Shown here piece after piece: positions 1 to 56,374 of a stretch of DNA of 56,374 nucleotides. The position numbers and the translations under genes are program-made. Where the stretch lies: assembly GCA_017403955.1 (NCBI GenBank), contig JAFRDH010000001.1:1-56374 (forward strand), written 5' to 3'. This DNA is from Mogibacterium sp. (lineage in GTDB: Bacteria; Bacillota; Clostridia; Peptostreptococcales; Anaerovoracaceae). The notes beneath the pieces were generated by a model. It was not told the origin of the DNA. It did not search any database and saw nothing but the letters and a program-made list of their open reading frames with translations. Each line of letters opens with the position of its first letter. Within the stretch, counting starts at the first letter, position 1.

Positions 1-120
1 CGTTCTGGGCTTTGTCAAGTTTTTTCCCTAGGTTTTATGCATTTTTACCGTACTTAAATCATTATTCAATTTTCAAGGTACATTGCTATTGCCTTAAGTT
101 GACGATAGCTTGACGACGGT

Positions 121-140
121 GGGGACGGTTCTCTGTCTCC
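121..140. repeat. Small REP-like hairpin
   Basis: GGGGAC and GTCTCC flank an 8-base loop, pairing with one G-U. The core GGGACGGTTCTCT (122-134) recurs exactly at 36850-36862, also between genes. The remaining bases from 1 to 143 show no gene that I can recognise. Confidence 0.4.
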
Positions 141-143
141 TCA

Positions 144-1016
144 TTAGATGTAGTTCTTTTCTATGCTGAAACCTCTTCCATAGACACTGCTTGCTTTGGA
201 AAGCACAATAAATGCCTCGGGATCTTCGCGCCTGATTATCGTTTCCATCTTGTGAAGCTCCCTTGGGGATATGACACAGTAAAGAACATCTGTCTCAATG
301 CCGAGATATCCTGTTCTGGCATGCAGCATTGTAACTCCGCGGTCCATATTTTCCAGTATGGCACTGCGGAGTTTTTCAGGGTTTCTGCTGATTATCTCGA
401 TTTTTGTCCTGCTTGCGCCAAGTGTAAGCAGTTTGTCGAGAGTGAGAGTATATACCATAACAAGCAAAATGCCGTAGAGGATTGCCTGTTTCTCCGAGAA
501 AAACATCTGGCCTGCTAGTATGCTGAAGTCGAAGACATACATGCTGACGCTGACCGGTATACCGAGCTTTTTATTCAGGATCAGCGGCGGTATATCCATT
601 CCTCCGGTGCTGGCTCCGAGTCTTATGATCATAGCAAGACTCGCTCCGATGCACAGTCCTCCGAACAGGGCACACAGGAGCTTGTCATCAGTCAGTACAA
701 AGTCTCCGGCTGCGCGTTCAAGAAGCCCCAGCATAGCAGGATATGCAATAGTACTTACTAAAGTGGTAAGAGCGAAAGTCCTGCCCAGTATCAGCATGCC
801 AAGCACAAACATGACGATATTGAAAATACCTACAAATGCAGAGACTGGTATGTTGCCGAAGTGATTGGCGATCAGCGCAATTCCTGTAGTGCCGCCTGTT
901 ATCAGACCTGAAGGCAGGATGAAAAATACAACTCCTGCAGCGTACAACATATTTCCCATTATTATTACTGCGATTTTTGCTCCGGCCTTGAAGATAATAC
1001 TGTTGCTCCTGACCAT
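144..1016 (-). CDS. YitT family (DUF2179) membrane protein
   Basis: A 290-residue membrane protein of the YitT family. Several hydrophobic helices fill the first about 200 residues, with glycine-rich turns such as LPSGLITGGTTG and RLGASTGGMDIPP that are typical of the family. A soluble C-terminal DUF2179 domain of about 80 residues follows. Family members are integral membrane proteins of unknown or poorly defined transport function. I place the start at the ATG at 1016 because AAGGGAGG lies six bases before it; a longer in-frame reading has no such site. The gene is transcribed alone on the minus strand, divergent from the thioesterase gene, behind a structured leader that contains a terminator-like hairpin. 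Family assignment is confident; the substrate is unknown. Confidence 0.88.
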   Translation of the reverse strand: MVRSNSIIFKAGAKIAVIIMGNMLYAAGVVFFILPSGLITGGTTGIALIANHFGNIPVSAFVGIFNIVMFVLGMLILGRTFALTTLVSTIAYPAMLGLLERAAGDFVLTDDKLLCALFGGLCIGASLAMIIRLGASTGGMDIPPLILNKKLGIPVSVSMYVFDFSILAGQMFFSEKQAILYGILLVMVYTLTLDKLLTLGASRTKIEIISRNPEKLRSAILENMDRGVTMLHARTGYLGIETDVLYCVISPRELHKMETIIRREDPEAFIVLSKASSVYGRGFSIEKNYI

Positions 1017-1048
1017 AATTCCTCCCTTATTTCTTATGAATTTGATCG

Positions 1049-1111
1049 AAAAAAAGATCCACGCGCCAAGGGTCAATTTTCCCTGACAAACGTGGATCGA
1101 AGCTTTCGCTT
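1049..1111 (-). promoter_or_regulatory. Structured yitT leader with terminator-like hairpin
   Basis: Read on the minus strand, GATCCACG pairs with CGTGGATC (1098-1091 with 1063-1056) around an inner AGGG/CCCT helix. Seven T residues follow directly, and the yitT ATG lies 33 bases further on. A GNRA-type hairpin, AAGC-GAAA-GCTT, sits just upstream at 1100-1111. No minus-strand gene lies upstream to be terminated, so this looks like a leader attenuator. I do not recognise a known riboswitch class. Confidence 0.55.
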
Positions 1112-1151
1112 AATACCTTTACCATATTTCAGTGCCTCACGCACGATCAGA

Positions 1152-1180
1152 ATATTATCTCAATATTTTGATGAAGTCAA
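1152..1180 (-). promoter_or_regulatory. Sigma-A-type promoter of yitT
   Basis: On the minus strand TTGACT (1180-1175) is followed after 17 bases by TAATAT (1157-1152). The predicted transcript starts near 1145, giving a leader of about 130 bases that begins with a small GTGC/GCAC hairpin (1132-1144). Confidence 0.6.
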
Positions 1181-1283
1181 TAACACTTTCGATTATTATT
1201 AAGTCAGAAACTGACACTTCGACAGAAGGAACGAAGCTGAACTTGAAAAGACAATAAGGCGTTGTGAAATAGAGAAGGAAAAT

Positions 1284-2003
1284 ATGAGATTGATAAAAAA
1301 GGACAAATTGCCCGCAAGTTTCTGCGGAGCGGATGTTAAGCTCTCTGTGATGGGAGCTTTCAGAATAGTAGAAGATATGGTAACAGAACTGATGGGTGAT
1401 CTCAAAATCGACGGAGTGACCTGTATGCGCGAATACGGTGCAATGTGGGTCTTCGTGCGAAACCGCATCGAGATCCACCAACAAATAGGCTGGATGGAAG
1501 AGTATACTGCCAAATGCAGCATCAGTTCATTCTCAAGAGTCAGACTCTATATCGATACAGTCCTCGAAAAGGAGGACGGATCTGTCGCTCTTGCATCAAG
1601 ACTGGAATTATGTGCTTTGGATCTTGAAACGGGAAAAATCAGGAAAGCGAATACTGTGGGCGTGGGAGATAACACTCCGCCTGAAGAACCAATGGCAGAT
1701 ATCAAATATTCAAAGGAGAAGCCGGTACGGGCAGAACACCTTGATACATTCAGAGTAGGGTCTACAGATATCGACTTCTGTTACCATACGAACAACATAT
1801 CTTATGTCGGATTTTTCATGGATCAGTACAGTACAGATCATCTTGTTGAGCATCCTGTCAAATCAATAGAGGTGCAGTATGTGAACCAGACTCATGAGGG
1901 AGATACGTTAGAATTATACAGATGTGAATCACAGGAAACTGATGCATATACTATAGAACTGAACGGCCAGACGGTTGTAAATTGCCAGATCAGATGCCGA
2001 TGA
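1284..2003 (+). CDS. Acyl-ACP thioesterase
   Basis: A 239-residue double-hotdog protein matching the acyl-ACP thioesterase family, which releases fatty acids from acyl carrier protein in the cytoplasm. The first hotdog runs from about residue 5 to 130 and includes AMWVFVRNRIEI and the GW of QQIGWMEE. The second begins near 150 with the DIDFCYHTNNISYVGFF segment, equivalent to the conserved catalytic HxNN region of plant FatA/FatB. The length is normal for the bacterial family. The start ATG follows GAGAAGGAAAAT. The gene stands alone, divergent from yitT and separated by the TetR-type promoter from the next operon. The usual role is control of membrane fatty-acid composition or free fatty-acid release. 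Confidence 0.88.
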   Translation: MRLIKKDKLPASFCGADVKLSVMGAFRIVEDMVTELMGDLKIDGVTCMREYGAMWVFVRNRIEIHQQIGWMEEYTAKCSISSFSRVRLYIDTVLEKEDGSVALASRLELCALDLETGKIRKANTVGVGDNTPPEEPMADIKYSKEKPVRAEHLDTFRVGSTDIDFCYHTNNISYVGFFMDQYSTDHLVEHPVKSIEVQYVNQTHEGDTLELYRCESQETDAYTIELNGQTVVNCQIRCR

Positions 2004-2012
2004 TAAATTGTA

Positions 2013-2061
2013 TTGACACCGTGTCAGAATGCGTGTATATTTACTTTGTGACACGGTGTCA
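2013..2061 (+). promoter_or_regulatory. Promoter with two TetR-type palindromic operators
   Basis: TTGACA (2013-2018) and TATATT (2036-2041) are 17 bases apart, a near-ideal promoter. The palindrome TGACACCGTGTCA (2014-2026) overlaps the -35 box and TGACACGGTGTCA (2049-2061) covers the predicted start site. The two differ only in the central base, and both are followed by GAAT. The downstream operon encodes a TetR regulator, so autorepression is the simplest reading. Confidence 0.8.
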
Positions 2062-2080
2062 GAATACGCAAGGAGGCAAT

Positions 2081-3226
2081 ATGAAAAATTTAGGATTTGG
2101 CATGATGAGACTGCCGGTTATCGGCGGTGACCCGACAAACTTTGACTATGAGAAACTGAACAAAATGGTAGATGCTTTCCTCGAAGCAGGCTACAACTAC
2201 TTTGATACGAGCTATGTGTATCACAACGGAAAGAGTGAGGAAGCAGCACGAAAGGCATTGGTAGAGAGACATCCGAGGGATTCATTCCGCATCGCGACGA
2301 AATTCCCTTCATTCATCCCTATGTCTGAAGAAGATGTAGAAAAGACATTTGCTCAGCAGCTTGAAAATGTTGGCGTAGAGTATTTCGATTATTATCTGCT
2401 GCATAACCTGCAGACAGTATGGTATGACGGAATCGAGGGAAAGGGTGACGGATATTTCTTGTCAGAGCACCTTTTCGATCACGCTAAGAAGTGGAAAGAT
2501 GACGGAAAGATCAAGCATCTCGGCTTTTCATTCCATTCCTCACCTGAACTTCTCGACCGCGTGCTGAATGAGCATCCTGAAGTGGAGTTCGTACAGATCG
2601 CACTCAACCCTATCGACTGGGACAGCGATTTTGTAGCAGCAAGAGAGTGCTATGAGATAATCCGCAAGCATGGCAAGGATGTGATCGTTATGGAAGCAGT
2701 AAAGGGCGGCGGACTGGCAAAACTGCCGACAGCCGCAGAGGAAGTGCTCAAGGCGGTTTGCCCTGACAAGTCGATCGCTTCATGGTCGATCAGATTTGCT
2801 TCGCAGCTTGAGGGAGTCATAGCAGTCCTTTCCGGAATGTCGACGATCGAACAGGTCAATGACAACTGCAGAACAGCGAACGAGGCACAGCCTCTCAATG
2901 AAAAAGAGACTGAGGCACTCTGGAAAGCGATGGAGATCTACAGAGAATGCACACCTTTCCCGCCTGCAGAGCTCGAGAAATACCGCGGACTTACATGGAA
3001 CGGTGTTTCGGTGCATTCGATACTTCAGGCATACAGCATTTGTCTTGTGCAGCCTGACCCGACATGCATAGATGATAACAACTACTTTAAAAACAAGCTG
3101 GCTGAGGTCTCGCATCTCGATATCCACAGTGAACTGCCTAAACAGGAAGTCATCAGAGCTGACGGCATGAACGCAACATATATCGTAGAGGAAGCGGTGG
3201 CTTATCTCCAGCGCAATACATTCTAA
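2081..3226 (+). CDS. Aldo/keto reductase
   Basis: A 381-residue aldo/keto reductase: a TIM-barrel NAD(P)H-dependent oxidoreductase of aldehydes and ketones. The catalytic tetrad is visible as Asp42 and Tyr47 (FDTSYVYHNG), Lys74 (IATKFP) and His108 (YYLLHNL). Many anaerobe members carry a C-terminal ferredoxin-like extension. Here the extension (about residues 290-381) is present, but the cysteine-rich cluster motif is missing; only scattered Cys remain. AGGAGG lies five bases before the ATG. It is the first gene of the operon that begins at the twin-palindrome promoter and continues into the TetR regulator. A detoxification or redox role under TetR control is an inference; the substrate is not predictable. 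Confidence 0.88.
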   Translation: MKNLGFGMMRLPVIGGDPTNFDYEKLNKMVDAFLEAGYNYFDTSYVYHNGKSEEAARKALVERHPRDSFRIATKFPSFIPMSEEDVEKTFAQQLENVGVEYFDYYLLHNLQTVWYDGIEGKGDGYFLSEHLFDHAKKWKDDGKIKHLGFSFHSSPELLDRVLNEHPEVEFVQIALNPIDWDSDFVAARECYEIIRKHGKDVIVMEAVKGGGLAKLPTAAEEVLKAVCPDKSIASWSIRFASQLEGVIAVLSGMSTIEQVNDNCRTANEAQPLNEKETEALWKAMEIYRECTPFPPAELEKYRGLTWNGVSVHSILQAYSICLVQPDPTCIDDNNYFKNKLAEVSHLDIHSELPKQEVIRADGMNATYIVEEAVAYLQRNTF

Positions 3227-3259
3227 ACTATGCATCGTATGATGTAATTGGAGGCCGGT

Positions 3260-3886
3260 ATGCCAAAAGGTTCACCCGAATTAACAGCAGCAAGAAAAGA
3301 CGAGATAATGGATGCCTGCGAGTGCCTGTATCAGACGATGAACTTCAAGGACATCACTCTGAAAGAGATCGGAAAGGTGACGTCTTTTACGCGCACATCC
3401 ATATACAATTACTTTCAGACCAAAGAAGAAATATTCCTTGCTCTCTTCGAAAGAGAGTACAGGAACTGGACCGATGCCCTTCGATCGATTGCGTCCTCGA
3501 GTGAGAAATACGATACTGACAGACTTGCAGCCAAGATCGCTGAGTCGCTGACTTCGAGAGAACTCATGTTGAGACTGCTGTCAGCGAATCTCTATGATCT
3601 CGAGGATAACAGCCGCATTGAGAGACTTGTTGACTTCAAAAGGACATATCTCAATTCAACAGAGGCCATGGATGCGATATTGGAAAGGCAGTTCCCGGGA
3701 ATGAAAGATAAAGAACGCAGATCATTACTTCTGACTATTTATGAGTTCATACATGGCGTCTATCCATATGCATATGCAACTTCCAAACAGCAGGAAGCGA
3801 TGGATGAAGTCGGTGTGCGCTACGGTGAATTCACGCTTTACGAGCTGGCATATGACGGACTCAGGAGAATCCTTAAATCTGTATGA
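3260..3886 (+). CDS. TetR/AcrR family transcriptional regulator
   Basis: A 208-residue TetR-type repressor. The N-terminal helix-turn-helix spans about residues 10-57 (ACECLYQTMNFKDITLKEIG, then TRTSIYNYFQTKEEIF, the family signature). An all-helical ligand-binding domain follows. The ATG at 3260 is preferred because GGAGG lies five bases upstream; an upstream TTG is less likely. It is the second gene of a four-gene operon with the aldo/keto reductase, flavodoxin and DUF4405 genes. It probably binds the two 13-bp palindromes at the operon promoter. The inducing ligand is unknown. Confidence 0.9.
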   Translation: MPKGSPELTAARKDEIMDACECLYQTMNFKDITLKEIGKVTSFTRTSIYNYFQTKEEIFLALFEREYRNWTDALRSIASSSEKYDTDRLAAKIAESLTSRELMLRLLSANLYDLEDNSRIERLVDFKRTYLNSTEAMDAILERQFPGMKDKERRSLLLTIYEFIHGVYPYAYATSKQQEAMDEVGVRYGEFTLYELAYDGLRRILKSV

Positions 3887-3902
3887 AAAGGGTAAGTGAA
3901 TT

Positions 3903-4604
3903 ATGAGAAAAATACTTTCGATTTTGATGATAGCAATGCTTTCATTATCCATACTCACAGCATGCGGAAGCAATGGTGAGGAAACGGCTGCTGAAGAGCA
4001 GAATTCAGCAGAGGTAACAGAGCAGGAAGATACAGAAGAAGCTGAAAGCAGCGATTCGTCCGCTGCGGAAACTCTGGTAGTATATTTTACAAGAATCGGT
4101 AATACTGACGGCGGTTTCCCTGAAGGCGTCGATGCAACCACAAGTGCAAGCCTTCAGCAGACAGATGGAGGTCTTAAAGGAAACGCGCAGCTGATCTCTG
4201 AGTGGATCTCGGATGAGACCGGAGGAGACATGTTTGCAATTGAATCAGAAGAAATCTATCCTGCAGACTATAACGCTACTGTCGACAAAGCCAGTAAAGA
4301 TCAGGCTGCTGATCTGAGGCCGGCCCTTAAATCGCATGTAGATAATATGGATCAGTATAAGACCGTAGTGATCGTATTCCCGAATTGGTGGGGCGATCTT
4401 CCGATGCCGGTATACTCATTCTTTGATGAATATGACCTTTCGGGCAAGGAAATCATCGTTTATGTCACACATGAGGGAAGCAGATACTCAGGAACTATTG
4501 ACACTATTTCCGAGCTCGAACCGGAAGCTGATGTCAAAGAAGGTCTTTCGATACGCGGCGGTGAAGTGGCAGACTCTGAAACTGAGGTACGTGACAGCAT
4601 ATAA
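3903..4604 (+). CDS. Flavodoxin-fold lipoprotein
   Basis: A 233-residue secreted lipoprotein. A hydrophobic signal ends in the lipobox LTAC with Cys21, followed by an acidic low-complexity linker (about residues 25-55). The flavodoxin domain starts at LVVYFTRIGNTDGG, the FMN phosphate loop. It continues through PNWWGDLPMPVYSF and YVTHEGSRYSG, hallmarks of the flavodoxin_4 group. The protein would carry FMN on the outer face of the membrane. It overlaps the next gene, a DUF4405 cytochrome-like membrane protein, by one base (TAATG). That suggests the pair moves electrons across or along the membrane, possibly with the aldo/keto reductase. The electron-transfer role is inferred from the fold and the context. 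Confidence 0.85.
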   Translation: MRKILSILMIAMLSLSILTACGSNGEETAAEEQNSAEVTEQEDTEEAESSDSSAAETLVVYFTRIGNTDGGFPEGVDATTSASLQQTDGGLKGNAQLISEWISDETGGDMFAIESEEIYPADYNATVDKASKDQAADLRPALKSHVDNMDQYKTVVIVFPNWWGDLPMPVYSFFDEYDLSGKEIIVYVTHEGSRYSGTIDTISELEPEADVKEGLSIRGGEVADSETEVRDSI

Positions 4605-5251
4605 TGAGCAAACGGACTACTGTTGACATATTAATGATCCTTCTGATGCCGCTTCTGATGGCATATTCGCTTATAGGCGAGACTTTCCATGAGATAGCCG
4701 GCACTGCCATGCTTGTGCTGTTCATCATGCATCATTTGCTGAACAGAGCATTTTTCAGAGCAATCGGAAAGGGAAGGTATACGGTAAGGCGGACTCTGCG
4801 CGAAGCAGTGAATGTGTTTCTGCTCGTGTTCATGATACTACAGCCACTGACAGGTATCATGATGTCCAGGCACCTATATACATTCCTGCACATAGGCGGA
4901 GCTGCACAAGCCAGACAGATACATCTTTGCCTGGCATACTGGGGCTTTGTGATGATGAGTTTGCACGCGGGTATGCATATGGGACCGTTGGCAAATAAAA
5001 TAAAAGCGAATAGCTCCCGGGCAAAATTGGTTGCGGGTATCTTAGCTGTAATTGCTGTATACGGAGCATATGTCTTTTTCAGCAGAGGCTTTGCAGACTA
5101 CATGCTGATGCTTCAGCAGTTTGCATTTTATGATTTTGATGAGCCTGCATTACGATTCATACTCGATTACGTAGCAGTTTTGGTGTTGTTCATAATGCTG
5201 GGGTGGTTAACGCAGCGCAGCTCATCAGGGAAAAAAACAAATTGTATTTGA
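4604..5251 (+). CDS. DUF4405 cytochrome b-like membrane protein
   Basis: A 215-residue integral membrane protein with about five hydrophobic segments. Histidines are placed as in small cytochrome b proteins: His-His in FIMHHLLNRAFF, and His residues in ARQIHLCLAYWGFVMMSLHAGMHMG. This fits the DUF4405 family, often found beside flavin-containing partners. The ATG overlaps the stop codon of the flavodoxin lipoprotein gene, implying translational coupling and equimolar synthesis. Haem binding is inferred from histidine spacing and not proven. It is the last gene of the TetR operon; a strong terminator follows within 20 bases. Confidence 0.75.
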   Translation: MSKRTTVDILMILLMPLLMAYSLIGETFHEIAGTAMLVLFIMHHLLNRAFFRAIGKGRYTVRRTLREAVNVFLLVFMILQPLTGIMMSRHLYTFLHIGGAAQARQIHLCLAYWGFVMMSLHAGMHMGPLANKIKANSSRAKLVAGILAVIAVYGAYVFFSRGFADYMLMLQQFAFYDFDEPALRFILDYVAVLVLFIMLGWLTQRSSSGKKTNCI

Positions 5252-5267
5252 GCACAGATGACCCGGT

Positions 5268-5298
5268 GACCCTGAGATCAACTTCTCAGGGTCCATTT
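5268..5298 (+). terminator. Rho-independent terminator of the TetR operon
   Basis: GACCCTGAGA (5268-5277) pairs perfectly with TCTCAGGGTC (5284-5293) around a 6-base loop, followed by ATTTTTG. It lies between two convergent genes. Confidence 0.88.
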
Positions 5299-5308
5299 TT
5301 GTTGTTTT

Positions 5309-6178
5309 TTAACGGATGTTTTCTTTAATATAATTGATCACGGAGCGGGCGAGAGGTCCCGCTCCTTTTATTGACCTGATACCGATTCCCAGTGATCTGT
5401 ACGATTCCGGATCGAGCATCCTGTATTCATAGCTTCCGGGGAATCTCTCAAGAGTCAGTTTAGGGAGAATGGATATGCCAAGACCATGCTGGACCATGGC
5501 AAGCACGGCAAAGTCGTCCTTGGAGCGGTATTTGACAAAAGATTCAAGACCTGCATCAAACAGGATCTTGTTAGCGTCCGTATCATATTCACGGTAAGTC
5601 ATGATCAGAGGGTGGCCTTTAAGCTCATTTAGTGGAACATAGTCATATTCTGCAAGGACGTGATCAGGCGGGAAAACAACTACCATCGGGTCTTCCAGAA
5701 TAGGAATGAAATCAACTTCATTATTTTCCGGAGCACTCATGAGTGCCAGGTCAAGATCTCCTGCAAGCAGACCGCGCAGCATCTCTTCCTGTCCGCTTTC
5801 TACTATGTTAAATTCCACTTCAGGGTATTCCCTCTGATAGTACCCGATCACCTGAGGGAGCCATGTAGAGGAAGTGCTCACATATGAACCGATCCGAATC
5901 GAACCTCTGTGAATACCGCGGATCTCATCGGCTTCCTGCAGGAATCTTTCTTCCTGAGCGATCATCGAGCGCATCGCAGGTATGAGCATTTTCGCTTCGC
6001 TTGTAGGCTCAACCCCTTTTTTTGTCTTGATGAGAAGCGGGATCCCGAGCTCATCTTCGAATGATTTCATCATCTGCGTCAGATTGGACTGAGTGTATCC
6101 GAGAATCTCTCCGGCTCTTGTGAAACTCCCACTGTCGATCGATGTGAGGAAGACTTTTACCATTTTGAATGTATTCAT
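5309..6178 (-). CDS. LysR family transcriptional regulator
   Basis: A 289-residue LysR-type regulator. The N-terminal winged helix (residues 1-60) shows the family pattern FLTSIDSGSFTRAGEILG then TQSNLTQMMKSFEDELG. The effector-binding periplasmic-binding-protein-like fold follows (IRIGSYVSTSSTWLPQVI, then DLALMSAP, then HGLGISILPKL). The ATG at 6178 has AAGAGG five bases upstream. It is divergent from a BrnQ-type carrier with a 150-bp AT-rich gap, the usual layout for a LysR protein controlling its neighbour. The signal is probably related to the transported amino acid, by context only. Confidence 0.92.
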   Translation of the reverse strand: MNTFKMVKVFLTSIDSGSFTRAGEILGYTQSNLTQMMKSFEDELGIPLLIKTKKGVEPTSEAKMLIPAMRSMIAQEERFLQEADEIRGIHRGSIRIGSYVSTSSTWLPQVIGYYQREYPEVEFNIVESGQEEMLRGLLAGDLDLALMSAPENNEVDFIPILEDPMVVVFPPDHVLAEYDYVPLNELKGHPLIMTYREYDTDANKILFDAGLESFVKYRSKDDFAVLAMVQHGLGISILPKLTLERFPGSYEYRMLDPESYRSLGIGIRSIKGAGPLARSVINYIKENIR

Positions 6179-6328
6179 AGCAGCCTCTTTTCTGTAATGA
6201 AGCATTAATTGCTGAATTCATTCTATATGTTAAGAAAAATAATATCAATTATTATAACTATTAATTTTTCAATTATGAGTCTAAACGCTATATTGGTATC
6301 ATAGAGAAAGAGTGTGTGGAGGACCATT

Positions 6329-7654
6329 ATGAAAAAGGATCTTGGATTAAAAGAATTACTGGTAATGGGCGGGGCTCTTTTTTCGATGCATTTCGGTGCG
6401 GCATGCATGCTGTTCCCGGTCCAGTGGGGTAAAGATGCAGGTACAGCGCTGTGGCCTATGTTTGCAGGCATCCTCCTTTCAGGAGTGATATTGCCGTACA
6501 CAGGATACCTGGCTCTTGTCAGAGGTAATGGCACTTTCCTTTCGCTGATCCAAAGACTTTCAGGCGGCTTCGGCACATTTTTCGCAGCACTGACTATATT
6601 TGTCATAGGACCGCTTTACATGGTACCCCGCATGAGCGCAGCGGCATGGGCTGCCATTGTACAGCTCACCGGACTTGAGACAGACAGCTATTTGCCGGCG
6701 ATAATCTTCGCTATCGTTTTTTATCTGATCACATACTGGTTTGTAGTGAATCCGGGCAAAGTAATAGACAAAATCGGGAATCTGCTGTTCCCGGTCCTGA
6801 TCGTAGTTGTGACCGCGGTGATAGTAAAGAGCATCGTCAGTCCAATATCAGATGAGTGGGCTGCGCCATCGTTCACTCAGAATCCGGTGGTACACGGGTT
6901 CCTTGAAGGGTATGCAACAGCAGACCTTCAGTGCGCACTGCTCTTCGGAATCATCGTTGTTCATGGAATATTGAATGCGGGAATAGAGGAAAAGGCAGTC
7001 AACAGAAATCTCATCAAAATAGGGATAGTCGGGCTTGGTCTGCTTGCGATAACTATACTCGGACACATGATCGCCGGAGCTAATACAGGAGGTACTATCG
7101 ACCTGACGCTGTCAGCGCTGTATACAGAGATGGTCCTGCAGCTCTGGGGAAGTTTCGGCGGGATACTCTTTAATATAGCCCTTGTCGCAGCAGCTCTGAC
7201 TACTGCAGTCGGCGCAGTGTCATCGACTTCCGAGATCTGGGAGGAGATCCTTCTGGAAAAGAATAAACGAGTCTTTACATACAGGAACTTCTGCATAGCA
7301 TCGTGCGTGCTGTCATGCATTGTATCGTTCGCAGATCTGAATACCATTGTCAGGATCATCGGACCGGTACTTGATGCCTGCTATCCGGCAGCGATCGTAA
7401 TTGCTTTGTACTATTGCCTGTGCAGAAAGCCTGATGACCAGACAAAACTCCGGGCAGGTAACTGGGCAGTTATAAGCGCATTTCTGATAAGTATCCTTCA
7501 GCTAGCGGTCAGATACAGCGAGATGTTTGATTTGGGCTGGGATATGCTGAGCAGGATATATTACGCGTTCCCGCTGGCAGGATACAGTCTTGCATGGCTC
7601 CCGGTCAGCATAATATTGTACGCGGTCATAAGTATCCTTAAACCACATTCATGA
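6329..7654 (+). CDS. brnQ: Branched-chain amino acid transport carrier
   Basis: A 441-residue integral membrane protein with about twelve hydrophobic helices. It resembles the LIV-II/BrnQ branched-chain amino acid:cation symporters that import leucine, isoleucine and valine. Family features include the N-terminal LGLKELLVMGGALFSMHFGA segment with its GAxxFSxHFGAxN-like motif and the conserved small-residue helices that follow. The ATG at 6329 follows TGGAGGA with six bases between. The gene is single, divergent from a LysR regulator, and ends in a strong bidirectional terminator. Substrate specificity is a family inference. Confidence 0.85.
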   Translation: MKKDLGLKELLVMGGALFSMHFGAACMLFPVQWGKDAGTALWPMFAGILLSGVILPYTGYLALVRGNGTFLSLIQRLSGGFGTFFAALTIFVIGPLYMVPRMSAAAWAAIVQLTGLETDSYLPAIIFAIVFYLITYWFVVNPGKVIDKIGNLLFPVLIVVVTAVIVKSIVSPISDEWAAPSFTQNPVVHGFLEGYATADLQCALLFGIIVVHGILNAGIEEKAVNRNLIKIGIVGLGLLAITILGHMIAGANTGGTIDLTLSALYTEMVLQLWGSFGGILFNIALVAAALTTAVGAVSSTSEIWEEILLEKNKRVFTYRNFCIASCVLSCIVSFADLNTIVRIIGPVLDACYPAAIVIALYYCLCRKPDDQTKLRAGNWAVISAFLISILQLAVRYSEMFDLGWDMLSRIYYAFPLAGYSLAWLPVSIILYAVISILKPHS

Positions 7655-7672
7655 CATAATTTGAATACATAG

Positions 7673-7714
7673 AAAAAAGCTCACTGCTGTTTTGATGCTG
7701 CAGTGAGCTTTTTG
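7673..7714. terminator. Bidirectional terminator
   Basis: AAAAAGCTCACTGC (7674-7687) pairs with GCAGTGAGCTTTTT (7700-7713), a perfect 14-bp stem with a 12-base loop. The A/T flanks give U-runs in both directions, serving brnQ on the + strand and the flavin reductase gene on the - strand. Confidence 0.9.
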
Positions 7715-7715
7715 A

Positions 7716-8279
7716 TTATTTCAGCTTCATTCCGTCTTTGAATGCTTCACCGACTCGTTCTGCTACTTTGTAGTATCCGTGTGTATATGGATCAAAAGCA
7801 ATGGCATTGACAAGAGACATATCAAGCTTTCCGTCAACAAATACTTTTTCGTCAGCTGTGACATTTACGACTTTGCCTATGACACCGCATCCATATTCAT
7901 TGTCCTGATATTCAATGAACTCACATTCAAGACAAAGCGGGAATTCATTGATCACAGGGGCGTTGACAGTTTCTGCCTTGCATGCGGTAAGTCCGATGCG
8001 GGCAAATTTGTCCGGGACTCTGTTGCCGGATTCTACGCCGAAATAGTCTGCTTCTATCAGATGATCTGCATCTGCAATGCTGACCGTAAATGCACCTGTA
8101 GCTTTGATGTTCTTTACTGTCTTATGGGATTCTGTCAGGTTGAGGGCTACAGTCCCTCTTTCCTGCATAGTTCCCCATGCTGCATTCATGACATTGACGC
8201 TGCCGTCTTCGTTGTATGTTGCCACCATAAGGACAGGCATCGGGAAAATACCTTCCGTGATATTAAGCTTTTTTCTCAT
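7716..8279 (-). CDS. Flavin reductase family protein
   Basis: A 187-residue protein of the flavin reductase-like, FMN-binding split-barrel family. Typical segments are PMPVLMVATYNEDGSVNVMNAAWGT near the start, then ALNLTESHKTVKNI, and AFTVSIA. Members bind FMN and reduce it or pass electrons to partner oxidoreductases. The length is standard. The start ATG follows GTGAGG. It is divergent from an HxlR-type regulator, a frequent pairing in Bacillota where the regulator senses redox or electrophile stress. The exact electron acceptor is unknown. Confidence 0.85.
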   Translation of the reverse strand: MRKKLNITEGIFPMPVLMVATYNEDGSVNVMNAAWGTMQERGTVALNLTESHKTVKNIKATGAFTVSIADADHLIEADYFGVESGNRVPDKFARIGLTACKAETVNAPVINEFPLCLECEFIEYQDNEYGCGVIGKVVNVTADEKVFVDGKLDMSLVNAIAFDPYTHGYYKVAERVGEAFKDGMKLK

Positions 8280-8333
8280 TCTCAGTACCTCACTTCGCTA
8301 ATTGGTTTGACAGGAATCAATCTCCTGATTAAG

Positions 8334-8388
8334 ATTGTAACTGTGCAGGATTATAATTCAAGTACTGATATTAATGATAGGTACTATC
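8334..8388. promoter_or_regulatory. Overlapping divergent promoters with HxlR-like sites
   Basis: On the minus strand TTGAAT (8361-8356) and TACAAT (8339-8334) are 16 bases apart, serving the flavin reductase. On the plus strand TATAAT lies at 8352-8357 with a weak TTAAGA at 8329. Downstream are GATAG-GTA-CTATC (8376-8388) and repeated GTACT words (8362 and 8381), plausible HxlR operator halves. Confidence 0.5.
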
Positions 8389-8401
8389 CCGGAGGAAAGT
8401 G

Positions 8402-8734
8402 ATGATAAAAAATTATATCGAGAATGCTAATTTTGAGGAAACGGGATTCAGCTATACGCTTTCGCTGATTTCAGGCAAACATAAAATGGTGATCCTGTAC
8501 TGCCTTATGGAGTACGGGACTGTGAGATTCAATGAACTTAAGAGGTATTTGAAGAATATCTCGGATAAGACGCTCAGCTCAAATCTGAAGGAGCTTGAGT
8601 CGGATCACCTGATCATCAGAACGGAATATCCGCAGATACCGCCTAAAGTCGAATATAGTCTGAGCGACAGGGGAAAGTCACTGATGGAGGTCCTCGACCA
8701 ATTGTGCATATGGGGAGAGCAAAACAGAGAGTAG
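8402..8734 (+). CDS. HxlR family transcriptional regulator
   Basis: A 110-residue winged-helix protein of the HxlR group. The family core is visible as FSYTLSLISGKHKMVILYCL (helix 1 and the K-W/I-L region). LKNISDKTLSSNLKELESD (recognition helix) and a wing ending IRTEYPQIPPKVEYSLSDRG follow. HxlR regulators act as dimers and often respond to reactive electrophiles or disulfide stress. This one has only Cys residues away from the usual N-terminal sensing position, so a thiol-based sensor is not assured. The ATG at 8402 has GGAGG six bases upstream; an adjacent GTG is an alternative. It is divergent from the flavin reductase gene, its probable target. Confidence 0.9.
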   Translation: MIKNYIENANFEETGFSYTLSLISGKHKMVILYCLMEYGTVRFNELKRYLKNISDKTLSSNLKELESDHLIIRTEYPQIPPKVEYSLSDRGKSLMEVLDQLCIWGEQNRE

Positions 8735-8794
8735 ATTCTATCGTGGCAACGATCGAATGAAAATGCACATTTTGTATATTAAGTCAATTTGCTG

Positions 8795-8803
8795 TGATAG
8801 AAT
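8795..8803 (+). promoter_or_regulatory. Extended -10 promoter element
   Basis: TG-A-TAGAAT, preceded by TG, lies 31 bases before the DUF1801 gene. The same TGTGRTAnAAT pattern occurs before several other operons in this window. Confidence 0.45.
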
Positions 8804-8833
8804 CAGTGTTAGATTTATCGGGGGTAACGGAAA

Positions 8834-9238
8834 ATGTGGAAATGTCCAAAGTGCGGCCGGGAGTTCGCTAAGCAGAATCAGGATCATTACTGTGTCAAAC
8901 CGCAGAATATTGACGAATATATTTCAGCGCAGGACGAGAAGATACAACCGGTACTGAATGAAGTAAGGGCGATACTCAGGGCTGCGTTACCTGAAGCAAC
9001 AGAGCGGATCTCTTGGTCAATGCCGACATACTGGAAGGGGAGGAACATCATACATTTTGCAGCAGCTAAGAAGCATCTCGGCATCTATCCGGGTGATGAA
9101 GCGGTAGCTGCATTTGCCGAGGAACTGACGGATCTTGAAGTAAGTAAAGGGACGATAAGGATCCCATATGACCAGCCACTGCCTGCTGAACTAATTGATA
9201 AAATTGCCAGATGGTGCTATGAGCATTATTCGCGATAA
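8834..9238 (+). CDS. DUF1801 (YdhG-like) protein with N-terminal zinc-ribbon-like motif
   Basis: A 134-residue small protein of the DUF1801/YdhG-like fold. The core ISAQDEKIQPVLNEVRAIL, ISWSMPTYW and IHFAAAKKHLGIYPG match family landmarks. It is preceded by about 20 residues that form a possible metal-binding knuckle: CPKCG at residues 4-8 and HYC about 15 residues on. Members include frataxin-like proposed iron chaperones, but most have no proven role. The start ATG follows CGGGGGTAACGGAAA with modest Shine-Dalgarno match. It begins a run of small co-directional genes. The family call is fairly sure; the function is open. Confidence 0.75.
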   Translation: MWKCPKCGREFAKQNQDHYCVKPQNIDEYISAQDEKIQPVLNEVRAILRAALPEATERISWSMPTYWKGRNIIHFAAAKKHLGIYPGDEAVAAFAEELTDLEVSKGTIRIPYDQPLPAELIDKIARWCYEHYSR

Positions 9239-9263
9239 TGCTGCAGCACGGATACTTTGACAT

Positions 9264-9941
9264 ATGACGATCGACGATATATACATCCGAACAATAGAAG
9301 ACCTTGAAAATGCGGTCACTGAACTCGGCTTCCTTCCTTTCTTCGAGAATTCGCTTCCCGGATTTTCCATTGAGGAGCATGTTGACCCGGGCATCTGGTT
9401 CAGAACAGATGACGGACCATGGGAATGGAAGGGCCCGGTGATCAACGAACTGAACTGCGCTTACGGAAAGTTTTTTGAGAAAAAGGCTGCGTATATAAGC
9501 CCGGAATGGTTCCCAGACTTCGCCAATTACAGGCGGAACGGATATGATTTTGATGCCAGATTTGATGATGGCCTGGTGTTCCATGGAGATAAGGTGCTGT
9601 ATGACCTTATCGACAATAATGCACCGGTGCTTTCCAAGAGACTCAAATATCTCGGCAATTACCGCAAAGGCGGAAACAAAGGATTCGATACGATCATAAA
9701 CCGGCTGCAGTCTCAGGGATACGTCCTGATCAGCGACTTCAGATATATGATCGACAAGAACGGAAATGAATATGGCTGGGGCGTTGCGGAATATTCTACT
9801 CCGGAACACTTCATGGGGAATTCATTCACTGACAGCGTGTACAGCAGAACTCCGGAAGAGTCCTTTGAGAAGATGGTCGAACATTTCCACAGGATACTTC
9901 CGTATATCGATGAGAATAGAATCAGGACATTCCTGAAGTGA
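9264..9941 (+). CDS. Conserved protein of unknown function, AlkZ-related-like
   Basis: A 225-residue soluble protein. It has a recognisable conserved core: GPWEWKGPVINELNCAYGKFF, then SPEWFPDFANYRRNGYDFDARFDDG, and a C-terminal part with KYLGNYRKGGNKGFDTIINR that could be a winged-helix segment. I associate this pattern with a conserved Bacillota family sometimes labelled AlkZ-related, but I cannot confirm a DNA glycosylase activity from the sequence. There is no signal peptide and no membrane segment. It lies 25 bases after the DUF1801 gene and 13 bases before a glutaredoxin-like gene, so the three are probably co-transcribed. Confidence 0.55.
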   Translation: MTIDDIYIRTIEDLENAVTELGFLPFFENSLPGFSIEEHVDPGIWFRTDDGPWEWKGPVINELNCAYGKFFEKKAAYISPEWFPDFANYRRNGYDFDARFDDGLVFHGDKVLYDLIDNNAPVLSKRLKYLGNYRKGGNKGFDTIINRLQSQGYVLISDFRYMIDKNGNEYGWGVAEYSTPEHFMGNSFTDSVYSRTPEESFEKMVEHFHRILPYIDENRIRTFLK

Positions 9942-9954
9942 GGTAAGGTGCAAT

Positions 9955-10233
9955 ATGAAGAAAATAACAATGTTCCACATTGACGAATGCAGGTACTGCG
10001 ATTTTGCAAAGAAAGCTATTGCAGAACTCAGAGCAGAGAATCCTGCGTATGAGAACGTTGAGATCGAAATGATCAATGAAAATGAGCATCCGGAGATCAT
10101 AGAGAACTACGATTACTGGTCGGTGCCGAGCCTCTTCATCGGTCATGACAAGATCTTCGAGGCAGCGCTCTTCATGCCGTACGAAACGGTCAAAGAAGGC
10201 GTGAAGCTTGCATTTGATAAGGCAATGGAGTAG
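9955..10233 (+). CDS. Glutaredoxin/thioredoxin-like protein
   Basis: A 92-residue thioredoxin-fold protein. The active-site motif CRYC follows the first beta strand (TMFHIDECRYCDFAKKAI), and a cis-proline segment SVPSLFIG follows. Such glutaredoxin-like proteins reduce disulfides in the cytoplasm. The length is typical of a minimal single-domain member. The ATG follows GAGGTAAGGTGCAAT. It sits in a short-spaced run between an unknown conserved gene and a methyltransferase gene. Its particular partner is unknown. Confidence 0.85.
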   Translation: MKKITMFHIDECRYCDFAKKAIAELRAENPAYENVEIEMINENEHPEIIENYDYWSVPSLFIGHDKIFEAALFMPYETVKEGVKLAFDKAME

Positions 10234-10272
10234 ACACCAAAGACAACATAGAGATTGAATTACTTTGACGAG

Positions 10273-11031
10273 ATGAATATAACGCAAACTTTTTACGACA
10301 ATATGGCGTCTCAGTATGACAAGCTTTTTCTTGACTGGGAAGCAACGACGCATGAGCAGGCTGAGATCCTGGATAAGATATTCAGCAATCACGGGTTCGA
10401 CAGAACGGCTCATGTTCTTGACTGCGCCTGCGGCATAGGAACTCAGGCAATAGGTATTGCCTCGCTTGGTTATGAGGTGACTGGAACTGACATAAGTGAC
10501 AGAGAACTTGAGGAAGCGGGAAAAAGAGCTGAAGAAAATGGCGTTCAGATCCGTTTCGGGCATGCTGATTTCCGTGCGCTCGAAGACTCACTTGAAGAAC
10601 AGTTCGACATTGTAATAGCAATGGATAATGCGCTCCCGCATATGCTTACAAGAGAAGACCTGAATGCAGCGGTAAGCAGTATCACAGGAATGATCAGGGA
10701 TGGCGGTATATTTGTTGCCAGCATCAGGGATTACGACAGTCTTCTTAAGGACAAGCCGCCATACTCCCCGCCATATATACACAAAAGAGCCAATGGACAG
10801 AGGGTTTCTTTCCAGACCTGGACATGGAACAATGACATTTATCACCTTGTCCAATATATAATCGATGATGATGAAACCCTTCAGATAAGCAAATTCGAAT
10901 GTGATTACAGAGCTACACTGAGGGAGGAACTGACTGCGCTGCTCAAGTCAAACGGATGCAGCGAAGTCGAGTGGCTGTTCCCTGAAACAACAGGTTTCTA
11001 TCAGCCGATAGTAGCAGCAAGGAAAAAATAA
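10273..11031 (+). CDS. Class I SAM-dependent methyltransferase
   Basis: A 252-residue Rossmann-fold methyltransferase. Motif I is VLDCACGIGTQAIGIA, then VTGTDISDRELEEA (the acidic residue contacting the SAM ribose). IRFGHADFRALE and FDIVIAMDNALPHM follow. The start could be the ATG at 10273, giving MNITQTFYDNMASQYD, which resembles related proteins, or an in-frame TTG at 10255; neither has a good ribosome binding site. Homologues of this type act on small molecules such as glycine or sarcosine or have unknown targets. It lies directly before a small lipoprotein gene, with a one-base gap. Confidence 0.8.
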   Translation: MNITQTFYDNMASQYDKLFLDWEATTHEQAEILDKIFSNHGFDRTAHVLDCACGIGTQAIGIASLGYEVTGTDISDRELEEAGKRAEENGVQIRFGHADFRALEDSLEEQFDIVIAMDNALPHMLTREDLNAAVSSITGMIRDGGIFVASIRDYDSLLKDKPPYSPPYIHKRANGQRVSFQTWTWNNDIYHLVQYIIDDDETLQISKFECDYRATLREELTALLKSNGCSEVEWLFPETTGFYQPIVAARKK

Positions 11032-11032
11032 A

Positions 11033-11389
11033 ATGAAAAAAGTAATAGCTATAATGATTCTCTGTATGAGCGTTGTACTCTTGGCTTCCTGTGGAGGCAG
11101 TGCAGGTGATAAGGCATCAGTCTCTGAAAATCCGGGCAATGCTTACCGCGTGATCACATGTGATGAATCCGGCGCACCGGTTGCAGGAGTTATGGTGCAG
11201 CTCTGCTCCGATCAGGTTTGTCAGATGGGAGAGACAGATGCTGACGGCATAGCAACATTTGATAGTGATGAGGGTATTTATACTGTACATATCTATGCTG
11301 TACCCGAAGGTTTCGCTGAAGATGATACAGAGTATCCCGTACCTGAATCATTCGGAGATGTCAATATCACTTTGAAAGCAGCGGAATAG
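11033..11389 (+). CDS. Small lipoprotein with carboxypeptidase-regulatory-like domain
   Basis: A 118-residue exported lipoprotein. A signal peptide ends in LLASC with Cys20, followed by a short linker. One beta-sandwich domain of the carboxypeptidase-regulatory or SdrD B type follows. It is recognised by DESGAPVAGVMVQLCSD, the TDADGIATF turn and the final YTVHIYAVPEGF strand. Two Cys residues in the domain (LCSDQVC) could form a disulfide outside the cell. It starts one base after the methyltransferase gene and lies before a CXXC membrane protein and a ferredoxin/thioredoxin membrane protein. Function unknown; a role in extracytoplasmic redox is only a contextual guess. Confidence 0.75.
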   Translation: MKKVIAIMILCMSVVLLASCGGSAGDKASVSENPGNAYRVITCDESGAPVAGVMVQLCSDQVCQMGETDADGIATFDSDEGIYTVHIYAVPEGFAEDDTEYPVPESFGDVNITLKAAE

Positions 11390-11437
11390 AATCCCGGAGA
11401 TAAAGGGCGATGAAACATACTTAGCAGGTGGCCGGAA

Positions 11438-11914
11438 ATGGACAGAAAGAAACTGATCCTATCTATTCAGTCCGCATTATGCGTGCTTTGGGTTGTCCTG
11501 ATGGCAGCAGCGGCGATACATATCTACAGAGACGGCCTTGCATATCAGGCGCAGGGTCATCCCGATGCATGGATATTCACAAGAGAAAAAGTGACAGCAG
11601 CTTTCGGCAGATATCTGCCGGTGCTGCTTCTTGCGGTCCTTACAAATATCGTAGGCGTGGTCATCGGCGTACGCGATGAAAATCAGGACAAACCTGTCGC
11701 AGACCCGGATACAATTGCACTATATAAAAAAGAACGCGAAAACAGGCGTGACGCAGCAGAGGAAGCAGCACGGAAACAACGTCTCAGGATCGCACGGATC
11801 GCAGTTCTGATAGTTGCAGTGATTTTTGTGATAGCAGGGATCATAAACGGCAGCATGGAAGACATGCTCATAAGAGCAGTGAATATTTGTACGGAGTGTG
11901 TCGGCCTTGGATAG
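11438..11914 (+). CDS. Membrane protein with CD1871A-type C-terminal CXXC
   Basis: A 158-residue protein with three hydrophobic segments (about residues 7-27, 55-75 and 120-140) and a charged central stretch rich in Arg, Glu and Ala. The last about 40 residues end in INICTECVGLG-like sequence (VNICTECVGLG). This matches the short CD1871A family of CXXC-containing proteins, which in Clostridia lie beside ferredoxin/TlpA membrane proteins. Here the CD1871A-like tail is fused to an extra N-terminal membrane domain. The gene overlaps the next one by 17 bases. I infer that the CXXC exchanges disulfides or electrons with the downstream protein. Confidence 0.7.
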   Translation: MDRKKLILSIQSALCVLWVVLMAAAAIHIYRDGLAYQAQGHPDAWIFTREKVTAAFGRYLPVLLLAVLTNIVGVVIGVRDENQDKPVADPDTIALYKKERENRRDAAEEAARKQRLRIARIAVLIVAVIFVIAGIINGSMEDMLIRAVNICTECVGLG

Positions 11915-13370
11915 TCAGAATTCAGCAAAAACTTCATGGCGGGAAAGGTGCCGTCCGGGCAAACGCAGACTGATCCAGCTGTATTCAGCAGTTCTCTATA
12001 ATGCTTATGCCAAGGGATTCATCAAGGGCGAGATATACACAGGCAATACCAAGTTGATGTGTGTGCCCGGATTGAATTGCCATTCATGTCCTGCAGCAAT
12101 CGGCACATGTCCGCTGGGCTCACTTCAGAACGCGGTGGCATCGTCAGGAAACCGCGCGGGTTTTTATGTATTCGGTATCATAATGCTCTGGGGACTTATG
12201 CTGGGACGTACCATTTGCGGATGGCTCTGCCCGTTCGGTCTCGTACAGGAACTGCTGCACAAGATCCCGACGCATAAGATAAAGAAGAGCAAGGTAACAC
12301 GTATTCTTTCATATCTCAAGTATGTTTTTCTTGTTGCGTTTGCGATAGCAGTTCCGCTTTGGTTCGGTCTTAAGCATGGCAAAGTTGTACCGGGATTCTG
12401 CAAGTACATCTGCCCTGCAGGTACACTGGAAGGTGCTGTGGGGCTCCTTTCAAATCCGGACAATGTCGGCTTCTTCAAGATGTTGGGTCTATTATTCACG
12501 AGCAAGTTCGTTGTAATGCTGATTATTGGGCTGGCATGTGTTTTCTGCTACAGATCATTCTGCAGGTTCATTTGCCCGCTGGGAGCAATCTACGGAATGT
12601 TCAATAAGCTGGCTGTGATCGGGGCCAGGGTAGATGCGGACCGCTGTACACACTGTGGTGCCTGCGTCATGAATTGTAAGATGGATGTCCGCCATATAGG
12701 TGACCATGAATGCATCAATTGCGCTAAGTGCATGGATGTCTGCAGGCAGGATGCGATCTCGCTGAAAGCAGGTAAGATCACTTTGATCGCTCCTTCAGGC
12801 GGATGCGCTGACGACAAACCGGATTCTGCGGCAAAACGGGCAAAAGGCAAGCGTATAGCATGGACTGTCGCTTTGGTGGTTCTTGCTCTTGCGCTGCTAT
12901 GGTATAACATCCCGGATAAGTCACATAGTTCTGCCAACGGCGGCTATGCTGTTGGTGATGAGCTGTCCGACTTTACAATAGAATGTCTGGATGGAGAATC
13001 TTTCCATCTTGGCGATACACGCGGCAAGGTGACATTTATTAATCTCTGGGCTACATACTGCGGACCTTGTGTAGAGGAACTCCCGCATTTCAATGAGCTG
13101 GCAGGAGAGCATAAAGATGATGTCGCCGTGCTGGCGGTACATAGCTCAATGTCAAAGGATGACATACCTGCATACCTTGCGGACAAAGGCTGGGACAACA
13201 TTCAGTTTGCGCTTGATACAAAGGACGATCTTGTCTGGAATATTGTCGGAGGAAGTTCGACGATGCCTCAGACGATCGTGCTGGACCGGGACGGAAGGGT
13301 CATTTACAACCAGGTAGGCTCCGTCACGCCGGATCTTTTGGCACAATTGTATGAACAGGCTTCAGACTGA
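11898..13370 (+). CDS. NapH-like ferredoxin membrane protein fused to TlpA thioredoxin domain
   Basis: A 490-residue fusion. The membrane part carries NosR/NapH-type Cys-Pro motifs (CGWLCPFGLVQ, CKYICPAGTLEG, CRFICPLGAIYG) and two ferredoxin clusters (CTHCGACVMNC and CINCAKCMDVC). A transmembrane helix near residue 315 leads to an extracytoplasmic TlpA-like thioredoxin domain with WATYCGPCVEELPH. It could pass electrons from cytoplasmic ferredoxin through iron-sulfur centres to a thiol-disulfide domain outside the cell. The start may be GTG at 11898, directly after CGGAG, or TTG at 11907 with better spacing. Either way it is translationally coupled to the CXXC membrane protein. Domains are sure; the electron route is inferred. 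Confidence 0.88.
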   Translation: MSALDSQNSAKTSWRERCRPGKRRLIQLYSAVLYNAYAKGFIKGEIYTGNTKLMCVPGLNCHSCPAAIGTCPLGSLQNAVASSGNRAGFYVFGIIMLWGLMLGRTICGWLCPFGLVQELLHKIPTHKIKKSKVTRILSYLKYVFLVAFAIAVPLWFGLKHGKVVPGFCKYICPAGTLEGAVGLLSNPDNVGFFKMLGLLFTSKFVVMLIIGLACVFCYRSFCRFICPLGAIYGMFNKLAVIGARVDADRCTHCGACVMNCKMDVRHIGDHECINCAKCMDVCRQDAISLKAGKITLIAPSGGCADDKPDSAAKRAKGKRIAWTVALVVLALALLWYNIPDKSHSSANGGYAVGDELSDFTIECLDGESFHLGDTRGKVTFINLWATYCGPCVEELPHFNELAGEHKDDVAVLAVHSSMSKDDIPAYLADKGWDNIQFALDTKDDLVWNIVGGSSTMPQTIVLDRDGRVIYNQVGSVTPDLLAQLYEQASD

Positions 13371-13447
13371 AGCTTCCGGTTCTACGGAGCGTGGTTAGAT
13401 GCCCGATCTCCTTTATGATAGATTTGCCTCATAAGGAGGTACGTGAC

Positions 13448-14032
13448 ATGGATAAATATGTTACAGGAGCAGTAATACGCAGGCTCCGTGAAAGCAAGAA
13501 ACTGACGCAGGAAGAACTGGCGGACAAGATTTTTGTCAGCAGCAAAGCGGTGAGCAAATGGGAAACGGGACAGGGATTCCCGGATATCAGCCTGCTCGAA
13601 CCGCTGGCACAAGCTCTGGACATCTCCGTTATTGAACTTTTGTCCGGAGAGGATATAAGAAACCAGAACAAGTCATCCAATATCGCAAAGGTCAGGTTTT
13701 ACGTATGTCCGGTCTGTGGGAACGTGATACAGTCGATAGGAGAGGCTGTAATAAGCTGCTGCGGGATCACACTTCCGCCACTTGAGCCGGAAAAAGCAGA
13801 TGATGATCACATGATCAGGAAAGAGATCGTTGAGGATGAATACTTTGTATCGATCGATCACCCGATGACGAAGGATCACTATATTTCTTTTCTGGCGGCT
13901 GTATCGGATATGGGCGTGCAGTTCACAAAGCTTTATCCCGAAGGGAATGCCGAGGCAAGATTCAAGATCAACCGCGTCAGAAAACTATATGCATATTGCA
14001 ACAGACATGGACTTTTTGAGCTGAAAAGATAG
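13448..14032 (+). CDS. XRE-type HTH regulator fused to desulfoferrodoxin/superoxide-reductase fold
   Basis: A 194-residue protein. Residues 5-66 are a Cro/CI-type helix-turn-helix (LTQEELADKIFVSSKAVSKWE). Residues 84-113 look like a desulforedoxin knuckle with Cys87, Cys90, Cys104 and Cys105. Residues 120-194 resemble the superoxide-reductase iron domain. The five expected iron ligands are all visible: His121, His138 (HPM), His144 (HYI), Cys184 and His187 (YCNRHG). The lysine that normally precedes the first ligand histidine in the EKH motif is Asp120 here. AAGGAGG lies before the ATG. A redox- or superoxide-sensing regulator is inferred. It may control the three genes that follow. Confidence 0.8.
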   Translation: MDKYVTGAVIRRLRESKKLTQEELADKIFVSSKAVSKWETGQGFPDISLLEPLAQALDISVIELLSGEDIRNQNKSSNIAKVRFYVCPVCGNVIQSIGEAVISCCGITLPPLEPEKADDDHMIRKEIVEDEYFVSIDHPMTKDHYISFLAAVSDMGVQFTKLYPEGNAEARFKINRVRKLYAYCNRHGLFELKR

Positions 14033-14045
14033 TGAGGGCATAGAA

Positions 14046-14255
14046 ATGGAGTTCAGATGGGAAGATGGATCTGAGATCAGAACAAGTGTCGATAACAACG
14101 TTATTGTAATATCTGCAAATAAAGAAGGATTGCTCTCGCTGGCCAACCATTTTAAGGATCTGGCTGAGTCCGGTCCGGGCGGACACTTCCATCTGGACGA
14201 GCATAATTCGCTTGAAGACGGATCAGCAGAGCTGATCGTGGAGAAAATACTATAG
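14046..14255 (+). CDS. Imm32-like small protein
   Basis: A 69-residue protein whose sequence fits the Imm32 immunity protein family: SANKEGLLSLANHFKDLA, then GPGGHFHLDEHNSLEDGS and ELIVEK at the end. Family members are proposed immunity proteins of polymorphic toxin systems, although many occur away from toxins. No toxin gene is seen next to it here. It starts 13 bases after the HTH-superoxide-reductase gene and precedes the Lin0512 gene by 37 bases, so it is likely co-transcribed with them. The family call rests on motif memory. Confidence 0.7.
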   Translation: MEFRWEDGSEIRTSVDNNVIVISANKEGLLSLANHFKDLAESGPGGHFHLDEHNSLEDGSAELIVEKIL

Positions 14256-14292
14256 GAGAAAATACCGTATATGAGAGAGGCAGGTGAATAAT

Positions 14293-14652
14293 ATGGCTAT
14301 GAAGAGACTGATTATTGAATTCGGGCAAGGCGTTGACATGCACGGCGGAGATCAGAATAATGCAGTACTGAAAGCGACAAAGGATGCCATCCATCATTGC
14401 TGCATGGCAGGTATCTCAGAGATATTCGGGATAACTGACCGGAAAACGCAGGCATATATCAAGGCAGATATTTATGCGCCTCATCCTGAGGATGTGGATC
14501 CTGCAGTTGTGATCGACTATCTCAGCAGATGGAATGTTGAAGCCGAGGTACATCATGGCGGCGCTAATCCGGAAGGCATTGCGCTTGACGGCAAACCGAA
14601 AACAGAAATCACTATAGCTATCGTAGCACTGACAGTCTATGTGGAGGCATAG
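14293..14652 (+). CDS. Lin0512 family protein
   Basis: A 119-residue protein of the Lin0512 family, a conserved group of unknown function found in Bacillota and some Proteobacteria. Recognisable parts are KRLIIEFGQGVDMHGGDQN at the start, ATKDAIHHCCMAGISEIFG in the first helix, and VEAEVHHGGANPEG. It is small and soluble, without signal or membrane segments. The ATG at 14293 follows GAGAGGCAGGTGA; a GTG three codons earlier is less likely. It lies four bases before a DAPG-hydrolase-like gene, suggesting joint expression and perhaps a joint metabolic step on an aromatic or cyclic compound. Confidence 0.8.
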   Translation: MAMKRLIIEFGQGVDMHGGDQNNAVLKATKDAIHHCCMAGISEIFGITDRKTQAYIKADIYAPHPEDVDPAVVIDYLSRWNVEAEVHHGGANPEGIALDGKPKTEITIAIVALTVYVEA

Positions 14653-14656
14653 AAAA

Positions 14657-15442
14657 ATGACAGATAAAAGCGTATATGTTGCAAGTGCGGGACAGACACA
14701 TATCCCGTTCCGGGATAATACAGGAGTTGCATTCAAACCATTTGAGAAGCCGGCACGACCGGATCCGCCGCTGGCCGGACTTGAACTTACAGAAGAGGCA
14801 AAGGCAAAAGGCTATGCTCTGCCATCCCAGAGACATCATTTCCTTCCGGGACTGACAGCTGAGATGCTTGACTGGTTCTGGGCAAATATGGAAAAGGGGT
14901 ATTACCTGTGGGCACCGGGCTCGCATAAACGATTCAACTGGCTCAGGACTCCTTATGAATATGGCTTCGAAGATTCGGTCCATATTATTGCGGAAACGAC
15001 TGATCCGGCTCTGCCTGTTTTCGGCGGAGAAGGCGTCGAGATACACAGACTCCATCTGCATGACTTCTATCCGTTCACCACTGCTCTGAGCCATGTTATC
15101 TGCGAAGGTGTTTTCAATGATGCAGGTGAACTCGTAGACTCAACTGTACATGAATGGGAGGACGTACCGGGCGGTATCGTTCACATAACAGCGACCGTAA
15201 CGAATACAAAGGCATCGATGCCTCCGGGATTTGTTCTGGATATCCTCAGAAATGATCCAGACGCAAAACTTGTTCCTAATTATGCGACAGATCACGAGGA
15301 CTACGAGGCCAGCCAGTGGCCTGTTTTCCTGCCGAAACTATATGAACTGTGGAAGGACCATCCTGATCCGTCACAGAATGTACAATGCAACCTCGAAGTC
15401 GAACTCGGCTCAGATGGCAAATTTCATTACAAAAATATGTAA
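14657..15442 (+). CDS. DAPG hydrolase (PhlG-like) domain protein
   Basis: A 261-residue protein resembling the 2,4-diacetylphloroglucinol hydrolase (PhlG) family, zinc-dependent C-C bond hydrolases. Supporting segments are QRHHFLPGLTAEMLDWFWANM with the paired histidines, then YYLWAPGSHKRFNW, and later IHRLHLHDFYPFTTALSHVI, offering histidine and acidic zinc ligands. The ATG at 14657 has GGAGG nine bases upstream, inside the end of the Lin0512 gene. It ends the small operon; a terminator lies directly after it. The true substrate in this organism is unknown; phloroglucinol breakdown is not implied by the neighbours. Confidence 0.75.
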   Translation: MTDKSVYVASAGQTHIPFRDNTGVAFKPFEKPARPDPPLAGLELTEEAKAKGYALPSQRHHFLPGLTAEMLDWFWANMEKGYYLWAPGSHKRFNWLRTPYEYGFEDSVHIIAETTDPALPVFGGEGVEIHRLHLHDFYPFTTALSHVICEGVFNDAGELVDSTVHEWEDVPGGIVHITATVTNTKASMPPGFVLDILRNDPDAKLVPNYATDHEDYEASQWPVFLPKLYELWKDHPDPSQNVQCNLEVELGSDGKFHYKNM

Positions 15443-15455
15443 AGATTCTTGATCA

Positions 15456-15479
15456 AGGCCGCAATATGCGGCCTGTTTT
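15456..15479 (+). terminator. Rho-independent terminator
   Basis: AGGCCGCA (15456-15463) pairs perfectly with TGCGGCCT (15467-15474) around ATA, followed by GTTTTA. It closes the operon ending in the PhlG-like gene. Confidence 0.85.
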
Positions 15480-15491
15480 AATAATATGTTG

Positions 15492-15500
15492 TGGTATTAT
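15492..15500 (+). promoter_or_regulatory. Extended -10 promoter element
   Basis: TG-G-TATTAT lies 38 bases before the DUF4317 start. No clear -35 is present, consistent with an extended -10 promoter. Confidence 0.45.
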
Positions 15501-15537
15501 AGATACTGTCGTATTTTGTAAAAGGAGAAATCGTTAG

Positions 15538-16689
15538 TTGAAAACAGAAGATATCAGAAGAATAAGAAAGAGAATAGATGCAACACTTGGCAATTTCCGC
15601 AGTATTTACGGCTGCTATGTCAATGGTGCAGGTGAGATCGTAACGACTATGGAGATCCCTGTGCTTGAAATGGAAACCGAGGAGAGAGAAATGTATTCTA
15701 CTATCCTCAAGAAGGTTTTGTCAGGCACACAGGGAAGAAATCAGATCAGCATTGAGATGCCGACTGACAAAGTAGGCAATAGTGATGAGCACACGCTTTT
15801 GATGGCACTCAAGAGTACTCAGGCAAGAGATGAGAACATGAGGGACCTTCTGTATCAGAGGATCATCGAATCGCTCGATATGGATGGCGAAAGTTACGTG
15901 ATAATACTCGCTGCAGATACATATGACCTGTATACTAAGGATGTCAAAGACGAGGAGTGGTCGGAAGAATCAAACGAGCAGTTCGAGTATTTTATATGTG
16001 CGATCTGTCCTGTCAAAACGTCAAAGGCAGTGCTCCAGTATCTGCCGGGTCAGCAGGAATTCCGCGGCATCTCCACAGGATCACTTCTTTCGGCACCGGC
16101 GCTTGGTTTCATGTTCCCGGTCCTCGAAGAAGGAAGCTCGGATATTTATCAGGTCCAGTATTATACTAAGAGCAGCTCAGAGAATCATGGAGAACTCATA
16201 ACGGCTCTGTTCATGGTAGAGAACCCACCGATGGCCGCAGAAGTCCAGAAAGAGACATTCAATTATACTTTGGCTGAATCCCTCGGCAAAGACTGCAGTC
16301 TGGATATTGTCACAACACTGCAGGCGCGACTCCTGGCAAGAGCAGAGGCGCTCAAAGAAGAGACCCCGTCTGCTGTAGCGGAAGTCGACATCGAGGACAT
16401 CGGAGAGATCCTGACTGATAAGGGTATTTCCGATGAGAAAGTCAAAGAATTCAGTGAAGCAGTGGGCGAACGTTTTGACGGTGCAGGCACTTTCAACATA
16501 GGCAATCTGGTGCAGAAGCGTGCTTTTGAAGTCAAAACACCTGAGACCAGGATCATAACAGCCTCGGAGAATGCCCTCAGGCTCAAAGTAAAAGAGATCG
16601 ATGGAATCACATACATTCTGATACCTGCCGGCGAGAGCGTGACAGTCAACGGAGTCGAGGTTTCAGTTCTGACCGAAGAGAATAAATAG
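15538..16689 (+). CDS. DUF4317 domain-containing protein
   Basis: A 383-residue soluble protein matching DUF4317, a family of unknown function common in Clostridia. Landmarks are the N-terminal EDIRRIRKRIDATLGNFRSI, the GCYVNGAGEIV segment, the central YFICAICPVKTSKAVLQYLP, and GFMFPVLEEGSSDIYQVQYYT. There is no signal peptide and no obvious enzyme motif. The start is TTG, chosen because AAAGGAG lies ten bases upstream and no nearer ATG fits the family N-terminus. It has its own promoter after the preceding terminator and lies 16 bases before a MATE exporter gene. Confidence 0.85.
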   Translation: MKTEDIRRIRKRIDATLGNFRSIYGCYVNGAGEIVTTMEIPVLEMETEEREMYSTILKKVLSGTQGRNQISIEMPTDKVGNSDEHTLLMALKSTQARDENMRDLLYQRIIESLDMDGESYVIILAADTYDLYTKDVKDEEWSEESNEQFEYFICAICPVKTSKAVLQYLPGQQEFRGISTGSLLSAPALGFMFPVLEEGSSDIYQVQYYTKSSSENHGELITALFMVENPPMAAEVQKETFNYTLAESLGKDCSLDIVTTLQARLLARAEALKEETPSAVAEVDIEDIGEILTDKGISDEKVKEFSEAVGERFDGAGTFNIGNLVQKRAFEVKTPETRIITASENALRLKVKEIDGITYILIPAGESVTVNGVEVSVLTEENK

Positions 16690-16705
16690 AGATAAGAAAC
16701 AATAG

Positions 16706-18061
16706 ATGGAAGAGATCAGGCAGGACAACAGAATAGATCTTCTGAACGGCAGTATCGCAAAGGGTCTGTTCTGGCTTGCTTTGCCGATAATGGGTTCGCA
16801 GTTCGTCGAAATGGCATATAATATGTTTGACACTATGTGGGTCGGACAGATAGGAAATCAGGCAGTGACAGCAGTCGGAACAGCCTGGTCATATATGTGG
16901 ATCAGTCAGGGCGTTGCGATGATACCTCAGATCGGCGGACAGGTAATGGCAGGTCAGGCGATCGGAGAGGGCGATATGTCCAAGGCCAGAAGATATGCGA
17001 GAGAATCGATACAGCTGATGCTCGCTCTGATGATCGCTTTCGGGCTCATTTGTATCGTTTTCAGACATCAGCTCATAGCCTTTTTCCATCTTCATGATAT
17101 GCTCACGGCTGCATCTGCTGAGAGATATCTTATGTTAGTCGCTCTGGGTTATCCGGTGATGGGCTTCAACTTTGTGATGCAGGGGCTTCTTACCGCAACA
17201 GGTGACAGCAAAACGTCCTTCAAGTACAATGCGGTCGGACTTGTCCTCAACATAATTCTTGATCCGCTGCTCATATTCGGGATCGGACCTTTCCCTGAGT
17301 GGGGAGTAAACGGCGCAGGGATCGCGACTGTTTTCTCTGAAACGATAGTCGCCATTATCTTTGCAAAGTTCATCATGCGCGATGACTATCTGTTTGCGGA
17401 TTTTGACCTGTTAGCACGTTCAGACAGGGAGGAGATATGGTATGTGGCAAAACTCGGAACTCCTCCGGCGCTCTTTTCTATAGCCTTCGCATTCATCACG
17501 ATGATAACGTCCAGATTCGTTGTGATATATGGTGATGCCGCTATAGCGGTGCAGAAGATCGGAGGCCAGATCGAATCTGTATCCTGGATGAGCTCAGACG
17601 GGTTCGCATATGCCATGAATTCCCTGACTGCACAGAACTACGGAGCAGGCAAATTCGACAGAGTCAGGGACGGTTTCAGGACCGGTACGTGGATGATGAC
17701 AGTATACGGGATCGCTGTCACAGCACTGCTGATAGTAGGCGCAGCGCCGATCTTCAGCATTTTCATCAATGAACCGGAGGTCATAGCAGGCGGGGCTGAT
17801 TATTTACGTATCGCCGGTATATCGCAGCTGTTCATATGCTACGAAATAGTCACTACGGGTGCTTTCAACGGCCTTGGCAAAACAAAGCTTCCGGCTGTCG
17901 TCAGTCTGATAACGACAGGTTCAAGGATACCGTTATTCTTCGTTTTTGTACCGTTAGTCGGAGGCATAAACGGGATATGGTGGGCGATGACGATAACAAG
18001 TATAATTAAGGGAACGATTCTTTTCGCTGCATATAAAAGGGAACTTAAGAGATTGAATTGA
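16706..18061 (+). CDS. MATE family efflux transporter
   Basis: A 451-residue integral membrane protein with twelve predicted helices, matching the multidrug and toxic compound extrusion family. The N-terminal half starts GLFWLALPIMGSQFVEMAYNMFDTMWVGQIG, written here only in part: ALPIMGSQFVEMAYN and DTMWVGQIG. The second half repeats the fold. Members export cationic drugs or metabolites with Na+ or H+ gradients. Its stop codon overlaps a possible TTG start of the radical SAM gene and the two are surely co-transcribed, so a biosynthesis-plus-export relation is possible. The exported compound is unknown. Confidence 0.92.
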   Translation: MEEIRQDNRIDLLNGSIAKGLFWLALPIMGSQFVEMAYNMFDTMWVGQIGNQAVTAVGTAWSYMWISQGVAMIPQIGGQVMAGQAIGEGDMSKARRYARESIQLMLALMIAFGLICIVFRHQLIAFFHLHDMLTAASAERYLMLVALGYPVMGFNFVMQGLLTATGDSKTSFKYNAVGLVLNIILDPLLIFGIGPFPEWGVNGAGIATVFSETIVAIIFAKFIMRDDYLFADFDLLARSDREEIWYVAKLGTPPALFSIAFAFITMITSRFVVIYGDAAIAVQKIGGQIESVSWMSSDGFAYAMNSLTAQNYGAGKFDRVRDGFRTGTWMMTVYGIAVTALLIVGAAPIFSIFINEPEVIAGGADYLRIAGISQLFICYEIVTTGAFNGLGKTKLPAVVSLITTGSRIPLFFVFVPLVGGINGIWWAMTITSIIKGTILFAAYKRELKRLN

Positions 18062-18075
18062 CAAAGGGTATTATT

Positions 18076-19170
18076 ATGGATGAAAGATTTGATTTACAGC
18101 AATATCTTACCGAAGGAGTAGAGCAGGTAGTTAAGGATGCGCTTAAGGCGACACTGAAAGATCCTCGCGAAAGTGCGTTTCTTGTAAAATTTGCGGCTGC
18201 CTGTGCTCATGCTGCCAAAAAGAGAGAGGCGAATGAAAAGGAAGGGCTTCACGTACCTTCTTATCTGATCGCCAGCATCACTTCAAGCTGCAACCTTCAT
18301 TGCGAAGGCTGCTATTCAAGGGCAAACAACGCAACGATCGACTGTGAGCCTTCAATGCAGCTCAATGCCGATGAATGGCAGAAGATCTTCAAAGATGCAG
18401 AGGATCTCGGAGTCAGCTTTATCCTACTGGCAGGTGGTGAGCCTATGCTGAGATGGGATGTTATCGAATCTGCAGGCAAAATGCAGAAGCTGATGTTCCC
18501 GGTATTCACAAACGGCACATTCATGACCGACAAACACATGGACCTTCTGGACAGATGCAGGAATATCGTTCCGGTGATAAGTATAGAAGGCGGTCGTGAG
18601 GAGACTGACGCAAGAAGAGGCGAGGGCGTCTATGATAAGGTCTCCGGCGTCATGGACAAGCTCTGCAGCAAAGGGATAATCTACGGAGTGTCCGTAACCG
18701 TAACTAAAGAAAATATCGGAGAAGTTTTCTCGGATGAATTCCTCGATTCGCTCAGATCACGCGGATGCAAAGCTGTATTCTATATCGAATTCGTGCCGGT
18801 ATCTGAAGAAGGTTCGCATCTTGCTCCTGATGATGCTGACAGAGAATTCATGGCCGGGCGGATCGATTCACTGCGCCGCAACAAGCAGGATATGATATAT
18901 ATTTCATTCCCGGGAGATGAGAAAAGCTCGGGTGGATGCCTGGCTGCCGGAAGGGGATTTTTCCATATAAACTCTCATGGCGGAGCTGAGCCTTGTCCGT
19001 TTTCACCATATTCAGATATAAATGTCAGGGACACATCACTCAGAGAAGCACTTGAGTCTAAGCTTTTCACTGCGCTGAGAAGCAGTGATATCCTGACGGA
19101 TGATCACATCGGAGGATGCGTTCTTAACGAAAAAAGGGATCAGATCGAATTATTACTGCAGCAGAAATAA
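18076..19170 (+). CDS. Radical SAM protein with C-terminal Cys-rich region
   Basis: A 364-residue radical SAM enzyme. The 4Fe-4S motif CxxxCxxC is Cys72, Cys76 and Cys79 (CNLHCEGCYSR). The glycine-rich GGEPMLRW motif lies about 50 residues on. The barrel runs to about residue 270, and the C-terminal part has GGCLAAGRGFFHINSHG, CPFSPYSD and GGCVL, probably an auxiliary cluster like SPASM proteins. About 60 N-terminal residues precede the first strand. The start at 18076 follows AAAGGG; a TTG at 18058 overlapping the MATE stop is possible. Such enzymes often modify peptides or cofactors, but no precursor peptide gene was noticed. The substrate is unknown. Confidence 0.88.
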   Translation: MDERFDLQQYLTEGVEQVVKDALKATLKDPRESAFLVKFAAACAHAAKKREANEKEGLHVPSYLIASITSSCNLHCEGCYSRANNATIDCEPSMQLNADEWQKIFKDAEDLGVSFILLAGGEPMLRWDVIESAGKMQKLMFPVFTNGTFMTDKHMDLLDRCRNIVPVISIEGGREETDARRGEGVYDKVSGVMDKLCSKGIIYGVSVTVTKENIGEVFSDEFLDSLRSRGCKAVFYIEFVPVSEEGSHLAPDDADREFMAGRIDSLRRNKQDMIYISFPGDEKSSGGCLAAGRGFFHINSHGGAEPCPFSPYSDINVRDTSLREALESKLFTALRSSDILTDDHIGGCVLNEKRDQIELLLQQK

Positions 19171-19184
19171 GCGAGGTGTGAATT

Positions 19185-20108
19185 ATGATCAGAGAACACG
19201 TGATCGTAGGTCTGGGAACAGAATTCCCGCTTCAGGGGATCAAGACTTTTCCTGAAGACATATCAACTCCTGTTCCGGCGGTCGTCATGGTCCACGGCTC
19301 AGGACCGAGCGACAGGGATGAAAGGGTGATGAAGCTTACTCCTTTCAAGGATCTGGCGGATGGGCTCGCCGGAAAGGGCATCGCCTCTATCCGTTATGAC
19401 AAAAGGACTTTTGCCCACAGGCGCAAAATGGCCAGACTCAAGGACCTGACTGTCAAAGAGGAGACTATCGAAGACGCGATCCTCGCACTTGAATTATTAA
19501 GAGAAGATCCTCGGATCGATAATGACAATATCTATATACTCGGGCATAGTATGGGCGCGATGCTTGCACCAAGGATCGATGCTGAAGGCGGGAATGCCAA
19601 AGGCCTTATCATGATGGCAGGCACTCCTTACAGACTGGAAGAAGTAGTATTAAGACAGCTGAAACAGAGCCGGGGGAGCAACTCTGCCCTGAAATGGGTC
19701 ATCGGTCTTGAGAATAAGATCATTGCAAAGCAATTCGCCGGACTATATCAGATGACTGATGAAGAAGCGAAGAAAAAGAGATTCGGGGGCACATTGCCGC
19801 TGTACTATTTCAAGGAAATGGGACAGAAAACAGCGACAGATTATCTGCTTGAGAATACTAAGCCCGTTCTGATAATGCAGGGAGAAAGAGATTTTCAGGT
19901 GCTGGCTGATGATGACTTCAGGAAGTTCCGTGAACTTATCGGGGATCGTGAAAATACAGAATTCAAACTTTATCCGGGACTTGATCACGTATTTGTTGAG
20001 GCTCTCTATGACGACATCCTCAAAGCCTCTAAAGAATATTCAGTAGAGCGCCATATCGGCGAGGCCGTGACCGGTGATATCGCAGAGTTCATTATGCAGC
20101 ACAGATAA
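19185..20108 (+). CDS. Alpha/beta hydrolase
   Basis: A 307-residue serine hydrolase. The oxyanion segment is VVMVHGSGPSDRDE, the nucleophile elbow GHSMGAM with Ser122, and the later acid and histidine lie in MQGERDFQVLADDDF and YPGLDHVFVE. This resembles the BAAT/dienelactone-hydrolase-like esterases of Bacillota that lack a signal peptide. GCGAGG lies eight bases before the ATG. The gene follows the radical SAM gene by 14 bases and is followed by a small unknown gene. It is an esterase or peptidase of unknown specificity; I see no feature that decides which. Confidence 0.87.
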   Translation: MIREHVIVGLGTEFPLQGIKTFPEDISTPVPAVVMVHGSGPSDRDERVMKLTPFKDLADGLAGKGIASIRYDKRTFAHRRKMARLKDLTVKEETIEDAILALELLREDPRIDNDNIYILGHSMGAMLAPRIDAEGGNAKGLIMMAGTPYRLEEVVLRQLKQSRGSNSALKWVIGLENKIIAKQFAGLYQMTDEEAKKKRFGGTLPLYYFKEMGQKTATDYLLENTKPVLIMQGERDFQVLADDDFRKFRELIGDRENTEFKLYPGLDHVFVEALYDDILKASKEYSVERHIGEAVTGDIAEFIMQHR

Positions 20109-20131
20109 CATTGTTCTTAAGGGGGAAAACT

Positions 20132-20341
20132 ATGAAAGTATATGACGAGGTATGGGCTGTGGAAGCAAATCGCGTCGTTCAGTTTTTCAAAGAACATCGC
20201 GGTGATGTAACGATAATCACTTTGCCTGACAAAACTGTCGGATCGATGACAATGCCGCAGACGCAGGTGATCATCCAGGGAGAGAACGCTGACGAGCTGT
20301 ACTGGCAATTCCGCATGCATTTCATGACGGCAGGAGGCTAG
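20132..20341 (+). CDS. Small conserved protein of unknown function
   Basis: A 69-residue soluble protein. I do not recognise a family. The sequence looks like an alpha/beta fold: a helix with VEANRVVQFFKEH, a strand DVTIITLPDKTV, a strand QTQVIIQGENA and a final helix ELYWQFRMHFMTAGG. The ATG at 20132 is clear because AAGGGGG lies seven bases upstream; a longer reading has no good site. It is the last gene before a terminator and is likely co-transcribed with the hydrolase gene 23 bases upstream. Confidence 0.65.
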   Translation: MKVYDEVWAVEANRVVQFFKEHRGDVTIITLPDKTVGSMTMPQTQVIIQGENADELYWQFRMHFMTAGG

Positions 20342-20358
20342 AAATTAATACACAATTT

Positions 20359-20390
20359 GAGCCCGCATAAAAAGCGCGGCTCTTTTATTT
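20359..20390 (+). terminator. Rho-independent terminator
   Basis: GAGCC-CGC pairs with GCG-C-GGCTC (20374-20382) with one bulged C, followed by TTTTATTTT. Confidence 0.75.
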
Positions 20391-20402
20391 TGCTCGTAAA
20401 AA

Positions 20403-20433
20403 TGTGATAATAAGAGAAACTTGCATTATCACA
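20403..20433 (+). promoter_or_regulatory. Inverted repeat over the promoter of the SpoVK-like gene
   Basis: TGTGATAAT (20403-20411) and ATTATCACA (20425-20433) form a perfect 9-bp inverted repeat with a 13-base spacer. The left arm overlaps an extended -10 (TG-A-TAATAA). It could be an operator or, in RNA, a leader hairpin. Confidence 0.5.
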
Positions 20434-20455
20434 ATAAAGGGAAGGATTTTCTGAT

Positions 20456-21646
20456 ATGAGAGATATCAAAGACGACCTTAAAGATATTTATCGCGATTTC
20501 TACGGACCGGGCTCAGATGACGATACACCGAGGATCGACCACCATCTGAAACGCGATTCCGCACATAATGACAGACGCAGGGATCTGCCTGATAACAAGA
20601 TCACTCCGAAAGATGATCATAAGGACAGCTCCGATTTTCAGGAACTCGAGACCGAAGTCGTGACTCAAACTGAATTCAAAGTTCAGACCGCACCTGCAGC
20701 TAAGGAAGAGAAGCCTGCTGAACCTGAGAAATCAGGCATGGAAGAACTCAACGAACTCATTGGACTCAAGACTGTCAAGCATGATGTCGAGGAACTTGTC
20801 GGGCTTGCCAAAGTCAGGAAAATGCGTCAGGAAAAGGGCATGAAAACAGTCCCTGTTTCACTGCATCTTGTTTTCTCCGGAAATCCGGGAACAGGCAAAA
20901 CTACAGTTGCGAGGATCCTTGCTAAATTGTACAAAGAGATCGGCATTCTCTCGACCGGACAGCTGGTCGAAACCGACCGTTCCGGACTTGTTGCAGGCTA
21001 TGTAGGACAGACCGCGATCAAGACTCAGGGCAAGATAGAAGAAGCAATGGGCGGAGTCCTCTTTATCGATGAGGCCTACACTCTCAATCAGGAAGGTGAG
21101 AACTTCGGTCAGGAGGCTATCGACACGATCCTCAAGGCGATGGAAGACCATCGTGATGAGTTCGTAGTTATAGTTGCCGGTTATACTGAACTGATGAAAG
21201 CTTTCGTAGAGAGTAATCCGGGCCTCAGATCGAGATTCAATAAATTCTTCGAATTCCCTGATTATACGGTCGATGAACTGCAGGCGATATTCGATCTCCA
21301 GTGCAAAAAATACCAGTATAAACTGACGGAAGAGGCCGAGAAGGCAGTTCGTGAGGAGATCATAAGACTAGAGGCGTTCAAGGGCGAGAACTTTGCTAAT
21401 GCCAGAGAGGTAAGAAATCTCTTCGAGAAGATAATCACCAACCAGGCAGCAAGGGTCTCAAATCTTGAGAATGTCGATGAGGAGACACTGACGACGATCA
21501 CGATCGAGGACCTCAAAGACTCGGAAGACCCTGCGGATAACGCAGATACGATCAAGCTAGAAGTATATGAAGCTCCGGAAGAACCGACAGAAACTCCTGA
21601 GGAACCTGTGGATCCGGAAACTGACGATCAGGAGAAAGGCGAATAA
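20456..21646 (+). CDS. AAA family ATPase, SpoVK/CbbX-like
   Basis: A 396-residue AAA+ ATPase. The first about 95 residues are highly charged and probably disordered. The AAA module has Walker A GNPGTGKTT (142-150), Walker B GVLFIDEAY (200-208), a sensor region VIVAGYTELM and an arginine finger in NPGLRSRFNKFFEF. The closest group is stage V sporulation protein K and Rubisco activase CbbX, hexameric remodelling ATPases. Because many non-sporulating Bacillota keep such genes, this alone does not show sporulation. A Pro/Glu-rich acidic tail follows residue 350. The stop overlaps the ATG of the next hydrolase gene by one base. The client protein is unknown. Confidence 0.88.
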   Translation: MRDIKDDLKDIYRDFYGPGSDDDTPRIDHHLKRDSAHNDRRRDLPDNKITPKDDHKDSSDFQELETEVVTQTEFKVQTAPAAKEEKPAEPEKSGMEELNELIGLKTVKHDVEELVGLAKVRKMRQEKGMKTVPVSLHLVFSGNPGTGKTTVARILAKLYKEIGILSTGQLVETDRSGLVAGYVGQTAIKTQGKIEEAMGGVLFIDEAYTLNQEGENFGQEAIDTILKAMEDHRDEFVVIVAGYTELMKAFVESNPGLRSRFNKFFEFPDYTVDELQAIFDLQCKKYQYKLTEEAEKAVREEIIRLEAFKGENFANAREVRNLFEKIITNQAARVSNLENVDEETLTTITIEDLKDSEDPADNADTIKLEVYEAPEEPTETPEEPVDPETDDQEKGE

Positions 21647-22464
21647 TGAGACCATTTCTGAACGCCCGCAATGAGAATATTCAGATAGGGGACACCGATT
21701 GCGACTATATCAGTTTCGGAAATGGCCGCAATGTTCTTATCATGCTTCCGGGCGTCGGAGATGGATTCAAGACTGCGAAAGGTGTTGCAGTTCCTTTCGC
21801 CCTGATGTACAGGAAATTCGCTGAGCATTTCAAAGTCTATGTCTTCAGCAGACGCAATAAAATGCCTGAAGGCTTCACAACAGATGATATGGCTGACGAT
21901 ATAAGCGAGATCATGGAAAAGCTTGGGATCGTATCAGCCCATGTCTTCGGTGTATCCCAGGGCGGCATGATCTCACAGAAGCTGGCGATCCGTCATCCTG
22001 ACAAAGTCAGGAGTCTTGTTCTTGCGGTCACCGCATCAAGAGCAAATGATGTCATGCGGGAGGCGCTCGGAACTTGGCTTGAAATGGCAGACAAGGATGA
22101 TTACAAAGGCATCATGATGGATACTGCCGAAAGGTCATACACAGGGTCATACCGGGATCGCGGCAAATTGATCAATAATTTCATCGCTCTGGCCAAACCG
22201 AAAGACTACACAAGATTCAGGATACTTTGCAATTCATGTCTTGAGCATGATGCATATGATGACCTTGACAAAATAACCTGCCCGACATTTATCATCGGCG
22301 CGGGTCAGGACATGGTGCTCGGACGGGGAGCTTCGATCGAGATGAATGAAAAAATAAAAGGCAGCGAGCTGTTTATTTATGAAGGCTACAGTCACGGTGT
22401 TTATGAACAGGCAAAGGATTTTAATAACAGAGTCCTTGGATTCCTGACACTGCAGACGATGTAA
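21646..22464 (+). CDS. Alpha/beta hydrolase
   Basis: A 272-residue alpha/beta hydrolase. The oxyanion turn is IMLPGVGDGF, the nucleophile Ser104 lies in VFGVSQGGMIS, the acid is in IIGAGQDMVLG and the histidine in YEGYSHGVYEQ, so a full triad is visible. The length and cap fit the proline iminopeptidase/homoserine-acetyltransferase-like class of small esterases. It begins one base inside the AAA ATPase gene (TAATG) and is followed 14 bases later by an EamA transporter gene. It has no signal peptide and therefore acts in the cytoplasm. The substrate is unknown. Confidence 0.88.
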   Translation: MRPFLNARNENIQIGDTDCDYISFGNGRNVLIMLPGVGDGFKTAKGVAVPFALMYRKFAEHFKVYVFSRRNKMPEGFTTDDMADDISEIMEKLGIVSAHVFGVSQGGMISQKLAIRHPDKVRSLVLAVTASRANDVMREALGTWLEMADKDDYKGIMMDTAERSYTGSYRDRGKLINNFIALAKPKDYTRFRILCNSCLEHDAYDDLDKITCPTFIIGAGQDMVLGRGASIEMNEKIKGSELFIYEGYSHGVYEQAKDFNNRVLGFLTLQTM

Positions 22465-22478
22465 AGGGACCGGAAGTA

Positions 22479-23360
22479 ATGGATAAAAAAGGGAAAGAGG
22501 CATTGGCAGGCGATGCTATGATGCTTGGGGCTACCATGATATTCGGGGCTATTACGATTTTTTCCAAGCAGATTTTGGCTGAGCTTGAAATCTTCAACAT
22601 GGTGGCGCTGAGATTTTTGATAGCGTTTGCGGCCTGCTTCATCGTATTCCGCAGGCGTTACCGCTCAGTTGACAAAGAAACGACCCTCCACGCGGCAACA
22701 TTGGGGACGTTTCTTTTTGTTTCTTATCTGTGTATGGTGATCGGCTGTAAATATACTACTGCGTCAAATGCAGGATTCATGATGAGCCTTGTTGCATTTT
22801 TTACACCCCTTATAGTGTGGGCTCAGGAAAGGAAGGCTCCGTCGCTCAGGCAGACATCAAGCATATTGATCACATTGATCGGTGTCGGCCTTATGTGTCT
22901 CTCGGGCAGCCTGACACTTAATAAAGGGGACGCTGCATGCATACTCAGTGCATTGTTCTATTCCTTACAGATGCTGTATACCGAAAGATATGCAGAAAAG
23001 CATGACCATGTTGTGCTCGGGACATTCCAGCTGATCTTCGTTGCAGCATACGGACTTGTTTTATCGCTCCTGCTTGAAGACAGCTTCAGACTTCCGGCAA
23101 GCCCTGCGGGATGGTGGCAGCTTATGTATCTTGCACTGGGATGCGGCGCGCTCGGATTTATCTTGCAGACCACCGCGGAAAAACTGAGTTCTGCGGGACA
23201 CAGCACAGTAATATATGCTTCGCAGCCTGTATTCGTGGCAGTTTTCTCCTACCTGATGCTGGGTGAATCTATCTCGGTCAGGCAGATCATAGGGATCATT
23301 ATAGTATTCGCCGGTGTCCTGATAACGGTAAAACCGGCAAAAGACGCTTCAGAGGCTTGA
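22479..23360 (+). CDS. EamA/DMT family transporter
   Basis: A 293-residue membrane protein with ten predicted helices arranged as two EamA repeats. The first starts GDAMMLGATMIFGAITIFSK and the second contains GALGFILQTTAEKLSSAGH, with VFVAVFSYLMLGE shortly after; both are typical of the drug/metabolite transporter superfamily. Members export amino acids, nucleosides or other metabolites. The gene lies in a tight operon between a hydrolase gene and mnmM. Transport direction and substrate cannot be read from the sequence. Confidence 0.9.
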   Translation: MDKKGKEALAGDAMMLGATMIFGAITIFSKQILAELEIFNMVALRFLIAFAACFIVFRRRYRSVDKETTLHAATLGTFLFVSYLCMVIGCKYTTASNAGFMMSLVAFFTPLIVWAQERKAPSLRQTSSILITLIGVGLMCLSGSLTLNKGDAACILSALFYSLQMLYTERYAEKHDHVVLGTFQLIFVAAYGLVLSLLLEDSFRLPASPAGWWQLMYLALGCGALGFILQTTAEKLSSAGHSTVIYASQPVFVAVFSYLMLGESISVRQIIGIIIVFAGVLITVKPAKDASEA

Positions 23361-23361
23361 A

Positions 23362-23931
23362 ATGAGTAATCTTATAACAAAAACAACAGAGCTGGCTATG
23401 GCAGTCACTCTCAAATATATAGAGCAAGGAGATACCGTCATAGATGCCACGTGCGGGACCGGACAGGATACAGTCTCGTTGGCGGTGGCAGTGGGCAAGG
23501 AAGGAACGGTCTATGCTTTCGACATCCAGAAGAAAGCTCTGCTCCTGACAGAAGCACGTCTTCGCGCTCACGGCTTTTCGAATGTACGTATCATACCGGA
23601 ATCTTTTGTATCGATGAGATCCCATATAGCCGGGGGCAGTGCGGCGGCTGTTGTGTTCAATCTGGGCTATCTGCCGGGAGGGGACCATAGTATAACGACA
23701 ACAGCTGAAACGACCTTAGAAGGGCTGAAATGCGCGCTGGATACGATCCGCCCGGGTGGGATCGTTACGGTCGTGCTGTATGACGGCCATGAAGAAGGAT
23801 CAGCAGAGAAGAAGCAAGTCCTTGAATGGGCTGAGTCACTTGATACGAAAAAGTATCATGCTGCGTATGTAAGCCTTCTGAATCAACAGAACAATCCTCC
23901 TGAGATCCTATGGATCACAAGGAAACACTAA
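23362..23931 (+). CDS. mnmM: tRNA 5-aminomethyl-2-thiouridine methyltransferase-like (YtqB family)
   Basis: A 189-residue class I SAM methyltransferase of the YtqB/rRNA-methylase-like family, which in Bacillus subtilis is MnmM. That enzyme methylates 5-aminomethyl-2-thiouridine at the wobble position of tRNAs. Evidence is motif I VIDATCGTGQDTVSLA, then VYAFDIQKKAL, and the family-specific NLGYLPGGDHSITTTAETT. The C-terminal NNPPEILWITRK is also conserved. The gene starts one base after the transporter stop and overlaps no partner. The assignment rests on these motifs; the specific activity is inherited from the B. subtilis protein. Confidence 0.85.
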   Translation: MSNLITKTTELAMAVTLKYIEQGDTVIDATCGTGQDTVSLAVAVGKEGTVYAFDIQKKALLLTEARLRAHGFSNVRIIPESFVSMRSHIAGGSAAAVVFNLGYLPGGDHSITTTAETTLEGLKCALDTIRPGGIVTVVLYDGHEEGSAEKKQVLEWAESLDTKKYHAAYVSLLNQQNNPPEILWITRKH

Positions 23932-23945
23932 TCAAGGAGATCATC

Positions 23946-25196
23946 ATGAAGTTTATTCATATAGCGGATCTGCATCTCGGGAAATCAGTACACGGAGTCT
24001 CAATGATAGAAAACGGTGATCAGGGATACTGGGTGGACCATTTCATTGAGGTCCTCAGAACAGTTTCACCGCATGCTGTCCTCATAGCTGGGGATGTTTT
24101 TGACAGGAGTGCTCCGTCAGAGGATGCAATAGCACTTTTCAGCAGAATGATGACTGCGATAAATGATCTTGGTATACCTGTGATGACTGTTGCAGGCAAT
24201 CACGATTCAGTCCACAGACTGTCTTATGTAGGACCTGTACTGTCAAAGCAGGATCTTTTTTTCTCGCGCAGTCTTACGAATTCATATGAACTTGAGCATG
24301 TGACCATAACCGATCCCGACAATGGAGAACCGGTCACATTCTGGCTCATGCCTTATGTTTTCCCGCTTCTTGTTGCAAGAGCCATGGGAGATGAAAGTCT
24401 CAGGGACTATGACTCTGCAGTCAGAGCACTGCTTGCGGCACAGCCAATCGATTTCAGCAAAAGAAATGTTCTGATCGCTCACCAGAACGTGACATTCAAT
24501 GGTCAGGAGGTCGAAAGAGGCGGATCAGAGTCGATGGTCGGAGGCGTTGGCCAGATAGATGCGTCAGCTTTCTTTGATTTCGACTATGTTGCTCTCGGAC
24601 ATATTCACTCTGCTTATCCTGTAGGGCGCGAAAGTATCAGATATGCAGGAACGCCTCTCTGCTACCATTTCAATGAGACGAGGCAGCAGCAAAAGGGTCC
24701 GGTCCTTGTTGAGATGGGGCCAAAAGGTGAACCGCTCAAAATCGAGACCATAGTTATAGAGCCTCTACATCCTATGAGAGAGATCCCGGCTGACAGTTTT
24801 GAGAATATAAGGGACAGAGAACTTGAGAATAATAATACCGGTGAATACATCAAAGTGACTCTGAACGACAGGCGTGTATCTCCTGAGATCTGGACATTCT
24901 TCAGAAATCTTTACAATAGCAGGGGAAGCATATTGATGGAGCTGACATCCGAATACAATCAATTCTGCGGATCTGTCTCCGGAAAGTCTTCAGCAGTGCA
25001 GGATAAAAGTGTGGAGGAACTGTTCGCTGAATTCTATACAGAAAGGAATAAAGGGGAACCGCCTGAAGAAAAAGATATTCAATTGATGAAGTATGCAGGC
25101 GAACTCATGCGCAATGCTAAGGAGCTGAACAAAGTCCCTGAGCCGGGCAGCGTTGACGCGCTAATTGATTTTCTGCTGAAATCGGAGGATAAGTAA
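23946..25196 (+). CDS. sbcD: Exonuclease SbcCD subunit D
   Basis: A 416-residue metallophosphoesterase, the nuclease subunit of the SbcCD (Mre11-Rad50-like) complex that trims DNA hairpins and protein-blocked ends. The metal-binding motifs are present: KFIHIADLHLG, then LIAGDVFDRS, then VAGNHDS, NVLIAHQNVT and ALGHIHSAYP. The length is typical. The ATG at 23946 follows AAGGAGA with five bases. The stop overlaps the sbcC start by one base, so the subunits are coupled. Upstream mnmM may share its transcript. Confidence 0.95.
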   Translation: MKFIHIADLHLGKSVHGVSMIENGDQGYWVDHFIEVLRTVSPHAVLIAGDVFDRSAPSEDAIALFSRMMTAINDLGIPVMTVAGNHDSVHRLSYVGPVLSKQDLFFSRSLTNSYELEHVTITDPDNGEPVTFWLMPYVFPLLVARAMGDESLRDYDSAVRALLAAQPIDFSKRNVLIAHQNVTFNGQEVERGGSESMVGGVGQIDASAFFDFDYVALGHIHSAYPVGRESIRYAGTPLCYHFNETRQQQKGPVLVEMGPKGEPLKIETIVIEPLHPMREIPADSFENIRDRELENNNTGEYIKVTLNDRRVSPEIWTFFRNLYNSRGSILMELTSEYNQFCGSVSGKSSAVQDKSVEELFAEFYTERNKGEPPEEKDIQLMKYAGELMRNAKELNKVPEPGSVDALIDFLLKSEDK

Positions 25197-28100
25197 TGAG
25201 ACCATTGCAACTGGAAATGACTGCATTCCTGTCATATGCCGAGAGAACAATCATACCATTTGAAGATATGTCTCACGGGCTGTATCTGATCGCAGGAGAG
25301 ACAGGCGCAGGCAAAACCGCAATATTCGATGCGATCTGTTTTGCGCTGTACGGCGAAGCAAGCGGCAGCGACCGTACAAAGAAAATGATGCATTGCGAGA
25401 AAGTATCTAAGAAAGAAGACTCAAGAGTCACTTTAAAGTTTTCTCAGGGCGACAAGATCTATACTGTAGAAAGGACCATACATTACAGTGAAACACGCGG
25501 TAAGAAGGGGGAATTCGGAGACCCTAAATTCGGCGCAACACTGACAGAACCTGATGGAAATACTCTGAAAGGTTCTGATGCTGTAACTGCAAGATGCACT
25601 GAGATACTGGGACTTGATTCGAATCAGTTCCGCAAGATCATCATGCTTGCTCAGGGAGAGTTCGCTGAGTTTCTCAAATCTGACAGCGACAAGAAGATGG
25701 AGATATTCAGGCAACTTTTCGACACGTCCGAGAGTTTGTATTATCAGAATCTGTTTGCCCAGGCAAAAGGAGTCCTTGAAAAACGAAGATCTGCAAAACG
25801 ACAGGATCTGGATTTTCTTATTGGCTCGCTTTTCAAAGTCCCTGATGCAGAAGATGGCGAAGAGGTGCTTTACCTGCCGGGCGATCCTGAGCTTCTGGTC
25901 AAACTCAGGGAACTTACTGATAAAGAGAATGCCGCAATTGAAAAACTGAAATCGGAAAGAGAGGAAATCGATCAGGTGATCACTGAGCTGACTACACTGA
26001 AAGGTGCAGCAGAAGAGGTGAACAGCCAATTTGATGACCTGCAATCTCATAAGAAACATATGGATGACCTGCTTTCTGTGTCTCTGGAATTCGAAGAACG
26101 TGAGAAGTCCCTTCACAGGGTAGAGCTTGCGGTACATAAGATCGAGCCGCTTCGCAAAGACCATGATGAAGTGCAGGATTCCCTTGTCAAAACAGAGAAA
26201 GAAGCAGAGACTCTTTCGCAAGAGATCGCAAGACTCGGAGCAGATCTTGAGGCACAAGAAAAAGTAGTAAGATCTGACGAGGAGACAAAAAAAGAAATAG
26301 AAGAGCTGACTGCACGAATTGAGGTCCTGAGTGGGCAGATACCGAAATACAAAGAGATAGACGACAATCTGGAAACGAAAAAAACTCTGGATCTTGAGAT
26401 AGAAACTGCAAATGGACAGAAAGAAACAGTGCAGACAGAGCTCGAACATGAAAAAGGGGAACTGACTTTGCTCAAGGACCGCGTCAAAGAGTTGAGTGAC
26501 ATAGATGTCAGAGCAGAGGCACTGAAAAACAGATCCAACACTGCAAGCGACAATCATAAACTTCTCTCCGGCAAGGATGGAGTCAGAAGCGAAGTTCTCT
26601 CAATAAAGAATGACATAACTAAGCTCTCAAACGAGATCAGATCTCTCAGTAAGTTGACAGAAGAAGCCGGTAATGCAGAAAGCGTGGCGCATTCTCTGTA
26701 TTTGAAATTTATATCAGGTCAGGCAGGCATTATTGCTGATGAAATGCGTATGGAGCTTGAGGAGAAAGAAAGCACTGTATGCCCTGTATGCGGAACAAGT
26801 GTCAGAAGAGCAGATATAGGCAATCTTGCAGAACGCGCGGAAGAAACACCGGATGAAGAAACGGTATCAGAAGCAAGGACGAATGCGGAGAACAAGGAGA
26901 AGAAAAGAAGTGAGAAATATACTCAAGTCGAGACACTGAAGACAAGTATTGAGAGCAGGAAAGCCAGCACTCTCCAGAGAGCCCGTTCCGTTCTTGTTGA
27001 CTGCTCAGACTGGGAAACTCTTGCAGACGAAAAGTATCTTGAAAGTGCTGTAGAGATGGCTCGTAAACTCATGGACGAACTCTCCGCAGAACTGAAAAAT
27101 GCGGAGAAACTGCAGGAAGAGCGGAATAAATGCACGAAAGACATACTGGACAAAGAAAAGATTATTGGTAACCTTGAAGAACAGATCAGGATCCTCTCAG
27201 AACAGGCGGCAGAAAAGACATCCAGATCAAGAGAAATCGAGGCAGCGGTCAAAGAAATGAAGAAACCGCTGGTCTACGGCTCGGAAAAAGATGCACAGGA
27301 AGCATTGGATAACATGACTGAAAAGTCAGCCGCCAAGAAGGCTGCTGTTAAGGCACACGAGGATGCGCTTCAGAAAATCAAAGAAGCTCTTGCCGGAAAG
27401 AAAGGCAGTCTGAAAGAGAAAAATAATCAGATAGCAGACCTCACTGAAAGGTCTGCAGATACACTTTCACTGCTGAATGCTCAAATAAAAGCATGCGGAT
27501 TTAAAGATCTCGAAGAAGTCTCAGATGTGATGAGTGCAACCGGAGAGATGGAAGGCGAAGTCTGGATCAAGCACGAACAGCAAGCAATTACTGATTATAT
27601 AAATGACAAAGCAGTGACCGGAAAGCAAATAGAAAGTATTGAAAAACGCATCGAAGGTAAATCGTATACTGATATCACTGTTCTGGAGCGTGATCTGGAA
27701 GAAAAAGGAAACCTCCGCAAAAGAATAAATGATGATGTGAATTCTGAAGAATCACTTCTTGCTAACCACGTGAGTGTTCTTGATCAGGCAGCGGAGATCA
27801 TTGGGTATCTTGACTCCACAGAAAAAGCCTGGCGAAGGATCGAGAAACTCGGAAACCTGGCAGTAGGAGAGAGCGGCGCTTTGGGAAAACTCAGCTTCGA
27901 ACGATATGTCATGGGTTCTGTTTTCAGAGAAGTCATCGATATGGCAAATATCCGGATGGAGCAGATAAGTGGTGGTCAGTACGAGCTGGTTCATAATATT
28001 TCTGCAAAGCGTGCCGATTCCAAAACAGGACTTGAGATATTTGTGCGCAGCATTGATCCTGAACAAGACGATTATGCCGGAGAACTGAGAGATTCCAAAT

Positions 28101-28393
28101 CTTTATCAGGCGGAGAGAAATTTTACACATCAATGTCTCTGGCACTTGGACTTTCAGATGTAGCGCAGAGCCATGCGGGAGGAAAGCAGATGGAATCACT
28201 CTTTGTCGATGAGGGCTTCGGGACTCTCAGTGATGTGAAACTCGATAATGTTCTTTCTGTTTTTGAACAGCTTACGACAGGGGACAGATTCGTAGGAATC
28301 ATTTCCCATCTTGAAAAGCTGGATGAGAGCATCCCACAGAAGATCCTTGTGACAAAGACTTCCAAGGGCAGCAAAGTAGAAATGGTAGTATAG
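25196..28393 (+). CDS. sbcC: Exonuclease SbcCD subunit C, SMC-type ATPase
   Basis: A 1065-residue Rad50/SbcC homologue. The N-terminal ATPase half has Walker A GETGAGKT (34-41) and the Q-loop region IIMLAQGEFAEFL. Long coiled-coil arms of about 350 residues each flank a zinc hook CPVC with Cys529 and Cys532. The C-terminal half has the signature LSGGEKFYTSMSLALGLSD and Walker B LFVDEGFGTLSD. It clamps DNA for the SbcD nuclease and takes part in repair of hairpins and blocked ends. The gene is intact and of usual length. It ends 105 bases before a TIR-Sel1 gene, with no clear terminator between. Confidence 0.96.
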   Translation: MRPLQLEMTAFLSYAERTIIPFEDMSHGLYLIAGETGAGKTAIFDAICFALYGEASGSDRTKKMMHCEKVSKKEDSRVTLKFSQGDKIYTVERTIHYSETRGKKGEFGDPKFGATLTEPDGNTLKGSDAVTARCTEILGLDSNQFRKIIMLAQGEFAEFLKSDSDKKMEIFRQLFDTSESLYYQNLFAQAKGVLEKRRSAKRQDLDFLIGSLFKVPDAEDGEEVLYLPGDPELLVKLRELTDKENAAIEKLKSEREEIDQVITELTTLKGAAEEVNSQFDDLQSHKKHMDDLLSVSLEFEEREKSLHRVELAVHKIEPLRKDHDEVQDSLVKTEKEAETLSQEIARLGADLEAQEKVVRSDEETKKEIEELTARIEVLSGQIPKYKEIDDNLETKKTLDLEIETANGQKETVQTELEHEKGELTLLKDRVKELSDIDVRAEALKNRSNTASDNHKLLSGKDGVRSEVLSIKNDITKLSNEIRSLSKLTEEAGNAESVAHSLYLKFISGQAGIIADEMRMELEEKESTVCPVCGTSVRRADIGNLAERAEETPDEETVSEARTNAENKEKKRSEKYTQVETLKTSIESRKASTLQRARSVLVDCSDWETLADEKYLESAVEMARKLMDELSAELKNAEKLQEERNKCTKDILDKEKIIGNLEEQIRILSEQAAEKTSRSREIEAAVKEMKKPLVYGSEKDAQEALDNMTEKSAAKKAAVKAHEDALQKIKEALAGKKGSLKEKNNQIADLTERSADTLSLLNAQIKACGFKDLEEVSDVMSATGEMEGEVWIKHEQQAITDYINDKAVTGKQIESIEKRIEGKSYTDITVLERDLEEKGNLRKRINDDVNSEESLLANHVSVLDQAAEIIGYLDSTEKAWRRIEKLGNLAVGESGALGKLSFERYVMGSVFREVIDMANIRMEQISGGQYELVHNISAKRADSKTGLEIFVRSIDPEQDDYAGELRDSKSLSGGEKFYTSMSLALGLSDVAQSHAGGKQMESLFVDEGFGTLSDVKLDNVLSVFEQLTTGDRFVGIISHLEKLDESIPQKILVTKTSKGSKVEMVV

Positions 28394-28435
28394 ACCCGGG
28401 GACACAATCACCCCTCTGCATGAGCAGGGAATCAG

Positions 28436-28467
28436 ATACGTGTACTATCTTAGTATAGAATACGTAT
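28436..28467. promoter_or_regulatory. Possible promoter or operator before the TIR gene
   Basis: ATACG (28436-28440) and CGTAT (28463-28467) flank TACTA-TCT-TAGTA (28443-28455), with a TATAGAAT -10-like word inside. Only nested small inverted repeats are visible, so the call is weak. Confidence 0.3.
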
Positions 28468-28498
28468 TTCAATCATCAGCTGAAAGGCAGGTGCAGTC

Positions 28499-30913
28499 AT
28501 GGGAAGATTTTTTATCAGCTATGCAAGTGAAAATAAGAGTATTGCAGATGCTATCGTTGAATGCTTCGAAAGCGATGGCATGAAGTGCTGGTATGCTCCG
28601 AGAGATATCAGACCGGGCATCGAATGGGCAGAGGGCATTGTAGAAGGTATCGAAGTCTGCGATACGCTTATTCTTGTACTGACAGAATATTCTAATATAT
28701 CTCCGCAGGTCGTCCGCGAAGTCAGCCTTGCTGTATCGAGGAGTTACACTGTAATTGCTTTCAAGCTCACCAACGTCAAACTGACGAAAAGCCTGGAATA
28801 CTATCTTGCGACACCGCATTGGATGGATGTCGTAGGCAGGAATCTTTATGATTCCATAATCGAACTCAGAGATTACTGCCGTTATAATGCTGATGAAAGC
28901 GGGGATTTTCGCCCTGTCATCGATGCTTCTTCTGATTCTGACTATTCAGAAATGGATCTTGAAACGGTCAGGAGAAAGGCTTTGCTCGGAGATCACAGAG
29001 CTCAATTTGAATTATCTGACAGATACCGTCTTGGGAATGGGGTCATTAAAAACAATGCCGAATTCGTCAGACTTCTGCGCTTGTCAGCAGAAGCAGGCAA
29101 TGCAGATGCTCAGAACCGGCTCGGATATTGCCTGGAATACGGCATTCATATGGATCCGGACATCGCTGCAGCAGTAGAACTTTATCGCAAAGCTGCAAAT
29201 CAGTATGATCCTAAGGCGCAGTACAATCTGGGAAGATTATACGAATCCGGCAAAGGTGTCGATAAGGACTTCACAGAAGCAGTCAGGCTCTATATGCTTT
29301 CTGCAGATCAGGAATACCCAAGTGCTGAATGCGCACTCGGTCTTTGCTATGAGTATGGAGACGGGGTGAATAAAGATCTCGAGATGGCTGTTCTTATGTA
29401 CAGAAGAGCAGCTGACCACGGTGACAGTATCGGGCAGTGTAATCTGGGTTATCTCTACAAGATCGGAAAGGGTGTTGAACAGGATACCTGCGAAGCGGCA
29501 AAACTGTTTGAACTCGCGGCATCTAAGGGCAACAGGCGTGCTCAATATGAAATTGCCATTATGTACCTTGATGACAATGAGGATGGCGGAAATACGGAAA
29601 AAGCCATACAGCTCCTGACAGAATCAGCCGGTAAAGGTTATGAACGGGCAAAGGTAAAGCTTGGAAGCATATATTACAAAGGCGATATCGTTGAGAAAGA
29701 CTATAGTATTGCCAGAAAGTATTTCGAAGATGCTGCACAAAAGGGAAACGACAGCGCACAGTTTTATCTTGGATTGATCTATTCTAACGGATACGGAGTA
29801 GAGAAGGACGATAAAACAGCTGCAGAATATTTTACAATGGCTGCAGAAAGTGGTCATACAGGTGCTTGCAACAATCTTGCGATAATGTATAACGACGGCA
29901 TCGGTGTTGAACAGGACCTCAGCAAGGCTGTTGAATTATACAGGCGTGCTGCTGACAGCGGCGCTGAAACAGCTATGTTCAATCTGGCGCTTATGTACCT
30001 GAATGGTGAAGGTGTCGATAAAGATCTTGAGGAAGCTGCAAGACTTTTTGCTGAAGCTGCAGAAAGAGACTATGTCAGTGCTATGCGCAGACTCGGAGAA
30101 TGCTATTACTATGGCGAAGGTGTAGAAGAAGACAATGACAAAGCATATGAGTGGTTCAGCAAGGCCGTAGCAAATGGAGACAAACGTGCTGAGGCATGGA
30201 TCGGTGTCTGCTACAGAGATGGTATAGGAGTGGAAGCTGATTATAATGAATCAGAACGCTGGTTATTAAAATCACTCGAAGAAAAAGACTCTGCGTGGGT
30301 ACATTTGATGCTGGCGCGTCTTTATCTCAAACAGGAAAGATACGAAGATGCGATCCCTCATCTTGAAATCGCTGCTGCAGAAGATTACGCTACAGCTCAG
30401 TATGAACTCGGGATGTGCTATTTCAACGGGAACGCAGTAGCAAAGGATTACGGAAAGGCATTTGGATTATTCGAAAAAGCTGTTGTCCATGAGCATGCCA
30501 AGGCTGTGCGTATGGTCGGTGTATGCTGGCAGCATGGACTGGGAACGGAACAGGACGAGACTCGAGCGACGTTTTATTATACTATGGCAGCATATCTGGG
30601 CGATCCTGAGGCTATTGAGATCGTTAAGATCGATAATAAGTACAATCAGATCCTTCAGGCACTTAGTATCATTAACTATTCCAATGCAGCAAAGCTTATC
30701 AAAACGATCAAGGGCATCGTAGATGACGGAACGGCAGCCAGATTTACCGACAGACAGAGAGATGATGTGATCTATTATCTTGAGGAAAAGGCACGTGAAA
30801 TACGTGACGAAGCTATCCGTAACGGCGTAGCAAGATACGATCCTGATTTTGATTACGATGCCCGCAGAATGCGGGAACTTGCCGATAGAATACGGGAAAT
30901 GCAGCATAATTAA
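28499..30913 (+). CDS. TIR domain protein with Sel1-like repeats
   Basis: An 804-residue protein. Residues 1-115 are a bacterial TIR domain: FFISYASENKSIADAIVE, the BB-loop-like CWYAPRDIRPG, and a helix with Glu74 in SPQVVREVSLAVS, matching the catalytic glutamate of NAD-consuming TIR enzymes. From about residue 155 to 690 there are some 15 Sel1/TPR-like repeats of 36 residues, each with an LG.LY..G.GV..D..KA pattern; repeat 13 is degenerate. The last about 110 residues are helical and unrecognised. Such repeats usually bind proteins. NAD cleavage or signalling in anti-phage defence is inferred from the TIR residues. It has no known Thoeris partner here. It follows sbcCD. Confidence 0.88.
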   Translation: MGRFFISYASENKSIADAIVECFESDGMKCWYAPRDIRPGIEWAEGIVEGIEVCDTLILVLTEYSNISPQVVREVSLAVSRSYTVIAFKLTNVKLTKSLEYYLATPHWMDVVGRNLYDSIIELRDYCRYNADESGDFRPVIDASSDSDYSEMDLETVRRKALLGDHRAQFELSDRYRLGNGVIKNNAEFVRLLRLSAEAGNADAQNRLGYCLEYGIHMDPDIAAAVELYRKAANQYDPKAQYNLGRLYESGKGVDKDFTEAVRLYMLSADQEYPSAECALGLCYEYGDGVNKDLEMAVLMYRRAADHGDSIGQCNLGYLYKIGKGVEQDTCEAAKLFELAASKGNRRAQYEIAIMYLDDNEDGGNTEKAIQLLTESAGKGYERAKVKLGSIYYKGDIVEKDYSIARKYFEDAAQKGNDSAQFYLGLIYSNGYGVEKDDKTAAEYFTMAAESGHTGACNNLAIMYNDGIGVEQDLSKAVELYRRAADSGAETAMFNLALMYLNGEGVDKDLEEAARLFAEAAERDYVSAMRRLGECYYYGEGVEEDNDKAYEWFSKAVANGDKRAEAWIGVCYRDGIGVEADYNESERWLLKSLEEKDSAWVHLMLARLYLKQERYEDAIPHLEIAAAEDYATAQYELGMCYFNGNAVAKDYGKAFGLFEKAVVHEHAKAVRMVGVCWQHGLGTEQDETRATFYYTMAAYLGDPEAIEIVKIDNKYNQILQALSIINYSNAAKLIKTIKGIVDDGTAARFTDRQRDDVIYYLEEKAREIRDEAIRNGVARYDPDFDYDARRMRELADRIREMQHN

Positions 30914-30972
30914 CCATTATTGCCGAACGAAATCATTGCTTTGCTCTATAATATTCACAGTTTTTAACACAT

Positions 30973-31015
30973 ATGCGCAGTCACGGAACAAAAACCGGGC
31001 TGCGTATTTTGTTTT
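30973..31015 (+). terminator. Rho-independent terminator
   Basis: ATGCGCAG (30973-30980) pairs with CTGCGTAT (31000-31007), with an inner CGG/CCG pairing, followed by TTTGTTTTG. It separates the TIR-Sel1 gene from the CofE-like gene. Confidence 0.8.
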
Positions 31016-31018
31016 GTA

Positions 31019-31048
31019 TTGCAGTGTTTCTCTGAAAAGTGGTAAAAT
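31019..31048 (+). promoter_or_regulatory. Promoter of the CofE-like gene
   Basis: TTGCAG (31019-31024), an 18-base spacer and an extended -10, TG-G-TAAAAT (31040-31048), lie 60 bases before the gene. Confidence 0.5.
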
Positions 31049-31107
31049 AATTTGTCTTTTGATGAGGCATAACTCATATTTACCCAACAAGACAGGAGGA
31101 ACATTAA

Positions 31108-32310
31108 ATGAGCACAGAGAGAAGAGTTGGAACAGTATCTCGCGGCATCAGATGCCCTATCTTCCGCCAGGGTGATGATCTGGCTGCACAGGTTGTTGAA
31201 AGCGTTCTCGCAGCTGCTAATTCCGATGGCTTTGAGGTCAGAGACCGTGACATCATAAGCATTACGGAATCAGTAGTCGCAAGATGCCAGGGCAACTATG
31301 CATCAGTTGACGACATCGCAGCGGATGTTAAGGCAAAGCTCGGCGGCGGGACGATCGGCGTAGTATGGCCGATTCTTTCCAGAAACAGGTTCTCTATCTG
31401 TCTCAGAGGTATGGCAAAGGGCGCCAAGAAGGTCGTAGTGATGCTTAGCTATCCTACTGACGAGGTCGGAAACTCTCTGCTGACTCTGGATCAGGTCGCT
31501 GAATCAGGCGTAAACCCATATTCAGATGTACTTGATGAGAAGAGATACAGAGAACTGTTCGGTGTTAACAGACACCAGTTTACGGGGGTCGATTATGTTG
31601 AGTTTTACGGAGACATAATTCGTGAGATGGGAGCAGAGCCGCAGATCATTTTTTCGAACAAGCTTGAAGCGATCCTTGATTACACCAATGATGTTATCAA
31701 TTGTGACATCCACACAAGATTCAGAACAAGAAGGAAACTGAAGGAACTCGGAGCCAATGTTTACGGCATGGACGAGATCCTGAATGCACCTGTCAACGGA
31801 AGCGGATACAATGAAAAGTACGGACTTCTCGGAACTAACAAGGCTACAGAAGACACTGTCAAGCTTTTCCCGAGAGACTGCCAGCTTCTGGTCAACAAGA
31901 TCCAGACCATGATGAAGGAGAAGACAGGAAAGCATGTAGAAGTCATGGTATATGGCGACGGAGCATTCAAAGACCCTGTAGGAAAGATCTGGGAACTTGC
32001 AGACCCTGTAGTATCACCGGCTTATACAGCAGGACTTGAAGGAACACCTAATGAGCTCAAGCTCAAATATCTTGCTGATAATGATTATTCCAAGCTTTCA
32101 GGAGAAGAACTGAGAAAGGCCATCTCCGAGGCTATTCTCAACAAGCCTGAAGAGAGCCTTATCGGCAACATGGTTTCCGAGGGAACTACTCCTAGAAGAC
32201 TTACCGACCTGATCGGTTCACTCTGCGACCTTACATCAGGTTCCGGAGACAAGGGAACACCTGTAGTATACATTCAGGGATATTTCGACAACTACACAAC
32301 GGGACTATAG
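31108..32310 (+). CDS. Coenzyme F420-0:L-glutamate ligase family protein
   Basis: A 400-residue protein whose N-terminal 250 residues match the F420_ligase (CofE) fold: RGIRCPIFRQGDDL, then IISITESVVARCQGNY with the conserved TES-vA-xxQG motif. In CofE this fold adds glutamate to F420-0. The length here is well above the about 250 residues of archaeal CofE, and I see no other F420 gene in the window. Clostridia generally do not make F420, so this long paralogue may glutamylate another cofactor or metabolite. AGGAGGAACATTAA precedes the ATG. It stands alone between two terminators with its own promoter. The family is sure, the substrate is not. Confidence 0.82.
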   Translation: MSTERRVGTVSRGIRCPIFRQGDDLAAQVVESVLAAANSDGFEVRDRDIISITESVVARCQGNYASVDDIAADVKAKLGGGTIGVVWPILSRNRFSICLRGMAKGAKKVVVMLSYPTDEVGNSLLTLDQVAESGVNPYSDVLDEKRYRELFGVNRHQFTGVDYVEFYGDIIREMGAEPQIIFSNKLEAILDYTNDVINCDIHTRFRTRRKLKELGANVYGMDEILNAPVNGSGYNEKYGLLGTNKATEDTVKLFPRDCQLLVNKIQTMMKEKTGKHVEVMVYGDGAFKDPVGKIWELADPVVSPAYTAGLEGTPNELKLKYLADNDYSKLSGEELRKAISEAILNKPEESLIGNMVSEGTTPRRLTDLIGSLCDLTSGSGDKGTPVVYIQGYFDNYTTGL

Positions 32311-32325
32311 TATCCAGCAACACGA

Positions 32326-32373
32326 CAGCTCATAATACCTTTGCAAAGAATGGTGTTATGAGCTGTTTTTTTT
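32326..32373 (+). terminator. Rho-independent terminator
   Basis: CAGCTCATAATACC (32326-32339) pairs with GGTGTTATGAGCTG (32352-32365), one T-G wobble, followed by eight T residues. Confidence 0.9.
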
Positions 32374-32393
32374 ATTATTAATCTCTAATAATG

Positions 32394-32402
32394 TGATACA
32401 AT
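32394..32402 (+). promoter_or_regulatory. Extended -10 promoter of xpt
   Basis: TG-A-TACAAT, preceded by TG, lies 62 bases before xpt. The short leader shows no purine-riboswitch aptamer that I can recognise. Confidence 0.45.
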
Positions 32403-32463
32403 CAATTTAATATGAAATATTATCTGTCACGATCTAAGCGTCTTACAAGGAGGAGCGACGGAC

Positions 32464-33057
32464 ATGAAAAAGATGGAAGAAAAGATCCTTTCTGAAGCGA
32501 CTGTCCTGCCTGGCGGAGTTCTCAAGGTCGGAAGCTTTCTGAATCAGCAGATCGATACGGTTTTTCTCAAAGAGATCGGCGCGGAAATAGCCAGACTTTT
32601 TGAGGATTCCGGTGCGACCAAAATACTGACTGTTGAGGCATCGGGAATAGCTGTAGCTGTAGCTGCAGGGATGGCCATGGAACTGCCTGTAGTATTCGCC
32701 AAGAAGAACATGACATCCAATATGACGGGTGATGTGTACTCTGCGGGCATCTATTCCTTCACGCATCGCGTTGAAAAGGACATTATGGTCAGCAAAGAAT
32801 ATCTTCCTGAAGGTGAGAAGATCCTCATCGTTGACGATTTTCTTGCGCACGGAAGCGCTCTGACCGGGCTGATCGACATAGTCAAACAGGCCAAGTGCGA
32901 AGTGGTAGGATGCTGCGCTGTTATTGAGAAGGGCTTCCAGAATGGCGGAGCGAACCTCAGGAACAGAGGCTACAGACTCGAGTCACTCGCTATCATAGAT
33001 GAGATGACAGATGTATCTATCATTTTCAGAGAGGATGGATTTACCTCGCTGATCTAA
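32464..33057 (+). CDS. xpt: Xanthine phosphoribosyltransferase
   Basis: A 197-residue type I phosphoribosyltransferase of the xanthine (Xpt) family, which converts xanthine and PRPP to XMP for purine salvage. Diagnostic parts are the N-terminal LKVGSFLNQQIDTVF, the TVEASGIAVAVAAGMAM segment, and the PRPP loop ILIVDDFLAHGSALTGL. The length is that of Bacillus Xpt. AAGGAGGAGCGACGGAC precedes the ATG. It is followed after 24 bases by the large oxidoreductase gene, probably on the same transcript, though no metabolic link is evident. Confidence 0.92.
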   Translation: MKKMEEKILSEATVLPGGVLKVGSFLNQQIDTVFLKEIGAEIARLFEDSGATKILTVEASGIAVAVAAGMAMELPVVFAKKNMTSNMTGDVYSAGIYSFTHRVEKDIMVSKEYLPEGEKILIVDDFLAHGSALTGLIDIVKQAKCEVVGCCAVIEKGFQNGGANLRNRGYRLESLAIIDEMTDVSIIFREDGFTSLI

Positions 33058-33081
33058 ATTGTTTGAGAGGGAAATGAAGTA

Positions 33082-35769
33082 ATGGAAACAAGACATGACA
33101 AACTCGTCAGACTTGCAACAGAAATGTGCAAGGGCGAGCTCAAAACGGACGAAACTACGGCTGAATATCAGGTGCTGGATTATCTCCTGACTGATGATGA
33201 GCTCGATCTGATGAGTCAGATGAAGATCGTTACACCTTACACCGCAAGAGCACTTGCCAAGAAAGCCGGAATGCCTGTCGATAAGGCCAAGAGAGTTCTC
33301 GAAGGAATCGCAGACAAGGCTTATTTCATGGATATCAAGATCCCTAAGACAGGTGCTAAGCTGTATCTGCTCGTACCGTTTGCTCCGGGAATCTTCGAGT
33401 TCCAGATGGTAAGACCGGGATTTGTCGAAGCAAATCCCAAGATCGCAGAGCTCTTCAAAAGACATGCATTTGAATCGTACGCAGATGTAGCTCCGACACT
33501 TCCAATGGGTGTAGGTATCATGAGAGTCATACCGGTAGAGAGCGCTCTCCCTGCAGATACTAAGCGCGTGACTATGGACAGGATCAGCACATTGCTTGAG
33601 ACTACCATAGGCGGACAGTTCTGCATCGTCCCGTGCCAGTGCCGCAAGGTACGCCGCATCATGGGCGAAGCAACCGGAGATCCGGAAGAAGGAATGTGTC
33701 TGTATACAGGACCTCTTGCGGATTCGATGCTCCGTCACGGAAGAGGCAAGAAGATCACCAAAGAAGAAGCTTACGCTCATATCAAGAGAACAGAAGAGAT
33801 GGGGTGCATCCATCAAATCACTACTCTTGAGAACGGCGTTACGTTCGCTATCTGCAACTGCCAGCCGAGCAGCTGCATGGCGATCGGCGGTGCCACATAT
33901 TACGGCACTCCGAACCTTTCAAGAAGTAATTATGTATCAGAAATCGATGCTGAGAAATGTGTAGCATGCGGACAGTGTGTTGAGGTCTGCGCAAGTAACG
34001 CTCTGAGACTCGGACAGAAGATCTGCTCGAAGACACCGATCGTCCATGTTCCAAAGGAACTTCCGGACGATATCGAGTGGGGTCCGGAAAGATTTGACCC
34101 TGACTACCGCGACCACAGACAGAATGTCGTAGAGACCGGCACCTCCCCATGCAAGACTACATGCCCGGCACATATTTCGATTCAGGGATATATTAAACTT
34201 GCCGCTCAGGGCAAGTACATGGACGCGCTTGAACTCATCAAGAAAGAAAATCCTTTCCCTGCAGTCTGCGGAAGAATTTGTCCGCATAACTGTGAGAACG
34301 AGTGCACCAGAGGTCAGATCGATCAGCCGATCGCTATCGACGAGATCAAGAAATTCATTGCAGACAAAGAGATCGACGCGGATCAGAGATTCGTTCCGAA
34401 GAAGTTCTGGAATCATGATTACAGAGTAGCTGTTATCGGTTCAGGCCCTGCAGGACTTTCCTGCGCATACTTCCTTGCTTCATACGGCCATAAAGTAACC
34501 GTATTCGAGAAGGAAGTAAGACCGGGCGGAATGCTGACAAACGGCATCCCTGCATTCAGACTCGAGAAGGACGTTATCGATGCAGAAATCGACGTCCTGA
34601 GAGCACTCGGCGTCAAGTTCAGATGCGGTGTTGAAGTTGGTAAAGACGTTACGATACCGGAACTCCGTGAGCAGGGATTCAATGCGTTCTATTTCGGGAT
34701 CGGACTTCAGAATGGCGGCAAGCTCGGTATCAAGGGAGACGATGCAGAGGGCGTCATGACAGGTGTTGACTTCCTCAAGAGCATCAACAGAGGAAATGAT
34801 GTCAGCCTGAAGGGCAAAGTCGTTGTCATCGGCGGCGGCAATATCGGAGCTGATGTTGCACGTACCGCTATCAGATACGGTGCGGACAGTGTCGATCTGT
34901 ACTGCCTTGAGTCTTACGAAGAGATGCCGATGGGCGATGAGGACAAAGCTTTCTGTGAAGGCGACGGGATCACGATCCACGCAGGCTGGGGACAGACCGA
35001 GATCATAACGAAGGCAAAGAAGTGCAAAGGCATCAAGTTCCGTAAATGCGTATCTGTCAAGAATGAAGAGGGCAGATTCGATCCTAAGTTTGATGACAGT
35101 GTGACAGAAGAAGCTGAATGCACGACAGTTCTTTACTGCATCGGACAGCGTCCTGACTGGGGCAAACTCCTGACAGGTGTCAATGTAGAGCTCGATAAGA
35201 GAGGCCTTGTCATTGCAGATCCTCTTACATACCAGAGCTCAGAACCTGATATTTTCGTAGGTGGAGATATTTACACCGGACAGAAGTTCTGCATCGATGC
35301 GATCGCTGCAGGTAAGCAGGGTGCGATCTCGATCAACAGATTCGTTCAGGAAGGACATGACCTCAAGATCGGAAGAGACCGCAGAGAATTCAAGGCACTT
35401 GACAAAGCAGACATCGATTACGACCAGATTTGCTACGACAATACTTCCAGACAGGTACCTGGCGTGAATCAGGCCAAAGTCCTCACTAAGGCTGACGAAA
35501 GACTGACTTTCACAGAAGAACAACTCAAGAAAGAAACATCACGCTGCCTCGGATGCGGTGCTACTGTTGTTGACCAGAACATCTGCCTCGGATGCGGAGT
35601 CTGCACAACAAGATGTAAATTCGACGCGATCCATCTCATCAAGAGATACAATGAACCTGTACACGCTCTGCGTTTCCGCGACAAGTATGTAGAAGACTAT
35701 CGCAAACAGAGAGAAACAAGAATTGAGATCAAGCGTATGAGCAGATCAGACAAGGCCGGGAGAGAATAA
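33082..35769 (+). CDS. Ferredoxin-type FAD-dependent oxidoreductase, multi-domain
   Basis: An 895-residue cytoplasmic flavoprotein. The N-terminal about 280 residues form a domain seen in some anaerobe ferredoxin proteins, with cysteines in CIVPCQCRKVRR and CNCQPSSC. A ferredoxin cluster CVACGQCVEVC follows near residue 295. The centre is a GltD-like module. It begins with an iron-sulfur segment (PCKTTCPAHISIQGYI and CGRICPHNCENECTR), then FAD-binding GSGPAGLSCAYF and NAD(P)-binding GGGNIGADVAR. The C-terminal end has CLGCG and CLGCGVCTTRC clusters. It resembles NADPH-dependent glutamate-synthase-beta-type electron carriers. The gene lies two bases before hypA. The electron donor and acceptor are unknown. 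Confidence 0.88.
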   Translation: METRHDKLVRLATEMCKGELKTDETTAEYQVLDYLLTDDELDLMSQMKIVTPYTARALAKKAGMPVDKAKRVLEGIADKAYFMDIKIPKTGAKLYLLVPFAPGIFEFQMVRPGFVEANPKIAELFKRHAFESYADVAPTLPMGVGIMRVIPVESALPADTKRVTMDRISTLLETTIGGQFCIVPCQCRKVRRIMGEATGDPEEGMCLYTGPLADSMLRHGRGKKITKEEAYAHIKRTEEMGCIHQITTLENGVTFAICNCQPSSCMAIGGATYYGTPNLSRSNYVSEIDAEKCVACGQCVEVCASNALRLGQKICSKTPIVHVPKELPDDIEWGPERFDPDYRDHRQNVVETGTSPCKTTCPAHISIQGYIKLAAQGKYMDALELIKKENPFPAVCGRICPHNCENECTRGQIDQPIAIDEIKKFIADKEIDADQRFVPKKFWNHDYRVAVIGSGPAGLSCAYFLASYGHKVTVFEKEVRPGGMLTNGIPAFRLEKDVIDAEIDVLRALGVKFRCGVEVGKDVTIPELREQGFNAFYFGIGLQNGGKLGIKGDDAEGVMTGVDFLKSINRGNDVSLKGKVVVIGGGNIGADVARTAIRYGADSVDLYCLESYEEMPMGDEDKAFCEGDGITIHAGWGQTEIITKAKKCKGIKFRKCVSVKNEEGRFDPKFDDSVTEEAECTTVLYCIGQRPDWGKLLTGVNVELDKRGLVIADPLTYQSSEPDIFVGGDIYTGQKFCIDAIAAGKQGAISINRFVQEGHDLKIGRDRREFKALDKADIDYDQICYDNTSRQVPGVNQAKVLTKADERLTFTEEQLKKETSRCLGCGATVVDQNICLGCGVCTTRCKFDAIHLIKRYNEPVHALRFRDKYVEDYRKQRETRIEIKRMSRSDKAGRE

Positions 35770-35771
35770 CG

Positions 35772-36125
35772 ATGCATGAATTGACTCTTTTGTTCGGAGT
35801 CGCTGATCAGGTCGGCAGAGTAGTCAAAGAAAATGACATAGACCATGTCGATGCTGTTGTGCTCGAGGTAGGCGAGGCAACTGCTGTGGTTCCGGAGTTC
35901 ATGTATGACGGTTACTCAGTCATCTCAGACGAGTATGATTTCCTGAGAGGATCTGAGCTGATCATAAATGTTGTCAAGGCAGTCGGAAGGTGCAGGAACT
36001 GCGGAAAGGAATATGAGATCGCTCCGAATGAAGGCAAATGCCCGGAATGCGGGAGCTTCTCAAAGGAAATCATCGCCGGTCAGGACTTTCTGATCAAAGA
36101 AGTTCGTCTATATGGTGATTGTTGA
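35772..36125 (+). CDS. hypA: HypA-like nickel metallochaperone
   Basis: A 117-residue protein with the HypA hallmarks: an N-terminal MHE nickel-binding motif, and a zinc site formed by CRNCG and CPECG about 20 residues apart near the C-terminus. HypA inserts nickel into hydrogenases, with HypB. No hydrogenase and no other hyp gene lies in the window. The gene starts two bases after the large oxidoreductase gene and was probably kept with it. The central part (about residues 40-70) is somewhat unlike standard HypA, so a role specific to the neighbouring oxidoreductase cannot be excluded. Confidence 0.8.
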   Translation: MHELTLLFGVADQVGRVVKENDIDHVDAVVLEVGEATAVVPEFMYDGYSVISDEYDFLRGSELIINVVKAVGRCRNCGKEYEIAPNEGKCPECGSFSKEIIAGQDFLIKEVRLYGDC

Positions 36126-36219
36126 CTAACAGTTTCATCCGTCATAAAATAAAAACGATAATTAATTGTACATTTCTTCATTAGATTATGCTGTTAATGC
36201 AGCTGGAAAGAGGTGAAAT

Positions 36220-36828
36220 ATGGGATTATTCGATAAACTCAAAGGCAAGAAGGACGAAGCAGAAGCAAAGGCCAAAGAAGCAGAAGCTAAGGTAGAAGCT
36301 AAAGCAGAAGCAAAGGCTGAAGAAATAAAGGCTAAGGCAGATGCTAAGGTTGCAGAAGCAAAAGCTAAGGCAGAAGCAGAAGCTAAGGCTCTCGAAGAAG
36401 CTGCTCTTAAGGCTAAGGAAGAAGCAAGACTCAAAGCTGCTGAGGCAGTAAATGCAAAGCTTGCTGATCTCAAAGCTGCTGAAGAAAAGGTCGCTGAAGA
36501 GCTCAAGGTAGCTGAAGCTAAGAAAGAAGAAGAGAAGAAGGCTGCTGCTAAGAAAGAAGCTGACTCCAAGTACAAACTTGAAGTTGACGGCAAATTCGGA
36601 CCTAAGACAATCACTACAACACAGCACGTTCTTGGCATCAAGGAAGACGGACTTTGCGGACCTGAGACAATCAAGGCTATCCAGAAGAAAGTCGGAGCAG
36701 CTGTAGACGGAGACTGGGGAACCAAGACATCATCAGCAATGCAGAAATTCCTCGGTGTTACTGTAGACGGAGTAGCAGGACCAGAGACATTCAAAGCATG
36801 GCAGAAATGGCTCAACGAGCAACTGTAA
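36220..36828 (+). CDS. Coiled-coil protein with peptidoglycan-binding-like repeats
   Basis: A 202-residue protein with two parts. Residues 8-115 are almost only Ala, Lys and Glu with few Asp and Leu (AEAKAKEAEAKVEAKAEAK pattern), a long continuous charged helix. The C-terminal about 80 residues carry three PG_binding_1-like units with VDGKFGPKTI, VDGDWGTKTSSAMQKFLG and VDGVAGPETFKAWQKWL, the usual D-G-xx-G-xx-T and A-x-Q motifs. There is no signal peptide, unusual for a wall-binding module. GAGGTGAAAT precedes the ATG. Its base composition is biased by the repeats. It stands alone. Function unknown; a role in the cell envelope, phage-related or spore structure is possible but not shown. Confidence 0.78.
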   Translation: MGLFDKLKGKKDEAEAKAKEAEAKVEAKAEAKAEEIKAKADAKVAEAKAKAEAEAKALEEAALKAKEEARLKAAEAVNAKLADLKAAEEKVAEELKVAEAKKEEEKKAAAKKEADSKYKLEVDGKFGPKTITTTQHVLGIKEDGLCGPETIKAIQKKVGAAVDGDWGTKTSSAMQKFLGVTVDGVAGPETFKAWQKWLNEQL

Positions 36829-36840
36829 AGTGCTACCGGG

Positions 36841-36871
36841 TGTGCCACCGGGACGGTTCTCTTTTGACACA
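36841..36871. repeat. Small REP-like inverted repeat
   Basis: TGTGCCA (36841-36847) and TGACACA (36865-36871) pair with one mismatch and enclose GGGACGGTTCTCT, the 13-base word shared with 122-134. Confidence 0.4.
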
Positions 36872-36878
36872 TTTTCAG

Positions 36879-36914
36879 AAAAAAAGGGGCGGTGCGCTAG
36901 GCTAGGCACCGTCC
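36879..36914 (-). terminator. Rho-independent terminator of the yerB-like gene
   Basis: GGGCGGTGC (36887-36895) pairs with GCACCGTCC (36906-36914) with one G-U. On the minus strand the stem is followed by seven T residues (36885-36879), and it begins directly after the stop codon. Confidence 0.85.
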
Positions 36915-36915
36915 T

Positions 36916-38124
36916 TTATTCTTTTGAGATTTCAAGATATCCGCCGTTGTTACCGGATATCCAGCCGATCCAGGTCTTTCCCTTGGTAAGACTTGCCATT
37001 ACTTCGATTGGTTCTTCCTCTTCCGCTTCATCTGTCTCACCGGATTCCGCTGCTTCAGCTTCTTCGGCCGCTTTGGCAGCTTCCGCTCTCTCGCGCGCTA
37101 TTCTGGTCAATTCTGTATCGACAAGAATAAGCTTTCCGTCTTCGACTCTCCACTCAACATCTTTCACGATGCCTTTGCTGAAGAGCTTTGCTTTTCCGCC
37201 TTTGAACTTGTAGTCACAGTAGGTAACGCTGCTTCCGGAGTTCATGTAATTGGTCTTAGTGATGTATTCTGTATCATCGATCAGGACAAGAAGATTGTCT
37301 CTTGCGAAGTCATTTTCGAAATTCGATGTGTGATATTTTCCGTCTTCCTCATTATATGTCCAGCTGGTCGACTGGCTCGAGGACATTGTGGAGTACTGAA
37401 CATATATCTTCTTGGCAGGTTCAAATGCGGTCATCCAGCCAAGAGGATCGAAGGAGAGCTGTGTCTTTTCCTTCGGTTCCGTTCTGAAACCCTTCTGCTC
37501 AAGCGCTGCAGGGACCTTGCTTCCATAAAGGATGCCCCTGTGTTCGATCGAGACTGATCTGGTGTAATCTCTGTCATACAGACCGATCTTGCTGTCATCG
37601 AAAGTCATCTGATTGATATGATCGACTTTATCTTTTCTGAAAACCGTATTGGCTCCGACATATTCTCCCTTTTTGGATGAACTCTGTCCCCAGTGAATGA
37701 ATACGGAGTCAAAGAGTTCTGAGAAACGAATATAAGGAGGGCGGGCACTTCTCATTGGTCCTATGATCTCAGGAAGTTTGTTGGAATCAGCATAGAACCA
37801 AAGTGTTCTTGTGATGCCTCCTTCAACTTCACCCTGAAGCACGATGTCAGGGGAGTAATTCGGATCGTCCAGACCCCACTGAGGTCTTGCGTCAGGCGTG
37901 TTTTCAACTACAAACGCAACACTCCTGCGGCTTGAAGCACTCTCATCATAGCCGTCCTCGGCGGTCTCACCGGTGAATAAATTGGTGAGAGTCACGACTT
38001 CTTCGGTTTCTTCCGGCTCGGGTTCCTGCTCATTTCCGGAACATGATGTTATGAGAAAAGCCCCCATGCCTATCAGGAGAACAAGACCGAATGCTATGAA
38101 AGCCTTTAATTTATTTCTGCTCAT
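36916..38124 (-). CDS. DUF3048 (YerB-like) lipoprotein
   Basis: A 402-residue secreted lipoprotein of the YerB/DUF3048 family. A signal peptide ends in LITSC with Cys28, then an acidic linker. The first conserved DUF3048 domain is recognised by RRSVAFVVENTPDARPQWGLD, then GPMRSARPPYIRF and FIHWGQSS. A second domain begins near residue 225. A Glu/Ala-rich stretch lies near residues 345-365. In Bacillus, YerB was described as a putative lipoprotein partner of a copper-zinc-like protein, but the function is not settled. It is the only minus-strand gene between 8.3 and 56 kb. A strong terminator follows its stop. Confidence 0.85.
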   Translation of the reverse strand: MSRNKLKAFIAFGLVLLIGMGAFLITSCSGNEQEPEPEETEEVVTLTNLFTGETAEDGYDESASSRRSVAFVVENTPDARPQWGLDDPNYSPDIVLQGEVEGGITRTLWFYADSNKLPEIIGPMRSARPPYIRFSELFDSVFIHWGQSSSKKGEYVGANTVFRKDKVDHINQMTFDDSKIGLYDRDYTRSVSIEHRGILYGSKVPAALEQKGFRTEPKEKTQLSFDPLGWMTAFEPAKKIYVQYSTMSSSQSTSWTYNEEDGKYHTSNFENDFARDNLLVLIDDTEYITKTNYMNSGSSVTYCDYKFKGGKAKLFSKGIVKDVEWRVEDGKLILVDTELTRIARERAEAAKAAEEAEAAESGETDEAEEEEPIEVMASLTKGKTWIGWISGNNGGYLEISKE

Positions 38125-38300
38125 TGGTTACCTCGGAATATATATAAACTTCATTTCAGTCAACGCATATTATTACATATTGTATAATACCGAAAAATTT
38201 TACAAAAAGTGATATAGATATTCAATTATTAAGAAAAAACTTTTCAGCACAGGAGATACTCTTCACTGAGCATTCAATTGTTTACCATTAGGTCAAAATG

Positions 38301-38309
38301 TGGTAAAAT
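38301..38309 (+). promoter_or_regulatory. Extended -10 promoter element before the M3 peptidase gene
   Basis: TG-G-TAAAAT lies about 67 bases before the start. TTTACC at 38281-38286 could be a weak -35 (spacing 17). Confidence 0.45.
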
Positions 38310-38375
38310 ATTTTAAAATTTCCGTGTTATTATTCGGAAATCAGAAAAACAATTTTTCGATAGATGGGATGTTAT

Positions 38376-40082
38376 ATGCTAAAATTTTCTGAAATGCCTT
38401 ATGAGAGGCCGGATATCGACTCTGCAAAAGAGGAGATGAAGAACCTTACTGAAGAATTCAAGTCAGCTGCTTCATATGAAGAGGCGAGAGACTGCTTCAT
38501 CAGAAAGGACAGGATCACACGCCATTTGATGTCGGTATCTACTTTAGCTGAGATTCGCCATTCTATAGATACAAGAGACGAATACTACGATGATGAAGTA
38601 AACTTCTGGAACAGAACTATGCCTGAACTCCAGGAGTTTCTTGACTTGTGGACGAAAGCGCTCTGTGCGTCCCCGTTCAGACAGCAATTATCGGATGAAT
38701 TCGGCGAAGTAGTCTTCCTGAATGCCGAGCTCGAGCTCAAATCCTTTGATACCAGCATCATTCCGCTTCTCCAGCAGGAGAACGATCTGACTACCGAGTA
38801 TGCTAAGCTGATCGCGAGTGCCGAGATCCCGTTCAAAGGAGAGACATATACGATCGCACAGATCGGTCCGTTCAAGAATGATACGGATGATGAGACCAGG
38901 CTTGCGGCATGGAAAGCCGAAGGCGGCTGGTACATTGACAACAAGGACAAGCTTGATGAGCTTTACGACAAACTCACATGTATCCGTCATGAAATGAGTC
39001 AGAAACTGGGACTCAAGGATTATGTGGAACTTGGTTATTACCGCATGACAAGGAACTGCTACGACAGGAATGACATCGAGAAATTCCACGAAGCTGTTCA
39101 GAAATATATTGTTCCGGTTGCTGATGCAATCAGAAGAAAACAGGCTGAGAGACTGGGCATCGAGTATCCGATGAGCTTTGCAGACAATGCTCTGATGTTC
39201 AGATCCGGCAATGCCAAGCCTGATGGAGATGCAGCCCATATTCTTGAAGTCGCCAAAAAGTTCTATGATGAACTTTCACCTGAAACAAGTGAGTTCTTCA
39301 GAACTATGACTGAATATGAGTTGATGGATCTGATCGCTACAGAAGGAAAAGAAGGCGGCGGATACTGCACCAGTATCCATGACTACGAGGCACCGTTCAT
39401 TTTCGCCAATTTCAACGGGACCAGAGACGATGTCGAGACAGTCACACACGAAGCAGGACATGCTTTTGCCGACTGGATGAACCGCACCAGGATCCCTGTA
39501 GAGACTGTCTGGCCGAGCATGGAAGGCTGTGAAGTACACTCAATGAGTATGGAATTCTTCGCATGGAAAGCTGCAGAAGGATTCTTCGGACCTGATGCAA
39601 GAAAGTTCAGATACAGCCACCTTGCCGAATCTTTCATGTTCATTCCTTACGGAACAATGGTCGACCATTTCCAGCACATCATCTATGAGCATCCTGAACT
39701 CACTCCTGATGAAAGACACGCAGAATGGAAGAAACTTCTCGGAGTTTATATGCCATGGCTCCGACTTGACGGAGATATTCCGTTCTATTCAGATGGTATG
39801 GGATGGCAGAGACAGTCGCATATCTATATGTGTCCGTTCTATTACATAGATTACTGCCTGGCTCAGACCGTAGCTCTCGAGTTCTGGTCAATGATACAGG
39901 AAGACTATGATGAAGCATGGAAACACTACATGGCTTACACCGTTCAGGGTGGTTCGAATGTCTTCACCAAACTGCTTGAAAACGCAGGCCTCAGAAGCCC
40001 GTTCGAGGAGTCGACTCTCCGCGATGTCTGCAGCAAGGCGGAAAAGTGGCTTTCTGAATATGATTTGACAGGTATAGAATAA
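38376..40082 (+). CDS. M3 family oligoendopeptidase
   Basis: A 568-residue zinc oligopeptidase of the PepF/M3 family. The catalytic HEAGH motif is at His358, Glu359 and His362 within VTHEAGHAFADWM. A third ligand glutamate lies about 27 residues on, in the segment MEGCEVHSMSMEFFAW. The family cleaves short peptides in the cytoplasm, in keeping with the oligopeptide ABC transporter encoded just downstream. The ATG at 38376 is preferred over one four codons earlier because the protein then begins MLKFSEMPYERPD as in relatives. A one-base overlap joins it to the next membrane-protein gene. Confidence 0.92.
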   Translation: MLKFSEMPYERPDIDSAKEEMKNLTEEFKSAASYEEARDCFIRKDRITRHLMSVSTLAEIRHSIDTRDEYYDDEVNFWNRTMPELQEFLDLWTKALCASPFRQQLSDEFGEVVFLNAELELKSFDTSIIPLLQQENDLTTEYAKLIASAEIPFKGETYTIAQIGPFKNDTDDETRLAAWKAEGGWYIDNKDKLDELYDKLTCIRHEMSQKLGLKDYVELGYYRMTRNCYDRNDIEKFHEAVQKYIVPVADAIRRKQAERLGIEYPMSFADNALMFRSGNAKPDGDAAHILEVAKKFYDELSPETSEFFRTMTEYELMDLIATEGKEGGGYCTSIHDYEAPFIFANFNGTRDDVETVTHEAGHAFADWMNRTRIPVETVWPSMEGCEVHSMSMEFFAWKAAEGFFGPDARKFRYSHLAESFMFIPYGTMVDHFQHIIYEHPELTPDERHAEWKKLLGVYMPWLRLDGDIPFYSDGMGWQRQSHIYMCPFYYIDYCLAQTVALEFWSMIQEDYDEAWKHYMAYTVQGGSNVFTKLLENAGLRSPFEESTLRDVCSKAEKWLSEYDLTGIE

Positions 40083-40636
40083 TGTCAGACTCACGCCGGG
40101 ATTCACAGACATCGAAACGCAGGGAACGCCAGAAAGAACGTTTCCGCGACATCATGCAGGATACCGAGGGCAATGTCATCTACACCGGAGCGATGCACCG
40201 CATTGCCGGAGAAGAAGGTCATTCCGCGAGAGTCAGAATGCTTGTGCTCCTTGTGATCACTGCTGCAATTGTGATCTCGTCCGGATGCATCGATGCTGGT
40301 GGCGCAATGGGAGCTTTCTATGTGATATTTCCGTATATCGGGGAGGTCTCATCGCTGTTCGCACTGGCCTGGAGCGCTTCGAAGCTGTTCGTTCCTGCCG
40401 AAATAAGGACCTACGTCCTGAATCAGTCAGGAGAAAAGATCCCGGGTGCATGCAGGATGCTGAGTATCTTCGCGATCGCCGGGCTGATCCTCTCGGCAGT
40501 TTATCTCATGCGTAACGGCATGGGAGGGGAGCCGGCCAAGAACATTCTGTATCTGGGACTCAAACTGATGGCAGCTCTTGCCGCAGAACTGTTCAGAAAA
40601 CAGTACTCAGTTCTGAAATGGGAGCAGTCATCATAA
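40082..40636 (+). CDS. Membrane protein of unknown function
   Basis: A 184-residue protein. The first about 50 residues are soluble, basic and polar (SDSRRDSQTSKRRERQKERF), followed by four hydrophobic segments (about residues 52-72, 79-100, 124-143 and 156-170). I do not recognise a family. It overlaps the M3 peptidase gene by one base and lies 97 bases before oppA, whose own promoter starts after it. It may work with peptide use because of this position, but nothing in the sequence shows that. Confidence 0.65.
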   Translation: MSDSRRDSQTSKRRERQKERFRDIMQDTEGNVIYTGAMHRIAGEEGHSARVRMLVLLVITAAIVISSGCIDAGGAMGAFYVIFPYIGEVSSLFALAWSASKLFVPAEIRTYVLNQSGEKIPGACRMLSIFAIAGLILSAVYLMRNGMGGEPAKNILYLGLKLMAALAAELFRKQYSVLKWEQSS

Positions 40637-40653
40637 TTCACTACTGGTATTAC

Positions 40654-40684
40654 TTGACGCAGAGTCGACGTGCGTCAATATAAT
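40654..40684 (+). promoter_or_regulatory. opp operon promoter with palindromic operator
   Basis: TTGACGCA (40654-40661) and TGCGTCAA (40671-40678) form a perfect 8-bp inverted repeat with a 9-base spacer holding GTCGAC. TATAAT follows at 40679-40684. The TTGACG half is also a -35 box, but the spacer of 19 bases is long, which suggests control by a regulator that binds the palindrome. Confidence 0.7.
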
Positions 40685-40733
40685 ACATAATAGGTTATTA
40701 TCTGGAAATTGTTATGAAAGGAGAAAGATAACA

Positions 40734-42971
40734 ATGAAGAAAAGACTAGCTTTATTCCTTTGCCTTGCCATGATGGTAACAGCATTGGCAGGTTGCGGAG
40801 GAGGCGGCAGTGACAAGCCTCTCGTAGCAGGCTATTCCAACTTCTCAAGTAAGTTCTCTCCATTCTTCTCGGAGACAGCTTATGACCAGGATGTTTGGAC
40901 TCTGACATCAGTAAGCCTGCTCAATACAGACAGACTTGGCGCTGTAGTTGAAAAGGGTAAGACAGGAGAGACCAGAGAGTATAACGGTACTGATTATAAG
41001 TACGAGGGACCTGCTGATCTCACTATCACTACCAACGATGACGGCACAGTAGACTATGACTTCGAACTCCGTGAAGACATGAAGTTCTCGGATGGAGAGC
41101 CACTGACAGCAGATGACGTAATCTTCTCGATGTACGTACTCTGTGACCCTACTTATGACGGATCATCAACACTCTTCGCTCTGCCTATCAAGGGTATGGA
41201 AGATTACCGCAGCGGTATGGCAAGCCAGCTCCAGCTGATGCTCGATGCAGGCAGAGACAACACTGACTTCTCACTCTGGGATGAGGAAACACAGAAGACA
41301 TTCTGGGAGAACCTCGACAAGGCAGGTACTGCATTTGCTCAGGAAATCGTAGACTTCTGCATCGCTAACGGCTACAACGCAGAGGGAGACTCCGTAGCAG
41401 CATGCGCAGCTAACTGGGGATATGAACTTGCTGACGATGCAACAGCTCAGGACTTCTTCTACAAGATGGTAGAAGCATACGGCTCTGACCTGAACGGTCT
41501 GTCCTCAACAGAAACTGCCGGTTCATCACTTGCTGATCTCGGATTCAATCCTGCAGATTATGCAATCGGTATCAAGACCGGTGATTCTGCTGACAACATC
41601 GCAGGTATCCAGAAGACCGGCGACTACAGCCTGAAAGTCACTCTGTCAGAAGTAGACGCTACAGCTATTTATCAGCTTGGTGTTCCAATCGCTCCACTCC
41701 ACTACTATGGAGACAAGGAAAAGTATGACTATGACAACAACAAGTTCGGATTTGACAAGGGTGACCTTTCAATCGTTCGTGCAAAGACTACAGAGCCTCT
41801 CGGCGCTGGTCCTTACAAGTTCGTTAAGTTCGAAAACGGTGTTGTATCATTCGAAGCAAATGACAGCTACTACCTCGGAGCTCCAAAGACCAAGAACGTA
41901 CAGTTCCTTGAGTCACAGGATCAGGATAAGCTGAATGGTGTTATCACCGGAACAATCGATATTACAGACCCATCATACTCAGTAGATACAGCTAAGGCTA
42001 TCGCAGCTGAGAACAGCAATGGCGAAGTAACAGGCGATAAGATCACAACTAACACAGTAAACAACCTTGGTTATGGATACCTCGGTATCAGTGCAAAGGC
42101 TGTAAACGTTGGCGGAGACCTCGGTTCTGATCAGTCCAAGGCTCTCAGAAAAGCTTTCGCTACAGTATTCTCAAGATACAGAGACGTAACAGTTGACTCC
42201 TACTATGGTGAGACTGCTTCCGTAATCAACTACCCGATTTCCGATACATCATGGGCAGCTCCACAGAAGACTGATGCTGACTATGCTATCGCATTCTCCA
42301 AGGATGCTGAAGGAAACGACATTTACACATCAGATATGACTGATGAGCAGAAGGACGAGGCAGCTCTCAACGCAGCTCTCGGATTCTTCGAAAAGGCCGG
42401 CTACACTGTAGCTGACGGTAAGGTAACAGCTGCTCCGGAAGGCGCTAAGATGGATTACGAAGTATGGATCCCTGCTGACGGTGCTGGTGACCACCCATCA
42501 TTCATGATGCTCAACCTTGCAAGTGATGCACTCAAGAAGATCGGCATCACACTCACTGTTAAGGACCTCGCTAACTCCGCAGACCTCTGGACCGGTATCG
42601 AAGCTGATCAGGTTCCGATGTGGTGCGCAGCTTGGGGTGCTACTCCAGACCCTGATATGTATCAGGTATACTACTCCGGCGTTGAATCCGGTAAGGAGCC
42701 GGGTGGTTCAAACTACATGTATGATATAGCTGATCCTGAACTCGACAAGCTGATCCTTGATGCAAGAACAAATATGGATCAGGCTTACAGAAAGGCTGTA
42801 TACAAGAGCTGCCTCGACATCATCATTGACTGGGCTGTAGAGGTTCCTGTATATCAGAGACAGAATGCTATTATCTTCTCAACAGAGCGTGTTAACATGG
42901 ATACTGTAACTCCGGACATTACAACTTACTATCCATGGCTGAGCGAGATTCAGAATATCGAACTGAACTAG
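40734..42971 (+). CDS. oppA: Peptide ABC transporter substrate-binding lipoprotein
   Basis: A 745-residue lipoprotein of the SBP_bac_5 (OppA) family, which captures peptides outside the cell for the permease. The signal peptide ends in ALAGC with Cys21. Family landmarks include DMKFSDGEPLTADDVIFSMY, GAGPYKFVKFENG and QDKLNGVITG. At 745 residues it is longer than usual (about 520-600) owing to extra segments between residues 150 and 270 and near 510-560. AAAGGAGAAAGATAAC precedes the ATG. It heads the opp operon. Its codon use is strongly biased, consistent with high expression. Confidence 0.92.
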   Translation: MKKRLALFLCLAMMVTALAGCGGGGSDKPLVAGYSNFSSKFSPFFSETAYDQDVWTLTSVSLLNTDRLGAVVEKGKTGETREYNGTDYKYEGPADLTITTNDDGTVDYDFELREDMKFSDGEPLTADDVIFSMYVLCDPTYDGSSTLFALPIKGMEDYRSGMASQLQLMLDAGRDNTDFSLWDEETQKTFWENLDKAGTAFAQEIVDFCIANGYNAEGDSVAACAANWGYELADDATAQDFFYKMVEAYGSDLNGLSSTETAGSSLADLGFNPADYAIGIKTGDSADNIAGIQKTGDYSLKVTLSEVDATAIYQLGVPIAPLHYYGDKEKYDYDNNKFGFDKGDLSIVRAKTTEPLGAGPYKFVKFENGVVSFEANDSYYLGAPKTKNVQFLESQDQDKLNGVITGTIDITDPSYSVDTAKAIAAENSNGEVTGDKITTNTVNNLGYGYLGISAKAVNVGGDLGSDQSKALRKAFATVFSRYRDVTVDSYYGETASVINYPISDTSWAAPQKTDADYAIAFSKDAEGNDIYTSDMTDEQKDEAALNAALGFFEKAGYTVADGKVTAAPEGAKMDYEVWIPADGAGDHPSFMMLNLASDALKKIGITLTVKDLANSADLWTGIEADQVPMWCAAWGATPDPDMYQVYYSGVESGKEPGGSNYMYDIADPELDKLILDARTNMDQAYRKAVYKSCLDIIIDWAVEVPVYQRQNAIIFSTERVNMDTVTPDITTYYPWLSEIQNIELN

Positions 42972-43002
42972 TACGATATATTCTTTCACACTCATAAGTT
43001 GG

Positions 43003-43032
43003 ATGGGGCAGGCAGTTCGCTGTCTGCCCCAT
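43003..43032 (+). other. Intercistronic mRNA hairpin
   Basis: ATGGGGCAGGCAG (43003-43015) pairs with CTGTCTGCCCCAT (43020-43032) around a TTCG tetraloop. No U-run follows. A likely role is to protect the 3' end of the oppA message so that more binding protein than permease is made. Confidence 0.7.
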
Positions 43033-43060
43033 TAAGAATAAAGTAAGAGGAGATGATATC

Positions 43061-44047
43061 GTGCGGAAATACATTATCAAAAGATTGCTGCAATCAATAG
43101 TGATTCTGTTCTTCGTAGCCTTCATCATCTATGCGCTAATGCGCTGCCTGCCGACTTCATATGTTGAAGCCATGGCAAGACAGAAATCCATGCAGCCTGG
43201 CTCTAAGAGCTATGAGGAGTGGATGGAACAGCTGACTGTCATGTATAACATGGACGGCAGCATAGTCTCCGGATTTTTCAGATGGCTTGGGTCCATGCTG
43301 AGAGGAGACTTCGGTGACAGCTGGAGATGGACAGTTCCTGTACTCAAGAAGTTCAACGATACAGTATGGCTCTCATTCGTTATGGGACTCATTTCGTTCA
43401 TTTTTGAGGTTTTGATCGCTATTCCTCTGGGAATCATCGCAGCTACAAAACAATATTCAAAAACAGACTACACTATATCTGTCATAGCTTTGGCAGGTAT
43501 TTCACTTCCGACATTCTTCTTCGCATCACTTCTTAAACTTGTCTTCTCAGTCAAGCTGGGGTGGTTCGATTTGTACGGACTTGTTGGCAGAAACTACGAC
43601 CAACTTTCGACATTCGGTCAGTTGCTGGATAAAGGACACCATCTTGTGCTCCCTATCATAACGCTGGTCGTTATCAGCATGGGAGGTCTGATGCGTTATA
43701 CCAGAACCAACATGCTGGAAGTACTGAATGCTGACTATATCCGTACAGCAAGAGCAAAGGGTCTCTCTGAGAAGAAGGTCATATATCACCATGCATTCAG
43801 GAATACATTGATCCCGATCGTTACTCTGCTCGGCGGTACTCTCCCGAGCCTTTTCTCAGGAGCGCTGATCACAGAGACACTGTTCGGTATTCCGGGCATA
43901 GGCTTTGCTTCGTACTACTCGATGATAGCAGGAGATATTCCGTTCTCCATGTTCTTCATGGTATTTACGGCTATCTTGACACTGCTTGGTAACCTTATCG
44001 CTGACGTTCTGTACGCGGTCGTTGACCCGCGCGTCAGAATTGCGTAG
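43061..44047 (+). CDS. oppB: Oligopeptide ABC transporter permease
   Basis: A 328-residue permease of the OppB type with six helices. The N-terminal KYIIKRLLQSIVILFFVAFI matches the family start. The cytoplasmic coupling loop that contacts the ATPase is YIRTARAKGLSEKKVIYHHAFRN, given here as TARAKGLSEKKVIYHHAF. The C-terminal region has LFGIPGIGFASYY. The start is GTG, after AGAGGAGATGATATC. It forms with OppC the membrane channel of the peptide importer encoded by this operon. Confidence 0.92.
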   Translation: MRKYIIKRLLQSIVILFFVAFIIYALMRCLPTSYVEAMARQKSMQPGSKSYEEWMEQLTVMYNMDGSIVSGFFRWLGSMLRGDFGDSWRWTVPVLKKFNDTVWLSFVMGLISFIFEVLIAIPLGIIAATKQYSKTDYTISVIALAGISLPTFFFASLLKLVFSVKLGWFDLYGLVGRNYDQLSTFGQLLDKGHHLVLPIITLVVISMGGLMRYTRTNMLEVLNADYIRTARAKGLSEKKVIYHHAFRNTLIPIVTLLGGTLPSLFSGALITETLFGIPGIGFASYYSMIAGDIPFSMFFMVFTAILTLLGNLIADVLYAVVDPRVRIA

Positions 44048-44061
44048 AAAGGAGGGAAGAC

Positions 44062-45633
44062 ATGGAAGATCTGAAAGAAAAAATGGAACCCTCCGCTGAG
44101 GTAACTGAAAATACCAATGCAGCAGAAGAAAGCTATTCATTAAGTGATGACCGAAGAGTCAAAGTCCTTTCACCTGGTCAGCTGGTAGCAAAGAGATTCT
44201 TCCGTAACAGACTCGCTGTTACCGGAATGGTCATCCTCCTTGCTATGTTCATTTTCTCGTTCATCGGCGGACTTGTTTCACCGTACGGACAGGACGAGAA
44301 GTTCTACAGGACTGACGTTCAGGCTAAGGATTTTGCCGGTATCGTATATAACGAAGAATTCAGATACACTGTCAATGATCCTGACCTCTTCAAGAGCTCT
44401 GTACATGCTCAGACACTCAAGGCCATCATCCTCGGAAACGACAAATTCGAATATAACGGCATCAACTATGAACTCGAAAAGCTTTCTGATGATGCTTTTA
44501 TAGTCAAGAGTGGCGGTAAAGTGATCGGTACTGCCAGCAAAGAACTTGTCAACTCGTCGACACAGGACAAATTAAGCTTTGACTTCTCTCTTGAGGCGCT
44601 CAAGGCCAAGACTGAAGGTGAAAACAAATTCAATGCTGACGGCAAAGAGTATACCATTGACGGTGACGGTGTCATAACCGACAAAGCCGGTACTGAGATC
44701 GCTTATGTAAGCCGCTACATCGTTCGTGCCGTAATGGCCGATATATTCTTCTCGAGAGAACTGAAGAATCAGCTGATCGATGCAGTAGAATCAGGACAGG
44801 ACTCATTCGAATATACCGATGAGAAAGGCGTAACTGCAGAGTACAAGCTTTCTTATGATGCAGACAACAAAGCATGGGATGTAAAGCAGGAAATCGATAC
44901 GAAGGTATTTGATACTTATTCGGCTCCGTCCAAGAAGCACTGGCTCGGTACAGACCGTAATGGTATGGACATGCTGACCAGACTGATGTACGGCGGTCGT
45001 ATCTCCCTTATCATCGGATTCATTGCCGTATTTATTGAAACTATCATAGGTGTTATTCTCGGAGGTATCGCAGGTTACTTCGGAGGATGGATCGACGGTC
45101 TCATCATGAGAATCGTAGATATCTTCTACTGCATACCGGGAATGCCGTTCATCATCATCGTTGGTGCAGCTATGGATGCAGCTAACCTTCCATCGCTCAC
45201 TCGAATGATTTACTTGATGCTGATCCTCGGTGTACTCGGATGGGCCGGCGTTGCAAGACTTGTAAGAGGCCAGATCCTGTCTCTTCGTGAGCAGGAATTC
45301 ATGACTGCTACAGAGGCTTGCGGTATCGCTCCATCCAGAAGAATATTCAGACACCTCATTCCAAACGTCATGCCGCAGCTCATCGTTTATATGACCATGG
45401 GACTCGGCAGCATGATCATCACAGAGGCGACATTGTCATTCCTCGGTCTGGGTGTAAGATTCCCGTTCGCATCCTGGGGAAATATCATCAATGACGTCAA
45501 CGATACATATGTACTGACCAATTACTGGTTTATCTGGATACCTGCGGGCGTTCTGCTCCTGACTACCGTACTTGCGTTCAATATCGTAGGTGACGGTCTC
45601 AGAGATGCGTTCGACCCTAAGATGAAGCGCTAA
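44062..45633 (+). CDS. oppC: Oligopeptide ABC transporter permease with large extracytoplasmic insertion
   Basis: A 523-residue permease of the OppC type, far longer than the usual about 300. The N-terminal part has the expected first helix (VTGMVILLAMFIFSFIGGLV, residues about 52-72). A polar domain of about 200 residues (about 80-285) follows before the family landmark HWLGTDRNGMDMLTRLMYGG. The remaining helices and the coupling loop EACGIAPSRRIFRHLIPN are normal. The inserted part lies outside the cytoplasm and contains repeated FEYNGINYELEKL- and FNADGKEYTIDGDG-like beta motifs. It may help dock OppA or select peptides. GGAGGGAAGAC precedes the ATG. Confidence 0.92.
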   Translation: MEDLKEKMEPSAEVTENTNAAEESYSLSDDRRVKVLSPGQLVAKRFFRNRLAVTGMVILLAMFIFSFIGGLVSPYGQDEKFYRTDVQAKDFAGIVYNEEFRYTVNDPDLFKSSVHAQTLKAIILGNDKFEYNGINYELEKLSDDAFIVKSGGKVIGTASKELVNSSTQDKLSFDFSLEALKAKTEGENKFNADGKEYTIDGDGVITDKAGTEIAYVSRYIVRAVMADIFFSRELKNQLIDAVESGQDSFEYTDEKGVTAEYKLSYDADNKAWDVKQEIDTKVFDTYSAPSKKHWLGTDRNGMDMLTRLMYGGRISLIIGFIAVFIETIIGVILGGIAGYFGGWIDGLIMRIVDIFYCIPGMPFIIIVGAAMDAANLPSLTRMIYLMLILGVLGWAGVARLVRGQILSLREQEFMTATEACGIAPSRRIFRHLIPNVMPQLIVYMTMGLGSMIITEATLSFLGLGVRFPFASWGNIINDVNDTYVLTNYWFIWIPAGVLLLTTVLAFNIVGDGLRDAFDPKMKR

Positions 45634-45645
45634 GGAGGGAAGATA

Positions 45646-46818
45646 ATGGCTAAGAAAAAAGACACAGCAGGTTATCTTTCCGCTAAAGAATCGCGCAGGA
45701 TCGCAAAGGAAAACAGAAAGATAACCGACGAATTTGAAAAGAAGTACAAGAGAAAGAACGTTCCTGAAAGTGAATATCTCACTGAAATGCACGATCCGAA
45801 AAACGTTCTTGAGATAGACGACCTTCACACTTATTTCTTCACTGACGTAGGTGTTGCAAGGGCTGTCGACGGAGTTACATTCGAAGTTCCTCAAGGCAAA
45901 ACAGTTGGTGTTGTAGGTGAGTCAGGATGCGGCAAGTCCGTAACCAGCCTTTCTGTCATGCAGCTGCTGCAGCGTCCTCAGGGCCAGATCGTCGGAGGAA
46001 GTATACGCATCAACCTCGGAGATAAGGCTTATGACATCACCAATACTCCGATCGAAGTAATGCAGAAGCTCCGTGGAAACTTCGTAAGTATGGTATTCCA
46101 GGAACCGATGACGAGTCTGAACCCTGTTTTCAGAATAGGTGACCAGATCGATGAAGTTATCGAGCTCCATGACGGACAGGGCAAGACCAAGGAAGACATC
46201 AAAGCAAGAAGCATCGAGATGCTCGAACTGGTCGGAATCGCTAACTCAGAGGGTGTTTACAAAATGTACCCTCATGAGCTTTCCGGTGGTATGCGTCAGC
46301 GTGTCATGATTGCTATCGCTCTGGCATGCAACCCTAGACTTATCATCGCAGACGAGCCGACAACAGCTCTTGACGTAACTATTCAGGCTCAGATCCTTGA
46401 CCTGTTCAGGAACCTCAAAGACAAGATCAATTCCTCGATCATGATCATCACGCATGACCTCGGAGTCATCGCTGAGATGGCAGATTATGTTGTAGTAATG
46501 TATGCGGGACGTATCGTTGAGAAGGGAACCGCGGAAGAGATTTTCGCTCATCCTGCTCATCCGTATACTATCGGACTTATGGCATCCAAGCCTGTAGTAG
46601 GCAAGAAGGTAGACAAGCTCTACTCGATCCCGGGCAAGGTTCCTAACCCTATCAACATGCCTGACTATTGCTACTTCAGAGACCGCTGTGAAATGAAGTG
46701 CGGTGGTGTATGTGATGGTGAGTATCCACATGAGATCAGCCTGTCACCTACACATAAGGTCAGCTGCTACCGCTACTATGACAACGCAGGAAAGGAGGGT
46801 ACTGAAGATGGCAGATAG
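45646..46818 (+). CDS. oppD: Oligopeptide ABC transporter ATPase
   Basis: A 390-residue ATPase of the OppD type. Walker A is GESGCGKSVT, the signature LSGGMRQRVMIAIALACNP, and Walker B LIIADEPTTALD. The C-terminal oligopeptide-transporter domain has four cysteines (CYFRDRCEMKCGGVC), probably binding an iron-sulfur cluster as in DppD/OppD relatives. A basic 50-residue extension precedes the usual start VLEIDDLHTYFF. The ATG follows AAGGAGGGAAGATA. Its end overlaps oppF by eleven bases, so it is coupled to it. Confidence 0.93.
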   Translation: MAKKKDTAGYLSAKESRRIAKENRKITDEFEKKYKRKNVPESEYLTEMHDPKNVLEIDDLHTYFFTDVGVARAVDGVTFEVPQGKTVGVVGESGCGKSVTSLSVMQLLQRPQGQIVGGSIRINLGDKAYDITNTPIEVMQKLRGNFVSMVFQEPMTSLNPVFRIGDQIDEVIELHDGQGKTKEDIKARSIEMLELVGIANSEGVYKMYPHELSGGMRQRVMIAIALACNPRLIIADEPTTALDVTIQAQILDLFRNLKDKINSSIMIITHDLGVIAEMADYVVVMYAGRIVEKGTAEEIFAHPAHPYTIGLMASKPVVGKKVDKLYSIPGKVPNPINMPDYCYFRDRCEMKCGGVCDGEYPHEISLSPTHKVSCYRYYDNAGKEGTEDGR

Positions 46819-47989
46819 CGATAAGAACCAGAAGGGCTTCACACAACTGCCTGAAATGCATAGCAAGAGTCTGCGCGGCCCGCAGTCTTTCAATGAGCAT
46901 GCAGATTTCATCACTTCCCAGCCTGCTGAAAGCAAAGGAAAAAATGCAGACAAGATGCCTGCAGAAAATTCAGATAAGGCTCCGCTGGAATATGATCCGC
47001 AGTACATTCTGCAGGTCAGAGACCTCAAGAAGTATTTCCCGATCAAAGACGGCATGCTTTCAAGGACTGTAGGCTATGTCAAGGCTGTAGACGGAGTTAC
47101 TTTCAATCTCAAGCGTGGTACCACGATGGGGCTTGTAGGTGAGTCGGGATGCGGCAAAACAACAACAGGCCGTGCTATCCTGAGATTATCCGGCGATAAG
47201 ACAGGCGGCGATGTTCTGTTCAACGGCAAGGAAGTATATGACCTTACCAAGAAGGAACTTCACGATGCACGTACCAATATGCAGATCATCTTCCAGGATC
47301 CGTTCTCGTCACTTTCACCTCGTATGCCGGTAGGCGAGATCATCGGCGAGGCTGTCAGAGAGCACAAACTCGTACCTAAAGCAGAATTCGATGACTATAT
47401 CGACAACATCATGGACAAGTGCGGACTTCAGCCTTTCCACAAGGACAGATATCCGCATGAGTTCTCAGGCGGCCAGAGACAGCGTATCTGCATCGCAAGA
47501 GCACTCGCTCTTAATCCTGAGTTCGTAGTGTGCGACGAGCCGGTATCTGCGCTTGACGTATCGATCCAGGCTCAGATCATCAACCTGCTCAAGGACCTGC
47601 AGGAACAGTTCAATCTGACATATTTGTTCATCTCTCATGACCTTTCAGTCGTTGAGCATATCTCTGACACTGTTGGTGTAATGTATCTCGGCAATCTTGT
47701 CGAATACGGGGAGACGGACGATATTTTCAGGAACCCGCTGCATCCGTACACAAAGGCGTTGTTCTCGGCTATTCCGATCCCGGATCCTACTGTCAAAATG
47801 AAGAGAATCGTCCTTGAAGGATCGATCCCTTCACCGGCAAATCCTCCGGAAGGTTGCAAGTTCCATACCAGATGCGCACAGTGCATGGAGAAATGTAAGC
47901 ATGAGGTTCCTGTCCAGAGAGAGATCGAACCGGGACACTATGTTGTATGCCATCTGTATGATGACGCTGCAAAGGCTTCAGCTGAATAA
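46808..47989 (+). CDS. oppF: Oligopeptide ABC transporter ATPase
   Basis: A 393-residue ATPase of the OppF type. Walker A is [11 protein letters not shown], the signature [19 protein letters not shown], and Walker [15 protein letters not shown]. The C-terminal domain holds [14 protein letters not shown], again with the cysteine pattern of this family. The first about 60 residues are a polar extension before [12 protein letters not shown]. The ATG at 46808 lies inside the end of oppD, following GGAGGGTACTGAAG. It pairs with OppD to drive peptide import. Confidence 0.93.
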
Positions 47990-48009
47990 TTACGAAAAGG
48001 AGCTTAAGA

Positions 48010-48303
48010 ATGAGCGACAGATATATTGATCAGGAAGATGACGGCAGAGTAGTCGCTGATATGAGTGAAGTCAGCAGGACTCCTATCCTCATACCGAGAT
48101 TCGATCAGATCAGGAAAAACAGACCTGACATTTCAGACGGACCTGAACCGGGATCTGAAAGAAGACAGGAGACGGTCCAGCTTGACGGTGAGGGAAGACG
48201 TGCTATGATAGCAGGTGCGCTTTCCGCTGCTCTTCTGATCGGCGGTACGATCGCTGCAGCATTCGCGATCCTCATATTTTTCATTCTTAAGGTATACGGA
48301 TAG
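48010..48303 (+). CDS. Small single-pass membrane protein
   Basis: A 97-residue protein with a polar N-terminal part of about 65 residues and one hydrophobic helix near the C-terminus (MIAGALSAALLIGGTIAAAF, then AILIFFILKVYG). I do not recognise a family. AAAAGGAGCTTAAGA precedes the ATG. It is the last gene of the opp operon, 20 bases after oppF, and a strong terminator follows. It may be an accessory subunit of the transporter, an inference from position only. Confidence 0.65.
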   Translation: MSDRYIDQEDDGRVVADMSEVSRTPILIPRFDQIRKNRPDISDGPEPGSERRQETVQLDGEGRRAMIAGALSAALLIGGTIAAAFAILIFFILKVYG

Positions 48304-48334
48304 AACATCCGTGACATAGTCCTTCAATAACAGG

Positions 48335-48374
48335 CAGCTTCCGCTTCAATAACAGAGGCGGGAGCTGTTTTTTT
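48335..48374 (+). terminator. Rho-independent terminator of the opp operon
   Basis: CAGCTTCCGCTTC (48335-48347) pairs with GAGGCGGGAGCTG (48355-48367) with two T-G wobbles and a 7-base loop, followed by seven T residues. Confidence 0.88.
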
Positions 48375-48470
48375 AGATTTGTTAATAATTATTGAGCGGC
48401 AAATATAGTACAATCAGATGTAGTAAACAGATACTGCTGAAATATTATCTGGGTTTTGAGAGGATAAACA

Positions 48471-49169
48471 ATGAACTCCAAGATTTTGATCATAGAAGAT
48501 GATTCCGATATCCGTGAAGGAATCAGGATAATACTGGAAAGTGAAGGATATATCGTTTCTGAGGCTTCAAGCGGCAGTGAGGGCCTTGAACTCTTAGACA
48601 AAAGTACGGATCTTATCATTCTTGATATCATGATGCCGGGGATGAACGGAATCAAAACATGTGAGATGATACGCAAGGTCTCTAATGTTCCTATTCTTTT
48701 CCTCACAGCCAAGTCACGCGAGTCGGACAAGATCCAGGGACTCATGGCCGGAGGGGACGATTACATGACAAAACCGTTCTCGTATTCCGAACTTCTTGTC
48801 AGGATCACCGCATTGCTCCGCAGGTATCGCATTTACAAGGGTAAGGCTGAGATAGGAGAGGGCGAGGAACGTAAGATAGAGCGCTCAGGCATCCTTATCA
48901 ACGAGGACAGGAATGAAGTCTTCAAGAACGGTAATGAAATAAATCTTTCAGATATCGAGTACGGTATTTTGCTGACACTTATGAAGCACCCGGGCAGGAT
49001 ATTCTCCGCTGAGGAGCTGTATGAGGAGGTATGGAAGGAGGACTATCTGTATTCATCCAACAGCACTGTCATGGTCCATATCCGCAAGCTCAGAGTCAAG
49101 ATCGAAGACGATCCGCAGGAGCCTTCACACATCAAAACAGTATGGGGAAAGGGTTATAGGTTCGAATAA
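48471..49169 (+). CDS. OmpR-type response regulator
   Basis: A 232-residue two-component response regulator. The receiver domain (1-120) has the acidic pair Glu9-Asp10, the phosphorylation site Asp52 (LIILDIMMPGMNG), and the conserved Thr and Lys in FLTAKS and MTKPFSYSELL. The C-terminal winged helix of the OmpR/PhoB type ends VMVHIRKLRVKIEDDPQ and VWGKGYRFE. Its stop overlaps the ATG of the sensor kinase gene by one base. It has its own leader of about 60 bases after TACAAT (48409-48414). The target genes are unknown; the upstream opp operon and the gene itself are candidates. Confidence 0.94.
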   Translation: MNSKILIIEDDSDIREGIRIILESEGYIVSEASSGSEGLELLDKSTDLIILDIMMPGMNGIKTCEMIRKVSNVPILFLTAKSRESDKIQGLMAGGDDYMTKPFSYSELLVRITALLRRYRIYKGKAEIGEGEERKIERSGILINEDRNEVFKNGNEINLSDIEYGILLTLMKHPGRIFSAEELYEEVWKEDYLYSSNSTVMVHIRKLRVKIEDDPQEPSHIKTVWGKGYRFE

Positions 49170-50500
49170 TGGAATTTAACAGAAGGATCGAAGAGAACTT
49201 AGGACTCAGAATGAAGCTGATGCTATCGATCGGTTTTGCTTTTATCGTGGCATTAGCTGTATTTTATACTCTCTTTTCCTTCACCAACAATTACATAAAT
49301 GACTATTTTGACGATAGCAACAAATGGATGGAAATGACCGATCAGAAGGCCGAAGAATTCCAGAAGTATATAACAGATAATGGCTATTCCATGCAAGATG
49401 AGGACGCGATAAGGGCATGGAACAAAAAGAACGCCGCCGTTTATCTCTACATTTACACTCCTGACGTCACTATCTACGAGACATCGACAAGCGTCGCAGC
49501 ATTCAGCTATGAGAATTACCGCCCGATCGCATTCAGCGACGGTATAGCCGACATGAGCATTTTCTATGCCATCGACTACAGGTACTATATGATGGCTACG
49601 ATTTCGGAAATAGTCGTATCTGTTCTGCTGTTCTTCTTCCTTGTCATGAGACGTATAAACAGCATTGTTCTCGGTATCAAAAAACTTGAAACAGATATCA
49701 AAATCCTCGAGGGAGGAGGACTTGATCATGTCATCGAGGCGCATGGTTACGATGAGATCGGAAACCTTGAACGGAGCCTCAACAACATGAGGATCGCATT
49801 CAACAACAATATTGCCAAGGAAGAGGAGCTCACCAAAGCGAATACTGAGCTCGTCACGAGAATGGCACATGACCTCAGGACACCACTGACATCACTTTTG
49901 CTTTATCTTGACCTTCTCGAGAAGCGTAAATACAAGAATGATGAACAGATGGATAAATACATCAAAGTATCCCGGGAGAAAGCAGAACGCATCAAAGTCA
50001 TGTCGGATCTGCTCTTCGAGAGATTCCTCATCACAGGCGGCAAATCAGACAAAGAAGAAACAGCACCTGTCAAATTTATATTCGAAGACATCCTTTCTTC
50101 TTTTGTAATGTCACTGGAAACACAGGGCTTCACAACATACTCAAGCCTTGACTGGCCGGATGCAAAGATCACAGTTATTGACGGTTACATTGACAGAATA
50201 CTTGATAATATCTGTTCCAACATTTTCAAGTATGCTGATATGACCAAGCCTGTACTGATCGACATCTGCACGAATGAAGCAGCTCCGGATTCAGGCCACG
50301 CCAACGATTTCCTGATCAAAATCAGCAACCGCATTGGCAACCGTGAGAACAGTGAGGGAGGAAGCAATATAGGACTTGAGAACATCGACCTGATGCTCAG
50401 CAAAATGGGCGGTTCACTGGAAGTCCATGATGGAGGAGAAACCGGAGAGGTCTTCGAGATGATCATCAGACTGCCGCTTCATGACAATGCAGATCAATAA
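49169..50500 (+). CDS. Membrane sensor histidine kinase
   Basis: A 443-residue sensor kinase. Two membrane helices (about 15-38 and 148-170) enclose an extracellular sensing domain of about 110 residues. A HAMP linker (about 175-225) precedes the phosphoacceptor His234 in RMAHDLRTPLTSLLLYLDLL, the exact pattern of VanS-like kinases. The ATPase domain has the N box DNICSNIFKYAD and G box GGSNIGLENIDLML. The start overlaps the regulator stop (TAATG). The signal is unknown. It lies 47 bases before tRNA-Ala. Confidence 0.93.
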   Translation: MEFNRRIEENLGLRMKLMLSIGFAFIVALAVFYTLFSFTNNYINDYFDDSNKWMEMTDQKAEEFQKYITDNGYSMQDEDAIRAWNKKNAAVYLYIYTPDVTIYETSTSVAAFSYENYRPIAFSDGIADMSIFYAIDYRYYMMATISEIVVSVLLFFFLVMRRINSIVLGIKKLETDIKILEGGGLDHVIEAHGYDEIGNLERSLNNMRIAFNNNIAKEEELTKANTELVTRMAHDLRTPLTSLLLYLDLLEKRKYKNDEQMDKYIKVSREKAERIKVMSDLLFERFLITGGKSDKEETAPVKFIFEDILSSFVMSLETQGFTTYSSLDWPDAKITVIDGYIDRILDNICSNIFKYADMTKPVLIDICTNEAAPDSGHANDFLIKISNRIGNRENSEGGSNIGLENIDLMLSKMGGSLEVHDGGETGEVFEMIIRLPLHDNADQ

Positions 50501-50506
50501 TACTGA

Positions 50507-50535
50507 TTGAAATCACCGCCTCAAGAGACTATAAT
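50507..50535 (+). promoter_or_regulatory. Promoter of tRNA-Ala
   Basis: TTGAAA (50507-50512) and TATAAT (50530-50535) are separated by 17 bases. A small inverted repeat TGACAGTTGTCA lies just downstream of the -10. Confidence 0.75.
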
Positions 50536-50547
50536 GACAGTTGTCAT

Positions 50548-50623
50548 GGGGCGTTAGCTCAGCTGGGAGAGCGCAAGGTTCGCAATCTTGAGGCCAGGGG
50601 TTCGATCCCCCTACGCTCCACCA
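50548..50623 (+). tRNA. tRNA-Ala (anticodon CGC)
   Basis: The 76 bases fold as a full cloverleaf with encoded CCA. The acceptor arm GGGGCGT/ACGCTCC contains the G3-U70 pair that marks alanine tRNAs. The D stem is GCTC/GAGC, the anticodon stem CAAGG/TCTTG has loop TTCGCAA with anticodon CGC (codon GCG), and the T stem is AGGGG/CCCCT with TTCGATC. Its 3' part is the left end of a repeat found again at 55.4 kb, so the gene is the probable attachment site of an island. Confidence 0.95.
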
Positions 50624-50716
50624 TAGTCACAAGGAGGGGCCCATCTGTCCGAAGGACTGATGGGAAGATCCCTTATGACATTACCACACCAGACCCGTTG
50701 AAAAATCAACGGGTCT
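50601..50716 (+). repeat. Left copy of island direct repeat (attL-like)
   Basis: From TTCGATCCCC in the T-loop through CCA, a CCCATC/GATGGG hairpin and the terminator. Compared with 55413-55527 it differs by one T/C change after CCA, one extra G, and the terminator loop (GAAAAATC against GGAATTCC). Confidence 0.85.
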
Positions 50717-50721
50717 ATTCT
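50691..50721 (+). terminator. Rho-independent terminator after tRNA-Ala
   Basis: AGACCCGTTG (50691-50700) pairs perfectly with CAACGGGTCT (50707-50716) around AAAAAT, followed by ATTCTTTT. Confidence 0.88.
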
Positions 50722-50729
50722 TTTGGCGG

Positions 50730-50760
50730 TGGTTAGATGTGATTAGATAGTGATTAGATG
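50730..50760 (+). repeat. Left cluster of TGATTAGATG-like direct repeats
   Basis: TGGTTAGATG (50730), TGATTAGATA (50740) and TGATTAGATG (50751) follow each other at 10 to 11 bases, one helical turn. Two more copies lie near the right end of the island. Confidence 0.7.
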
Positions 50761-50901
50761 GGGTAGAATCGTACGCTATGCAAGTGACTGTGCAATTTTT
50801 TCATAACCTAAATGGTTTTGTTGCTTATGTGATGCTAACATCGACTAATACATACGATTACATTATCACTATGAATAGTTATGGCTCGGAGTTCGATCAG
50901 G

Positions 50902-50921
50902 GCGCTCTTCGGAGCGCTTTT
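50902..50921 (+). terminator. Small terminator-like hairpin
   Basis: GCGCTC and GAGCGC pair around a TTCG tetraloop and are followed by TTTTAT. It lies in the otherwise gene-free 50624-50934, where I see only this, the repeat copy and the short direct repeats. Confidence 0.6.
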
Positions 50922-50934
50922 ATCATGTAGCATA

Positions 50935-50990
50935 TTGACATTATCGTTACTCGATAATACAATAGGTGCATCAAATATCGAATTACGATA
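50935..50990 (+). promoter_or_regulatory. padR promoter with two inverted-repeat operators
   Basis: TTGACA (50935-50940) and TACAAT (50958-50963) are separated by exactly 17 bases. That spacer is itself an inverted repeat, TTATCG-TTACT-CGATAA. A second copy of the same layout, TATCG-AATTA-CGATA, lies at 50976-50990, downstream of the start site. Binding by the encoded PadR protein would block the promoter. Confidence 0.75.
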
Positions 50991-51017
50991 ATCGAAAGAC
51001 GATACCGGAGGGTAAAA

Positions 51018-51398
51018 ATGGGTAAGAAAGCATTGGAGCCAATCACCGAGTCCATGTTCTATGTGCTCATGTGTCTTCATAACCGTAATATGTACGGGAC
51101 AGAGATCGCAGATCTTGTACGGAAGATCACCGATGACAGAGTCAAACTCGGACCGGGAACTCTGTATGCAATCCTTTCAACATTTGAAACAGAAAGCGTG
51201 ATTTTAAAGTTCTCACAAGAAGGGCGCAGAATCACGTATCAAATTACAGAGAAAGGTGAAAAGCTGTATCAGAATGAGCTGCAGCGTCTCAGAAAGTGCC
51301 TTTGGGATTCACAGCGGGACCTAAGCATGCAGGAAGAGAATAAGACAGCCTTTACTTCAGAAAGTCAGGGAAACGTTGGTGAGTTTGCAACAGTTTGA
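51018..51398 (+). CDS. PadR family transcriptional regulator
   Basis: A 126-residue PadR-type winged-helix repressor. The core is LEPITESMFYVLMCLHNRNMYGTEIADLV, quoted in part as SMFYVLMCLHNRNMYGTEI, then LGPGTLYAILSTFETESVI and the wing ending GRRITYQITEKGEKLY, all family features. The C-terminal dimerisation helix is short and followed by about 15 polar residues. GGAGGGTAAAA precedes the ATG. It is followed after 18 bases by a DUF2812 membrane protein gene, a standard PadR pairing. The island promoter carries two inverted repeats that it probably binds. Confidence 0.92.
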   Translation: MGKKALEPITESMFYVLMCLHNRNMYGTEIADLVRKITDDRVKLGPGTLYAILSTFETESVILKFSQEGRRITYQITEKGEKLYQNELQRLRKCLWDSQRDLSMQEENKTAFTSESQGNVGEFATV

Positions 51399-51416
51399 CC
51401 TGTGGAGAAAATGAAT

Positions 51417-52628
51417 ATGGTCAAAAGACGTAGCGTTTTTAATATTTATGAATATGACTATGAAGAGCGTTGGATCAATGATATGGCCAGCGAAGGGCTG
51501 CTTTTGACAGAGTTTAAGAAGGGCTTCTATTGCTTCGAGGAGTCAGATAATACACATAGGCGTTACTGCATAATTCCCAAAAAGGAAGAAGAATTCGGCC
51601 CGGAAGAGATGATGCTGTATCTAGATATGGGGTGGAAACCGGCATTTTCATGGAATAATAAAACCTATTTCTATACAGATGATGCAGATGCACTTGCGCT
51701 GTTCACTGACGAAGCAAGTTATGCTGATTACCTCAAGAAAAACAGAAAAGCATATTTGAGGCAGGTGGTTTGCAGCATCTTTATAGTTGTCTTGTGGACA
51801 TTGGTTCTAGCTCAGAATGTACCAGGTAATCAACCAAGCTTGTCATCACTGGCTAACAGGGATTCGGTTTCTGATATATGTTACTTTCTGGTGGTGCTTT
51901 TCATCATTGGTTTAAACTTGCTGCAAGGAGTAGGCTTCTATAAATGCAGAATGAGAATAGATGGCAAAAAAAAGCTTGTATGGAGACCAGAAATCTATAC
52001 CAGAAAAAAGATGTATAAAGCAGCAGAAAGCCTGATAATTGTTATTATACTACTGGCACTGGTTCCTTCGATGACGGGCGGCAGCGGCAAGATTAAAGGG
52101 GATGATATCCTAACCTATAACGAACCATATCCTGTTCTGTTGAGAACTATATCTCCTGATGAGTGGGCGTTCATCAGGGACAACAGGAACTCGATCAGCA
52201 TGGAAAGTGACAAGGCTGTCAAGTATGACTACTATCTTCGCCACTCTTCAAGCCTGACTCTGAAAGATGGCTTTTCAGAGGAAGCCTATTATGCTGAGGC
52301 GATAAATTATAGCGATTGGGAGCTTCCGGAATATACAAGTCTTACATATGATTTCAGGTCTGAGCCTATGGCAGAAAAGATGCTTAAGCGGCAGGTCTGT
52401 AATGATATGGATATAAAAACTGATGATCCTGGCGCTGATGAAAGAATCGATAATATAGCTATTGCTGTTCCAGATGCAGATTATGCAGGTTACTATGAAG
52501 AGCGAAGAGGAGGCTGTGACTATCAGTATCTGTATCTGCGTAAGGGAGCCCGAATCGTTTATGCCAGCTATAATGGCAAAAAGGAATTGAAGGATTCACT
52601 GCCGCTATTCGTAAATCAGCTGAAGTAA
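51417..52628 (+). CDS. DUF2812 domain-containing membrane protein
   Basis: A 403-residue protein. The N-terminal about 105 residues are the DUF2812 domain: FNIYEYDYEERWINDMASEG, then GFYCFEESD and YLDMGWKPAFSW. Three hydrophobic helices follow near residues 116-135, 155-172 and 208-226. The last about 175 residues are a soluble domain rich in Tyr and Asp. The ATG at 51417 is preferred because GGAGA lies eight bases upstream; GTG at 51402 and ATG at 51411 are alternatives. DUF2812 proteins are usually encoded directly after a PadR regulator and are thought to act with it. Their mechanism is unknown. Confidence 0.82.
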   Translation: MVKRRSVFNIYEYDYEERWINDMASEGLLLTEFKKGFYCFEESDNTHRRYCIIPKKEEEFGPEEMMLYLDMGWKPAFSWNNKTYFYTDDADALALFTDEASYADYLKKNRKAYLRQVVCSIFIVVLWTLVLAQNVPGNQPSLSSLANRDSVSDICYFLVVLFIIGLNLLQGVGFYKCRMRIDGKKKLVWRPEIYTRKKMYKAAESLIIVIILLALVPSMTGGSGKIKGDDILTYNEPYPVLLRTISPDEWAFIRDNRNSISMESDKAVKYDYYLRHSSSLTLKDGFSEEAYYAEAINYSDWELPEYTSLTYDFRSEPMAEKMLKRQVCNDMDIKTDDPGADERIDNIAIAVPDADYAGYYEERRGGCDYQYLYLRKGARIVYASYNGKKELKDSLPLFVNQLK

Positions 52629-52652
52629 CCAATAGTTGCGCTATAGTTGGTA

Positions 52653-52679
52653 GTTGCAAGCAACATCTTTTGATAGAAT
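52653..52679 (+). promoter_or_regulatory. Promoter with GTTGC/GCAAC palindrome
   Basis: An extended -10, TG-A-TAGAAT (52671-52679), is preceded by GTTGC-AA-GCAAC (52653-52664) at the -35 position. Two further TAGTTG words lie just upstream (52633 and 52644). The downstream gene encodes an XRE protein that could bind here. Confidence 0.5.
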
Positions 52680-52706
52680 GCTCTCAAGGAAAAGGAGGAT
52701 GATTTC

Positions 52707-53039
52707 ATGTATTATGCGACGCTGTGTTTATTTATGATTCTGATAATTACAGTTCTTATAATTGTCCTTATCATCAAAGCCCTTAGAAAGTATATCAACT
52801 CAAAGCCTGCACGCGAGGAGAAGAACCAGAATGCGAGGAATCTTGGAGAAGTGATTCGTGCTTACCGCACAGAGAACAAGATGACTCAGGAATTCGTTGC
52901 AGAACAATTGGGAGTAAGCAGGCAGGCTGTCTCTAAATGGGAAAGCGGAGCGAGTGATCCCAGTACGACAAATTTGATTGCCCTGGCAAAGTTGTTCAAG
53001 ATAGATCCTGAGGAGCTGATAAGGAGTATTACATATTAA
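52707..53039 (+). CDS. Membrane-anchored XRE-type regulator
   Basis: A 110-residue protein with an N-terminal transmembrane helix (residues 3-25, LCLFMILIITVLIIVLIIKA), a short basic linker and a Cro/CI-type helix-turn-helix (about 45-105: MTQEFVAEQLGVSRQAVSKWE). Cytoplasmic DNA-binding domains anchored in the membrane are unusual for the XRE family, although several Bacillota examples exist. AAAGGAGGATGATTTC precedes the ATG. It sits between the DUF2812 gene and the attenuator-controlled methyltransferase. Its target is unknown; autoregulation is possible. Confidence 0.85.
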   Translation: MYYATLCLFMILIITVLIIVLIIKALRKYINSKPAREEKNQNARNLGEVIRAYRTENKMTQEFVAEQLGVSRQAVSKWESGASDPSTTNLIALAKLFKIDPEELIRSITY

Positions 53040-53069
53040 TTGACTCAGCAGATATATATGTGTTAATCT
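53040..53069 (+). promoter_or_regulatory. Probable promoter of the methyltransferase leader
   Basis: TTGACT (53040-53045) is followed by 17 to 18 bases and a weak extended -10, TG-T-TAATCT (53061-53069). The transcript would start near 53076, about 25 bases before the leader ORF. Confidence 0.45.
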
Positions 53070-53100
53070 CAACAATAATTAGTGAACTGGAATTTGTATT

Positions 53101-53205
53101 ATGAAAAAGCTTTTTGTATCTGTAAATGTGAATAATAGCAATATAACCCTGAACAATCATCAGGGAGATTCTTTTCGTTCACATATAAGAGGCAAGAAGC
53201 GTTGA
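53101..53205 (+). CDS. Leader peptide of the methyltransferase gene (34 residues)
   Basis: ATG at 53101 opens a 34-codon ORF that begins MKKLFVSVNVNNSN, is rich in Asn and ends HIRGKKR before TGA at 53203. A weak TGGAA lies eight bases before the ATG. The codons near the end include the RNA segment AGAGGCAAG (53188-53196) that can pair with the 5' arm of the downstream terminator. A hairpin CCCTGA/TCAGGG (53147-53152 and 53160-53165) lies within the ORF. I infer a translated leader whose ribosome position decides termination. Coding is inferred from layout only. Confidence 0.5.
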   Translation: MKKLFVSVNVNNSNITLNNHQGDSFRSHIRGKKR

Positions 53206-53282
53206 ACAGTACTAAGTAGGTCTTCACCAAAAACACGTTACTGAAGCGAAGCTTGTCTCTAAAAGAGGCAGGCTGTTTTTTT
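53188..53282 (+). promoter_or_regulatory. Transcription attenuator before the methyltransferase gene
   Basis: The terminator is an 11-bp stem, 53250-53260 with 53264-53274, loop AAA, then seven T residues (53276-53282), ending just before the ribosome binding site GGAGAAG. The 5' arm (CTTGTCTCT, 53252-53260) can instead pair with AGAGGCAAG (53188-53196), nine pairs with one G-U. The upstream segment copies the terminator 3' arm, AGAGGCAGG, so the two structures exclude each other. Confidence 0.65.
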
Positions 53283-53295
53283 ACGGAGAAGTGAT

Positions 53296-54102
53296 ATGAG
53301 CAGGAGAGAGGAAATCGTAAAAACAATATATGAGAACTACTGTGAAGATGAACGCCTTGAACGTACAAGGCATGGCCAGCTAGAGTATCTGACAACGATG
53401 ACATATATTCATAAGTATCTCAATGATGGTGCGAGAATACTTGAAATCGGTGCAGGTACCGGCCGCTATTCTATTGCTCTCGCAAAAGAAGGTTATAATG
53501 TTACGGCAGTTGAACTTGTAAATCACAATCTGGATATCCTTCGTCACAATGGCTCCGGAATTGAGAGCCTTACAGCGATACATGGTGATGCAACTGACCT
53601 TTCGATGTTCGGTGATGACTTGTTTGATATGACGCTTATCTTCGGCCCGCTATATCACCTGTATGAGCTTGCAGATCAGCATAAAGCTATTGATGAAGCG
53701 ATAAGAGTGACAAAGCCGGGAGGCGTTATAATGACCGCATTTCTTTCAATACATGCGCTGATGTACACAAACTATCTATATGATGGGTTTAAAGGCGGAC
53801 TTGAAGAGAATTTCACCGATGATTATAGGGTGAGGCATTTTGAAGATCAGTTGTTTACAGGGTTCGATATTGCTGAATTTGAAGACTTGTTTTCAGATAA
53901 ACCCATCGCCTGGCTCAAGACCGTGGCAGCAGACAGTGTGCTTGAATACGGCGAGAGATGGAGCGGACTTGAAATTGATGATGAAGATTTCGAGTTGTTT
54001 TCAAGATATCACCTTGCGACATGCGAGGTCAGGGAGTTGCTTGGAAGTTCAAGTCACCTGATACATATCTGCAGAAAAACCGCAGGGGAGGATTCGAAAT
54101 GA
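53296..54102 (+). CDS. Class I SAM-dependent methyltransferase
   Basis: A 268-residue Rossmann-fold methyltransferase. Motif I is ILEIGAGTGRYSIALAKEG, then VTAVELVNHNLDIL, AIHGDATDLSMF and MTLIFGPLYHLYE. The last corresponds to the family's motif IV region. It matches a common Bacillota group of unknown substrate; I do not recognise it as an Erm-type rRNA methyltransferase. CGGAGAAGTGAT precedes the ATG. Unusually, a strong terminator stands directly before that site, behind a short leader ORF. Its stop overlaps the GNAT gene by four bases. An antibiotic-response or modification role is possible because of the attenuator, but this is inference. Confidence 0.9.
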   Translation: MSRREEIVKTIYENYCEDERLERTRHGQLEYLTTMTYIHKYLNDGARILEIGAGTGRYSIALAKEGYNVTAVELVNHNLDILRHNGSGIESLTAIHGDATDLSMFGDDLFDMTLIFGPLYHLYELADQHKAIDEAIRVTKPGGVIMTAFLSIHALMYTNYLYDGFKGGLEENFTDDYRVRHFEDQLFTGFDIAEFEDLFSDKPIAWLKTVAADSVLEYGERWSGLEIDDEDFELFSRYHLATCEVRELLGSSSHLIHICRKTAGEDSK

Positions 54103-54626
54103 GCATAAAACTTATAAGACCATCGATCAAATATGCAGATCAGGTTATGCAATACAAAGTCACTATGGAGGCAATCGGAGATAGTCTTGACGGATGTGCT
54201 GATCTTGGTGACTGCAGAACCTTTTCTGAATGGATGGATTTCGAGAGAAGGCTGAAAGCAAAATATATGGAAGGATATGTACCATCTGAGACATATCTTG
54301 CAGTCAGACCTTCAGATGATAAAGTGATTGGTATGATTGATTACCGTATGCGCCTCACACCATTTCTGATGCAATACGGTGGAAATATAGGCTATAGTGT
54401 GTTGCCATCCGAACGCAGAAAAGGATATGCTTCTGAAATGCTAAAAATGATTCTTTCCATTTGTAGAGATTATGGTGAGAGTAAAGTACTGGTAACCTGC
54501 GATAAGAATAATGAAGCATCAAGGAAAACAATTATTAAAAATGGTGGAGTTCTGGAGAATGAGATAGAGCTTGATGGCGAAACCGGCAGCAAAGAAATCA
54601 TTCAAAGATTCTGGATCAAGTTATAA
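54099..54626 (+). CDS. GNAT family N-acetyltransferase
   Basis: A 175-residue GNAT acetyltransferase. The core is TYLAVRPSDDKVIGMIDYRMRL, then IGYSVLPSERRKGYASEMLKM with the acetyl-CoA loop (R-R-K-G-Y-A), and VTCDKNNEASRKTIIKNGG, all typical. The ATG at 54099 follows GGGGAGGATTCGAA and overlaps the methyltransferase stop, so both are translated together. Relatives include small-molecule acetyltransferases and drug-resistance enzymes, but the substrate is not predictable from these motifs. It may share the methyltransferase attenuator. Confidence 0.9.
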   Translation: MSIKLIRPSIKYADQVMQYKVTMEAIGDSLDGCADLGDCRTFSEWMDFERRLKAKYMEGYVPSETYLAVRPSDDKVIGMIDYRMRLTPFLMQYGGNIGYSVLPSERRKGYASEMLKMILSICRDYGESKVLVTCDKNNEASRKTIIKNGGVLENEIELDGETGSKEIIQRFWIKL

Positions 54627-54709
54627 TTTGCTTTTGTCTATGAAAGACTGCTAGGGCTAATGTGGTATTAATATATTATTAGATGAGCGATCTCACAACT
54701 TCGATACGA

Positions 54710-54738
54710 TTGACAATGTAAACTGTTTGTAGTAGAAT
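54710..54738 (+). promoter_or_regulatory. Promoter of the toxin-antitoxin operon
   Basis: TTGACA (54710-54715) and TAGAAT (54733-54738) are 17 bases apart, 31 bases before the antitoxin gene. Confidence 0.7.
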
Positions 54739-54768
54739 TTTCGAAGATATGAAAGGAGATGATGAGAC

Positions 54769-55047
54769 ATGGCAGCAACAACACCAACCCAAATCAGAAT
54801 AGATAAAAATGTAAAAGAACAGGCAAATGCACTGTTTGCTAATCTTGGACTCGATATGTCCAGTGCAGTCAATATGTTTCTCCGCCAGTGTATTCTTCGC
54901 GGCGGGCTTCCTTTTGCTGTAGAGATGCCTCAGTATAATCAGGAAACTCTGAATGCCATGACTGAAGCCAGAAAGATCTCTAAAGATTCTTCTGTTCCCG
55001 GGTACAATAATATGGCTGATCTTATAAATGCACTTGAGGAGGACTAA
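54769..55047 (+). CDS. RelB/DinJ family antitoxin
   Basis: A 92-residue antitoxin of the RelB/DinJ type. The N-terminal ribbon-helix-helix is TQIRIDKNVKEQANALFANLG, then LDMSSAVNMFLRQCILRGGLPF. The C-terminal about 35 residues are the flexible toxin-binding part. It binds the toxin and represses its own promoter. GAAAGGAGATGATGAGAC precedes the ATG. The stop codon is directly followed by the ATG of the YafQ-like toxin, the classical two-gene arrangement. Confidence 0.9.
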   Translation: MAATTPTQIRIDKNVKEQANALFANLGLDMSSAVNMFLRQCILRGGLPFAVEMPQYNQETLNAMTEARKISKDSSVPGYNNMADLINALEED

Positions 55048-55326
55048 ATGTATACCATTAAGTTCACCAGTGCGTATAAGAAAAGTTATAAACGTATAAG
55101 CAAACGTGGTTATGACATGTCACTTCTAAACGATGTAGTTGATATGTTGAGAAGAGGTGTGGAATTGCCAGAACAGTACCGCGATCATATCCTTCAGGGT
55201 GAGTATAAAGGCTTTCATGAGTGCCACATAAAGCCAGACTGGCTTTTGATATATCTTGTAGAAGAAGACATAATTACGTTAACACTGGTCAATACCGGAA
55301 CGCATTCAGACTTGTTCAAACTGTAA
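55048..55326 (+). CDS. YafQ/RelE family mRNA interferase toxin
   Basis: A 92-residue ribosome-dependent endoribonuclease toxin of the YafQ type. Compared with E. coli YafQ, the catalytic residues are all visible: His47, His60, Asp64 with Trp65 (HIKPDW), and His86 with Phe90 (GTHSDLF). It therefore looks active, cutting mRNA on the ribosome when the antitoxin is lost. It begins directly after the antitoxin stop. It is the last gene before the right-hand repeats, where it could stabilise the island. Confidence 0.92.
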   Translation: MYTIKFTSAYKKSYKRISKRGYDMSLLNDVVDMLRRGVELPEQYRDHILQGEYKGFHECHIKPDWLLIYLVEEDIITLTLVNTGTHSDLFKL

Positions 55327-55332
55327 GTCATA

Positions 55333-55354
55333 TGATTAGATGTGTGATTAGATG
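55333..55354 (+). repeat. Right cluster of TGATTAGATG direct repeats
   Basis: Two exact TGATTAGATG copies (55333-55342 and 55345-55354), 12 bases apart, matching the three at the left end of the island. Confidence 0.7.
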
Positions 55355-55412
55355 AAAAAATGATGGCGTGCGACCTCCTCTCTTTTCAAGGTTTGCAGGC
55401 TGAGCGTCGCGA

Positions 55413-55527
55413 TTCGATCCCCCTACGCTCCACCACAGTCACAAGGAGGGCCCATCTGTCCGAAGGACTGATGGGAAGATCCCTTATGACATTACCACAC
55501 CAGACCCGTTGGAATTCCAACGGGTCT
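55413..55527 (+). repeat. Right copy of island direct repeat with partial tRNA-Ala (attR-like)
   Basis: Carries TTCGATCCCC through CCA of tRNA-Ala and the following about 90 bases. Upstream, CAAGGTTTGCA (55387-55397) resembles the anticodon arm CAAGGTTCGCA, but the tRNA body is otherwise lost. Apart from this and the TGATTAGATG copies, 55327-55664 holds only the terminator below. Confidence 0.8.
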
Positions 55528-55530
55528 TTC
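55502..55530 (+). terminator. Rho-independent terminator, right repeat
   Basis: AGACCCGTTGG (55502-55512) pairs perfectly with CCAACGGGTCT (55517-55527) around AATT, followed by TTCTTTATG. Confidence 0.85.
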
Positions 55531-55664
55531 TTTATGCTATACTTTTTGAAAGATGTACAAATCGGCAGTTTGTGGAGGTAATGGGATTCCAATAAAACAG
55601 CATTGTATGAATTGAATTGTCGCTTGCTTGAAGCATGTTAAATTGAGGGATTGGAGTGGAAACC

Positions 55665-56186
55665 ATGTTAGAAATATTAAAAGCGAGGTTTCAGGATAAT
55701 AAGAATCTTCATATGGAACTGAGTTGGCTTGACGTGGAGAAACGTTTGCTTGAGCATCCGGGCTCCATGGACGTTTTGAGAAGGATGGAGGAGAGCGGCG
55801 GAGAACCGGATACCATCGGCTATGACGAAAAGACGGGAAAGCTAATTTTCTGTGACTGCGCAAAGGAGTCCCCTTCTGGGCGCAGAAGCCTGTGCTATGA
55901 CGAAAAGGCATTACAGGGACGTGCTAAAAACCCGCCGTCAGGCAGCGCCGAATGGAAAGCAAAAGAAATCGGCGTTTTGATCATGACGGAGGAACTCTAT
56001 CGCCGACTGCAAAGTCTCGGGGAATTTGATTTGAAAACATCAAGTTGGATCACTACGCCGGATGATATTCGCGACAAGGGCGGTGCATTGTTCTGCGAAC
56101 GACGTTACGGAACGGTTTTCACATTCCATAACGGGGCGGATTCGTACTATTCCGTGCGCGGGTTCAGAGGTTATACGCTTATATAA
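55665..56186 (+). CDS. DUF4256 domain-containing protein
   Basis: A 173-residue soluble protein fitting DUF4256, a family of unknown function. Landmarks are the start LEILKARFQDNKNLHMELSW, then MDVLRRMEESGGEPDTIGYDE, KLIFCDCAKESPSGRRSLCYD and the end FTFHNGADSYYSVRGFRG. Cys residues in FCDCAKE may matter. The ATG at 55665 has GGAG nine bases upstream; GTG at 55656 is an alternative. It lies beyond the right-hand repeat, so it belongs either to the original chromosome or to another inserted piece. Its base use appears more GC-rich than the island genes. Confidence 0.82.
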   Translation: MLEILKARFQDNKNLHMELSWLDVEKRLLEHPGSMDVLRRMEESGGEPDTIGYDEKTGKLIFCDCAKESPSGRRSLCYDEKALQGRAKNPPSGSAEWKAKEIGVLIMTEELYRRLQSLGEFDLKTSSWITTPDDIRDKGGALFCERRYGTVFTFHNGADSYYSVRGFRGYTLI

Positions 56187-56210
56187 ATTCCCGTTTGCGG
56201 GGAGGATTAC

Positions 56211-56374
56211 GTGAAAATAGAAAAAGATGAAAGAACAATCCGAGATTTTACGGAAACAGATCTTCCACTCATGTTTAAATGGTTGACAGATAAGAGAGTG
56301 CTGGAGTATTACGAAGGTCGTGACGTCAGGTTTACGATGGATACTTTGTCTGCACATTTTTTGGAAGAAATTCC
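56211..56374 (+). CDS. GNAT-type acetyltransferase, N-terminal part
   Basis: A partial gene cut by the window end; 54 codons are visible with no stop. It opens with GTG after GGGGAGGATTAC and reads KIEKDERTIRDFTETDLPL, then MFKWLTDKRVLEYYEG. This resembles the N-terminus of GNAT acetyltransferases such as aminoglycoside 6'-N-acetyltransferase-like proteins (the D-L-P-L-M-x-K-W-L pattern). The acetyl-CoA motif lies outside the window, so substrate and completeness are unknown. Confidence 0.6.
   Translation, partial: MKIEKDERTIRDFTETDLPLMFKWLTDKRVLEYYEGRDVRFTMDTLSAHFLEEI

Follow-up and report, generated by a model that had tools for sequence, protein, structure and literature searches.

On balance, the leader in front of a methyltransferase-GNAT operon of Mogibacterium would seem to act in the manner of a tRNA-supply attenuator with a tuning to Asn codons, and not in that of an antibiotic leader of the macrolide type. 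The operon lies in a stretch of 56,374 nucleotides, here called the window. We say that its leader works like such an attenuator, not that it is one, because a methyltransferase (MT) and a GNAT gene stand behind it and no rtcB or tRNA genes. Judging from the genes found downstream of its relatives, the genus appears to use this leader family mostly for tRNA arrays, the RNA ligase RtcB and their neighbours. The computation supports the anatomy of the leader, its kinship, the rival pairing around one common arm, the ON and OFF zones predicted for the ribosome and, for several leaders of tRNA arrays, a link between leader codons and encoded tRNAs.

All elements of the window leader (53040-53296) are read on the forward strand. 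A weak candidate promoter, TTGACT-17-TTAATC (53040..53068), was recognised by eye, as was TTGACT-18-GATAAT in the orthologue L044; a promoter scan of the window leader region reported no sigma-70 promoter on this strand. The leader ORF (53101..53205), with a weak Shine-Dalgarno sequence (TGGAA, by eye), encodes the peptide MKKLFVSVNVNNSNITLNNHQGDSFRSHIRGKKR and comprises 34 codons, as do the leader ORFs of G023, G044 and the paralogue C7. Its codons 9-19 (53125..53157) are rich in Asn (N9, N11, N12, N14, N18 and N19) and form the proposed sensor. Segment 1 (53109..53121) is the partner of 53188-53200 in a leader hairpin, and segment 2 (AGAGGCAAG, 53188..53196) is situated at the leader end and serves as antiterminator partner of segment 3. 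Segment 3 (53250..53260) is the 5' arm of the terminator, common to terminator and antiterminator, and segment 4 (53264..53282) consists of the terminator 3' arm (53264-53274), a G and seven T (53276-53282). The ribosome binding site GGAG (53285-53288) and the MT start (53296) complete the region. Leader ORF, terminator and ribosome binding site had all been located by an initial annotation and are confirmed in place; the terminator is also above chance, since both strands of 52950-53350 hold three terminator-like sites including 53250-53274, where 50 shuffles give 0.1 on average. Alone it has a folding energy of -14.5 kcal/mol. Directly 5' of the leader a gene for an HTH_3 protein is found (52707-53039), whose hydrophobic N-terminus, noted by eye, would perhaps place it at the membrane.

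In the window itself, AGAGGCAAG (53188-53196) is complementary to CTTGTCTCT (53252-53260). When the window leader is shuffled by mononucleotides, 181 of 5000 versions contain a helix of nine pairs with G-U allowed (P of about 0.04), and as a single-sequence match the pairing of segments 2 and 3 is therefore only modestly unlikely to arise by chance. Relatives were needed because the alternative pairing alone is not far above chance. In minimum free energy folds 53109-53121 pairs with 53188-53200, an element absent from the initial annotation; the window and its paralogue C7 therefore follow a four-segment scheme (1:2, 2:3 and 3:4). The competing effect of segment 1 is missing in the masked folding of G044. 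Covariation of the leader hairpin 1:2 was considered and rejected, as only 5 of 43 predicted pairs of the whole model are changed on both sides and many are broken. At Rfam gathering scores the window yields tRNA-Ala alone, with no T-box or other leader RNA, and 13 related loci yield tRNA and ROOL alone.

Kinship was established by covariance models. The first model, built from the four MT leaders only, gave 28 matches in a search of the genus with E up to 1, comprising the four MT leaders, 18 others that read as the same kind and six that look like chance. The targets of the 18 are rtcB, a small HTH gene followed by tRNA arrays, tRNA genes, or a phosphoesterase gene with a tRNA array. In the reverse direction, model R2, trained on 22 leaders of rtcB and tRNA arrays with the window leader not included, recovers the window (53086-53281) at E=2.7e-6 and C7 at 0.0058 in a search of 101,577 bases. 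Matched by a model that was not trained on it, the window leader can thus be assigned by sequence to the family described by models R1-R3. A census with the combined model R3 lists 41 leaders in 17 of the 47 genomes of the genus, five of them in the genome of the window. Downstream of these leaders, rtcB and/or tRNA genes are found in 36 cases, an RNase-H-like gene (PF04308) in one and MT-GNAT in four; targets were sought within 6 kb downstream, or as far as the contig reached, genes being named by motif and representatives checked with Pfam. Of the 27 training leaders of R3, some had been picked up at rtcB loci or through a motif search of retrieved DNA for arms resembling CTTGTCTC, which biases the share of rtcB targets and the constancy of the arm in that direction; the matches of the first model are free of this bias.

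The five leaders in the genome of the window precede an HTH-DUF2828-rtcB operon, a 7-tRNA array, a tRNA-Leu gene together with the RNase-H-like gene, and two MT-GNAT operons. Up to 17 tRNAs follow a single leader, and the arrays behind the two leaders of G008 jointly cover 19 of the 20 amino acids. Neighbouring genes of the family code for DUF2828/DUF7788 proteins, RNA ligase, phosphoesterases and macro domains (Pfam). The proposition that rtcB always comes with a leader was rejected, as a motif scan places a leader ahead in the same gene run at 14 of 18 rtcB positions, directly in front in 13 and separated by HTH and DUF2828 genes at G000:C12:84063. The same scan found no leader at the rtcB genes of G028, G010:C53, G026 and G000:C12:87723. 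In the genome of the window, one rtcB gene is located upstream and one downstream of a leader (L148:9715-10851 and 6055-7344), accompanied by HTH, DUF2828/DUF7788 and macro-domain genes. A ROOL RNA lies inside a tRNA array adjoining one leader (L114:705-1262).

The pairing of the terminator 5' arm with the leader end, asserted in the initial annotation for the window, recurs in most of the family, with all eight pairs intact in 25 of 27 aligned leaders; the terminator helix 3:4 is likewise intact in 26 of the 27. Segment 3 (CTTGTCTC) is identical in all 27, segment 2 takes 10 forms and segment 4 takes seven. Over the whole census, segment 3 reads CTTGTCTC in 38 leaders and CCTGCCTC in one, and was not found in two; 3:4 is complete in 38 of 41, and 2:3, by a free search for the best partner, is complete in 31 and lacks one pair in seven. 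A constant arm with two partners that drift via G-C, A-U and G-U pairs is what two competing helices would demand. In alignment A3 (22 of the 24 non-MT leaders at hand, with L122 and L110, whose arm is CCTGCCTC, left out), 95.9% of the cells are paired for the terminator helix and 94.5% for the antiterminator, compared to 21-57% when the segments are slid. Alignment A4 covers 27 of 32 leaders (G023, L099, L134, L110 and L122 left out). Truncated at segment 3, the alignment folds as antiterminator, and in full as terminator; on these sequences, terminator and antiterminator appear to have one arm in common, as is expected of a ribosome-mediated transcription attenuator. A check for covariation in homologues, suggested together with the original claim, turned out favourably in that both stems are kept in most leaders and unfavourably in that pairs changed on both sides do not exceed those in shuffles (256 and 66 of 500 shuffles reach the observed number). 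Strict covariation of the rival stems is weak. A possible sign of translation of the leader is seen in gaps: in 22 related leaders of rtcB and tRNA arrays, four of four distinct gap patterns within the ORF are multiples of 3, compared with three of 11 downstream of the stop. A comparison of the window leader with that of G044 by eye gives mostly non-synonymous codon differences (five, with one synonymous), and in C7 the leader end lies outside the reading frame of the window leader, which keeps the RNA of segment 2 and not the peptide end. The reading of the region as an ordinary terminator next to a chance ORF between genes gains from the P of about 0.04 for the single-sequence pairing, the weak Shine-Dalgarno sequence and the weak strict covariation; set against the R2 match of the window, the in-frame gaps, the census of 41 leaders and the conserved rival pairings, it is highly improbable.

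The position of the ribosome is predicted to decide the fold of the window leader. A ribosome mask was moved along each of 27 leaders and the probability of the antiterminator was read out. When the ribosome sits at codon 10, this probability is 0.87 or higher in all 27, and when it sits at codon 30, the probability never exceeds 0.25. The window leader is OFF (0.25) when no ribosome is present. It is ON while the ribosome occupies codons 2-16, low for 18-22, ON once more for 24-26, and OFF for positions between codon 27 and the stop. Folding with and without a mask had been proposed as a check, and its outcome agrees with the expected behaviour: a ribosome at codons 2-16 leaves the leader end free and one at codons 27 to stop covers it. 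C7 is similarly OFF (0.08) when unoccupied, and only a ribosome at codons 2-16 turns it ON; G044 needs no ribosome to be ON and is partly ON at codons 27-33. Among the non-MT leaders, 22 of 24 are ON (0.86 or more) without a ribosome, and once the ribosome has moved to the last codon shown, 22 of 24 return to ON (0.71 or more). Termination at rtcB and array leaders would therefore depend on a well-timed ribosome in the neighbourhood of codons 28-36.

A further relationship concerns the codons of the leaders and the tRNAs encoded behind them. Downstream tRNAs are present for 31 leaders (30 of the 41 in the census plus G175), of which 29 with at least three tRNAs were used in a permutation by clusters, the leaders being grouped to 6, 11 or 14 clusters and the codon border of 27 being taken from the masked folding. 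Codons 2-27 match, by amino acid or by codon, the tRNAs of the leader's own operon over those of other operons, with median P of 0.004, 0.001 and 0.001 (0.001 is the floor of this test, and the largest P for codons 2-27 is 0.036). From codon 28 onwards, where segment 2 has to be preserved, there is no such match (medians 0.43-0.92). Among hand-made groups, 0.64 of the residues 2-27 of A-type leaders are amino acids of A arrays and 0.31 of B arrays; for B-type leaders the shares are 0.58 for B arrays and 0.41 for A arrays. Single leaders were also tested, in units that were picked by hand after the pattern was known (the cluster permutation used all). In G000:C17, from the genome of the window, 17 of 26 codons are served by its seven tRNAs (expected 9.8, P=0.004); in G040:C68:7094 (MLNTRRLPRTNNRTTRFPR...), located before Pro, Arg, Thr, Lys and Arg tRNAs, 19 of 41 codons match (expected 8.3, P=1e-4); and in G008:C11:76123 it is 21 of 26 (expected 11.1, P=1e-4). 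The match is carried by the array-A leaders, C17 and three leaders of G040. Taken singly, B-type leaders (0.59 vs 0.51 for protein windows), G017b, G010:C91 and C43 do not reach significance, nor do they exceed ordinary protein windows. An alternative idea, the leader as universal codon sampler, was dropped in favour of the match to own tRNAs because it is weak when compared with composition: 16-20 different amino acids occur in rtcB and array leaders, which singly are mostly not significant against their composition (P 0.01-0.81).

The window operon has no tRNA genes; its leader stands out by its Asn codons. Codons 2-27 contain six Asn in the window, seven in G044 and G023 and seven in C7, compared to at most three in the 35 other distinct leaders. 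Counts of 6-7 in 26 have binomial probabilities of 3.6e-4 and 4e-5, and at least six Asn are found in 0.36% of 3026 protein windows of 34 aa; these counts are not independent, as the MT leaders share ancestry. Within the predicted ON zone of codons 2-16 lie four of the six Asn codons in the window and six of seven in C7, a paralogue that keeps its Asn codons though much else has changed. The window leader may thus act as a tRNA-Asn alarm.

The methyltransferase behind it (53296..54102, forward strand, 268 aa) is a class I SAM-dependent enzyme (Pfam Methyltransf_11, 2.5e-16), whose stop overlaps in ATGA with the start of the GNAT acetyltransferase (54099..54626, forward strand, 175 aa; Acetyltransf_3, 9.4e-11). 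Both proteins are generic by sequence. Among the 25 of 39 NCBIfam models listed, none identifies a known resistance gene downstream of the leader above its cut-off, and the MT is below the cut-off of every one, Erm included (27.7 vs 212 bits); a single PADLOC match aligns the MT with part of mad2 (9.3e-19, profile 252-421 of 492). Two genomes of the genus carry MTs of 93% and 90% identity, each with the leader. In the genome of the window itself, G000:C7 is a second copy (MT 60% identical) that likewise has leader, terminator and GNAT, the latter a strong Acetyltransf_3 (7.7e-26 vs 9.4e-11 in the window), so that the two GNATs differ in kind. In G023 the sequence 5' of the leader is unlike that of the window and leader, MT and GNAT remain together; the leader therefore seems to travel with the operon. 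A leader tied to the MT family as such was rejected, since in a set made up of the window and 39 loci, with some overlap between loci, the leader is matched just in the window and C7, with matches to the window antisense strand (E 0.008) and to L088 and L078 (E 0.32 and 0.46) set aside. No leader was found at more distant MT homologues, and no relatives of the MT in the virus collection. A direct repeat of about 125 nt (50601-50725 and 55413-55536, two gap-free blocks 91% and 95% identical, 4.81 kb apart) begins in the 3' end of tRNA-Ala(CGC) and brackets the MT-GNAT segment in an island-like manner; there is no integrase among the proteins scanned in the segment between the repeats. Genes for a RelB-like antitoxin and a YafQ-like toxin (54769-55326) are also located within it, directly 3' of MT-GNAT.

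We propose that RNA polymerase would transcribe the leader while a ribosome reads the leader ORF. A ribosome reaching the end of the window leader would cover segment 2, the 3:4 terminator would form, and transcription would stop before the MT. If the ribosome stalled early, segment 2 would be free to pair with segment 3, no terminator would form, and MT and GNAT would be made. The natural cue may be a shortage of usable tRNA, be it cleaved, uncharged or otherwise lost, in the window copy mainly tRNA-Asn, and MT and GNAT might protect against the cause of that shortage. It is possible, and we put it forward tentatively, that spare tRNA operons of the family are switched on by loss of their own products, and that the window is a tRNA-Asn alarm arming MT-GNAT against an agent, for instance an anticodon nuclease, by which tRNA-Asn is destroyed or starved. 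If true, the loss of particular tRNAs would be sensed through codons and answered with replacement tRNAs and RNA repair, and no protein sensor such as RtcR or TrcR would be needed. Sequence would then predict which tRNA each leader senses, and the MT-GNAT pair would be an unrecognised part of the response to tRNA loss.

Two other cues may be considered for the same switch. The initial annotation likened the leader to those inducible by ribosome-targeting antibiotics, and its logic of a ribosome-controlled attenuator is upheld as a prediction by the masked folding and by rival pairings kept in most homologues. The cue it suggested fares less well: 36 of 41 relatives precede rtcB or tRNA genes, array codons match their own tRNAs, and the ON zone of the window is rich in Asn. 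That a drug-bound ribosome stalls and thereby induces a resistance MT and acetyltransferase is thus an unlikely reading. Methyltransferases and GNATs are common resistance chemistries, and some MT homologues are situated behind genes that by eye look like TetR. The attenuator logic is also the same as that described for msrD in excerpts of PMC10314930, and a tylosin-induced methyltransferase of B. subtilis has a leader peptide according to excerpts of PMC6851288. However, the +X+ motif, as given in the excerpts of PMC10314930, is absent from codons 2-26, and the Arg/Lys-X-Arg/Lys stretch RGKKR (codons 30-34) is in the OFF zone, where a stall would lead to termination; the MT is, moreover, far under the Erm cut-off.

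The second possibility is a general switch for translation stress, in which any slowing or failure of leader translation, antibiotics included, opens the operon with no preference for codons. In the masked folding, stalls at nearly any codon from 2 to 24 free segment 2 in most leaders, 22 of 24 rtcB and array leaders are ON without any ribosome, and a tRNA operon of Anabaena is induced by translation-targeting antibiotics (excerpts of PMC10272220). We nevertheless regard this reading as doubtful: leaders match their own tRNAs in codons 2-27 and not later, the MT leaders have a run of Asn, and in window and C7 the switch is predicted to be OFF when no ribosome is present and to turn ON at codons 2-16.

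The proposed tRNA-supply attenuator resembles several known systems, as far as these are described in the excerpts cited. In amino-acid operon attenuators of the trp/his type (PMC1183508) a leader ORF contains regulatory codons and slow translation lets transcription continue, as proposed here; unlike these, most leaders of the present family stand before tRNA genes and RNA ligase, the window copy before MT-GNAT, and leader codons match downstream tRNAs. In the PA5471.1-armZ-mexXY system of P. aeruginosa (PMC13041342) ribosome stalling on a leader peptide signals a tRNA defect, the loss of Cca, and the gene that follows is transcribed more strongly. Such stalling as signal of a tRNA defect would be common to both, but taxon and targets are different; the comparison is of described behaviour. 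Anabaena harbours a silent array of 26 tRNAs (trn operon) and rtcB, switched on by translation stress under TrcR, with a GNAT gene in the gene table (PMC10272220); control there is by a DNA-binding repressor, and the terms 'leader' and 'attenuat' have 0 matches in the main text. The Salmonella rsr-yrlBA-rtcBA operon (PMC7790460) responds to damaged tRNA with RNA repair, but its sensor, RtcR, is a CARF-domain sigma-54 activator. The macrolide leaders mefAL, msrDL and ErmDL stall before resistance genes, mefA and msrD being controlled by transcription attenuation (PMC10314930); these are drug-arrest peptides of 6-14 residues with other sequence, and on our reading the cue differs. Leader-peptide attenuation, leader sensing of a tRNA defect, stress induction of a tRNA array with rtcB, and control of rtcB by damaged tRNA are therefore each known singly. 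Leader-peptide control of tRNA arrays or rtcB is undescribed among the matches listed in open-licence PMC literature (titles and abstract starts), and the joining of these features, together with a match between the codons of a leader and the tRNAs of its operon, is likewise absent from them.

The taxonomic reach of the leader extends beyond the genus. Of 247 genomes of the taxonomic family, seven have matches, including G175, G104 and G318 from other genera, each with rtcB downstream; the match in G242 reads as chance. A wide reach across the class was rejected: 391 genomes gave weak matches in 10 other genomes, which read as ordinary terminators or AT-rich stretches, a weak negative since the search scored just six candidates per genome. 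No tRNAs were detected at these loci by ARAGORN, rtcB is never the longest next ORF, and L176, also from the class-wide search, is at most doubtful as a family leader. One 19-mer of a leader was not found in the virus collection. In L230 (2343-2560) and a near-identical contig of that collection, L231, an rtcB gene (72% identical) is preceded by a 43-codon ORF of different sequence and a strong terminator, possibly a convergent leader or a far relative.
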